From positions 1 through 35,299 of the IMG/VR virus record IMGVR_UViG_3300042471_000175: a stretch of 35,299 nt of DNA; one strand, given 5' to 3'. The number at the start of each line of letters is the position of its first letter. Position 1 is the first letter of the stretch. Below the pieces are notes generated by a model. The model saw only the letters and a list, made by a program, of their open reading frames with translations. It searched no databases and was not told where the DNA came from. The DNA is from a virus. This document shows positions 1 through 35,299 of the stretch, piece after piece. The translations under genes and the position numbers were made by a program.

Positions 1-127
1 TTTTTTACATCGACTATCTGATAAATTCTATCTTTTTTAGGAAATAGCAACTTTATATCTGCTCTGTTTTTGTTAGACCAAGAAATAAGTTCTGCTTTTT
101 TATCTTGCTTAAGTTTGTCTAAGTAGT
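1..127. repeat. Terminal direct repeat, left copy (circular contig overlap)
   Basis: These 127 bases are identical to 35173-35299. The repeat lies inside a coding gene, and joining 35299 to 128 restores one uninterrupted frame. A length of 127 is a common largest k-mer in short-read assemblers. I therefore read this as the overlap of a circular or circularly permuted genome rather than a biological terminal repeat. The true length would be about 35,172 bp. Confidence 0.93.
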
Positions 128-212
128 CTAATTCTTCTTCAAACTTTTTAAACTTACCTATCAATTCGATTTGAGAAGCATCAAATCTGCTGCATAAATT
201 TTGTTCGTTCAT
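1..212 (-). CDS. N-terminal part of GIY-YIG/T5orf172-like protein (gene crosses the window ends)
   Basis: An ATG at 212-210 begins a frame (MNEQNLCSRFDASQIELIGK...) that runs without a stop through position 1. It continues in the right-hand copy of the terminal repeat, down to a stop at 34686. In circular form the protein is 232 residues. Residues 1-54 are charged and helical, with runs such as KFKKFEEELDYLDKLKQDKK, probably a short coiled coil. No TAnnTTTG promoter is visible just upstream, and the preceding gene ends 21 nt away at 234, so it is probably co-transcribed with the replication genes. The catalytic-like domain is described in the entry at 34686-35299. Confidence 0.85.
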   Translation of the reverse strand, partial: MNEQNLCSRFDASQIELIGKFKKFEEELDYLDKLKQDKKAELISWSNKNRADIKLLFPKKDRIYQIVDVK

Positions 213-233
213 CTGTTTTGCTGTTTAATTGGT

Positions 234-986
234 TTATTTTTTTTGGATGTGATCCCAGACAAGTAAACGAGAATAGATCGCTTTGCGTCTCGATAATGCA
301 TCTTGTGGCACTATGCCTGACATAATAGCCTCAACTGCTGCATTCATCTTCTTCAGCGTGGCAAAGTCTTTTTCTGCTGATGCCTTGCTGCGATCCTGCT
401 CATACTGCTTCAAGGTTAAATCTGCTGACTGCTTCCAAAGGTCAGGACGGTTGCCCTTAACAGTGCCAGAATCGATCAACTCTTGGCAGATCCCAAGCGA
501 CAAATCGCTCCATTGCCTAACAGATTTGATCTTTAGTTCATTGGTGAGCCAATCTTTGCAGTATTCAGTAAACTGCTGCTTCTTGCTTTCCAATTCAGCA
601 GCCTCATCCACCTCGTTAACTTTGTCGATGTTGTCGATGGCAGCGAGGATCTTGCTGCGCTTCTGCTTCCACGCATACATTATCTCGCTGAACATATTGA
701 CGGTGTACATTCCACCAAATGCTTTGAGTGCGTTCTTTGAAGATTCTGCGTGTGCTTCTCTGACCTCCTCAATGCTGATGCTGCCATAGTCTTTAACCAT
801 CCGATCATAGCATTCACTAAATACTGAATCAGGAGTATTCTTGTCAGCACCAAAATAGACTTGGATGATAACAGTCAACACCTCGTAAAACTTTCGCCTC
901 GCCAACTGTGCCTCCATCTTCTTTATCGGGAAATCTCTGTGGTATTGAAGCATCGCCACCTGATGGGGCTGCGCTTCGATTCCCAT
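234..986 (-). CDS. Conserved phage protein of the replication region, unknown function
   Basis: Starting at the ATG at 986 the protein has 250 residues. The frame is open further upstream to 1169, but that would overlap the preceding gene by 179 nt. The ATG at 986 lies 5 nt after that gene's stop, so I chose it. The protein is mostly helical and charged, with no transmembrane segment or obvious catalytic motif; the start MGIEAQPHQVAML is followed by a long helical, basic body. It follows a DUF6291-like replication gene in the same transcript. I infer a replication-associated role, perhaps a helicase-loader or primosome partner, but this rests on position only. Confidence 0.8.
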   Translation of the reverse strand: MGIEAQPHQVAMLQYHRDFPIKKMEAQLARRKFYEVLTVIIQVYFGADKNTPDSVFSECYDRMVKDYGSISIEEVREAHAESSKNALKAFGGMYTVNMFSEIMYAWKQKRSKILAAIDNIDKVNEVDEAAELESKKQQFTEYCKDWLTNELKIKSVRQWSDLSLGICQELIDSGTVKGNRPDLWKQSADLTLKQYEQDRSKASAEKDFATLKKMNAAVEAIMSGIVPQDALSRRKAIYSRLLVWDHIQKK

Positions 987-990
987 TCGG

Positions 991-1803
991 TTAGCCTCCG
1001 AAAGTATTTCTGGTAAGCCTCTCAACCCTGTCGATGATGGCTTGGTCGTTGTGATGGAGTTGATGCCCATTGGCTGTGGTATAAGTTCGCTTGTATTCGG
1101 CAGGATTTCGCTTAACCCAATTTTGGGCTGCGCTGATCCAATTGGCGTAGGTGTATTTTGAAGATGCATCTGATGATGTTTTTAAGGTTGTGTAAACTTT
1201 TAGAGGATCGGTGTCTGGGTAGGTTCTTGCTGTTTCGGTTTGATTCCAATGCTCAATGAATAGATCGGGATCATCTGCATAGATCGAATCTGCAAATCTG
1301 TGATCTTTCTTTTTTGGCGCAACTTTTTTCTTTTCAAGGGTAGGGGTGTATAGTTGGATTGAATCAGGTTGGATCGTTATGGGGTTCGATTCTTTAGAAT
1401 CGGTTAATGTATAATTACCATTATGATTTCCATTCCCATTATAATTCTCATTAACATTACCATTACCATTTACATTAGAGGGTTCTTTGGGGGTTTCGAG
1501 TGGGTTATCTTGGGGGTTATCTTGGGGGTTATTTTCTTGCTTGTCTTTTGGTGGTCTACCTCCAAGTTTACCAAACTCTCCTCCCTTATGCCCATTCTCT
1601 ATTCCTGCCAATGCTCTCCTATTGTTTGCATCTATCTGAGGCTTTATGAGTGTGAATATTGTTTTGCTTAATCCTGACAATTCAACGTCTACTCCATTCA
1701 ATCCAAGTTCGCATATTGCATCCCATACTTCTAAACGAGTTAGCTTGGGTAGGTCTTTTAATGCTTCGTAAAACGACCTATAAATTACCATTGATTCCTT
1801 CAT
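991..1803 (-). CDS. Putative phage replication protein, DUF6291-like N-terminus
   Basis: The protein has 270 residues. The N-terminal ~90 (MVIYRSFYEALKDLP, EVWDAICELGLNGVDVE, IFTLIKPQIDANNRR, GKLGGRPPK) match my memory of the DUF6291 family, found at the front of replication proteins in Bacteroidota phages and elements. Residues ~90-135 are a low-complexity linker with an NPQD tandem repeat followed by Asn/Gly repeats. The C-terminal ~100 residues contain an aromatic helical segment (DPLKVYTTLKT, YANWISAAQNWVKR) like the C-terminal half of DnaD-type initiators. An N-terminal winged-helix-type module joined by a linker to a DNA-interacting helix is the usual initiator layout. It has its own promoter at 1930-1937 and a structured 120-nt leader. 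Confidence 0.72.
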   Translation of the reverse strand: MKESMVIYRSFYEALKDLPKLTRLEVWDAICELGLNGVDVELSGLSKTIFTLIKPQIDANNRRALAGIENGHKGGEFGKLGGRPPKDKQENNPQDNPQDNPLETPKEPSNVNGNGNVNENYNGNGNHNGNYTLTDSKESNPITIQPDSIQLYTPTLEKKKVAPKKKDHRFADSIYADDPDLFIEHWNQTETARTYPDTDPLKVYTTLKTSSDASSKYTYANWISAAQNWVKRNPAEYKRTYTTANGHQLHHNDQAIIDRVERLTRNTFGG

Positions 1804-1812
1804 TGTAAATAC

Positions 1813-1923
1813 AAAAAGCCCCTTACAAGCTGCGGTAGTAGCGGATCAACAGAATCAACTGTCTTTCCTCGCAGCCCGTAAAGGGCGATAAATTTCTTTT
1901 CAATTCAGGCTACTACCTCTGAA
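1813..1923 (-). ncRNA. Structured leader RNA with a 17-bp helix, U-tract and loop-loop complementarity
   Basis: Read on the minus strand from the predicted start near 1923, a 5' hairpin forms first (TTCAG/CTGAA stem, loop AGGTAGTAGC). Then GCCCTTTACGGGCTGCG (1886-1870) pairs with CGCAGCTTGTAAGGGGC (1834-1818): 17 consecutive pairs, three of them G-U, enclosing 35 nt. TTTTT follows directly (1817-1813). The first hairpin's loop GGTAGTAGC is the exact complement of GCTACTACC at 1833-1841, which lies in the loop and first base of the large hairpin. Kissing loops, a pseudoknot or mutually exclusive folds are all possible. The helix ends 15 nt before the ATG of the replication gene. It matches no riboswitch class I recognise. 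An attenuator is the simplest reading. Confidence 0.62.
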
Positions 1924-1929
1924 CGCTTA

Positions 1930-1937
1930 CAAAGATA
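1930..1937 (-). promoter_or_regulatory. TAnnTTTG promoter (TATCTTTG) for the replication gene
   Basis: The minus strand reads TATCTTTG, a perfect match to the Bacteroidota -7 element, in the intergenic space between the lipoprotein gene (ends 1943) and the replication gene (starts 1803). I see no convincing -33 TTTG. Transcription would begin near 1923 and give a leader of about 120 nt. Confidence 0.65.
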
Positions 1938-1942
1938 AAAAA

Positions 1943-2188
1943 TTAATAGCAACTAACCGTAGTTTTTACAGTAACATCTTTGCCATTCTGCTTGACTGTG
2001 GTTGTGCCTTCCATCCCTCGCTTAAATGCCTTAACATCTCGCTTGGTCATATCGCACTTTTCGATTCTGGTCATCGATGATTGGCTTGTGCCGAATCCTG
2101 TGGTGGTGGTGTTAACTCGGCACTCGTAGCACTTGGTGCATCCTGATAGCGATGCCAGAAGGATGATGATAGATAGGGTTGTTTTCAT
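1943..2188 (-). CDS. Small phage-encoded lipoprotein
   Basis: The protein has 81 residues. MKTT is followed by a hydrophobic core (LSIIILLAS) and a lipobox LSGC with the acylated cysteine at 17, a textbook signal-peptidase II signal. The mature part has cysteines 17, 20, 23, one near position 45 and one near the C-terminus (SCY), and many Thr/Ser residues, as in small Bacteroidota lipoproteins. It would be exported and anchored in a membrane. It lies in the early/replication region, not next to the endolysin, so a superinfection-exclusion or host-surface role fits better than an outer-membrane spanin. That role is inference. It ends just before the promoter of the next gene and starts 11 nt after the methyltransferase stop. 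Confidence 0.85.
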   Translation of the reverse strand: MKTTLSIIILLASLSGCTKCYECRVNTTTTGFGTSQSSMTRIEKCDMTKRDVKAFKRGMEGTTTVKQNGKDVTVKTTVSCY

Positions 2189-2198
2189 ATTGATTGGG

Positions 2199-2831
2199 TT
2201 AAAAAAGTGTTAACTGTGATTTGAAATTGTTGAACCGTTTTTCTGATGCCTCAAAGTATTCCTTGTCGAGTTCAAAGCCTGTAAAGTCTAAGCCGTTTTT
2301 GTAAGCTGCGATTCGGCTTGATCCGCTGCCTAAATGAGTGTCGAGTATCTTGTCAGTAGGTTTGGCATAGTTGTGGAAAATCCAATCGTAAAGGGCAATA
2401 GGTTTCTGAGTAGGGTGTATTCTTAGCTCTTTGTTTTTCATGTCTTGTTGAAGCATACCGTTCCAAGTATATTCAAATACTTTCACGCTTTTGTGAGTGC
2501 TGCAAATTGCAACCTCCGCTTCACCAAATGCAGTACCGTTCTTTTGCCAAACAATAACACCACCACACAATCCTAAAAAGTTACCGCCCCAAACAATTTG
2601 ATTCTTTGAAACCCTTTCAAGTTCAATGTAATATTTATCTTCGGGTGCAATGTTTTCAAATAACTTGTAATTAGATCGCTTGGACTTTTGAGTGCCTTTC
2701 TTTTTATTATCCATCAAGCCTATGGCATCAACATTACCATAAGGCGGATCAACAACTGCAAGATCAAAATACTTGTCAGCGTAACGCTTCATTCCTTCGA
2801 TGCAATCCTCGTTAAATACTATGCTGCTCAT
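2199..2831 (-). CDS. DNA N6-adenine/N4-cytosine methyltransferase
   Basis: The protein has 210 residues. The catalytic motif DPPYG is at 28-32, the conserved HPTQKP is at 139-144, and the SAM-binding motif DTHLGSGS is at 164-171. The catalytic motif precedes the SAM motif, the beta-class order seen in many small phage and restriction-associated N6/N4 methyltransferases. No restriction endonuclease partner of the usual kind is adjacent, so it is best read as an orphan enzyme that modifies phage DNA against host restriction or for regulation. The target sequence cannot be read from the protein. Its ATG overlaps the stop of the upstream nuclease gene by 4 nt. Confidence 0.93.
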   Translation of the reverse strand: MSSIVFNEDCIEGMKRYADKYFDLAVVDPPYGNVDAIGLMDNKKKGTQKSKRSNYKLFENIAPEDKYYIELERVSKNQIVWGGNFLGLCGGVIVWQKNGTAFGEAEVAICSTHKSVKVFEYTWNGMLQQDMKNKELRIHPTQKPIALYDWIFHNYAKPTDKILDTHLGSGSSRIAAYKNGLDFTGFELDKEYFEASEKRFNNFKSQLTLF

Positions 2832-3226
2832 AGTTCATTTTTTATGTACTTGTCAATTATAAATAAACTCTCGTGAATTCCGATTGCGAATGTCGCATAG
2901 TAGCCAGCATCGGAAAGCATCTTCAGGATCTTCTGCTGCCGTTCAAGGTGTTCATCCATCAGCAGGCTGCCATCCTTCTTAAACACCTTCTTGCCTTCCA
3001 ACTTGATCTCCAAGTATAGCCCTGCATACTTGCCGTTCGGATAGGCGATGAATAAATCAGGATAGCCAACAAAGCCATTCATTGACTTATGTAATCTGCC
3101 CTGCCCGATGGTCATCTTCATCCCTGCTGCGAAGTCGAATCGATAGACAATGTTAGGATGTTGTAGTGCCATCAACTTAGAGATGCTGATATAGATGTCG
3201 GACTCTCGCCTTTTACGTAGTTTCAT
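2828..3226 (-). CDS. VRR-NUC-type PD-(D/E)XK nuclease
   Basis: The protein has 132 residues and a compact PD-(D/E)XK layout: an N-terminal helix, GYPDLFI with the Asp of the PD motif at 57, YLEIK with the Glu and Lys at 73 and 75, then a helix with ERQQ (96-98) before the last strand. This is the pattern of VRR-NUC nucleases, which include phage structure-specific or junction-resolving enzymes. It sits in a tightly overlapping group with an HTH protein, a Cas4/RecE-like exonuclease and a methyltransferase, so DNA recombination or replication-intermediate processing is likely. It overlaps the upstream gene by 14 nt. Confidence 0.87.
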   Translation of the reverse strand: MKLRKRRESDIYISISKLMALQHPNIVYRFDFAAGMKMTIGQGRLHKSMNGFVGYPDLFIAYPNGKYAGLYLEIKLEGKKVFKKDGSLLMDEHLERQQKILKMLSDAGYYATFAIGIHESLFIIDKYIKNEL

Positions 3227-3479
3227 TCTTTGCTTTTTTAAGTCCTTTATTCCACGCTCTCTGCCCTGCCTTGAATCTTGTCGGGATGCCTGCCTGCATC
3301 AGTCGATTGCCATAAGTATCACGCTTGTACTTTAGATCCTTTTTAACGCCTCGTAAGTTGGCGATCTGATAAACAGCACAGCAAGTCAATCCTAATGCGT
3401 TAGCGATGTCCTTTGTGGGCATAATAGGGTAATGAATCAACACAAAGCTAACAACCGCATCACAGTGCTTCGCTCTCAT
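3213..3479 (-). CDS. Small helix-turn-helix DNA-binding protein
   Basis: The protein has 88 residues. Residues 20-45 (MPTKDIANALGLTCCAVYQIA) form a recognisable HTH: helix, turn at ALGLT, then a recognition helix. The C-terminal part is strongly basic and carries GIPTRFKAGQRAWNKGLK, a motif also seen next to HNH and AP2-type DNA-binding phage proteins. No nuclease residues are visible. It overlaps the upstream exonuclease stop by 4 nt (ATGA) and the downstream VRR-NUC start by 14 nt. Possible roles are an early transcription regulator or a DNA-binding accessory to the nucleases. Confidence 0.78.
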   Translation of the reverse strand: MRAKHCDAVVSFVLIHYPIMPTKDIANALGLTCCAVYQIANLRGVKKDLKYKRDTYGNRLMQAGIPTRFKAGQRAWNKGLKKAKNETT

Positions 3480-4069
3480 CGTCTGGAATAATCACCATCG
3501 AACTGCTCGATGAAGTTAATGATCAATTCCTTTGCACTATCAATCTCATCCTGATTGTGTCGGTACAAAAACAAGTCAGCGAACTTGCCAGACTTCTTAA
3601 CCTTTGGAGTAACGCCAATATAGTAGAAGCACTTTGGATCTGTTCCCATCAGAAGCGAATACCACACCGCCTGAATATGATTAGCGTGCTTGATCATATC
3701 GGCAGCAAATGCCTCAATGTTCTTGGCTGATGTGGTCTTGATATCTGCGAGGATCTTCTGTTGATCCCAATTCATATCGATGGCACACTTGCCTTGAACT
3801 GTCTTGCCTCCGATCACAACATCAGCAACCACCACTTGCTCCTTGATCGACTCCTCAAACATCGTAGCCAGAAGTGGCACTTCTTGGAAGGCATCGTAGA
3901 CATTCTTGGCAGCACCATTCATCTGATCAACTTCGGTTTCTAAAAGGTCGAAGTGAAAGTTAGCCCCCTTGTCGAGGGCATTCTTTGCATAGCTGATATC
4001 GCCAGTATAGAATCGCTTGATTCGGCTGGCTGATATTGCAGGATAGTTAATGAATTCTTCTCTGGTCAT
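3476..4069 (-). CDS. PD-(D/E)XK exonuclease, RecE/Cas4-like
   Basis: I start the gene at the ATG at 4069 (197 residues). This start overlaps the preceding stop as ATGA and has AGGAG about 7 nt upstream, one of the few clear Shine-Dalgarno sequences here. A frame extends 5 codons further but only from a GTG. Nuclease signatures are in order: ANFHFDLLE (36-44), GKCAID (93-98), ILADIKTTS (106-114, catalytic D-x-K) and HIQAVWYSLL (131-140, with the Gln and Tyr of the helical QxxxY motif). This is the layout of phage RecE/lambda-exonuclease/Cas4-type enzymes used in single-strand annealing recombination. No obvious RecT or Erf annealase is adjacent; the SSB-like gene at 5214 may serve that pathway. 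Confidence 0.88.
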   Translation of the reverse strand: MTREEFINYPAISASRIKRFYTGDISYAKNALDKGANFHFDLLETEVDQMNGAAKNVYDAFQEVPLLATMFEESIKEQVVVADVVIGGKTVQGKCAIDMNWDQQKILADIKTTSAKNIEAFAADMIKHANHIQAVWYSLLMGTDPKCFYYIGVTPKVKKSGKFADLFLYRHNQDEIDSAKELIINFIEQFDGDYSRR

Positions 4070-4476
4070 CAGATCTCCTCCCACCCTTCTGTTCTTCTCA
4101 TCACCTTGTAGCCTGCTGCCTTGATCTTGGTGATCATCTGTTCGATGCTCATCACTCCATAAATCGGCTTTTCGATCTTGGTTGGTGCTTCGATCTTTTC
4201 GGGCAGTTCATCCATAGGGATCTGAAGTTGTTTAGGTTCTGCCTCAACAACAACCTTTGCCATTCTTTGAAATGAATCTTTACTAAACCTGTGCGCCCCT
4301 GTAACAAGCGAAGCATAATGACTTACTGCATATCCTGCCATTGTTGATACTTCAATCTTTTTTAGTTTAGTTTTGATACGTTTAGTTTCAATAAACTCAA
4401 CTAACTCATAATGTTTTAACGGTGTCCAATCATAGCTATCACCGTACTTATTTATTGCTGTTGCGATTTGTGGCAT
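4069..4476 (-). CDS. Unknown protein of the recombination operon
   Basis: The protein has 135 residues. It begins MPQIATAINKYGDSYDWTPLKHY and contains a stretch MAGYAVSHYASLVTGAHRFSK. The C-terminal 30 residues (GVMSIEQMITKIKAAGYKVMRR) look like a small helical module with a basic end. I recognise no catalytic motif and do not know the family. It overlaps the exonuclease gene by the ATGA tetranucleotide and follows the coiled-coil protein gene by 12 nt, so a role in the same recombination or replication pathway is likely. Confidence 0.78.
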   Translation of the reverse strand: MPQIATAINKYGDSYDWTPLKHYELVEFIETKRIKTKLKKIEVSTMAGYAVSHYASLVTGAHRFSKDSFQRMAKVVVEAEPKQLQIPMDELPEKIEAPTKIEKPIYGVMSIEQMITKIKAAGYKVMRRTEGWEEI

Positions 4477-4488
4477 CTTATTAGGTTG

Positions 4489-5154
4489 TTAAACTGTTTG
4501 TGTTTTAATTGCTACTACATTGATTCCTGCGATGTGCTTAAGACCTACCATCTCCATCGCCTTCGGCAAGTGCCTGAGAAGATCCTCTTGGCGCAAGTGA
4601 TTCGTGGCGAATAAGACATTGATGATCTTTAGCCAATCAACATCGCCATCGACTTCTGCCTTGTAGACCGTTCTGATATTTTTGGTCTTTGGCATATCAA
4701 CAGAACTAACATAAAGATCATCCACCATATTAGCCAGAGCATCCATCTCCTTGAAGTGGCTCTTAAGCGACATTGATTCCTGAATGATCTTTTCCTGCGC
4801 TTGCTTATGCTCTAACTCAACTTGCTCGTGGTACTCCAGCATCTTGGCTTTGGCTGATGTAATGAATTGGCTCAGTGGATCTGTGGTCTGCTTTTCAAGG
4901 CTGATCAATTCCTTCTTGAAGTGATCAACTGGCGCAGTGATTTCCTTACGTGCTGACTCAACGATCTTAATGGCATCATTCACTTGCTTGATGGCTGCTG
5001 CCATAGTGTTGTACTCACTCACGTTCTTAACGCTGTTGGCTTCTCCTGCCACGCTGTTGCGTTCAATAAGTGCCTGAGCGTTTAATATCTCGGTTGAGTT
5101 AATCGATTGATAAATCTTCTCAACGGGAATGCTTATCTTTGCAATGCTGTTCAT
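4489..5154 (-). CDS. Coiled-coil protein of the recombination/replication region
   Basis: The protein has 221 residues. Residues ~45-135 are a long alpha-helical, heptad-rich segment (AAAIKQVNDAIKIVESARKE, then PVDHFKKELISLEKQ and EQVELEHKQAQEKIIQ), similar in style to proteins that sit beside phage annealing and exonuclease genes. No enzymatic motif is visible. I do not recognise a named family. Its ATG lies 17 nt beyond the strong hairpin at 5171-5202, so that hairpin would be in its mRNA leader if it is co-transcribed with the SSB-like gene. Confidence 0.82.
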   Translation of the reverse strand: MNSIAKISIPVEKIYQSINSTEILNAQALIERNSVAGEANSVKNVSEYNTMAAAIKQVNDAIKIVESARKEITAPVDHFKKELISLEKQTTDPLSQFITSAKAKMLEYHEQVELEHKQAQEKIIQESMSLKSHFKEMDALANMVDDLYVSSVDMPKTKNIRTVYKAEVDGDVDWLKIINVLFATNHLRQEDLLRHLPKAMEMVGLKHIAGINVVAIKTQTV

Positions 5155-5170
5155 GTTTATTTAGGTTAGG

Positions 5171-5206
5171 AATCGGCAGGGAGTTCGTTCACCCTGCCGA
5201 TTTTTT
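5171..5206 (+). terminator. Strong 11-bp hairpin, terminator-like on the + strand
   Basis: AATCGGCAGGG (5171-5181) and CCCTGCCGATT (5192-5202) form a perfect 11-bp stem with a 10-nt loop. The run TTTTTT (5201-5206) follows on the + strand, giving a canonical intrinsic terminator for rightward transcription. On the minus strand the stem is preceded by A's and followed by TTCC, so it would be weak there. All genes run leftward, so the orientation is unexpected. It may stop antisense transcripts or act as an RNA processing hairpin. Confidence 0.7.
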
Positions 5207-5213
5207 GTTTAAG

Positions 5214-5876
5214 TTAAAAAGGGAATTTCTCTTTAGATGTATTGAATAGATCATCAAGATCATCTGCGCCATCATCAAACGGTGAAGCCTGCTGTGGCTT
5301 TGTCCACTTGGTCGATTCCTGACTGATGCGCTGTAACCACTCATCTGATTTCTTGATGTCCTCTTGCATAAAGTCAGGCAGCAATGAGAACACCATCTCA
5401 TCGTGTTCAGTCGTATCGTAGCACATTGGAGTGTTGATAGCTGGAGGGCATTGCATTCCTTTCGGCATTGGTGCGATGCTCATAATGTTTGCATACGTTC
5501 TATCTTCTTTGCCATTGTGTACGATGTTAAGCATACAAGGAAGTGAGATAAGATTGAAAATGTCGAAGTCTGCTGCTTGCTTGTCGGTCATCTTCTTGCC
5601 GAACCAAGACTCGATAAACTTTCTAAGCGATGACTTCTCGCCCATACTTAGGTTAAACACTGTCTTTACATAGAATGGCTGCTCGCCTTTCTCCTCGTTG
5701 AATACTGCCAACTCCATCGGCAGTTCAAACATAAACTGAATCTTACGCTTTCTGTTCTGCCACTTCTCATCGAAGGTAGTGCCTTTGTCGATGATCTGAT
5801 AGCATCTTCCGATGTGAGTGCCTTCGGGTGCAAGTTGTTTTGATGCGGATGATCCGCTGTTAATTGGTGCTTTCAT
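5214..5876 (-). CDS. Probable single-stranded-DNA-binding/replication protein
   Basis: The protein has 220 residues. Residues ~15-150 contain beta-rich segments such as LAPEGTHIGRCYQIIDKGTT, KRKIQFMFELP, FYVKTVFNLSMGEKSSLRKF and PCMLNIVHNG, a pattern I know from a common Bacteroidota phage family annotated as replication or SSB-like protein. The C-terminus is an acidic tail (DDGADDLDDLF) ending in KFPF, like the acidic-hydrophobic protein-interaction tip of SSB proteins. This supports an OB-fold, ssDNA-coating role next to the recombination nucleases, but the fold is inferred, not shown. The hairpin at 5171-5202 follows its stop. Confidence 0.72.
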   Translation of the reverse strand: MKAPINSGSSASKQLAPEGTHIGRCYQIIDKGTTFDEKWQNRKRKIQFMFELPMELAVFNEEKGEQPFYVKTVFNLSMGEKSSLRKFIESWFGKKMTDKQAADFDIFNLISLPCMLNIVHNGKEDRTYANIMSIAPMPKGMQCPPAINTPMCYDTTEHDEMVFSLLPDFMQEDIKKSDEWLQRISQESTKWTKPQQASPFDDGADDLDDLFNTSKEKFPF

Positions 5877-5901
5877 TTCTGAAATATTAAAGGGTTAAAG
5901 A

Positions 5902-6192
5902 TTACGCTTGTAAAGATTCAATTACCGATTCGTGCATAGTGTCAACTGCTGCACAGTAGGCTTGGTGATACTCCTCGATGGAGCAAGATTCAAAGAGCCG
6001 TAGATCGGCAGGCACGCCATAGGTTAACTCCTTGTGGAATTGTCTTGGCAGGGCTGATGCGTTGCTGTCGCATCTGGTCATTAGACCTTTTCTGCATCCG
6101 TCATTGATTACGATTGTGAGCATCCCTGCGAGATGATCGTAGTGAAAGAACTCGGTAGATTCGATGTTGCGAAATAGTGTTTTTGCCGTCAT
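5902..6192 (-). CDS. Unknown small early protein
   Basis: The protein has 96 residues (MTAKTLFRNIESTEFFHYDHLAGML...). It has several cysteines and a C-terminal helix, no transmembrane segment and no recognised motif. It starts 32 nt downstream of a terminator-like hairpin (6224-6242) and precedes the SSB-like gene by 25 nt, so it probably heads the replication/recombination operon. I see no TAnnTTTG element between hairpin and start, so its promoter is unclear; read-through from 6510 is possible. Confidence 0.75.
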   Translation of the reverse strand: MTAKTLFRNIESTEFFHYDHLAGMLTIVINDGCRKGLMTRCDSNASALPRQFHKELTYGVPADLRLFESCSIEEYHQAYCAAVDTMHESVIESLQA

Positions 6193-6223
6193 TGTTTTTA
6201 AGTTGTAAAAGGTGGGAAAATAT

Positions 6224-6242
6224 GGGCAGGGGTTAGCTGCCC
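6224..6242 (-). terminator. Hairpin terminator after the small gene at 6249
   Basis: On the minus strand GGGCAG (6242-6237) pairs with CTGCCC (6229-6224) around a 7-nt loop and is followed by ATATTTTCC. The stem is 6 bp and GC-rich and the U-tract is interrupted, so this is probably a leaky terminator that lets some transcripts through to the replication operon. Confidence 0.5.
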
Positions 6243-6248
6243 GATTGA

Positions 6249-6473
6249 TTATGAAAATATTGGAGCCATTGAGTAAGATCCTAAAGCCATAACGTACTCA
6301 TTACCGTTATATCCTACTTTTACTTTTTTGCGTACAATGTCTTTGTAGCCTTCAATTTTAAGAGTTACAAAATCACCTTTACGGCTTAATACTTCTGCCT
6401 TAAAAATGCAGTTAGAATCACAAACACTTACCGCTGTAATTACTGATCCTGATTTAATTGTTGAGTTGCTCAT
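6249..6473 (-). CDS. Unknown small beta-rich protein, monocistronic
   Basis: I place the start at the ATG at 6473 (74 residues, MSNSTIKSGSVITAVSVCDS...). The frame is open upstream to 6554, but that extension would include the promoter at 6510-6517, so it is probably untranslated. Alternating hydrophobic residues and patterns such as SVITAVSV and DFVTLKIEG suggest a small beta-barrel. The C-terminus is hydrophobic (ALGSYSMAPIFS). It is bounded by its own promoter and by hairpins on both sides (6565-6595, 6224-6242), so it is a single-gene unit between the lysis and replication regions. Its position would suit an early regulator, but nothing in the sequence proves it. Confidence 0.7.
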   Translation of the reverse strand: MSNSTIKSGSVITAVSVCDSNCIFKAEVLSRKGDFVTLKIEGYKDIVRKKVKVGYNGNEYVMALGSYSMAPIFS

Positions 6474-6509
6474 CGCTTGAATTGGTTTGAATTGTTCGTT
6501 TTGGTTTGA

Positions 6510-6517
6510 CAAATGTA
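6510..6517 (-). promoter_or_regulatory. TAnnTTTG promoter (TACATTTG)
   Basis: The minus strand reads TACATTTG, 36 nt before the ATG at 6473. Upstream, at 6527-6540, lies ATTGCAGAATCAAA, which also occurs ahead of the promoter at 16752. Its TTG lies 19 nt from the -7 element and is a fair -33 candidate. Confidence 0.6.
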
Positions 6518-6564
6518 GAACCTTATTTTGATTCTGCAATACATAAACAAACAAAATAACAAAC

Positions 6565-6595
6565 TACCAGCGTTAATTTACATAACTCGCTGATA
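6565..6595 (-). terminator. Terminator-like hairpin after the lysis region
   Basis: On the minus strand TATCAGCG (6595-6588) pairs with CGCTGGTA (6572-6565) with one G-U pair, around a 15-nt loop. It is followed by GTTTGTTATTTTGTTTG. It lies between the end of the spanin-like gene (6623) and the promoter at 6510, where a unit boundary is expected. The large loop lowers confidence. Confidence 0.42.
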
Positions 6596-6622
6596 ATCAA
6601 ATCAATTAATTTCAATCTATTT

Positions 6623-7291
6623 TTATGGAGTTGCCAATTTTACTGCGGTAATTCCGAGCAATGCTCCGATTCCGATCTTGGCTGCTGTGGTCTGATACCA
6701 CTTCTTATCTTGCCGAACAACTACGTTACGCATTCCCGTTAAGTTGATGTTTGGGTTATCCACCCCAATCCGCACTACGGGATCTGTTCTTTTTAGAATC
6801 TTTGAAACAAAGCCCTCTCGCAGCGTATCTCCGATCGCAACGGTATAAGATGCAGGAATGATTAAAGAATCGATCTGAATGAATCCTAAGCGGTTTATTC
6901 GCCCTCCTATCTCTAACCATCTTTCGATCTTGTGGAAGGTTCTTGGAATCTTTAGGTGCGGAAAGCTATCAACATACACCACATCGCCAACCTTGAACTC
7001 AGTTTTGTAAACGGTCTTGGTCTTGTATTCAATGGCTTGGCTGACTTCTGCCATCTCCATCTTCTCCTTCAAGGCATCCACAGCCCGTTCAGATTGATTG
7101 ATCTGCAATGCCTGAGTAAAGATAACAAGCGAATCATCAGTTATCCTTTTGGTGAAGATCTGATTCTCCTCAATCAAGTATTGTTTATCGCCTTTTAGTT
7201 CTTTAATGGTGGCACAACTGCGCCCCAGCATCAGCATTAAGACAGTGATAATGGAAAGCGATACGATCAGGTGAGTGTTAGATGGCTTCAT
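6623..7291 (-). CDS. Membrane-anchored coiled-coil protein, spanin-like
   Basis: The protein has 222 residues. An N-terminal membrane anchor (residues ~8-23, IVSLSIITVLMLMLG) is followed by a periplasmic-type helical coiled coil (~28-90, KELKGDKQYLIEENQIF...) and a beta-rich C-terminal half (KVGDVVYVD, EIGGRINRLGFIQIDSLI). Near the end there is a second short hydrophobic helix (~203-220, AAKIGIGALLGITAVKLA). The anchor plus coiled coil resembles inner-membrane spanins (Rz) and the anchored coiled-coil proteins of Bacteroidota phage lysis cassettes. It overlaps the preceding small gene by 14 nt and closes the lysis unit. Confidence 0.66.
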   Translation of the reverse strand: MKPSNTHLIVSLSIITVLMLMLGRSCATIKELKGDKQYLIEENQIFTKRITDDSLVIFTQALQINQSERAVDALKEKMEMAEVSQAIEYKTKTVYKTEFKVGDVVYVDSFPHLKIPRTFHKIERWLEIGGRINRLGFIQIDSLIIPASYTVAIGDTLREGFVSKILKRTDPVVRIGVDNPNINLTGMRNVVVRQDKKWYQTTAAKIGIGALLGITAVKLATP

Positions 7292-7481
7292 TGTGCAGGA
7301 GTTGAATGATTTGATTTAATCGCATAAAACTATTTGACTTATCCCGAAGGTTGTCATTGAGGATATTTACCACAACATAAAATGGCATCTCCTTCTCCCT
7401 TACATAACTGGCTAACACCTTAACAAGTCTATCATCACATTCCTGATCACTTAGAGGCAAAGTATTAACCGATTCAAGCAT
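7278..7481 (-). CDS. Unknown 67-residue protein, predicted leaderless
   Basis: I place the start at the ATG at 7481. Two codons further upstream there is only a TTG inside the promoter element. The protein (MLESVNTLPLSDQECDDRLV...) is helical and soluble, with no recognised motif. The -7 element TACATTTG (7485-7492) ends only 3 nt before the ATG, so the mRNA would start at or next to the start codon. It overlaps the spanin-like gene by 14 nt, which suggests coupled expression. Confidence 0.68.
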   Translation of the reverse strand: MLESVNTLPLSDQECDDRLVKVLASYVREKEMPFYVVVNILNDNLRDKSNSFMRLNQIIQLLHNEAI

Positions 7482-7484
7482 CCC

Positions 7485-7492
7485 CAAATGTA
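7485..7492 (-). promoter_or_regulatory. TAnnTTTG promoter (TACATTTG), 3 nt before the ATG
   Basis: The minus strand reads TACATTTG then GGG then ATG. The element lies in the short gap between the PAS-DHp gene (ends 7494) and the gene starting at 7481, overlapping neither coding region. The gap of 3 nt predicts a leaderless transcript. Confidence 0.55.
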
Positions 7493-7493
7493 G

Positions 7494-8060
7494 TTAAATT
7501 TGGCGAGTCAACTTCTTGACAAGCAACCTAATTGATTCATCAAGCTTCTTAACGCTGTCGGCAATCATCTCCATTATTGCAGATCGCTCTGATTCCGTTG
7601 CCTCCTTATGCTCCATTAACATATCAACCAAGCCACCGATGGAAGTCAATGGCTGGCGAAGTTCGTGCGAGATCATAAAGCGAAATTCCTCAATAAGCAC
7701 CTTCTGCCTTTCGTGTTCGTGGGCAGTGATGCTGGTAACATCCACGCAAGGGATGCCGATGAAATGAAGAGAATCTAAGATGTAGTAAACATTCCACATA
7801 TTGTAACGCTCACTGCCGATCTTCTGCTTAGAACGAACATACACCCGTTGAGGATCAGGTGGTCTTGATTTGGATCTGTTAATTGTTGCTAAGAAGTCAT
7901 CCCTATCGCTGTCATTGGATGCAATGTCGAGGATGTTCTTAGGCTTAACGTGGCTGCTGTATTCTTTGAATAGATCATTACTCGTGAGTATTAACCCCTG
8001 AGAATCGGAGATTATGTAGAATAAATCTATTGAAGATTCAAGAATATGCAGAGATGCCAT
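7494..8060 (-). CDS. PAS plus histidine-phosphotransfer (HisKA/DHp) protein without a kinase ATPase domain
   Basis: The protein has 188 residues. Residues ~1-110 have the pattern of a PAS sensor domain (IDLFYIISDSQGLILTSND, LHFIGIPCVDVT). Residues ~115-185 form a HisKA/DHp helical hairpin with the H-box FRFMISHELRQPLTSIGGL. The phospho-accepting histidine is H132, followed by Glu and Arg as in typical HisKA domains. The protein ends there: none of the N, G1, F or G2 boxes of the HATPase domain is present, and none follows in any frame before the next gene. In cells such a protein could dimerise with, or take phosphate from, host sensor kinases. It lies in the lysis region, with a TAAATTTG element 4 nt before the ATG. 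Function is inferred. Confidence 0.83.
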   Translation of the reverse strand: MASLHILESSIDLFYIISDSQGLILTSNDLFKEYSSHVKPKNILDIASNDSDRDDFLATINRSKSRPPDPQRVYVRSKQKIGSERYNMWNVYYILDSLHFIGIPCVDVTSITAHEHERQKVLIEEFRFMISHELRQPLTSIGGLVDMLMEHKEATESERSAIMEMIADSVKKLDESIRLLVKKLTRQI

Positions 8061-8064
8061 AGTG

Positions 8065-8072
8065 CAAATTTA
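8065..8072 (-). promoter_or_regulatory. TAnnTTTG promoter (TAAATTTG), 4 nt before the ATG
   Basis: The minus strand reads TAAATTTG then CACT then ATG of the PAS-DHp gene. It lies in the 27-nt gap between that gene and the one ending at 8088. The spacing predicts a leaderless mRNA. Confidence 0.55.
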
Positions 8073-8087
8073 CGGCAAATGAATCAG

Positions 8088-8492
8088 CTATGCGATCTCC
8101 TTGCGGATATTATCTACTAATGACTTCCAAGCACACTGACTTGAAATAAGATACTGCACAGTGATGAACATCGTAAACGCAAGGACGATACCGTTGATTG
8201 GTATATCTAAATTCATAGGCATTGGCTCATTCTTTTGATTGTTTCTTACATCGACAAAGGTCAATGGCTCTGCTTTAACTGTGCTGATTAAAGATACATC
8301 ACAAGGTTGGATAGTATCGAATGCCGTTAGCTGTGGCTTGTCAATTATTGGCAAGTCAATCTTTGGCACTTCAACAACAGCAACAACCTCAACAGCCGAA
8401 TCAACAACTGATCCAGTAGTTACCGAAGTATCAAAGCTAATTGATCTATGTGTTACCTTATACACTGTATCTCTAACTGTCTGCTGATTCAT
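8088..8492 (-). CDS. Unknown protein with a C-terminal membrane segment (lysis region)
   Basis: I place the start at the ATG at 8492 (134 residues, MNQQTVRDTVYKV...), overlapping the holin-like gene by 20 nt. An in-frame start further upstream at 8525 would overlap more and has no better signal. The first ~95 residues are hydrophilic and rich in Val, Asp, Thr and Pro (EVVAVVEVPKIDLPIIDKP). Residues ~97-117 are a single transmembrane helix (NGIVLAFTMFITVQYLIS), followed by a short basic tail. This tail-anchored layout next to a holin suggests an antiholin, second holin component or spanin partner. I do not recognise the family. Confidence 0.7.
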   Translation of the reverse strand: MNQQTVRDTVYKVTHRSISFDTSVTTGSVVDSAVEVVAVVEVPKIDLPIIDKPQLTAFDTIQPCDVSLISTVKAEPLTFVDVRNNQKNEPMPMNLDIPINGIVLAFTMFITVQYLISSQCAWKSLVDNIRKEIA

Positions 8493-8682
8493 CGCTCTTA
8501 GCTTTTGGAATGTACCCTGCTGCAATCAAGGCAGCCACTATTGCTGCCATTGTTTCTGTTGTTATGACTTTGAAGATCAGTAAGTAAATTGATACTAAGA
8601 TCATCAGCGAGCCAATGGTTGAACGCCAGTGCTTGATGATGATGTTGAATATCTTTTTTGACTTAGTAATCCTTGCTGCCAT
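8473..8682 (-). CDS. Putative holin
   Basis: The protein has 69 residues. A basic N-terminus (ITKSKKIFNIIIKHWR) is followed by a transmembrane helix (residues 21-40), a short turn (TTETM), a second hydrophobic helix (45-58, AAIVAALIAAGYIP) and an acidic C-terminus (KSDESADS). Size, two membrane segments, charged tail and position next to the endolysin are typical of small phage holins. No sequence family is recognised. A degenerate promoter-like TAAATTGA lies 3 nt before the ATG, resembling the neighbouring leaderless starts. Confidence 0.78.
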   Translation of the reverse strand: MAARITKSKKIFNIIIKHWRSTIGSLMILVSIYLLIFKVITTETMAAIVAALIAAGYIPKAKSDESADS

Positions 8683-8728
8683 AGTTCAATTTACGAAATG
8701 CAGCAGATGAAGTTCCGCTAATAAGCCA

Positions 8729-9187
8729 TCAAACTTTACAAGGTGTGAAGTATAACTTCGCCTCTGCTGCCCTTCTTGTGGTCAGCCCTTGCAGCACTTT
8801 GCCCCCAGCCTTATTCCAACGCATAAACTCATCGGCAATGCTTGGATCGTTTGCGTTGACCTTTGCCTTGCGTACCAATGTTGATCGCCCAAATGCAGAG
8901 CCTCCAATATTGTAGCACAGGCTCACCAACGCATCGAATTGATATTGATTAAGGTTTGGTAGGTTCTTGTTTACAACCGATTCAAATGGCTCTAAAGTAG
9001 CGAGAAGCAGTTGAGTTGCCATTGCCTCATTGACCAACTTCTCACCCATCAACACCTTGCGCCCATCAGGATAGCGAGTGCTGCCATAGCCAATCGTTGC
9101 CACCTTTGCAGGGCAGAGATAAGCCGATAGCCTTAAGCCCTCATAAGCCTTGATGATCTTCAAGCCGTTGATGGATGTTGAGCGCAT
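8729..9187 (-). CDS. Endolysin, T4-lysozyme-type muramidase (GH24)
   Basis: The protein has 152 residues. The catalytic triad of this family is spaced E-x8-(D/C)-x5-T, and here E16, C25 and T31 fit exactly in the segment EGLRLSAYLCPAKVATIGYG. The Cys in the middle position is the known variant. Downstream motifs QYQFDALVSLCYNIG, FGRSTLVRK and GLTTRRAAEAKLY are typical of GH24 phage lysozymes. There is no signal peptide or anchor segment, so export to the cell wall should depend on the holin. The start codon overlaps the preceding stop (TAATG). Confidence 0.95.
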   Translation of the reverse strand: MRSTSINGLKIIKAYEGLRLSAYLCPAKVATIGYGSTRYPDGRKVLMGEKLVNEAMATQLLLATLEPFESVVNKNLPNLNQYQFDALVSLCYNIGGSAFGRSTLVRKAKVNANDPSIADEFMRWNKAGGKVLQGLTTRRAAEAKLYFTPCKV

Positions 9188-9690
9188 TATGGCAGGATGA
9201 TATACTGTATGTTAGCAACGAAGGTTATACCAGCTCCAGCAGTTAAAATTTCAATATTAAAAACTAACTCATTGTTTACAGTATCAGCCGCTGTAATAGC
9301 ACTAACTAATTCAGAATAAGGATCTGTGATTGGAGTAATTACACCAAAGGCATCACGAGCATTTGTAAAATCAGTTGCCACAGGCAAGCTAACATTAAAT
9401 GTCCCAGTAGTAATAGTAGGATCTAATGCAATGTCTAAGTAAAAAGTGCAAGTAACGATGTTATTAACACGACTAAATAAAGCCCTCAAACAAGTTGCAG
9501 TACAATCAACTTCATTTGAAATTACTACTGATGAAGTAAAATCGCCACCTCCCAAATCAGGGAATCCAACAAACATATCCTCAACAGCAATCTGCTTAGA
9601 GGTGTTCGTTGAGGTGTCAACAATATACATCACATCATCAGGTGCTGCTGCGCCTAATACGGGAAGATCGGTAACTTTAATGCCTGCCAT
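9187..9690 (-). CDS. Tail-fibre or baseplate-associated structural protein
   Basis: The protein has 167 residues. It begins MAGIKVTDLPVLGAAAPDDVMYIVDTSTNTSKQIAVEDM in sense (positions 1-39), a start I associate with phage fibre-type proteins: a short beta segment, an Asp-Asp turn and an adhesin-like linker. The rest is beta-rich and low in charge (TGTFNVSLPV, NNELVFNIEILTAG). It follows the large fibre gene and a 74-residue gene and precedes the endolysin, so it may be a second distal tail component or fibre tip. There is a TAATTTTG element 17 nt upstream. Confidence 0.72.
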   Translation of the reverse strand: MAGIKVTDLPVLGAAAPDDVMYIVDTSTNTSKQIAVEDMFVGFPDLGGGDFTSSVVISNEVDCTATCLRALFSRVNNIVTCTFYLDIALDPTITTGTFNVSLPVATDFTNARDAFGVITPITDPYSELVSAITAADTVNNELVFNIEILTAGAGITFVANIQYIILP

Positions 9691-9707
9691 AGTGCTTTAG
9701 TTTTTTA

Positions 9708-9715
9708 CAAAATTA
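9708..9715 (-). promoter_or_regulatory. Possible TAnnTTTG promoter (TAATTTTG) before the structural/lysis genes
   Basis: The minus strand reads TAATTTTG 17 nt before the ATG at 9690, overlapping the last codon of the 74-residue gene. AT-rich context makes a chance match easier here than at the other sites. If real, it would drive the 9690-8729 genes late in infection. Confidence 0.38.
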
Positions 9716-9937
9716 CAAAGAAATAATCAAGGCAAGCGCATCAACTGAATTGCTAAACGCCAAGCCATTAAAACTGAACTGCCCAACATTGACCAAGATA
9801 ACACCCTGATCGGTTGGAATATGAATAGAATAATCATCGACAATCTCAATCTCATCTCGCTGATATTGGGCAGAAAACAAGCCAATAACAGATGATGAGT
9901 AACTTAGTTGTGTTGGTGTGATTGTTATGTCGATCAT
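9713..9937 (-). CDS. Unknown 74-residue protein beside the tail fibre
   Basis: The protein (MIDITITPTQLSYSSSVIGLFS...) is a small beta-rich polypeptide with almost no basic residues; patterns such as DEIEIVDDYSIHIP suggest alternating strands. It overlaps the fibre gene stop by 4 nt (ATGA), so it is translationally coupled to the fibre. A fibre-assembly or minor virion role is plausible by position. No family is recognised. Confidence 0.75.
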   Translation of the reverse strand: MIDITITPTQLSYSSSVIGLFSAQYQRDEIEIVDDYSIHIPTDQGVILVNVGQFSFNGLAFSNSVDALALIISL

Positions 9938-12558
9938 TTGATTGTGATTTCGTAGTATGTTAAAACAGTTGAATCGGCTGCTGCTCCATTTTGAATTGCG
10001 AAGATAAGATATTGGTTAACCGTCCAATCAATATTAGAATTTGTTAATGGTGCTTGAACTACTACGGCATCATTTTGAACACTTGTAGCAATAGATTGTA
10101 GCGTTTGTGTTACCGTTGCGCTTTTTACAATCGCATTTCTGTCAATGCCTTGATAGGTTTGATTAACATTATTTGTCGATGATGTCATCAACAATGTTGG
10201 TGCTGGAGTTACGATTGAATCGGCAGTGTTAGCATAAATTCGCAAACCCATAAACCCTCCACTACCAGTCTTTCCCAATCGACACTTAAAGTTAATGATC
10301 GAACCAACTGTTACTGTATTGGCAGGAATTAGCACACCTACAACTTTTGTATTGGTGGTATTGCCCGTTACTGCCGTTTGATCTGTTGTGTTTTTTAATA
10401 TAGTTGGCACAGTTGGAAAGGTTGCCAATGATCCATCGCCTCGCACATACTGAGCAGTCGTGCCTGATGGGGTGTTAAACTTGCCATTGAATGTTGACCA
10501 ATCCCCACTACTTAAAGCCCCTCTATTGGATGCCGATGCGGTTGGTAGGTTAAAGGTGTGAGTGCTGCTTGCCGAGCTAATGCCGAAGTCAGTGCCAGTC
10601 GTACCCGTTGCGAAGTTTTGCACTTGATCTGTCAAGCCGTTCAATGCGCTAAGCCCTGTGGTGAAGGTTGTGATTACTTCACAAAGGTTATTGTCCTCGG
10701 TATGCAAGGTAATGTTACGCCCCGATGTAGTTACGAAAATGCGTACTGCGAGCCTATCAGTTGCAGCCAATACTGTCGAAGGTACTGCAAGCGCACTAAC
10801 ATACAAATCGACCACAGTGCCGCCTGTAATCGCTTCTGGGTTTGTTGACCCTGATGAGATAAGCGTAAAGGTTGCGCCATCGTACTTGTACAGCTCCATA
10901 TAAAAGCTCGGATTGCCGCCGCCACTTGATGCGTTAAAGTAGGTTTCAAAGTTCCAATTTCCTGAAGGGATTGCCAATAGATTTGGGTCGCCTGCATCCG
11001 TTATGAATTGCGCGATGTAGCCATTGCCTTGCGCGTTCGTGCGTGTGAAGTTAGTGCCCGTTCCAAGCACTGGAACGCGGCTCATTTGAAAGTAGGCATT
11101 ACCTCCAATCGTGCCTTGACTTATTGAGCCGTTGAGGTAATAGTTCACAGATGCGCCACCGCCACCGCCCAAAGGGAAGTTTGCCAAAGAACCATCACCT
11201 CGAACGTACTGGCTAACAAGTCCATTGGCAGTTATGTCAATGCTTGGCGTTGTGGTTGGGTTAGGCACTGCAACGCTGAATGCAGGGTTTGTCGGGTTCG
11301 GCACAGTTGCCGCAACCGATGTAACAGTACCCGTTGGAATTGTCGGGAATGGTTGAGGTGCGCCTGTTCCATCAAGATAGTCAGTGTTGCTGCCCGTTGG
11401 CACATCGAACTTGCCGTTAAAAGTTGACCAATCACCACTATCTAAATACCCATCAGCCGATGCAGTTGCTTGCGGTATTGCAAGATCAGGATTTGCTCCG
11501 CCCGAAGATGTTAATGGTGCTGTTGCAGTTACTGATTCAACAATAGTAGATGGTAAAACAGGGATCGTTGGTTTATTCAGGATCTCAGCCACTCCACTTA
11601 CAGCATTCCAATCAGAGTTTACTTGCGCTGCTGGAATCGTTGGCTTGTTTAGAATCTGATTATTGCCACTTGTTGCATTCCAATTCGCTGGCTGCTGCAC
11701 CGTTGGAAAGCCCACGCCAAGATTAACCCAATAGCTTGTATTAGTTGGTAGGATAGAATCATTGGCAGCGATGCAACGATAAACATTGCCAAGATACCAA
11801 ACGATGTTACCAATCGCATAAGCATTGCCCGTAGCAGCCAAGTGATCTGTGGTAAATGGCAAGGCAATCAAAGCACCACCACCACCACCGCCACCGATGG
11901 CGATCAATGGATCTCCTACCGTACCGTTACCAATTATGGTTATGCCATCCACAGCAACCTCAGTCAAGCAAGGTGTGCAAGGCTCAAAGTCTGGCAGCGG
12001 AATATCGCCCGTAGCACAAGTATCATAACAGCCATCCTCCGAAGAAGTCAGCACGTTAACATCAACATCAATGCTCACGCAAGCCCACTCATAATTAGCA
12101 GTCAGGCTTTTGATCTCGTTAACGTAACCGTTCGGCACAACCTCATAAGCAACAACTCCGATGGCTGTCTTGAATTGCGGATCAGTACCTGACACCAATC
12201 GCAGAACTCTCGATGCAATCCAATCCTGAGCATCGGCAGAATCACAAGGCAGATGATCCTTTCTAACCACCGCATAAGCACTCAGAGTAAACTTAGTTTC
12301 ATAGAGTGCCTTACACCCTGCCAACTTTATTGATTCGTTCTTAGAAACGCTTATCTTGCCACGCTTCGCCCAGAAGATTGTGCCTTGCTTCGCATCGAAG
12401 TTGGTAACAGGAATAGCCTGCCCATTTCCGATGTAGTGAATCCACGCTTTGTCATTACCATCAGCAGACAATTCACAAAGCCCGTAGATCTGATCGAAGA
12501 TATTGCCAGCCTCAACTCGTTGGTTAAGCCGTTCGATAATTGTGGAGAGTAGATTCAT
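9934..12558 (-). CDS. Large tail fibre / receptor-binding protein
   Basis: The protein has 874 residues. Residues 1-~200 form an N-terminal domain with several cysteines and probably attach to the tail. A poly-Gly hinge lies at 222-228. Fibre repeats follow: ILNKPTIP at 302-309 and 326-333, SGDWSTFNGKF at 374-384 and 683-693, and YVRGDGSLA at 451-459 and 704-712. These modules are typical of trimeric phage fibre shafts. A beta-rich segment at ~535-640 (FYMELYKYDGATF) and the C-terminal ~150 residues (LRIYANTADSI, TLLMTSSTNN) look like jelly-roll domains, good candidates for receptor binding. It overlaps the upstream gene by 1 nt (TAATG). Confidence 0.9.
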   Translation of the reverse strand: MNLLSTIIERLNQRVEAGNIFDQIYGLCELSADGNDKAWIHYIGNGQAIPVTNFDAKQGTIFWAKRGKISVSKNESIKLAGCKALYETKFTLSAYAVVRKDHLPCDSADAQDWIASRVLRLVSGTDPQFKTAIGVVAYEVVPNGYVNEIKSLTANYEWACVSIDVDVNVLTSSEDGCYDTCATGDIPLPDFEPCTPCLTEVAVDGITIIGNGTVGDPLIAIGGGGGGGALIALPFTTDHLAATGNAYAIGNIVWYLGNVYRCIAANDSILPTNTSYWVNLGVGFPTVQQPANWNATSGNNQILNKPTIPAAQVNSDWNAVSGVAEILNKPTIPVLPSTIVESVTATAPLTSSGGANPDLAIPQATASADGYLDSGDWSTFNGKFDVPTGSNTDYLDGTGAPQPFPTIPTGTVTSVAATVPNPTNPAFSVAVPNPTTTPSIDITANGLVSQYVRGDGSLANFPLGGGGGASVNYYLNGSISQGTIGGNAYFQMSRVPVLGTGTNFTRTNAQGNGYIAQFITDAGDPNLLAIPSGNWNFETYFNASSGGGNPSFYMELYKYDGATFTLISSGSTNPEAITGGTVVDLYVSALAVPSTVLAATDRLAVRIFVTTSGRNITLHTEDNNLCEVITTFTTGLSALNGLTDQVQNFATGTTGTDFGISSASSTHTFNLPTASASNRGALSSGDWSTFNGKFNTPSGTTAQYVRGDGSLATFPTVPTILKNTTDQTAVTGNTTNTKVVGVLIPANTVTVGSIINFKCRLGKTGSGGFMGLRIYANTADSIVTPAPTLLMTSSTNNVNQTYQGIDRNAIVKSATVTQTLQSIATSVQNDAVVVQAPLTNSNIDWTVNQYLIFAIQNGAAADSTVLTYYEITIK

Positions 12559-13133
12559 TATGTATTTAGTCCGTTAATGATTGCCTGTGCCAATAACTGA
12601 GCGTGTTCTTCTAACATCGCATCCTGTTCAAATCCCGTTGGTTGAAATATGATTCCGTATCTTGCTTCAAGCCCTTGCGCTTTTCCCGTTTCTGAATCAG
12701 GCAAAGCAACACCAGCAGTTAATCCTTCTGTCAATACCTCTTGCTCAAAAAATCCACCTTTAAGCCTGCCCGTTAATTCCAATGGTAACTTGGCAGGAGT
12801 TTCTTTTTTAAGTTGACCATAGCCATTAGGAAAGTACATTGACTTAATCGGCTTGCCTTTGGTTTCACCTTTTGGTGGTTTGCCAAATTGAAATTTAGCA
12901 GTTACGCCGTTTACTGATTTTGCTGATACATAAATCGGTTTTGTGCCGTATGGCTTTGATGGTAGTTTCTGACCTTCACTTGTTGTACCTCCCGAAGTAC
13001 CAACACCAAAGATCCGCTTGAACATCAATCTCTTCATCTCTATTACTGCCAAGTATAAAGGTTTAAAATCAGACAAGAAGCCCTCATACAGAGCATCAGT
13101 TCTTTGCTTTATTTGTTCGGGAGTTTCTGCCAT
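12558..13133 (-). CDS. Putative head-tail connector / tail-completion protein
   Basis: I place the start at the ATG at 13133 (191 residues, MAETPEQIKQRTDALYEGF...), which overlaps the preceding stop as TAATG. The open frame runs 16 codons further upstream but without a better signal. The N-terminal half is helical and basic and ends in MKRLMFKRIFGVG. The middle contains KPIYVSAKSVNGV and KSMYFPNGYGQLKKE, and LPLELTGRLKGGFF (~120-135) resembles the conserved core of virion-morphogenesis/tail-completion proteins. The C-terminus is helical. Position between virion genes supports a structural role; the exact role is inference. Confidence 0.7.
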   Translation of the reverse strand: MAETPEQIKQRTDALYEGFLSDFKPLYLAVIEMKRLMFKRIFGVGTSGGTTSEGQKLPSKPYGTKPIYVSAKSVNGVTAKFQFGKPPKGETKGKPIKSMYFPNGYGQLKKETPAKLPLELTGRLKGGFFEQEVLTEGLTAGVALPDSETGKAQGLEARYGIIFQPTGFEQDAMLEEHAQLLAQAIINGLNT

Positions 13134-14179
13134 TATGGTAGGGCTGTAACGTATTTCATATTCCTCTTGCAATCCCAACAATGGCTATCGTCAGGCATCC
13201 GCATATTTTGCAGCATCGCACCTAACTCATCGTTGTATCTGGTCGCTGCAATATCTCTCGCAGCCACAATGCCCTCAACTGCATTAGCAGTAGATGAAGC
13301 ACCTTGCCCTCTGTTAACCGATACAACTGTATTAACTCGCTGATTCGGTGAAGTAGTTAGTGCATAGTTGTAAATCTCAACAGCAGTGGCATAAGCCAAA
13401 GGCAAAGCCATCAGCCCACCGATTGAACACAGCCATCCTTGACGATCACAGTTAACCGAATAGTTAACACTCATTCCTGCTGTGTACTTGCTTGTGATTG
13501 TTGAAAGCACATTAGTGCCATCAGTAGTGAGATCGATTCCAATAGCATCGACAAACGGGCAAATGTGCGCCTCCCTTAAACCGCCACCACAATCGAAGCA
13601 ATGACCTTTCTTAGTGATCATCTTCGCTGACTGCATTGTCGATTCATAGACGATGGCGATATCAAGTTTACGCCTTGCGCTGCTGAAAGTCTTGCCAAGA
13701 AATTGATCAACCGATCCCGTTGAATAGGTGAAGGTTTCAATCAACTTCAGCGTTGACATATCGAAGATCAAGATTGGCACATTGACATTGCTTGAAGCAA
13801 TCGCCAAGTTAATGTCTGCCAAGTAGAAATTAAGGAAAGACAATGACTGTGGATCGATCTTCAATCTGATGCCCGTATATCGCCCTGCTCCTGATGCTGC
13901 CTGCACATTAGCATAATCACTCACCAACTGACCAACTCGCTTGCCTTCAATGACAGTGTCAGACTTCATCATTGGAGAAAGCCTCGACAATACATCTGAT
14001 GAAAGTTTGCGCCAAGCGAATGCTCGTTTATCCACAAACAGTTCAGATCCTTGAAGATATTGGTCAGTAATTAACTGCCCTAAGAATGTGGTGTTGATTC
14101 CGAGATCATCGATGTATAGCCCCGTTGATGGTTCAACCTGATTGCAATCTCTTAACCCAAGTAGCGATTCAATGCACAT
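13133..14179 (-). CDS. Cysteine-rich virion structural protein, unknown role
   Basis: I chose the ATG at 14179 (348 residues). The frame is open to 14221, but that part overlaps a promoter (14199-14206) and the U-tract of a terminator. The protein begins MCIESLLGLRDC. It contains CFDCGGGLREAHIC (C-x2-C plus a later Cys), a segment NCDRQGWLCSIGGLMALPLAYATAVEIYNY, and a C-terminal HCWDCKRN. The last two motifs are familiar to me from Bacteroidota phage structural operons, without a defined function. Paired cysteines suggest metal binding or disulphides. It is the first gene after MCP in its own transcript. Confidence 0.78.
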   Translation of the reverse strand: MCIESLLGLRDCNQVEPSTGLYIDDLGINTTFLGQLITDQYLQGSELFVDKRAFAWRKLSSDVLSRLSPMMKSDTVIEGKRVGQLVSDYANVQAASGAGRYTGIRLKIDPQSLSFLNFYLADINLAIASSNVNVPILIFDMSTLKLIETFTYSTGSVDQFLGKTFSSARRKLDIAIVYESTMQSAKMITKKGHCFDCGGGLREAHICPFVDAIGIDLTTDGTNVLSTITSKYTAGMSVNYSVNCDRQGWLCSIGGLMALPLAYATAVEIYNYALTTSPNQRVNTVVSVNRGQGASSTANAVEGIVAARDIAATRYNDELGAMLQNMRMPDDSHCWDCKRNMKYVTALP

Positions 14180-14198
14180 TTGATGGTTATTTTTTTTA

Positions 14199-14206
14199 CA
14201 AAGATA
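14199..14206 (-). promoter_or_regulatory. TAnnTTTG promoter (TATCTTTG) for the head-tail/fibre unit
   Basis: The minus strand reads TATCTTTG, 19 nt before the ATG at 14179. It starts within the terminator U-tract: the tract TTTTTTT (14212-14206) shares its last T with the promoter. So one unit ends and the next begins within about 30 nt. Confidence 0.7.
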
Positions 14207-14231
14207 AAAAAAGGGAGGCACTAAGCCCCCC
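14206..14231 (-). terminator. Intrinsic terminator after the capsid gene
   Basis: On the minus strand GGGGGGC (14231-14225) pairs with GCCTCCC (14219-14213), 7 bp with one G-U, loop TTAGT, followed by seven T's (14212-14206). This is a canonical Rho-independent terminator placed just after the open frame that follows MCP. Confidence 0.82.
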
Positions 14232-14233
14232 TC

Positions 14234-14316
14234 TTATTCGGTTATCAGATTATCAATTCCATCTTGGGTTAACAGTTCAAGATCATTCTGAGTGATCAAG
14301 TCTGCTAACCCGATTA
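14234..14316 (-). other. Open -1 frame extension downstream of the MCP stop
   Basis: After the MCP stop (14316-14314) the -1 frame stays open to a stop at 14234-14236, 2 nt before the terminator stem. It would add 27 residues ending LELLTQDGIDNLITE, a coherent peptide whose end resembles the C-terminus of the tail protein at 22473 (IITQDLTNLYQE). It has no ATG or GTG; a TTG at 14299 could start a 21-residue peptide. The MCP frame ends with A_AAC_CCG just before its stop, which fits the X_XXY_YYZ slip pattern, though C in the second triplet is unusual. AACCCG/CGGGTT (14307-14322) forms a hairpin with the stop in its loop. Confidence 0.4.
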
Positions 14317-15357
14317 CGGGTTTACAATCGACACGCAGTTAACGTAGTTCACACCAGCATACTTATCAGATGCTTCGTAGATGTCAGTAGGAAGAGTTAC
14401 GATCTTGCCTGTTGTAGTCAATACAATAGACAAGTTACCGCAGTCATCCTTCATAGTCAAGTCAACTGGCACACCAGCAGGAGTGAATACCTGAGTCTTA
14501 GTGTAGTTAGCACCAGCAGCAGGAGTGATGCCTGCATTCCACTCAGCAAGATTGAATGACAACCATTGGATCGCTCCAGCAGTTGTTACCAATGCTTTGC
14601 TTTGGCTTCCTTGTGCAGCAGCCAAACGAGAATCGTAAGCGAATCCGAAACCGTTTTGCTGTGTGATAGCCAACAAGTCAATGCCATACTGAGTGCAGCA
14701 GCCAGCAGCCATTGCATTAGCATAACGCTGCATTGCAGCACCACCGAAAGCAATCGGAGCAGCAGGATAGTTCGCCATTCTTGTTGCTTGCTGAATGTCA
14801 GCGATAGCGAAAGCGTTAGGCTCATTAGTGCCAGCCATTGTTGAAATCACCAAGCAATCAGAAGTTACAGTGTAGAAACCTTCTACTTCAGTTCCCCAGT
14901 TACCGATCTCAGCAACCGCTTGCGTAGCAGCAGCAGAAGCTACCTTACGATCAATTACATCCATCAATCTCATAATTGACTCAAGAACGTAACGGCTGTT
15001 CTCTTGGCAATGGCGAGCGATGTCAGCAGCATTGATTAACTGAGATGCTGTGTAGGTGTCATCAGTGTCTAACGTGTATGTTGTTGTTGAATCACCATAA
15101 ACATTGGTTGATGTACAAGTAAGGATGTTGCCACCCTCCTCTACTTCTGTTTCAGGCAAACGCTGAATCCAACGTGCTTCAACAGTTTTTAATTTACCGC
15201 CTCCTGGAGAAACCTCTGTGCGGATTAGTTTTGAGTTTTCAGGTGAAAGCAAGAACTCCAAAAAAGGAAGTTGCTCACGCTGACCTACCTCGATGAATAG
15301 TTCAGATAAGGACATCTGAACATTAGGGCATTCGGAGAGAATACGTGAAATTGACAT
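14314..15357 (-). CDS. Major capsid protein
   Basis: The protein has 347 residues. I assign it by context and composition: it directly follows scaffold and portal genes, is a single-gene unit with its own strong promoter, leader and terminator, and has the Ala/Gly/Thr-rich, moderately acidic make-up of a capsid subunit. The N-terminal ~60 residues contain QLPFLEFLLSPENSKLIRTEVSPGG. The middle includes ENSRYVLESIMRLMDVIDRKVASAAATQAV, like the long spine helix of HK97-fold proteins, and the C-terminal domain is beta-rich. The exact HK97 subdomains cannot be set by eye. A -1 extension may exist. Confidence 0.85.
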   Translation of the reverse strand: MSISRILSECPNVQMSLSELFIEVGQREQLPFLEFLLSPENSKLIRTEVSPGGGKLKTVEARWIQRLPETEVEEGGNILTCTSTNVYGDSTTTYTLDTDDTYTASQLINAADIARHCQENSRYVLESIMRLMDVIDRKVASAAATQAVAEIGNWGTEVEGFYTVTSDCLVISTMAGTNEPNAFAIADIQQATRMANYPAAPIAFGGAAMQRYANAMAAGCCTQYGIDLLAITQQNGFGFAYDSRLAAAQGSQSKALVTTAGAIQWLSFNLAEWNAGITPAAGANYTKTQVFTPAGVPVDLTMKDDCGNLSIVLTTTGKIVTLPTDIYEASDKYAGVNYVNCVSIVNP

Positions 15358-15360
15358 AGT

Positions 15361-15443
15361 GATGTAGTTTGTAGAATTACCACCGATTGTCAGGCTGATG
15401 GCTGCGCCTACTTTGCCCCGTTAAGTTGTGGCTACACTACATC
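15361..15443 (-). promoter_or_regulatory. MCP 5' leader with a long closing helix
   Basis: On the minus strand GATGTAGTGTAG (15443-15432) pairs with CTAC-AA-ACTACATC (15374-15361): 8 bp, a 2-nt bulge, then 4 bp, enclosing 57 nt. A further CCAC/GTGG pairing can extend it inside. The helix ends 3 nt before the MCP ATG, so the start codon sits at its foot. A stabilising 5' structure for a highly expressed mRNA or a translational control element would explain it. Confidence 0.52.
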
Positions 15444-15455
15444 ATCATAGTACCG

Positions 15456-15463
15456 CAAAGATA
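15456..15463 (-). promoter_or_regulatory. TAnnTTTG promoter (TATCTTTG) for MCP
   Basis: The minus strand reads TTCACTATCTTTG, with a TTTTTTG about 17 nt upstream of the element that fits a -33 TTTG. The MCP ATG is 98 nt downstream. The context CACTATCTTTG is shared with the promoter at 34641. Confidence 0.72.
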
Positions 15464-15481
15464 GTGAATCTTTTACAAAAC

Positions 15482-15509
15482 AAAAAAGCCCACACAATTA
15501 GTGCAGGCT
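15482..15509 (-). terminator. Intrinsic terminator between the scaffold unit and MCP
   Basis: On the minus strand AGCCTGCAC (15509-15501) pairs with GTGTGGGCT (15495-15487) through 9 bp with two G-U pairs, loop TAATT, followed by TTTTT (15486-15482). It sits 20 nt after the stop of the gene at 15530 and about 20 nt before the MCP promoter. Confidence 0.75.
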
Positions 15510-15529
15510 CTGAGTTATTGGTTGATTAA

Positions 15530-15802
15530 TTATGGTAAATCTATCTTGCCGAAAAATGGCTTATCGCTTACTGATCTTTTGCCCTCGCAACTCCATAGCT
15601 GCCTCGCCCACCAATTAGCAGAACCACGAGGCGAAGGAATGCCACTGCTTCTCGCACAGTAATTATTGCCATCATCAGTGCCAGGATTGATTCGATAGCC
15701 CGAAGCCCCGAAGTGAATCTCTGTGCCATCTTCGGCAACAGCCTTATACTTCTTGCCCTCTCGGTCTGAAGCAGTAACATTGAAACCTTCGTATAGTGGC
15801 AT
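15530..15802 (-). CDS. Conserved small phage protein of the capsid region (head-associated)
   Basis: The protein has 90 residues. It contains KKYKAVAEDGTEIHFGASGYRINPG, then YCARSSGI and ANWWARQLWSCEGKRS. The order 'K-Y-x-A ... G-x-x-I-H-F-G-A-x-G-Y ... Y-x-x-R-S-x-G-I ... W-x-R-x-L-W' is one I recall from small conserved phage proteins near scaffold and capsid genes, without a known function. Two tryptophans and two cysteines lie in the C-terminal half. It starts 2 nt after the scaffold stop and ends before a terminator, so it closes that unit. A head decoration or head-assembly role is plausible. Confidence 0.7.
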   Translation of the reverse strand: MPLYEGFNVTASDREGKKYKAVAEDGTEIHFGASGYRINPGTDDGNNYCARSSGIPSPRGSANWWARQLWSCEGKRSVSDKPFFGKIDLP

Positions 15803-15804
15803 AG

Positions 15805-16626
15805 CTATTTTGTAAAGAATCGTGGGTTGATGCCTTTCATCTTCTTGTTATCAGAACTTTCAAGACTTGGCACGAATGCGCCCTGCTTTGTCATTCGCTG
15901 CCCTGCCGTTGGGTTCTTCATAACGATCCCTGCTGCTGATGCCTCCTGAATTAAAACATCAGATAAGTTAAGGAATGATCCTGCCTTATCCTTGCTTTTC
16001 AATCGCTCACCGCTTGCCTTGTCTTTAACGATAAAGCTACCATCATCTTCTAAGTCGATGGCATACTTCTCGCCGATGCTTGCCTTGAATCCTTTGATGG
16101 TAAACTCATTGACAGTAGGATCAAGTTTGATGGCAGATAACTCACGCTCGAAAGTTAGGTTGATCTTGCTCTGCTTATTATCCTCTGCCGTCTTTAGTTT
16201 GAATTGCTCGAACTGCGCCATTGCCTCTTGTCTGGCAGTATCAACATCTGTCAACTTCTTTTCAAGTAGCTTGTGCTTCTTCTCCCATTCCTTAACCAAC
16301 TCATCAGATCCTTCCTTAGATGCCCGTTGCTGCCATTCCTCTTGCTGCTTCTCATAGTTCTCCCTTGCCCTATCTGCTGCCAAGCGGATCACATCCTGCG
16401 CTTTCTTATCCTTGAAATCTTCCTCAGTGAGTGTAACTCCGAAAGGCTCGAATGCTCTTTTAGCAACCTGATGGATCGTGCCGTTAATCTTTCCGATCTT
16501 ATCATTCAACTCCTTTGAGTTAACCCATTGGTCTTGGAATTTATCCTTCGCTTCTTCGAGGCTTTCTGCTTCGCTTAGGTTTAGGAAGTTCACTAATTCC
16601 ATCGCCTCCTCTGGTTTCATTGCCAT
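15805..16626 (-). CDS. Scaffold protein
   Basis: The protein has 273 residues. The central part (~75-170) is a long, highly charged coiled coil (ARENYEKQQEEWQQRASKEG, EKKHKLLEKKLTDVDTARQEA), followed by a smaller mixed domain and a basic C-terminus (KKMKGINPRFFTK). Length, charge, coiled coil and position directly before MCP are typical of phage scaffolds; the basic tail would bind the capsid. The ATG at 16626 is followed two codons later by a second ATG. The gene overlaps the small gene at 16541-16747 by 86 nt, unusually long for this genome. Confidence 0.85.
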   Translation of the reverse strand: MAMKPEEAMELVNFLNLSEAESLEEAKDKFQDQWVNSKELNDKIGKINGTIHQVAKRAFEPFGVTLTEEDFKDKKAQDVIRLAADRARENYEKQQEEWQQRASKEGSDELVKEWEKKHKLLEKKLTDVDTARQEAMAQFEQFKLKTAEDNKQSKINLTFERELSAIKLDPTVNEFTIKGFKASIGEKYAIDLEDDGSFIVKDKASGERLKSKDKAGSFLNLSDVLIQEASAAGIVMKNPTAGQRMTKQGAFVPSLESSDNKKMKGINPRFFTK

Positions 16627-16747
16627 ATAAATTAGGTGTTTTAATTGTTTGCAGTTTTAATTCTCTACCGCCTTTCTTAATCAAGTGATCAGCCAACACA
16701 TCCGATGCGTTGATAATCTTACCTTCGGCAGTGATCATTATTTTCAT
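16541..16747 (-). CDS. Small unknown gene overlapping scaffold, predicted leaderless
   Basis: Starting at the ATG at 16747 the protein has 68 residues (MKIMITAEGKIINASDVLAD...); an ATG at 16738 is an alternative. Residues 1-45 look like a compact domain: a beta hairpin (KIMITAEGKIINA), then a helix with SDVLADHLIKKGG. The last 25 residues are strongly basic (KPKRSRKPRRS) and are encoded in the region shared with scaffold, so the tail may be a secondary product of the overlap. Promoter TACCTTTG ends 4 nt before the ATG. No known family is recognised. Confidence 0.62.
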   Translation of the reverse strand: MKIMITAEGKIINASDVLADHLIKKGGRELKLQTIKTPNLYGNETRGGDGISELPKPKRSRKPRRSEG

Positions 16748-16751
16748 CACT

Positions 16752-16759
16752 CAAAGGTA
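16752..16759 (-). promoter_or_regulatory. TAnnTTTG promoter (TACCTTTG) for the scaffold unit
   Basis: The minus strand reads TACCTTTG then AGTG then ATG. ATTGCAGAATCAAA lies upstream at 16767-16780, as it does at 6527-6540, with its TTG 17 nt from the element. The stop codon of the preceding gpF-like gene begins at 16780, so the element overlaps the end of that gene. Confidence 0.65.
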
Positions 16760-16779
16760 ATAAATATTTGATTCTGCAA

Positions 16780-17691
16780 TCAATCTATAAAGCCTTCAGC
16801 CCTTGCTCTTGCCTTTACTGATTCGGGTACTTTACGATCAGGAATCGGGATCAGGTAGTGCCTGCAATTCCAACCACCAACAAAGGTAAAGATTGACTTG
16901 CTATCTGTGCCATCGATCCTGCCTGCCCAACTGCCATCTCTGATGTCGTTAATTCCTGCGCTATTCTTGCCAGCACCCCAAGCCTCGATCTCGCCCCGAT
17001 GATAGATGCCACCTTCACGATGCTCACAGAATGGTCGTGTAGTGTCGATCTCGCCACCTAAATACTCAAACCATTCAAGCCCAAGTTCTGCGTTAACTGC
17101 TGCCGAATATGATCTATCTGCAACCGCCTGCGCTGTGGTGGCTGTTGTTTTGATGTTAGCCAGCAGCCTGCCGTCATTCGCTTCAGTACCTACAACCAAT
17201 CCCTCCAAAGCATTAACGGCTTCTCTTAGTGGCGCACGTGCTGCGATGTTGGTGGTTAACTGTTCAAGGAATGGCTGAGTGAATCGTTGATCCAAGCCAC
17301 TGCCAAAGAATGCGTTGATGGTGTTCTGCTTTGAGATCTGAAGTAGTTGCTTCTGTGCTTCTGTTGGTTCAAAGGATGATTCAAAAGTGCGAGCAATATC
17401 ATCGGTCAGCACCACGCCTTTGTCGATAGAATCTAAGAAGTCTTTAACGGCTTGGCGATAATCACCGCCTGCCAGAACTTTTTTAAGTTCGTCCGAGATC
17501 AAACCAATGCGCCTGATGTTATCTTCTGTTTGCTCGATGTTACCATTGGCATCTACATCCATATCTTCAAGCAGGGGCTTTAGCTTTCGCCACGCCTCTG
17601 CCTGAGTCTTAACGGCTGCCGTTGCAAGCCTTTCAGGTACTTGCTCAAAGAGTTTAATCTTCGCCCTTACAAGTTCATCAAATGATGCCAT
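16780..17691 (-). CDS. Phage Mu gpF-like head morphogenesis protein
   Basis: The protein has 303 residues. The N-terminal ~130 are helical. The C-terminal part holds the Mu gpF-like signature: DTTRPFCEHREGGIYHRGEI (R219, C222, H224), SWAGRIDGTDSKSIF (~254-268) and GGWNCRHYLIPI (C276, H278). Conserved Cys/His placement in the two motifs is typical for this minor head protein, which is packaged in the capsid and placed next to portal genes. The start overlaps the portal gene by 14 nt. No toxin-like C-terminal fusion is present. Confidence 0.88.
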   Translation of the reverse strand: MASFDELVRAKIKLFEQVPERLATAAVKTQAEAWRKLKPLLEDMDVDANGNIEQTEDNIRRIGLISDELKKVLAGGDYRQAVKDFLDSIDKGVVLTDDIARTFESSFEPTEAQKQLLQISKQNTINAFFGSGLDQRFTQPFLEQLTTNIAARAPLREAVNALEGLVVGTEANDGRLLANIKTTATTAQAVADRSYSAAVNAELGLEWFEYLGGEIDTTRPFCEHREGGIYHRGEIEAWGAGKNSAGINDIRDGSWAGRIDGTDSKSIFTFVGGWNCRHYLIPIPDRKVPESVKARARAEGFID

Positions 17692-19585
17692 TCAATAGGT
17701 CTTGCTGTGCTTGTTGGATAGGATCTAACTTAACCGCCACCCGATCAGATGCCAGCCTGTTAAGTGCTGCCACTTGCTCGCTCATCGGCAAGTCGATAAA
17801 CCTTTGAGCATCTTCAGTCGGGATGAAGTTCCTAATCAATTCCATTATCAGTTGAGGTGCTGAGTGATGGATCACATCTTGGTAACGCTCAACAGTTCCG
17901 TTGGCGATCCTTGCCACAATGTCTGCGCTGCTCATTAGTAGCAACTCATCGGCATTGATGATCAAATCATAAACGGCAGAGGTTTCTTCGTCAGTGTAAT
18001 GGATGGCTCTGATGTAATTGTAAACATTAGAGAACGTTATCGATGGTGGCACTCCTGCCTTAACACCTTCGCTGATCACAGCCAAGTAATCTGATGGTGT
18101 GCTGATGTCGAATGATGTTGGATAAACAAGGTTCACGCCTCCGAACTCCTGACCATAACGCATCTTGCCAATCGTTACAAGCATAAACTCATAAAGATTG
18201 AATAGCTGATCTGATACAGGCTTGATGAACGCATACAATGATCTTAGCTTATTGAGTGATCCTGTAGCAGTAGAAGCCTCGCCAATCGTTCCTGATTCAT
18301 CTGATGATGGTAGGTGCAAGATCCTTCTTGACTTCGCCATCTGATGCTCAATTTCCAATCTTAAAAAGTTGAGTGTGTCCATCGGTGGTGAAACGAATTT
18401 TAAATACTCGCCACTCAAAGAACTATCGCCCTCGCTCAATGATGTTTTAGGCTTAATCAATAGCATCCCCGTTGGTGAGAATCTTGACTTAACTCCAGAT
18501 CCTGAGCAACTGCCACAAGTGCGATAACCACCATTTATAGGATCGAAGATTTGCCCATCTTGGCATTTGTTACCTTCCCGATCTACGAACTCGCAAATAT
18601 CACCCAAAGCAACCATAAACGGGAATGCTGATGTTGCCTTGCTGATTTGCAGATAAGACTCATCAAGGATCACCTGATCAAGCAATGGCACTGCCGTAAT
18701 AAATGGCGATTGAAAAGCAATCTCATTGCCGATTAACTGTGGCATCCCCTCCAACTTATGACAAGGCACATAGCCAAGATTATGCTGGTAGTAAAGTTCT
18801 GGTTCGCTGAATTGCAGATCAGACTTCTTGCCCACTTGGTAGATCTTGTAGATCGCCATAGTGTCGTAAAGTTCAAGAACGATACCACTGCGCTCGTTTT
18901 TACTACCTACCTTAACCTCGCTATGGTCATCAGTGATGACAAGATAGTATTCACCAAACCTCTGCCCTACAATCTTCTTACAGTTGTAATACTCTGGCAT
19001 CGGCTTGATCAGGTCGTTACTTATAACCTCATCTCCATTATCATCTTCAAAGGTTTCAACATCCGTTGGCTCGATGGCTATGATGCCATTAGGATCGATC
19101 AACTTTAATGTCGGGATCAATGTTTTGATCAGCATCTCCAAAGAGCCGAACTTCTCAATTTCCTCATTGACATACTTCTCAAAGGTATCATTGCCGAAGA
19201 TAGGGTTCACTTCCTCAGAATAACGGATCGACCAATTCTGATCTGCGAAAGCCCTGCTGATGGTTGCCTTGAAATCTTCAAACACTGACAGCGTTGTAGG
19301 CTTGTAGTTCGCCTTAATGTATGCTGCCTGTGCATCTGTTTGATTTGGCGCACGAACGCTCAACAGATGCGCTGGATAGATGTCAGGGCGAGTGTGAGGA
19401 AGGATGCTGTCATACATCTTCGCAGCGTAGTTGTAGCCATCCCAATACTCAGGGTATTGCGTAACACCTACACGCTCTTTCGTTATTGGGTTGATCGGAG
19501 ATCGTGCTTGCGCCATCTCCCAACCCTTATGATGATAGACAAACTTGTTGACTATCTTATCAATTTCTTCGATGCTTAGTGCCAT
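17678..19585 (-). CDS. Portal protein
   Basis: The protein has 635 residues. It is preceded by small genes and followed by a gpF-like gene and scaffold, the usual order for portal. Features include a helical N-terminus, the region DKNVPL-like KTLIPTLKLIDPNG (~154-167), RILHLPSSDESGTIGEASTATGSLN in the stem region (positions ~415-440) and a long helical C-terminus (LNRLASDRVAVKLDP). An insertion at ~331-365 carries four cysteines, C331, C341, C357 and C360 (TCGSCSGSG), which looks like a zinc knuckle. Its length and the tract EGDSSLSGEYLKFVSPP are familiar from Bacteroidota phage portals. It starts with TAATG overlap. Confidence 0.87.
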   Translation of the reverse strand: MALSIEEIDKIVNKFVYHHKGWEMAQARSPINPITKERVGVTQYPEYWDGYNYAAKMYDSILPHTRPDIYPAHLLSVRAPNQTDAQAAYIKANYKPTTLSVFEDFKATISRAFADQNWSIRYSEEVNPIFGNDTFEKYVNEEIEKFGSLEMLIKTLIPTLKLIDPNGIIAIEPTDVETFEDDNGDEVISNDLIKPMPEYYNCKKIVGQRFGEYYLVITDDHSEVKVGSKNERSGIVLELYDTMAIYKIYQVGKKSDLQFSEPELYYQHNLGYVPCHKLEGMPQLIGNEIAFQSPFITAVPLLDQVILDESYLQISKATSAFPFMVALGDICEFVDREGNKCQDGQIFDPINGGYRTCGSCSGSGVKSRFSPTGMLLIKPKTSLSEGDSSLSGEYLKFVSPPMDTLNFLRLEIEHQMAKSRRILHLPSSDESGTIGEASTATGSLNKLRSLYAFIKPVSDQLFNLYEFMLVTIGKMRYGQEFGGVNLVYPTSFDISTPSDYLAVISEGVKAGVPPSITFSNVYNYIRAIHYTDEETSAVYDLIINADELLLMSSADIVARIANGTVERYQDVIHHSAPQLIMELIRNFIPTEDAQRFIDLPMSEQVAALNRLASDRVAVKLDPIQQAQQDLLNGII

Positions 19586-19662
19586 TACGCTACCGCTTTA
19601 GTAGAAGGTTTGTCTATAATGTTTGAGCCACAACTCTTGGATCTGCAATAGTTCGGTTTCAT
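19585..19662 (-). CDS. 25-residue peptide between glycosyltransferase and portal
   Basis: The ATG at 19662 overlaps the upstream stop (ATGA, 19659-19662), and its stop overlaps the portal start (TAATG, 19583-19587). The peptide begins MKPNYCRSKSCGSN and ends STKAVA, with a C-x4-C pair near the N-terminus. Coupling on both sides fills the gap between two certain genes exactly, which supports translation despite the short length. It could be a functional micropeptide or a device that carries ribosomes into the portal gene. Confidence 0.62.
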   Translation of the reverse strand: MKPNYCRSKSCGSNIIDKPSTKAVA

Positions 19663-20330
19663 ATCAATTCAATTAGTTGTTGATGTTTTGATTGGAGGTA
19701 AAGCATATGATTTACTTCATCCTTCCAGAGTGCATTTGCTTGGATCTTTTCATCATCAATGTGCTGGCAGATGTCATTAGGATGTGCAAGCAAGAACATA
19801 TCAATACCATTCTTTGCACAGTGTACAGCCATCTGCATATCATTGTAATTAACACGATCAAACTCCATCTGCCTAAAGTTAAGCACTTGCTCATTCCAAA
19901 TTGACAAGCCAAGACCAAGTCGATAGCATTTAACGTCTTTATCAAAGTTAGTCCAAGATTCTAAATCTGCCCAACCCTTGCGATAGTCTTGATTGTTTAG
20001 GTATTTGAATCCCCAAAAAGAACAGATAGCATCAGGATTTCTGCGAAGCCCATCTAATGCAGTTTCAATGTATTTAGGTGAGGCAATAAAATCATCATCA
20101 ATTATTAGGTTGATATGATCACCGCAGTTCTTGATTCTTTCAGCAGCCCCTTTGTTGGTTGTGTTGCGAACATAGTTTATCTCAATCGCACTCTTAAAAA
20201 GATGATCGAATCCCTGCAATATTACAGTGATCAAATCAGGCTTAACAGTTTGCCTATTGAGTGAATCAATAAGACTCTGTGCCACGCTGATGCGATTAAT
20301 TTGAACTGCTATGTTAACCTCTATGCTCAT
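19659..20330 (-). CDS. Glycosyltransferase, GT2-like (GT-A fold)
   Basis: The protein has 223 residues. It opens with a Rossmann-like strand (VNIAVQINRI) and SLIDSLNRQTVKPDLITVI, the standard GT2 opening. NTTNKGAAERIKNC (57-70) is the nucleotide-binding loop, and NLIIDDDFIASPKYIE (74-89) contains the DxD metal/nucleotide-sugar motif at 78-80. The C-terminal half (KGWADLESW, NDMQMAVHCAKNGI) resembles the acceptor region. It sits with a methyltransferase and a second glycosyltransferase inside the virion operon, so it likely decorates a virion protein or modifies host glycans. The donor sugar is unknown. Confidence 0.8.
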   Translation of the reverse strand: MSIEVNIAVQINRISVAQSLIDSLNRQTVKPDLITVILQGFDHLFKSAIEINYVRNTTNKGAAERIKNCGDHINLIIDDDFIASPKYIETALDGLRRNPDAICSFWGFKYLNNQDYRKGWADLESWTNFDKDVKCYRLGLGLSIWNEQVLNFRQMEFDRVNYNDMQMAVHCAKNGIDMFLLAHPNDICQHIDDEKIQANALWKDEVNHMLYLQSKHQQLIELI

Positions 20331-20337
20331 TGTAATG

Positions 20338-20910
20338 TTATCGTTGAATCAATGCCAAGCCCCTGCCCTCGCTGGTGTTTAGCGTGATTACATTGTACTT
20401 GTAGTGCTTTGCGTATTTCATTAAGTCAGCAACATCGCCCATATGAATAGCATCGTGGTAAGCGATAACTCCAGTCTTTGAAATTATGCGCTCAACTTCT
20501 TTGAACTCTGGTAGGATGTTAGCCCACGAATGATCGCCATCAACAAAGATCAGATCAAAGAACTCATCTTCAAACTGACTCATCACATTGATCGACTTGC
20601 CCATCAATAGATCAACCACCACACCCGACTTTTTAAGAACGTGCTTGCGATAGTTGGTTATGTCATTGCCTACATAGTAGCTACCGTTAGGCATTGCCTC
20701 AATCATCTTGATAGATGTTTCACCCTCAAACACTCCGATCTCTAATACTCGCTTTGCCCCCGTCATTGAAATTAACGCAGCAAGGAAGTCAGCTACATCA
20801 ACTTCGCTATTCCAACCGTGCCTCTGTGGCTGTGGTTCTACTGCTTGTGGTATGATTGCTTGAACTTTTTTAGGTTTGCCCTTCTTTGGTTTATCTTCTT
20901 GGATCTGCAT
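20338..20910 (-). CDS. Class I SAM-dependent methyltransferase
   Basis: The protein has 190 residues. A Lys/Pro-rich N-terminal tail (~1-30) precedes the domain. Motif I is VLEIGVFEGETS (55-66), followed by YYVGNDI (~79-84), LIFVDGDHSW (120-129) and IAYHDAIHMGD (149-159). The acid-His arrangement VDGDHS and YHDAIH is that of the Methyltransf_24 family, often found in sugar- or natural-product-modifying clusters. It is flanked by two glycosyltransferase-like genes and overlaps the first of them by 20 nt. Substrate is unknown; methylation of a transferred sugar is a reasonable guess. Confidence 0.82.
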   Translation of the reverse strand: MQIQEDKPKKGKPKKVQAIIPQAVEPQPQRHGWNSEVDVADFLAALISMTGAKRVLEIGVFEGETSIKMIEAMPNGSYYVGNDITNYRKHVLKKSGVVVDLLMGKSINVMSQFEDEFFDLIFVDGDHSWANILPEFKEVERIISKTGVIAYHDAIHMGDVADLMKYAKHYKYNVITLNTSEGRGLALIQR

Positions 20911-21841
20911 ACTTGTTATCGGTGATTCGGTGAATAAAATACTTGTGTTGCTTGCCCTCGTCCTTCATCCAAGACTTTAGCAATCGATCCATCCAATCGA
21001 TGTAAAAGGTTGGAGTGAATCCCTTACCTCCATAGTAGGATTGAAAGTAGTATTGATCTGTAACATCGCCAAAGGATAAACCCCTGACCATTGCGAAGTG
21101 AATGTAGCCGATCTCTGCCTTGCCGTTGTTTCCAACTTCAGTAACCGCAGGATCAAGACCTAACTTCGCCAATGCACAATTCATATACAACTCATCAGGC
21201 TGACTACCGCCCCACTTCATCCTTAACTTGCTTAGTGGTATCGGATTGTTGATTAGGTAATCTTGTGCGATCTTATACAGTGCTAATGCCTTTGCTGACT
21301 TCTCAATGTACTGCACAGAACTATTAATGGCTGGCAATACTGTTGACTCATCGAACTTATAATGCGCCCAAATGTCATCGGCATAAGCCCACTGCATTGA
21401 GTCAATCTTGCGCCCTTCAGCGATGGTGTGATAGCCTACTGTGTGGCTTGCGTAAGGCTTGCCAAGTGCTACCAACTCATCAATCATTGGCTTAATGTCT
21501 TTTAGTGCCACAGCATCTACATCAAGATAAACATTCTTGTCGTAGGGAAGGTAATCGTAAAGATGAACCTTCGCCTTTGCTGGATCTAATTTCTTGTTGG
21601 TGTATAAGTGATTATGATCAATCTCAATGAAGCTATCAATCACCTCGTAAAGATCACCACAATACTTGTCAGCATCCTTTCTTGATTCGATCAAGCAGGA
21701 GATCTGAATATCTTTGTTGAATCGCTTAATTGAATAAGCAATGTTATAGGCTGCCCAATAATACTGAGGTCTGCCAAACGCCATAAGCACCACCCCGATT
21801 GAGGCAGTGCTTTGGCTTTGTGGTTGTGTTGCCTCTGTCAT
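20891..21841 (-). CDS. Glycosyltransferase-like protein, GT8-type
   Basis: The protein has 316 residues. The start IGVVLMAFGRPQYYWAAYN is followed by a Rossmann-like sheet; KVHLYDYLPYDKNVYLDVDAVAL (91-113) carries the DxD motif (107-109) in the GT8/GT-A context 'P-Y-x-x-x-x-Y-L-D-x-D'. Later segments INSSVQYIE, KWGGSQPDELYMNCALAKLGL and IGYIHFAM resemble the acceptor and second metal-binding region of GT8 enzymes. It starts where the tail-tube gene ends (1-nt overlap), so it is expressed with that virion gene. Substrate not known. Confidence 0.78.
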   Translation of the reverse strand: MTEATQPQSQSTASIGVVLMAFGRPQYYWAAYNIAYSIKRFNKDIQISCLIESRKDADKYCGDLYEVIDSFIEIDHNHLYTNKKLDPAKAKVHLYDYLPYDKNVYLDVDAVALKDIKPMIDELVALGKPYASHTVGYHTIAEGRKIDSMQWAYADDIWAHYKFDESTVLPAINSSVQYIEKSAKALALYKIAQDYLINNPIPLSKLRMKWGGSQPDELYMNCALAKLGLDPAVTEVGNNGKAEIGYIHFAMVRGLSFGDVTDQYYFQSYYGGKGFTPTFYIDWMDRLLKSWMKDEGKQHKYFIHRITDNKYADPRR

Positions 21842-22380
21842 TATCCGAAGATGCCAGCAGGTGCAGCGTACTGTGAAGGGATGTTTTTATCTCTCCACGA
21901 AAAAGTTACCTCATATCTTTGCAGTTCATTGTTCTGCTCAGGAATGATGAAGTTAGCCGATGTTGTAATACCAACAGAAGGATTGATATAAACAACAGTT
22001 CCCGAATCGCAAAGGAATCCTAAGATCCAAGAGATACGTCTATTGTTAACATCATTCCAGAAGGTATTGTTTTCATCAGTTACGTTAGCATCGTAAAGCG
22101 TGGCAGTACGATCTTCGTTAATTCTGATTGGTGTTCCGCAGCCAATTGGTGAGTCAACGGTAACTGGTGAGCCAGCAGGAAGAGCGAAGCGAATATCCTC
22201 AATTAGCTTGGCAGTGCCAGCATCAATCAAGTTTTGCACTTCAACGCTATCTGAAGGATCTACTAATTCCGTTCCACAAGCACCTACTAAAATTGCTGAC
22301 ACACCGCCTAACTTGTAATCGTTACAGTTGACAAGATTGTGATCAAGCAATGCGGAGTCGCAGTATGATACGCATCCCAT
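21841..22380 (-). CDS. Probable major tail (tube) protein
   Basis: The protein has 179 residues and is rich in Cys, Ala, Asn and beta-prone segments (GGVSAILVGACG, NFIIPEQNNELQRYEVTFSW). The start MGCVSYCDSALLDHNLVNCN has three Cys. A gene of this size with its own promoter, followed by structural genes, after tail components and before portal, is the profile of a tail-tube subunit. Assignment is by context and would need structure comparison; another abundant virion protein is possible. A 79-nt leader separates it from promoter elements at 22460-22475. Confidence 0.62.
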   Translation of the reverse strand: MGCVSYCDSALLDHNLVNCNDYKLGGVSAILVGACGTELVDPSDSVEVQNLIDAGTAKLIEDIRFALPAGSPVTVDSPIGCGTPIRINEDRTATLYDANVTDENNTFWNDVNNRRISWILGFLCDSGTVVYINPSVGITTSANFIIPEQNNELQRYEVTFSWRDKNIPSQYAAPAGIFG

Positions 22381-22459
22381 AGTTTTGTAGTTTTTTATTG
22401 TTCGTTAATGCCGATTCAATAGGATGGCATCAGAAGTCCTACGTCTATGATGATGATTG

Positions 22460-22475
22460 CAAATTTACAAAATTA
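22460..22475 (-). promoter_or_regulatory. Tandem TAnnTTTG promoter elements (TAATTTTG, TAAATTTG)
   Basis: The minus strand reads TAATTTTG at 22475-22468 directly followed by TAAATTTG at 22467-22460, end to end. Both match the consensus; either could be used. The rest of the ~80-nt leader before 22380 contains a hairpin candidate, GATGCC pairing with GGCATT. Confidence 0.6.
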
Positions 22476-24107
22476 TTCTTGATATAGGTTGGTGAGGTCT
22501 TGCGTAATGATTCGATTATCATCTTGATAAAGCAAGAATGGCTCATCCAAATTAAGGATAGATGGCAAGCAGTCAGCATCCACACCCACACAAACTGTCT
22601 TACGAACTATGCCAGTCTTACGGTACAGATCAATGCTAAGCGTTCCAAGATCATCAGCATCGTTGTATTCAATCTCAGGGAAGTCTGCTTCAGCAGGGAA
22701 GTGCGTTTCACCATTGATGTATAAGTTATCAAAGTACACCAAGATCGAAAGGAAGTCAAGCACGTACTCAGGCAATCTGCCAAAGAAGTAGGTGTGTCGT
22801 TTTCTGCGATCAACAAACGATGCGTGCCACCTTCCAGAAGCATAACGGAATAGATCTGCATCGGTATCATACTGCGCTTGGTATCTTCTGCCTTCCAACC
22901 TAATCGATGGCAGGAATGATGATCCATAGAAAGCAAAGCCAAATTGATTCTCACCGTTGCAGCCTTCTAACTTGAAGTAATCGCATCCGCTGTATTCACC
23001 TACTGCAATCACATCACTGTAACGGTCATAGTTAACCGATGTGTAGATTGCTCGCAGTGTTACCTTGCTCACTTCAATCAGCGATGGTGTGCCTGTTATT
23101 TGAGAACCAAACAAGCTAACATTGCCCGATGATGTTGGAGTGAATACAATCGTTGTAACGCCTGCGGTAGTTATTGGCGAACCATAGAGAGTGCCATCAA
23201 CAGATAATCGCAGCCTTGCGTTGCTAATAGCATCCACAGTGATCTCTAAAGAATATTCAACTCCCTCGCAAACTTCCGTAACCGATTCAAGGTATGCAGT
23301 TTCACCACTGCCCAATTCAATGCTGGCTAAGTTTGGATCGATCACCCAATTTGTAACTCCTGTGCCAAGAACTGAACTCCAACTCGGCACTCCTGATCCT
23401 GTTGCATTGAAGTAAGGATTGGCGATGAAGTATTGACCGCATAAGTTAGTGCAATACTCGGCAATGGCTAAACGATAGCAGCCTGCTGATAGTGCCACAT
23501 CTACCATCGAGAAGCCAGCAGTAAGATATTGATCGATTGTAGTGATCGTTGGATCAATCCTTGCGACTACTGTATTGACATCATCTGCATCTACCACGCC
23601 CAAGAATAACCCACCATTCGGAATGCCGACCAAACTAATAAACACAAAGCTACCTACAAAGGTATTGCCCGATATTGTCAGTGTGATGCTGTTGTTGGTC
23701 AGTAGGTGGATAGTATCGAAGTAAAGAGTGTGCGTGCCTGCTGCTGTGATCGTTTGAGTTGATGCTCCCGATACGCCAACTACTAAAGAGCCAATGATGT
23801 CAGAAACCTCAACCACCACCCTGATAACGCCATACATATCTTGAGGATAAAATGGCTGACTAAAGAAGCCTGTTGGTGATGGCGCAGTTGATGTTATTGT
23901 CGATCCGCTTTCCTCCCAATCCTGCACAGTGATGCCACCGCCAAAAGTTCCTGATTCATTGCAGGGAGTAGATTCTATCTGGAAGAATATCTCATCATCG
24001 AAATCGACAAGTTGCTTGAAGCCATCGCCTACGCATCCGCAGTCGGTTGATAGTTCTGCCGATGGCTTGAATACTATTGGTTGGTTAGGTATGGAGTTGT
24101 AACTCAT
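22473..24107 (-). CDS. Tail structural protein, probable distal tail/adhesin component
   Basis: The protein has 544 residues. The N-terminal ~45 have a Cys-Gly-Cys start region (LSTDCGCVGDGF). Residues ~60-170 and 215-360 look like repeated beta-sandwich domains, similar to carbohydrate-binding modules: GVIRVVVEVSDIIGSLVVGVSG, LRLSVDGTLYGSPITTAGV and GNVSLFGSQITG. The C-terminal ~190 (CDYFKLEGCNGENQFGF, YVLDFLSILVYFDN) look like a separate domain. The protein ends IITQDLTNLYQE. It lies between the tape measure group and the tail-tube gene, and overlaps the next large tail protein by ATGA. A glycan-binding or tail-tip role is inferred. Confidence 0.7.
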   Translation of the reverse strand: MSYNSIPNQPIVFKPSAELSTDCGCVGDGFKQLVDFDDEIFFQIESTPCNESGTFGGGITVQDWEESGSTITSTAPSPTGFFSQPFYPQDMYGVIRVVVEVSDIIGSLVVGVSGASTQTITAAGTHTLYFDTIHLLTNNSITLTISGNTFVGSFVFISLVGIPNGGLFLGVVDADDVNTVVARIDPTITTIDQYLTAGFSMVDVALSAGCYRLAIAEYCTNLCGQYFIANPYFNATGSGVPSWSSVLGTGVTNWVIDPNLASIELGSGETAYLESVTEVCEGVEYSLEITVDAISNARLRLSVDGTLYGSPITTAGVTTIVFTPTSSGNVSLFGSQITGTPSLIEVSKVTLRAIYTSVNYDRYSDVIAVGEYSGCDYFKLEGCNGENQFGFAFYGSSFLPSIRLEGRRYQAQYDTDADLFRYASGRWHASFVDRRKRHTYFFGRLPEYVLDFLSILVYFDNLYINGETHFPAEADFPEIEYNDADDLGTLSIDLYRKTGIVRKTVCVGVDADCLPSILNLDEPFLLYQDDNRIITQDLTNLYQE

Positions 24108-26089
24108 CGCAGAATCTCGTTTGACTTTAGTACAAATTTAGCGTTTTGCCTTATAACAGATTGAACTTCCATCGTTTTAATGTAGCCATCAATCACTGCC
24201 AACGAATCCTCTGAGCGACCTAACTCAATCGGTGATGATGTTTGATTGATGATCGATGTGATCTCATTCATTGATAGTGGTCGCTCGAAAGTGTAAAGCA
24301 CATTTCTGATGGTGTCAGTATCAACAGGCTGCAATATTGAAGGCTCGAACGGCACACCGATTCCTGCAAATTCAGTAAACCTATCCACTCCAGATATGTT
24401 AAGCGTGTCAAGTATTACCTGATTCAATAATCCTCCTGCCGTTTGCTGCCGTCCAATTAAATCGCATCTTACCTGATCGCCTTGATTCAAAGCAAAGGTG
24501 GCATTCATAAAAACGTAAATAGGGTTGATGTTGAAATCACTAACACCAGAACCTTCAAAACTTTGGTATAGATCACCTTGTGCATTAAACACTCTCAACA
24601 CAGGAACGATGCTACGTCTGCCTGTTGCTAATATATCAGCCAACACTGCGGTAAATGAAAAGCTATACACTCCAGCATAAGGAGCGACATAAGATCTGCC
24701 ATTTACGAAAGCCGTATTAGAATTTACAGCAGTTCCAAATACAAGGTAATCACCCGTCCAATCAAAATAACTTGCAGCAACTTCATCATACTCCCAAGAT
24801 TGAGTTGGTGAAGCATCCATCTTATAATCAAAGTCAGTGTCCAATGGATCAAAGCCTCCAATGTATTCAACAAGGCTGTTAGGATAACCACCCAACCAAT
24901 TAGCACTTACTTGCTCGTTGGTAAACTCTGCATTGTAAATTGTCTGACCTATTGAAAGCGGATCGCCTTGCTTTGCCTGATACCTATCTGATCCAATGGT
25001 GGGAATCACATTGCTATAAATTACAACAGGGTTGGTCATAAACTGATCAGAATTAAATCGGTAGATGTCCTCAATTACATTGGTGTCAAATACTACTTCA
25101 TTGCTCTGTAAATCTAATTGGGTTGAGTTATTGCAAGTGCCTAACATCCCAAAGGTTTCATCTCTAAATCCTCTAAATGGAACTTGTAAGAAGGTGCAGG
25201 CTGTTTCGCCTCTGTTGCATTCAAACTGCTCAAGATAGGGAGCGTTGCCAAATATGATTGATGAATACAATGTCGTAGTATCAACTGACATCTTGATGTT
25301 TGGCTGATCAATTAGGCTTGCTGAATTAGTCGATTGGAAAAAGTATTCTGCTGGTTCGATTCTAAGCAATGGTCTGCCATTGGCTTGCTTTTCAAATCCC
25401 AAACCTAACCTTGTCTTTTTGCTTAGTGCAACAAACAACTGCTCAAATGTTAAAAGCGTTTCGGTGTCATCCCGATTAAAGATAGCACGACCGTTTGTAA
25501 GCATTACCGTTTCCGATGGTGCTGGTGGTACTGTATAAAAGTCAGAAGCGAAATCAACTAAGTTGTCGCTCATACAACCAACTAAATGTTGGAAGGCTTG
25601 AAATACAGTTATGCCCTTTGGATTCTCAACACCATACACTCCCGTTGGTGGATTAAACATTTCAATCTCTTTTGGTGTCGGAGGTGTAATGTCTAAAAGG
25701 TTCTTGGTCTTGGCTGATGCTGTGCTGAATGGGATTGATTTGTTGTTGTTGATCTTGGTGCTGAATGTTTCATCATACAACTTGGTCGTTACCCTGCACT
25801 TATCGAGATCGAATACGCACTCAGATAAAATAAACCATCCATCAACCAACGGCTGCAATCCTGTTGAGCAAGTATAAAGAACTTTAACTTTAACCAGAGT
25901 GCAAGTGCCTTCAACAAATAAATCAAACAGATAGGAATAAACTGATCCATCAAAGTTTAAGTCATTGTCAAACGACACAAGCCTTGCGTTAAGGTTGGCG
26001 TCCTCGTTAATCTTAAAGCCGAAATCATCTGCATTTAATGGCTGCCCCCGATCAAGCCCATCAAGTAAGAACTTTAATTCCTGTGCCAT
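24104..26089 (-). CDS. Large tail protein downstream of tape measure (tail-tip/baseplate-like)
   Basis: The protein has 661 residues. It starts MAQELKFLLDGLDRGQPLN and the first ~150 residues alternate beta strands with polar turns (LVSFDNDLNFDGSVYSYLFDLF). A segment DLDKCRVTTKLYDETFSTKI follows. The central part includes ETLLTFEQLFVALSKKTRLGLGFEKQ, a pattern I associate with a conserved tail protein of Bacteroidota siphophages. The C-terminal ~200 residues are beta-rich. It immediately follows the tape measure (16-nt overlap), the usual place for distal tail or hub proteins. Exact role is inferred from position. Confidence 0.72.
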   Translation of the reverse strand: MAQELKFLLDGLDRGQPLNADDFGFKINEDANLNARLVSFDNDLNFDGSVYSYLFDLFVEGTCTLVKVKVLYTCSTGLQPLVDGWFILSECVFDLDKCRVTTKLYDETFSTKINNNKSIPFSTASAKTKNLLDITPPTPKEIEMFNPPTGVYGVENPKGITVFQAFQHLVGCMSDNLVDFASDFYTVPPAPSETVMLTNGRAIFNRDDTETLLTFEQLFVALSKKTRLGLGFEKQANGRPLLRIEPAEYFFQSTNSASLIDQPNIKMSVDTTTLYSSIIFGNAPYLEQFECNRGETACTFLQVPFRGFRDETFGMLGTCNNSTQLDLQSNEVVFDTNVIEDIYRFNSDQFMTNPVVIYSNVIPTIGSDRYQAKQGDPLSIGQTIYNAEFTNEQVSANWLGGYPNSLVEYIGGFDPLDTDFDYKMDASPTQSWEYDEVAASYFDWTGDYLVFGTAVNSNTAFVNGRSYVAPYAGVYSFSFTAVLADILATGRRSIVPVLRVFNAQGDLYQSFEGSGVSDFNINPIYVFMNATFALNQGDQVRCDLIGRQQTAGGLLNQVILDTLNISGVDRFTEFAGIGVPFEPSILQPVDTDTIRNVLYTFERPLSMNEITSIINQTSSPIELGRSEDSLAVIDGYIKTMEVQSVIRQNAKFVLKSNEILR

Positions 26090-28932
26090 TCGTATCTTGA
26101 ATCTGATGAGTTAATGTTTACCACAGTCGACTTGCCTTTCAAGTCCTTGCGAAGCCCTTTGATCTCTCGCTCCATTGACTTGCTGTTGAGTGATGCGTTA
26201 ACGGTTACATTTGCGCCTCTGTTCTTTGCAGCGAAGTCCATCAATGCAGGGCGCACATATCGCTCATCGACATACTTCTTAAATGCTGCCGATGATCGGT
26301 TCATTGCATCAAGTGCATCCCGATGGCGAGCCACTGAAGATCGGTTAACTACAAACTCGCCCTTTTCTGCTTCGATCATTGTACCTCCAGCCTCGTGGCT
26401 TTGACCTCCAACTATACCACCCTTCTTAAACTTAGGGATTGGCTTGGATGCGATAGCAGCAATTTGAACAGCCCCGACAATACCAGCAACCACTTGGAAA
26501 GGAATCGCAGCAGGATAACCAAGTTGCGCTCCCGTCTTTAAGATTGACACAGCAAGATCGATTCCTGCTTGGAATAATGCCTGAGCCTTATCTCGCTTGG
26601 CTTGCTTAGTCTTTTCTTCGTTGATTCTTTTGCTTGCCCGTAGTTCTGCTGCCTCTCTTTGCTTTTGCTTATCTCTTTCAGTATCTAATGTTTGATTGAT
26701 TGCCTCAATCTCTACATTCTTGGTTGCAGTAATATCGTTGATCCTGTTCTCTGATGCTTGCTTCTGGAAATCAAGTATAGCGCTTATCACTGCAACAGTT
26801 TGATCAGCGATTTCAATAGCATCATCAAGAGTCTGCTCAGTAGTCTTTCTGCGCTCCTCTCTAATTGCTGCTTCAGTTTCTGCATTGATTAAGTCAATAG
26901 CACTTGCTCTTTCCTTTTCGTCTTTAATTGAATCTGTGGCTGCTTTTCTACGTGCCTCCGCTTCAATGTTTATCAATGCAATCCTTCGATCTAATGTGCT
27001 GCCCTGTGCAACCTCTAAGGTCTTAATTGTGTTTATCTGAGTATTTAACTCTGCTGCTGCTATCTGCTTGTTAATCGCTTCGATCTGTGGCGCATACTTG
27101 TTAGCGATTTCAACCTTGCTCTTGCCTAACTTATCAGCCGTTTCAAGTTCCAAGGTTTGCTGAATCTGCAATGCTGCAAGTTGTTGCTGGAGGGTTGCAT
27201 CCGCACCAGCCTTGCTTAGTTCTAATTGCTTCTGTAAACTCTTTTCTAACTCAGCTATTTCAATCGCTGTAATCTGCTTATTGGCATTGATCTTAATTAA
27301 TTCAATAGCATCTGCAAGTTTCTTTTGCTGTTCAATCTGCTCCTCACTACCTTCCTTAAAATTCGATTCTCTGAATGATTTTTCTAATGCAAGGATCTGT
27401 TTATTACTTTGCTCTAATATCTTCTCTTGTTCGCCTAATTGACTATCTAATGCTTCAAGTTCTAATGCTGCTAATTGCTCACGTGCTTTGAGTTGGTCTT
27501 GTGCTGCTTTCTCTGCTTCTGCTTTGGCTTTCTCGGCTGCTGCTTTTCTTTTGGCTTCTCTATCAGCTAAAAAATTTTGTTCTGCCTCGCTTAATAAGCC
27601 TGCTCCTTTTTCGATTATTTCTGCCTTTTCACCTTCTGACTTTGCTAAGTCTTGAGCAAGTTGCGACTGAGTTTCTTTTTCTTTTTTAACTCTATTTACT
27701 GCATTTGTATCTATAGTTTTACTAATTGTTTCAAAAAAGTTAACTCCCGATTCTGTTGCTGTTCCAAAAAGCCCAAGAAAACCAACAGCAACATCATTGA
27801 TAAATGTTACATATTGCTCTCCAAATACTTTTGCATCATCAGGTGTTAGTGTTGCTGCCTCTGCTGCTAATTGTGCTGACTTTGCTAACAGGGCATTTGC
27901 TTTCGCTCTTGCTGCTGTTGCTTGAATATAGGCATCCTTTTTATCATTATAATTTTGCTCTGCTTTGTTTAAGTCATTGGTCTTTCCAAATGTATCTCCG
28001 AGTGTTTCATTGTAAGTAAACAATGCCTCCTCTTTGGAGATTACGCCTTTACGTGCTAACTCAAATGCAGATTCTACCTTATTCGTTTCTTCAATCGCTC
28101 CAGCTAAAGCAGTCCTTGTATCTTCTAAAGTGCCATCAAGCAATCTACTTGAATCGCTCGTGCCTCTAATTGCATCTTTTAACTTATCAAAGTTCTGTAT
28201 TAACAAAATGATTCCAATTACCAACGCACCGACTCCTGTAGCTGCTAATGCTAATCTAAAGACTTTTAATGCGCCCGTTGTGTTTCCAACAACTAAAGCA
28301 TAGGCTGCTTGTGCTTTTGTTTCTATAAGCGTCTTTAATGCGCTTTCTTCTTTTAACAATATTGCAGCCTGCTGCACACCATTTGCGATGGCACTAATGG
28401 CTGTGGTCTTGGCAATTATCTTTTGAAGATCCTCGCTCTCTGATCCAAACAATGCAGATGCACCTTGTGCTATCTCAAAGCCAGCAGCAAGACCTTGTGT
28501 GGCATCTACTGCTGCATCGAACTTGAATGTGTCTGATGCGAGATTTTTAACCCTTGCCCTTGTATCTCCGATCTGATCTTCAAGTCTTGCTGCTTCAAGG
28601 ATCAACTTCTTGAATTCATCAGTACCACCCTTGCCTGCTTCTTCAAGTGCATTGAGGTCATTACGCAATCCACGCAATACCCTTGTCAGTGGTACGCCTT
28701 TCTTATTGAGATCATCAAATGCTTTGTTCTGGTCGGCAAGTGCTTTCTTAACTTCTGTGCCTGAGAATGCTGCTGCAATGCTTTTGCCTGCACTCTTGTA
28801 GGTGTCGGCTACCTTCTTTGAACTCTCTTGCGCTGATGCAACAACGGCATCGTTGGCTTTATTAACTTCATTAACTGTTGCCTTCAGGCTCGTTGCCTCG
28901 GCTTCGTATATGATTTCAACCTTTGCTGCCAT
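26074..28932 (-). CDS. Tape measure protein
   Basis: The protein has 952 residues. It is dominated by long Ala/Lys/Glu-rich coiled coils (e.g. REAKRKAAAEKAKAEAEKAA and ERDKQKQREAAELRA). One hydrophobic, membrane-like segment lies at ~225-245 (ALAATGVGALVIGIILLIQN). The C-terminal part has FKKGGIVGGQSHEAGG (835-850) and EAEKGEFVVNRSSVARH (852-868), a signature common to tape measures of Bacteroidota siphophages. Length scales with the tail: at roughly 1.5 angstrom per residue for a helix it would suggest a tail of about 140 nm. It follows the tail-assembly chaperone gene, as expected. Confidence 0.92.
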   Translation of the reverse strand: MAAKVEIIYEAEATSLKATVNEVNKANDAVVASAQESSKKVADTYKSAGKSIAAAFSGTEVKKALADQNKAFDDLNKKGVPLTRVLRGLRNDLNALEEAGKGGTDEFKKLILEAARLEDQIGDTRARVKNLASDTFKFDAAVDATQGLAAGFEIAQGASALFGSESEDLQKIIAKTTAISAIANGVQQAAILLKEESALKTLIETKAQAAYALVVGNTTGALKVFRLALAATGVGALVIGIILLIQNFDKLKDAIRGTSDSSRLLDGTLEDTRTALAGAIEETNKVESAFELARKGVISKEEALFTYNETLGDTFGKTNDLNKAEQNYNDKKDAYIQATAARAKANALLAKSAQLAAEAATLTPDDAKVFGEQYVTFINDVAVGFLGLFGTATESGVNFFETISKTIDTNAVNRVKKEKETQSQLAQDLAKSEGEKAEIIEKGAGLLSEAEQNFLADREAKRKAAAEKAKAEAEKAAQDQLKAREQLAALELEALDSQLGEQEKILEQSNKQILALEKSFRESNFKEGSEEQIEQQKKLADAIELIKINANKQITAIEIAELEKSLQKQLELSKAGADATLQQQLAALQIQQTLELETADKLGKSKVEIANKYAPQIEAINKQIAAAELNTQINTIKTLEVAQGSTLDRRIALINIEAEARRKAATDSIKDEKERASAIDLINAETEAAIREERRKTTEQTLDDAIEIADQTVAVISAILDFQKQASENRINDITATKNVEIEAINQTLDTERDKQKQREAAELRASKRINEEKTKQAKRDKAQALFQAGIDLAVSILKTGAQLGYPAAIPFQVVAGIVGAVQIAAIASKPIPKFKKGGIVGGQSHEAGGTMIEAEKGEFVVNRSSVARHRDALDAMNRSSAAFKKYVDERYVRPALMDFAAKNRGANVTVNASLNSKSMEREIKGLRKDLKGKSTVVNINSSDSRYEWHRN

Positions 28933-29035
28933 TGTTTTGAGCCTTTATTTGAGCCTCAAATTTAAGCAAATAAGTTAACACATCCGATCTCATTAACTCA
29001 TTGAACTCGGATATTGATCCGCCTGCCAATGCCAT
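28916..29035 (-). CDS. 39-residue gene or -1 frame end of the tail-assembly chaperone fusion
   Basis: The ATG (29035-29033) overlaps the upstream chaperone stop (TGATG), and its TGA (28918-28916) lies inside the first codons of the tape measure, a 17-nt overlap. The peptide contains ISEFNELMRSDVLTYLLKFE, a helical pattern. It occupies the place of the lambda gpT part between gpG and the tape measure. The same frame is open 71 codons further upstream to just beyond a T8 run at 29211-29218, so it may be made as a -1 frameshift fusion, by internal initiation, or both. Confidence 0.72.
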   Translation of the reverse strand: MALAGGSISEFNELMRSDVLTYLLKFEAQIKAQNNGSKG

Positions 29036-29682
29036 CACTTGCTCCCTGAAGGTGTCTGTTGTTCTCTTAGCCCTGCTTTGCGGTGAGAACTCAGTTGGCG
29101 TAACGCCTCTTGTAGTTTGCGAATTTCTTGCGTGTTGTACTCCCAGAGCGTTTGAAATTCTTCCGCTGAAATATTGAATAAGGGCATCAGCGGCTCGATA
29201 CCCAGATTGTAAAAAAAATCGTGCGCCCCTCCATTGCTCAATTCCTCAAACAAGGTTAGTTTCTGTTGATGGATGTCAGGGTTGATCTCGGCAGGATTCT
29301 CATCTGATCTGATGATCCAAGTCGCTGCGATGTTTAACAACAGATCCCGATGGATCACAGTGTTCTGCCGTTCTCTAATTACGTGAATGTATGCTCCCAT
29401 CAATGCTGCGGTCTTAGGGTTAGCCAAGCCAGCAGATAAAGCCTTTTCCATTTCAGTAAGGATCTTATCCATCTCGCCACCACTTAACCCACTGCTCAAC
29501 CTTTCCATCAGGCTCATCGACATTGCGAACCTTTCCAATGGCATATTAACCTCTTTCGGGAATCGGTAGTAGGTGTGCTGCCCTTTCTTAAATACCTCAA
29601 CTAAATTGTATGTTGACTTGTTATTGTTATTGCGCAAAAATATTGATCGCAGTCGATCTCCTAATCCTTTGAATAATCTCAT
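29035..29682 (-). CDS. Putative tail-assembly chaperone (gpG-like position)
   Basis: I start at the ATG at 29682 (215 residues); one codon upstream is only TTG. The protein is helical: residues ~60-110 include SLMERLSSGLSGGEMDKILTEMEKAL, then LTLFEELSNGGAHDFFYNLGIEP. It is the last full gene before the tape measure, where tail-assembly chaperones are found. At 29218-29212 codons GAT TTT TTT TAC contain a T_TTT_TTT heptamer; the -1 frame from there is open to 28916. The original frame also remains protein-like for 57 codons after the slip site. It overlaps the previous gene by ~56 nt. Confidence 0.75.
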   Translation of the reverse strand: MRLFKGLGDRLRSIFLRNNNNKSTYNLVEVFKKGQHTYYRFPKEVNMPLERFAMSMSLMERLSSGLSGGEMDKILTEMEKALSAGLANPKTAALMGAYIHVIRERQNTVIHRDLLLNIAATWIIRSDENPAEINPDIHQQKLTLFEELSNGGAHDFFYNLGIEPLMPLFNISAEEFQTLWEYNTQEIRKLQEALRQLSSHRKAGLREQQTPSGSK

Positions 29683-29902
29683 CAAGTGTATTGTTTGTTT
29701 TAATCTCTGAATTGTCTTTTAGAATCAAGATCGCTCCTGACTCATCCTCCTCCTGAAAGCAATGGCTGATGAAATCAACATTGACAATCGTATCGGCTAA
29801 CTTGGCATTGACACGCAGAACCTCATCGATCTCGTTATTATGAAAATAAGCCTGAACGATGATGAAGCCCGTCATATCATCTACCACCTTTGCACTGGAC
29901 AT
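29627..29902 (-). CDS. Unknown small protein, FlbD-like pattern
   Basis: From the ATG at 29902 the protein has 91 residues; an ATG at 29875 (82 residues, MTGFIIVQAYF...) lies 4 nt after the preceding stop and may be the true start. Pattern VNVDFISHCFQEEDESGAILILKDNSEIKTNNTLDEIIQRI, in sense, matches the small beta-strand-plus-helix layout of FlbD-like phage proteins ('x-V-N-x-D-x-I ... I-L-x-L-x-x-G/N ... T-x-x-D-E-I'). That family is small and of unknown function in phages. It overlaps the chaperone gene by about 56 nt and probably belongs to the same unit. Confidence 0.7.
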   Translation of the reverse strand: MSSAKVVDDMTGFIIVQAYFHNNEIDEVLRVNAKLADTIVNVDFISHCFQEEDESGAILILKDNSEIKTNNTLDEIIQRIRRSTAINIFAQ

Positions 29903-30090
29903 TCGGCATCAGGTACTCTTGTCTTGGCAGGGAGGAAGCATCCGCACTCTTTACAAGTGTTGGTTAGCTTTTGATGGTACGGGCAAACCACGCACTCCTT
30001 CATCCGCTTCTCTGATAGCTTTCTGCTTTGCTTAGTATCGAAGCACCACAGCATCCAGCCATGAAGGATCATCTTGATCTTCTTTAACAT
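29881..30090 (-). CDS. Small zinc-ribbon-like protein
   Basis: The protein has 69 residues. After a hydrophobic N-terminus (MILHGWMLWCF, maybe membrane-contacting) and a basic stretch (KQSRKLSEKRMKE) comes a Cys cluster: C33-x2-C36, C46-x2-C49-x-C51 and C64. The end GCFLPAKTRVPDAECPVQRW, in sense, matches a small zinc-binding phage protein seen in Bacteroidota virion gene clusters, function unknown. The cysteine spacing supports one or two metal sites. It overlaps both neighbours (7 nt and 22 nt), typical for coupled genes. Confidence 0.78.
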   Translation of the reverse strand: MLKKIKMILHGWMLWCFDTKQSRKLSEKRMKECVVCPYHQKLTNTCKECGCFLPAKTRVPDAECPVQRW

Positions 30091-30434
30091 TCGATGCAGT
30101 CGATTAAGTTAATAACTCCAACATCCTCAGCATCGGCATTGCTGTTCACTACCGAGAAGCTAATGCAAGTATATTCAACCTCGCAGATGGTGAACACCTC
30201 ACAACCCCTGAGGCTAATCGTATAGCCTTGCAGTGGATCGATCTTCGCTCCGACAATGGTAACCATTCCATCAACATCCGATTCGCTGCCGTAGAAGGTC
30301 TGAATCTTGCCCGTTGCATTGTGCTTGATGTCTACCACATAAGTAGCATCGGCAGGCACTACTCCGAAGGTGATGCCCTCGTTACAGTAGTCTACAATTA
30401 TTCCAGAATCAAAGCACGCTGTACATACGCTCAT
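30084..30434 (-). CDS. Cys-rich virion-region protein, unknown
   Basis: I place the start at the ATG at 30434 (116 residues, MSVCTACFDSGIIVDYCN...), which overlaps the large terminase stop as ATGA. The open frame runs far upstream inside the terminase gene but is only a shadow there. It is beta-rich with many cysteines (3 in the first 20 residues, several later: CEVFTICEVEYTCISF, ending CIEC), and contains TYVVDIKHNATGKIQTFYG and GYTISLRGC. That could be a small virion decoration or connector protein. No family is recognised with confidence. Confidence 0.75.
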   Translation of the reverse strand: MSVCTACFDSGIIVDYCNEGITFGVVPADATYVVDIKHNATGKIQTFYGSESDVDGMVTIVGAKIDPLQGYTISLRGCEVFTICEVEYTCISFSVVNSNADAEDVGVINLIDCIEC

Positions 30435-31708
30435 AAATAACGCTTTAGGATTGCGTTTACAAAGTAACGGAAACAATCTAAAAAGTCTGCACGTTCGGCT
30501 ATGTTTTTTCGGTTGCTTTTTATGATCCCACCATTGGCATCGCATTGCACTTGCTTTGCATCGAACACAAAGCCCTTGCACCGCTTGGAGTTGGCACGAA
30601 TGTCCAACCTTCTTAGTGCTGCGTTACAATCGATCCTGCTGTTGTAGTGGGTAGGATTGGCAGGGATCATAAACTGAGAATCTGATAACCTCAACCTCCG
30701 CTTGATCTGAGTGTAGGCAGATGAGTTATCTCGCTGCTGCACTGTGCCACCTTTGCCCATCGCATCGCCTGTGATCCTGATCAAGCCCATCGGAACACTG
30801 AGTGCTTCTACTGCATCGCAGAACGCATCCACACTGCCCTTGTCGATCTTGATCTCATCTACCACTATCGCACCCCTGCCCACTTGCTGGATCACCAAAG
30901 CACATAACGGGTTGATATTGAAATCGACTGACACGAACACAGGCAAGTTAGGATTGACTTGGATGCTATCATCTATGTGCCTATCATCATTCCACTCATA
31001 CAAGAACGGGTTGGCTACATCATCGGCAATGTCCCAATCGCCCTCAACGAATCTTTGGTATTGGATCGGTGGTAGTTCCTTTAATGATTCAAGGTATTCA
31101 ATCGGGATGTATGGGTTATCTGTGATCTTACTTGGAATGTAACTCCACCTATCGGGCAAGGTATTGCTGCGATACTTCTCGTAGATGATTGTTTTAACCC
31201 AATTGTTCGATGGATTGCACGTTGCCAAGCAAACTATGGGAGGCTTGCCTTGTGCCTTATTCCAACTGCCGATCCTCTCCTGCACCTTGTAGAAGGTTGG
31301 CTCTTGCAGTTCATTGACCTCATCCAGCCCAGCACCATTAACTTCCAATCCCCTAAATCGATTGAGTTCTTTGTCATCATCATAGCTTTCAGCCATAAAG
31401 ATCAACTCACTCCCGTTGTTGAATGTTACCACGTTGGTATCTCGATTCCAAGACTTGATCTTCTGGTCAAGCCCATCACTAAGCAAGCCCGTAAAAGATG
31501 GGAAGGTGGTACGCTTTAGGTCAGGTAAACTCTTGCGGATGATAACCCATCTGGAGCCTGCATAGGTCAGGGCAAGGTTAGCAAGAGTCAGAAGTAGCCA
31601 ATAAGTTTTTCCACCACGTATACCGCCCCCGAACACAATAACTCTGTACTCGCCATTGATGGCTTGATCAAAGGCTACTGTCTGCGTTTCGGTTAGTCGA
31701 TAACTCAT
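30431..31708 (-). CDS. terL: Terminase large subunit
   Basis: The protein has 425 residues and carries both activities. ATPase: Walker A GGGIRGGKT (27-35), Walker B NGAGLDE (124-130, with D129/E130) and the coupling motif ATCNPS (162-167). Nuclease (RNase H fold): SVDFNINPLCALV, first acid D262; ITGDAMGKGG, second acid ~D318; and ERADFLDCFRYF near the C-terminus with the third acid. The 'GGGIRGGKT' variant of Walker A and CNPS motif are usual for terminases of this kind of siphophage. It cuts and packages the genome through the portal. The ATG overlaps the small subunit gene (ATGA). Confidence 0.96.
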   Translation of the reverse strand: MSYRLTETQTVAFDQAINGEYRVIVFGGGIRGGKTYWLLLTLANLALTYAGSRWVIIRKSLPDLKRTTFPSFTGLLSDGLDQKIKSWNRDTNVVTFNNGSELIFMAESYDDDKELNRFRGLEVNGAGLDEVNELQEPTFYKVQERIGSWNKAQGKPPIVCLATCNPSNNWVKTIIYEKYRSNTLPDRWSYIPSKITDNPYIPIEYLESLKELPPIQYQRFVEGDWDIADDVANPFLYEWNDDRHIDDSIQVNPNLPVFVSVDFNINPLCALVIQQVGRGAIVVDEIKIDKGSVDAFCDAVEALSVPMGLIRITGDAMGKGGTVQQRDNSSAYTQIKRRLRLSDSQFMIPANPTHYNSRIDCNAALRRLDIRANSKRCKGFVFDAKQVQCDANGGIIKSNRKNIAERADFLDCFRYFVNAILKRYL

Positions 31709-32010
31709 TCACTGCTTCGCTCTGTGCGGATGATCACCAATGGCTCGGTGGTTGTTATGTTTGTTTCTGTAGTCTGCTTGGCTTTGCCGTATGCACGATC
31801 AAGCAGCACCTCAGCAGCACGAACATCGCCTTTAGTAGCCTTTGCCCTAAGTGCTTTCAAGATCGCCTCTCCTGCCGTAATGCCGTCCTTCTCCTCACCT
31901 AATACATCGGCAAGTAGCTTATCCAGTTCAGGTAGCTTACGAGGTCTGCCGTTAGGGTTGCCCGTTTGTCCTTTCTTGAACTTATGCTTCTCTATGTCTT
32001 TAGCTGCCAT
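31705..32010 (-). CDS. terS: Terminase small subunit-like protein (DUF5681-type)
   Basis: The protein has 101 residues. It begins with a basic N-terminus and FKKGQTGNPNGRPRKLPEL (11-29), the typical DUF5681 motif found in phage packaging genes. The centre is a helix bundle (LDKLLADVLGEEKDGITAGEAILKAL) followed by KGDVRAAEVLLDRAYGKAK, and a Thr-rich acidic tail. Location directly before the large terminase with a 4-nt overlap supports the small subunit, which selects viral DNA for packaging. The recognised packaging site cannot be located by eye. Confidence 0.86.
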   Translation of the reverse strand: MAAKDIEKHKFKKGQTGNPNGRPRKLPELDKLLADVLGEEKDGITAGEAILKALRAKATKGDVRAAEVLLDRAYGKAKQTTETNITTTEPLVIIRTERSSE

Positions 32011-32017
32011 TGTGCTG

Positions 32018-33193
32018 TTATTCTGCTGTATTTACATATTCGATTCCGTTGCGCTTGATAGCCAGTGTTGGATCAAGTTTCAGCATCCTATCAACTATCA
32101 CTTGGCAGTATTTAGGATCAAGCTCCATCCCATAGCATTTGCGTTTTAATTGATGCGATGCGACCATTGTAGATCCGCTTCCAAGAAAAACATCAATGAC
32201 AATATCGTTTTTTACTGATGAATTATTTAAGAAGTACTCAATTAATCCAATGGGTTTCATTGTTGGGTGCTCCTTGTTATTTTTTGTCTTTTCAAATTCA
32301 AATACTGATGTTTGTTTTCTATCACCGTACCATTTATGTGCAGCTCCTTCCTTCCAGCCGTAATGTATGATTTCGTGAATTGGATGATAGTCGAACCTTG
32401 ATAAATTTAAAGATGGCTTTTTCCAAACAATTGCAGATTGATATTTCCACAGCCAAGCATTTACATATTTAGATTGTTCTAAATCAATTGGACTTGCAGC
32501 ATAAATTGGAGATCCTTCTTTAACAAATAAATCTAAAGTTGTAAATACATTTAAAAGAAACTCCTCAAAATCATCCCTTCTTTCGTCATTTTGTATTTTC
32601 CTTCCTTTACTTTCATATCCAATTCCATAAGGAGGATCGGTAAACACCATATCTGCCTTTTGCCCATCCATTAATTTTGATACGGCATCGCTGTCAGTTG
32701 AATCGCCACAAAGCAAACGATGATCTCCAATCTCTAATAAGTCTCCAAGTACTATGTCTGTTTCAATGCCACCATCAGGAACTTCAAAATCATCCTCAAC
32801 GGCTTCAAGGATTTGCTCAGGCTCGAAGTCTGGTATATCCAATCCCCACTCCTCCAACTGCTCAGCATCCCAATCGTTGGCAATCATTTGCCAATCCCAC
32901 TCGCCACCGCTAACATTGTCTTTAATCAAGAACTCACGCTGCTGATCTTCGGTTAGGTTGTCTGCTATGATGATCGGCACTTGCTTCAATCCAGCCTCTT
33001 TGCAAGCCCTTAGTCGCATATTGCCACCAAGCACGACCATATCACTGTTTACTACGATAGGGCGAATGTCAAGCATCTGAGGCAAGTCTTTGATCGACTG
33101 CACCAACTTGGCGAACTTATCATCCTTGATCAATCTTGGATTGTTTGGATTGATCTTGACATCACCTATCTTAACAATTTTGGTTTTCATCAT
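32018..33193 (-). CDS. ParB-like nuclease/DNA methyltransferase fusion
   Basis: The protein has 391 residues. Residues ~5-125 are a ParB/Srx-type N-terminal domain: VKINPNNPRLIKDDKFAKL, PIVVNSDMVVLGGNMRLRAC (GGNMR at 56-60) and FLIKDNVSGGEWDWQMI. Residues ~145-385 are a DNA N6-adenine/N4-cytosine methyltransferase with DPPYG at 186-190, HPTMKP at 309-314 and SAM motif DVFLGSGST at 334-342, beta-class order. Such ParB-methyltransferase fusions are common in phages near terminase genes and probably modify phage DNA at packaging; a nuclease or DNA-sliding activity of the ParB part is possible. Starts ATGATG; the upstream gene's stop is inside it. Confidence 0.93.
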   Translation of the reverse strand: MMKTKIVKIGDVKINPNNPRLIKDDKFAKLVQSIKDLPQMLDIRPIVVNSDMVVLGGNMRLRACKEAGLKQVPIIIADNLTEDQQREFLIKDNVSGGEWDWQMIANDWDAEQLEEWGLDIPDFEPEQILEAVEDDFEVPDGGIETDIVLGDLLEIGDHRLLCGDSTDSDAVSKLMDGQKADMVFTDPPYGIGYESKGRKIQNDERRDDFEEFLLNVFTTLDLFVKEGSPIYAASPIDLEQSKYVNAWLWKYQSAIVWKKPSLNLSRFDYHPIHEIIHYGWKEGAAHKWYGDRKQTSVFEFEKTKNNKEHPTMKPIGLIEYFLNNSSVKNDIVIDVFLGSGSTMVASHQLKRKCYGMELDPKYCQVIVDRMLKLDPTLAIKRNGIEYVNTAE

Positions 33194-33330
33194 TTGCTTC
33201 TTGCTTTGCGATACTTGTCTGCTTCTGCATAGGCGATGGCAACTGCTTGATCTTGATTGTAGCCTTCGCTTATTAGCTTGCGGATGTTCATCTGAATTAT
33301 CTGCTCTGTATCTCCCTGAAATAATGGCAT
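33190..33330 (-). CDS. 46-residue conserved phage protein
   Basis: ATG at 33330, TGA at 33192-33190, overlapping the ParB-methyltransferase ATG. The protein begins MPLFQGDTEQIIQMNIRKLI and continues with GYNQDQAVAIAYAEADKYRK. Short phage proteins with the shape 'M-P-x-F-x-G ... I-x-x-N-I-x-x-L ... Q-A-V-A-I-A' are recurrent in Bacteroidota and other phages, usually near packaging genes. A promoter at 33352 lies 21 nt upstream and the start-stop overlap supports translation. Function unknown; a small helical DNA- or protein-binding role is possible. Confidence 0.83.
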   Translation of the reverse strand: MPLFQGDTEQIIQMNIRKLISEGYNQDQAVAIAYAEADKYRKARSK

Positions 33331-33348
33331 AGCTTTATTGTTATTGAC

Positions 33349-33720
33349 CTACAAAGATATTAAAGAATCTACAAATTCTGATTCTCTTAGCTTATTGATG
33401 TTCTGCCCGATGTCAACCATCTTCTTGTACTGCGATGGATAGATGACCAGAGATCTTAGCTTACCTTCGATGTATGCCATCGTGGTATAGATCTCGTTCC
33501 CATCCCGATCTTCTGCATTGATCAAGATGCCGAAGTTATATTGTGGCTGATCGGTTGGCATAATCACTTTGTTGGTATTGATGAACATCTTAAGATCCTT
33601 ATGCGTTACCGCCACCGCTACATCGTACTCCCAACTCGCTCGGCTGAGATAACCGAAGTAGAAGTAGTTGCCCTCCATCATTGCATCAATGAAGATGCCT
33701 GCCCTGATTCTGATTGTCAT
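33349..33720 (-). CDS. Unknown early protein
   Basis: I start at the ATG at 33720 (123 residues, MTIRIRAGIFIDAMMEGNYF...), 2 nt after the preceding stop. The protein has alternating strands and helices; motifs such as FYFGYLSRASWEYDVAVAV and QPQYNFGILINAEDRDGNEI look like a small beta domain, and the C-terminus is a helix (MVDIGQNINKLRESEFVDSL). No family recognised. It is in the first unit after the promoter at 34641. Its stop is next to the promoter for the packaging genes. Confidence 0.75.
   Translation of the reverse strand: MTIRIRAGIFIDAMMEGNYFYFGYLSRASWEYDVAVAVTHKDLKMFINTNKVIMPTDQPQYNFGILINAEDRDGNEIYTTMAYIEGKLRSLVIYPSQYKKMVDIGQNINKLRESEFVDSLISL
33352..33359 (-). promoter_or_regulatory. 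TAnnTTTG promoter (TATCTTTG) for the packaging genes
   Basis: The minus strand reads TATCTTTG, 21 nt before the ATG at 33330 and inside the last codons of the preceding gene (stop 33349-33351). It would start the unit ParB-methyltransferase, terminases and tail genes. Confidence 0.62.
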
Positions 33721-33722
33721 CT

Positions 33723-34079
33723 TCAAACAAGATATTTAACTGATCTGAATGCCATAACATTGCTCTGATTGTAAAGGTCGATGCAGTATTCAATCACTGC
33801 CGTTATGCTCATCATAAATGCCTCCTCTGGCGTGTCTGCCCCGTAGGCTTCATCCTTCGGTAGCCAAGTGTTATCAGATACTACTTCGCCCTCCCTGATG
33901 AAGATGCCATTCAGCAGAGTGCTATTGCCTAAGTATGGCTCTGTTGTAAATTCAAGATCGAACTCCTCACGTAGGAATGCTCGCAGGCAATCCTTGCCAT
34001 TGTAGCCGATCTCTTTAAGTTTGCTCATCTCGTCATCGGTGAGCAGTAGGTTAAGTTGGTTGCTGTTTAACTGTTTCAT
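33723..34079 (-). CDS. Unknown early protein
   Basis: The protein has 118 residues (MKQLNSNQLNLLLTDDEMSK...). It is acidic, with helices (MSKLKEIGYNGKDCLRAFLREEF) and a beta part (FTTEPYLGNSTLLNGIFIREGEVVSD). The C-terminal half (EEAFMMSITAVIEYCIDLYN) is helical. No known motif. It lies 4 nt from the upstream gene and 2 nt from the downstream start, so it is co-transcribed in the first unit. Confidence 0.75.
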   Translation of the reverse strand: MKQLNSNQLNLLLTDDEMSKLKEIGYNGKDCLRAFLREEFDLEFTTEPYLGNSTLLNGIFIREGEVVSDNTWLPKDEAYGADTPEEAFMMSITAVIEYCIDLYNQSNVMAFRSVKYLV

Positions 34080-34083
34080 CTTG

Positions 34084-34467
34084 TTAGAATTGTGAATAGG
34101 TGTCGATTCGCTTCTTAACGGTGTCGATGAATCGCTCCATCATTGCCGAATAGTAACTGTTGAAATCTGAATGACCTTCTTTGTTAGCCTCAAACAGCAC
34201 ATACAATGCTGCCCTTAATCTTTGGCTTGGTGTCTTGCTGCCCATCTCCGCTGCATCGATCTTCATTGCTTCAAGCAACTGCTCATCGTTGTAATTGAAC
34301 TGCTCACCCTTGAATGCCATCACCCCTACACCACCCATCCAATGATTCATTAACTCGGTCATCTGCTCTGGTGATAGTTCCTGAGTGCCGATGCTGATCT
34401 TGATGGTCTTATCTCGCCTCGTTGCCACCGATTCGATGGCGCAAGGTATGGTCATTAACTTTGTCAT
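34084..34467 (-). CDS. Unknown early protein
   Basis: The protein has 127 residues from ATG at 34467; an ATG at 34455 is also possible and gives a shorter overlap. N-terminal part has a beta hairpin (VATRRDKTIKISIGTQELSP); helix-rich C-terminal part with an aromatic helical stretch (SDFNSYYSAMMERFIDTVKKRI). It overlaps the RHH-like gene by 59 nt. Middle segment KGEQFNYNDEQLLEAMKIDAAEMGSKTPSQRLRA, in sense, is mainly helical. No family recognised. Confidence 0.72.
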   Translation of the reverse strand: MTKLMTIPCAIESVATRRDKTIKISIGTQELSPEQMTELMNHWMGGVGVMAFKGEQFNYNDEQLLEAMKIDAAEMGSKTPSQRLRAALYVLFEANKEGHSDFNSYYSAMMERFIDTVKKRIDTYSQF

Positions 34468-34636
34468 TGTGCTGTTGCTGTATTACGTTCATTAGGTATT
34501 TCTTCACTATCTCCCTGATGGCTTGCTTATGGCTAACAGGAACTCTAAATGTGATGTTCTCGGTCTGCTCTCCATACTTCGACTTCGTGCCTGCATTCGC
34601 CCTGTATCCACCCCTTGCTTTTTTACTGACTTCCAT
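34409..34636 (-). CDS. Small basic DNA-binding-like protein, predicted leaderless
   Basis: The protein has 75 residues. It begins with the motif KKARGGYRANAGTKSKYGEQTENITFRVP, in sense, reminiscent of small phage DNA-binding proteins with a ribbon-helix-helix-like segment: a basic arm followed by strand TENITFRVPVS and helix HKQAIREIVKKYL. The C-terminus is basic (HTLRHRIGGNEAR). It is the first gene of its transcript, with TATCTTTG ending 4 nt before the ATG. A role as early regulator of phage or host transcription is plausible; not proven. Confidence 0.68.
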   Translation of the reverse strand: MEVSKKARGGYRANAGTKSKYGEQTENITFRVPVSHKQAIREIVKKYLMNVIQQQHNDKVNDHTLRHRIGGNEAR

Positions 34637-34640
34637 TGCA

Positions 34641-34648
34641 CAAAGATA
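34641..34648 (-). promoter_or_regulatory. TAnnTTTG promoter (TATCTTTG), 4 nt before an ATG
   Basis: The minus strand reads CACTATCTTTG then TGCA then ATG. AATCAAATAAT lies upstream, related to the AATCAAA element near 6527 and 16767, and TTGCAA lies further upstream. It heads the first short unit (34636-33349). Confidence 0.65.
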
Positions 34649-34685
34649 GTGATTATTTGATTGTGTATTGCAAGTGGGTTAAGAA

Positions 34686-35299
34686 TTATTGTGCATTGAA
34701 ATAATCAAACACTTTTGCAATATCTGATCCAGCTAAATCAAACCACTCACCTCTAATCCTTTTACTTGAAAACAAAGTATGTAACTCTTTTTCATCTTTA
34801 ACTCTTGCATCAAATTGATGAATTAACTCGATTGATGGCTTTTCTGATTGTAATGTTTTCTCACGATAAAGCGGATTGTTTGATCTGCCTATTTTATAAT
34901 ATCCAGTATTTTTATCAATCATAACATAAACTTTAGTAAATCCATAAGATAAAGATTCAGGGCTTTTACCTGATTTAACTTCTATCAAGTTTGTAATATG
35001 TGTTCTGGCATCTGAAGCAATTTGCTTCAAATTGCAATCTAAAACAAAGCCTAAAACTGTTGGCATAATTACATCCAATCTAAAATCATTTAATGGAATA
35101 AAACGAGTATCTGATACTTTGAAATAATATGTGTCATCATCTAAATGATAACGACAATTATAGTCATCGCATTTTTTTACATCGACTATCTGATAAATTC
35201 TATCTTTTTTAGGAAATAGCAACTTTATATCTGCTCTGTTTTTGTTAGACCAAGAAATAAGTTCTGCTTTTTTATCTTGCTTAAGTTTGTCTAAGTAGT
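34686..35299 (-). CDS. C-terminal part of GIY-YIG/T5orf172-like protein (gene crosses the window ends)
   Basis: The frame is open to the end of the window and continues at positions 212-128 in circular form (232 residues total). The C-terminal ~85 residues have the T5orf172/Mug113 pattern of the GIY-YIG superfamily: VYVMIDKNTGYYKIGRSNNP (the V-Y-V-M and Y-Y-K-I-G strands), a catalytic-type Arg and Glu in REKTLQSEKP, ELIHQFDARVKDEKELHTLF and GEWFDL. The preceding part is an unassigned domain (FKVSDTRFIPLNDFRLDVIM). Such proteins are common phage homing-like or DNA-binding/nicking proteins. The joined reading frame is the best evidence that the contig is circular. Confidence 0.88.
   Translation of the reverse strand, partial: YLDKLKQDKKAELISWSNKNRADIKLLFPKKDRIYQIVDVKKCDDYNCRYHLDDDTYYFKVSDTRFIPLNDFRLDVIMPTVLGFVLDCNLKQIASDARTHITNLIEVKSGKSPESLSYGFTKVYVMIDKNTGYYKIGRSNNPLYREKTLQSEKPSIELIHQFDARVKDEKELHTLFSSKRIRGEWFDLAGSDIAKVFDYFNAQ
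35173..35299. repeat. Terminal direct repeat, right copy
   Basis: Identical to 1-127. The base before the repeat (35172) continues directly into this copy, and the left copy continues at 128, so the two copies represent one locus. See the left copy. Confidence 0.93.

Follow-up and report, generated by a model that had tools for sequence, protein, structure and literature searches.

A leader RNA on the minus strand of a phage genome, headed by a promoter and leading into a putative replication operon, is a real, conserved and previously unlisted RNA family. On the combined evidence of sequence comparison and energy models, it is probably a cis-acting transcription attenuator that times transcription of this operon. 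Comparison with related sequences establishes the promoter element, the helices of two folds, the mutual exclusion of these folds, and the position at the operon head.

The window (the whole stretch of DNA analysed, 35,299 bp) covers positions 1-35,299 of the IMG/VR virus record IMGVR_UViG_3300042471_000175. Its two ends are direct repeats of 127 bp (1-127 and 35173-35299), and the record therefore reads as a circularly complete phage map. The leader occupies 1923-1813 on the minus strand and closes in a 17-bp helix, P2, followed by five U residues. Its features, and those of the two genes behind it, are as follows:

1930-1937, minus: −7 promoter element TATCTTTG, of the Bacteroidota type TAnnTTTG, 6 nt ahead of the first P1 base
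1904-1923, minus: P1, the 5′ hairpin, TTCAG (1923-1919) with CTGAA (1908-1904); terminator state; covaries
1918-1909, minus: P1 loop, AGGTAGTAGC
1909-1917, minus: 5′ strand of helix HA, GGTAGTAGC, in the P1 loop; pairs with 1842-1834
1870-1886, minus: 5′ arm of P2 (terminator), GCCCUUUACGGGCUGCG; pairs with 1834-1818
1874-1886, minus: P2a, hairpin GCCC-UUUAC-GGGC within the P2 5′ arm; antiterminator state, exclusive with P2
1866-1868, minus: 5′ strand of P2b, GGA; pairs with 1845-1843
1849-1862, minus: P3, hairpin ACAG UUGAUU CUGU; covarying, of variable length
1843-1845, minus: 3′ strand of P2b, UCC; partner of 1866-1868
1834-1842, minus: 3′ strand of HA, GCTACTACC; antiterminator helix with 1917-1909, or a kissing loop when P2 is present
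1818-1834, minus: 3′ arm of P2 (terminator), from folding and covariation
1813-1817, minus: terminator U-tract TTTTT, read from the letters; in aligned members, P2 is likewise followed by a U-rich stretch
991-1803, minus: first gene of the operon, DUF6291 protein, 270 aa (Pfam PF19808, E = 1.3e-12)
234-1169, minus: second operon gene, 311 aa, conserved behind DUF6291 in six phages

Much of this outline agrees with an initial annotation made from the letters alone. The small TTCAG/CTGAA hairpin is where it was described, and the long helix pairs without interruption ahead of TTTTT, with three of its 17 pairs being G-U. The replication gene was placed 15 nt past the helix, and the ATG of the DUF6291 gene (1803) does lie about that far from the end of P2 (1818), and 10 nt from the end of the U-tract. 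An exact 9-nt complement of the P1 loop had also been reported; it exists, one base higher than given (1834-1842 rather than 1833-1841). The 9-mer GGTAGTAGC occurs in the window only in the P1 loop and as this complement (1842-1834), compared with 0.08 expected from shuffles. The folding energy of the leader is −43.8 kcal/mol (z = −4.0), a value equalled by none of 200 shuffled sequences.

Members and distribution of the leader family

Relatives of the DUF6291 protein have the same RNA immediately upstream of their genes. A pattern scan of IMG/VR in which the loop was left free, together with later variants of the pattern, identified the leader in about 90 contigs; since members were recruited through conserved motifs, forms diverging further may have escaped, and a scan with the terminator part only was not relied on by itself. 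The free-loop scan did not demand the 3′ loop strand, and the complement was present in 73 of its 75 matches, the other two being chance matches in coding sequence. A covariance-model search, which the initial annotation had proposed, finds one leader per phage record, in the window and in 25 others; G019 (52 kb; L430-L432) has two, of different types. Because this record also has duplicated terminase and tape-measure segments, it probably consists of two phage genomes that were joined, or of segments arranged in tandem. Model matches on the opposite strand are a consequence of the near-palindromic sequence of P2. The carriers include two unrelated phage genome types: in three records (G002, G010, and G020), the terminase and most of the structural genes are not those of the remainder.

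There is no real BLAST match to the leader among named phages and plasmids. A strict pattern gave just five chance matches in the GTDB species genomes, all lacking the complementary strand, and model R1 found nothing significant in Flavobacterium phage 11b, a stretch of Riemerella phage GRNRAP2, or three Manatee Spring phages. The leader could not initially be matched to a known class, and this still holds: no Rfam family reaches threshold for the window or its relatives (two weak matches, with E > 3, are attributable to chance). The family is also absent from the open-access literature searched, which is weak evidence of novelty. The type of promoter, together with weak similarity to Flavobacterium phage 11b, points to Bacteroidota as the host phylum.

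Two other genes of the window deserve mention. Just upstream of the leader promoter is the 3′ end of a gene for a small putative lipoprotein (81 aa; 1943-2188, minus strand), a homologue of which is present in 11 of 22 phages. Farther away, the gene at 7494-8060 (minus strand) encodes a protein with a histidine-kinase phosphoacceptor domain (HisKA, PF00512, E = 2.5e-8), with no ATPase domain and, judging by eye, a possibly PAS-like N-terminus. Of 22 phage records, 19 contain a homologue, and these cover both unrelated genome types; that phages should conserve a truncated sensor kinase is odd.

Compensatory changes and the two competing folds

Compensatory changes, which the initial annotation had suggested looking for in the helices and the loop pairing, are found in both among the roughly 90 related leaders. 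For 56 distinct leaders, 97% of cells in the combined structure are paired, and both sides have changed in 269 cells, compared with 74 in shuffles; moving the partners by a single column lowers pairing to under 44%. Taken separately, the terminator fold (P1, P2, P2b, and P3) has 96% of its cells paired, with 182 double-change cells (48 when shuffled), and the antiterminator fold (HA, P2a, P2b, and P3) has 96.7%, with 169 (again 48 when shuffled). P1 is paired in 100% of cells, with changes from U-A to C-G and from C-G to U-A in divergent members (UUCAG/CUGAA, UUUAG/CUAAA, and CUUAG/CUAAG), and P2 covaries at 12 of its 17 pairs in a wider alignment. P2b is found as GGC/GCC, GGA/UCC, GGU/ACC, and GGG/CCC. 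HA has eight conserved pairs, which are Watson-Crick in 424 of 424 cells, with no G-U, and at five of the eight both sides have changed.

In P2, P2b, and P3, there are 137 G-U cells but only 14 A-C cells, an excess that indicates selection on the RNA transcribed from this (minus) strand. The same figures bear on the possibility that the conserved element is not an RNA at all, but a DNA palindrome serving as a replication origin or recombination site. It does neighbour replication genes and sit at mosaic junctions; however, a tolerance of G-U some ten times that of A-C on one strand, and a promoter element at a fixed distance, make a DNA-level role very improbable.

Two exclusive states had been postulated from the loop pairing and the long helix. 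The states themselves are borne out, but loop pairing alone is not sufficient to produce them: HA does not exclude P2, because the two overlap by just one base (1834), and they could coexist with HA as a kissing loop, as the initial annotation allowed. Judging by the alignment and the energy model, exclusivity stems instead from P2a in combination with HA as a nested long-range helix.

All 20 distinct P2 5′ arms fold on themselves to give P2a (mean −6.6 kcal/mol, matched by no more than 4% of shuffles), while the 3′ arms fold far less (average −2.6); P2a folding is also seen in three further divergent members, in one of them weakly. In 24 of 56 leaders, the G at alignment column 54 is mispaired within P2, and it is nevertheless kept as G; in P2a, it pairs with C48 in 50 of the 56 (52 if U-G is counted). 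The P2a pairs are nearly invariant, with changes on both sides at one pair only, in three sequences, and the loop is not conserved, varying freely.

Folding of the growing chain, with order and timing predicted from equilibrium energies that leave out pseudoknots, polymerase footprint, and kinetics, assigns the lowest energy in the nascent RNA to HA plus P2a in all 63 members. P2 is predicted to take over in 62 of these, when its 3′ arm is nearly complete, with a median of 15 nt emerged (in the remaining one, the contig is truncated ahead of the arm); if HA is forbidden, the predicted takeover shifts to a median of 6 nt. In the full-length leader, the terminator is calculated to be about 11 kcal/mol more stable than the antiterminator, so that the latter would have to win by timing or with help.

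The leader might instead serve, as a structured 5′ untranslated region, to make the mRNA more stable or to adjust how the first gene is translated, the U-run being incidental and termination irrelevant. Bacteroidota have no Shine-Dalgarno sequences, and tune translation through the structure of the mRNA close to the start codon (PMC6847099), where the end of P2 is found. Against this, a static structure needs neither a self-hairpin in the 5′ arm nor a long-range helix, and both the 17-bp helix and the U-rich stretch adjoining it are kept in divergent members. We therefore consider a purely structural role unlikely.

Position at the operon head and the loop-pairing sequences

The promoter noted upstream of the leader in the initial annotation is represented by TATCTTTG (1937-1930), and a −7 element is found 4-7 nt ahead of P1 in 77 of 77 leaders. 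In probable promoters of Flavobacterium johnsoniae, 4-5 nt separate this element from the start site (PMC6847099), so the leader RNA should begin at P1; the conserved element thus suggests that its first base is the transcription start. At the other end, 75 of 77 leaders have an ATG no more than 28 nt past the U that opens the tract. This gap can hardly, if at all, accommodate a promoter, and transcripts of the first gene should consequently have to pass the terminator. L145, L387, and the L378 type have an interrupted U-tract, and termination may be modest in these few members with weak tracts.

The short gap also argues against a stand-alone small RNA gene. Such a gene, of some 110 nt, would have a promoter and terminator to itself and a kissing loop beside P2, and its RNA would act in trans, with the replication genes transcribed only by leaky read-through. 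Conservation of promoter, compact fold, and terminator would suit such a gene, as would the ability of HA and P2 to coexist, and P1 covaries, as expected if it and the loop contact occur together. However, P2a and the conserved switch point would be left without a role, and no target in trans for the loop 8-mer (the eight conserved HA positions) was found in the same phages, where extra copies fall in ordinary coding sequence at no consistent site. Such a gene seems improbable.

The initial annotation had proposed an attenuator or an antisense-controlled switch. A structured, two-state leader with a terminator-like helix, at the head of a replication operon, is indeed what is found, but the antisense part fares badly. 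Antisense-RNA-controlled attenuation of the pIP501/pT181 plasmid type has the same logic of a terminator ahead of a replication gene, and the loops diversify as complementary pairs, as they would under such control. The complementary partner is encoded in cis, however, and a search of the opposite strand, over the leader and immediately downstream of it, shows TAnnTTTG in just 1 of 77 members; this mode of control is extremely unlikely here.

The first gene in relatives usually encodes DUF6291 or another putative replication protein, with a DnaB helicase commonly next, either directly or past an inserted gene. First-gene proteins other than DUF6291 have no Pfam match; their position suggests that they are replication organisers. 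The linkage between leader and replication gene holds in unrelated phage genomes and despite intervening genes (HNH, methyltransferase, and small ORFs), which are occasionally inserted between the two. In L087, L093, L104, L106, L123, and L136, HNH, homing-endonuclease-like, methyltransferase, and other genes are located exactly between the leader and the replication genes, and the ATG of an inserted first gene is always right behind the U-tract. The leader may be the head of an insertion-tolerant cassette.

Although the loop was left free in the scans, the central triplet of the HA 8-mer is always CAG, CGA, GGA, GAG, or AGU (5 of 64 possible). The same 8-mer types reappear on divergent backbones and beside different genes; L086 and L093, and similarly L083 and L124, differ by one base outside the loop pairing, yet have different 8-mer types on both strands. 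At least 22 triplet changes are required on a tree of the remaining RNA, which has about 100 columns and is poorly resolved. A recurring closed set is not expected from free compensatory drift, and raises the question of what else reads the 8-mer. It could be due to limits set within the RNA itself, by the conformation of the P1 loop for example, or to an outside partner. A more speculative suggestion, to which we give little credence, is that the 8-mer is an allele code, a fixed and interchangeable set matching something outside the leader (a factor of phage or host that is specific to the allele, or leaders belonging to co-infecting phages). If so, the switch would also define self/non-self groups in phage replication control. 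Among 22 phage records, no gene family convincingly tracks the 8-mer type, and there is no exclusion of equal types within a single metagenome sample (4 of 22 pairs are equal, 4.5 being expected).

Proposed mechanism and comparison with known systems

In the attenuator model that we prefer, the terminator helix and U-tract lie between promoter and first gene and, by sequence comparison and the energy model, are exclusive with a conserved antiterminator (HA plus P2a). Transcription would start at the first base of P1, and the emerging RNA would form first the P1 hairpin and then P2a. On emergence, the downstream loop strand would pair with the P1 loop to form HA, giving a branched antiterminator (HA, P2a, and P2b/P3) that sequesters the 5′ arm of the terminator. 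A polymerase passing while this structure holds would continue into the replication genes. Opening of HA or P2a, or a lingering polymerase, would let P2 zip up beside the U-tract, and transcription would stop 10 nt before the start codon. We infer a working terminator, an outcome that changes during infection, and a trigger of some kind, candidates for which are a protein of the phage or host, the speed of the polymerase, and the terminated leader itself as it accumulates; our searches found no regulator or ligand for the leader. Ribosome-mediated attenuation through a leader peptide was considered and rejected: there is no conserved frame, and an ATG is found within the first 60 nt in only 40 of 63 leaders, with none in that of the window.

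To our knowledge, little is known about the timing of gene expression in Bacteroidota phages, and a compact conserved attenuator heading a replication operon would be a directly testable control point. The family is also one in which compensatory evolution across two competing folds is unusually clear.

Several known systems have comparable properties. The plasmid replication genes repR of pIP501 and pAMbeta1 and repC of pT181 have antisense-controlled attenuators, in which exclusive terminator and antiterminator folds precede the rep gene and read-through sets the dose of the replication gene. The phage leader is like them in having exclusive folds before a replication gene, a likeness of arrangement rather than of compared sequences. 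Unlike them, it has no conserved antisense promoter, the deciding sequence being a long-range helix inside the leader, and it belongs to a phage and has a Bacteroidota-type promoter.

The put sites of phage HK022 are promoter-proximal RNA antiterminators that act on the polymerase over a distance, independently of factors, at distant terminators. Both they and the present leader are promoter-proximal phage RNA hairpins that could allow polymerase to pass terminators of an early operon, but the antiterminator modelled here would compete directly with one terminator. In lambda, antitermination depends on nut sites, with N binding the loop of boxB in conjunction with boxA, and tR1 controls the O and P replication genes; a terminator ahead of replication genes is common to lambda and the phage leader. 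The GCCC/GGGC stem of P2a resembles that of boxB, but its loop is unconserved and no N-like factor was identified. Assignment of the leader to the boxB/nut type was rejected because its loop varies freely.

Riboswitch expression platforms and T-box leaders are likewise two-state leaders with an intrinsic terminator beside the start codon. The phage leader differs in having no Rfam match and no evident conserved unpaired core for ligand binding, its most conserved bases being in helices. A type III toxin-antitoxin system, in which an antitoxin RNA of tandem repeats and a terminator precede a toxin gene, was also rejected, since the downstream genes encode DUF6291 or replication proteins, plus occasional inserts, and each phage has a single RNA unit. 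Attenuators are an already known kind of control; as far as our searches reach, what is new here is the architecture, the setting in phage replication, and the closed set of pairing sequences.
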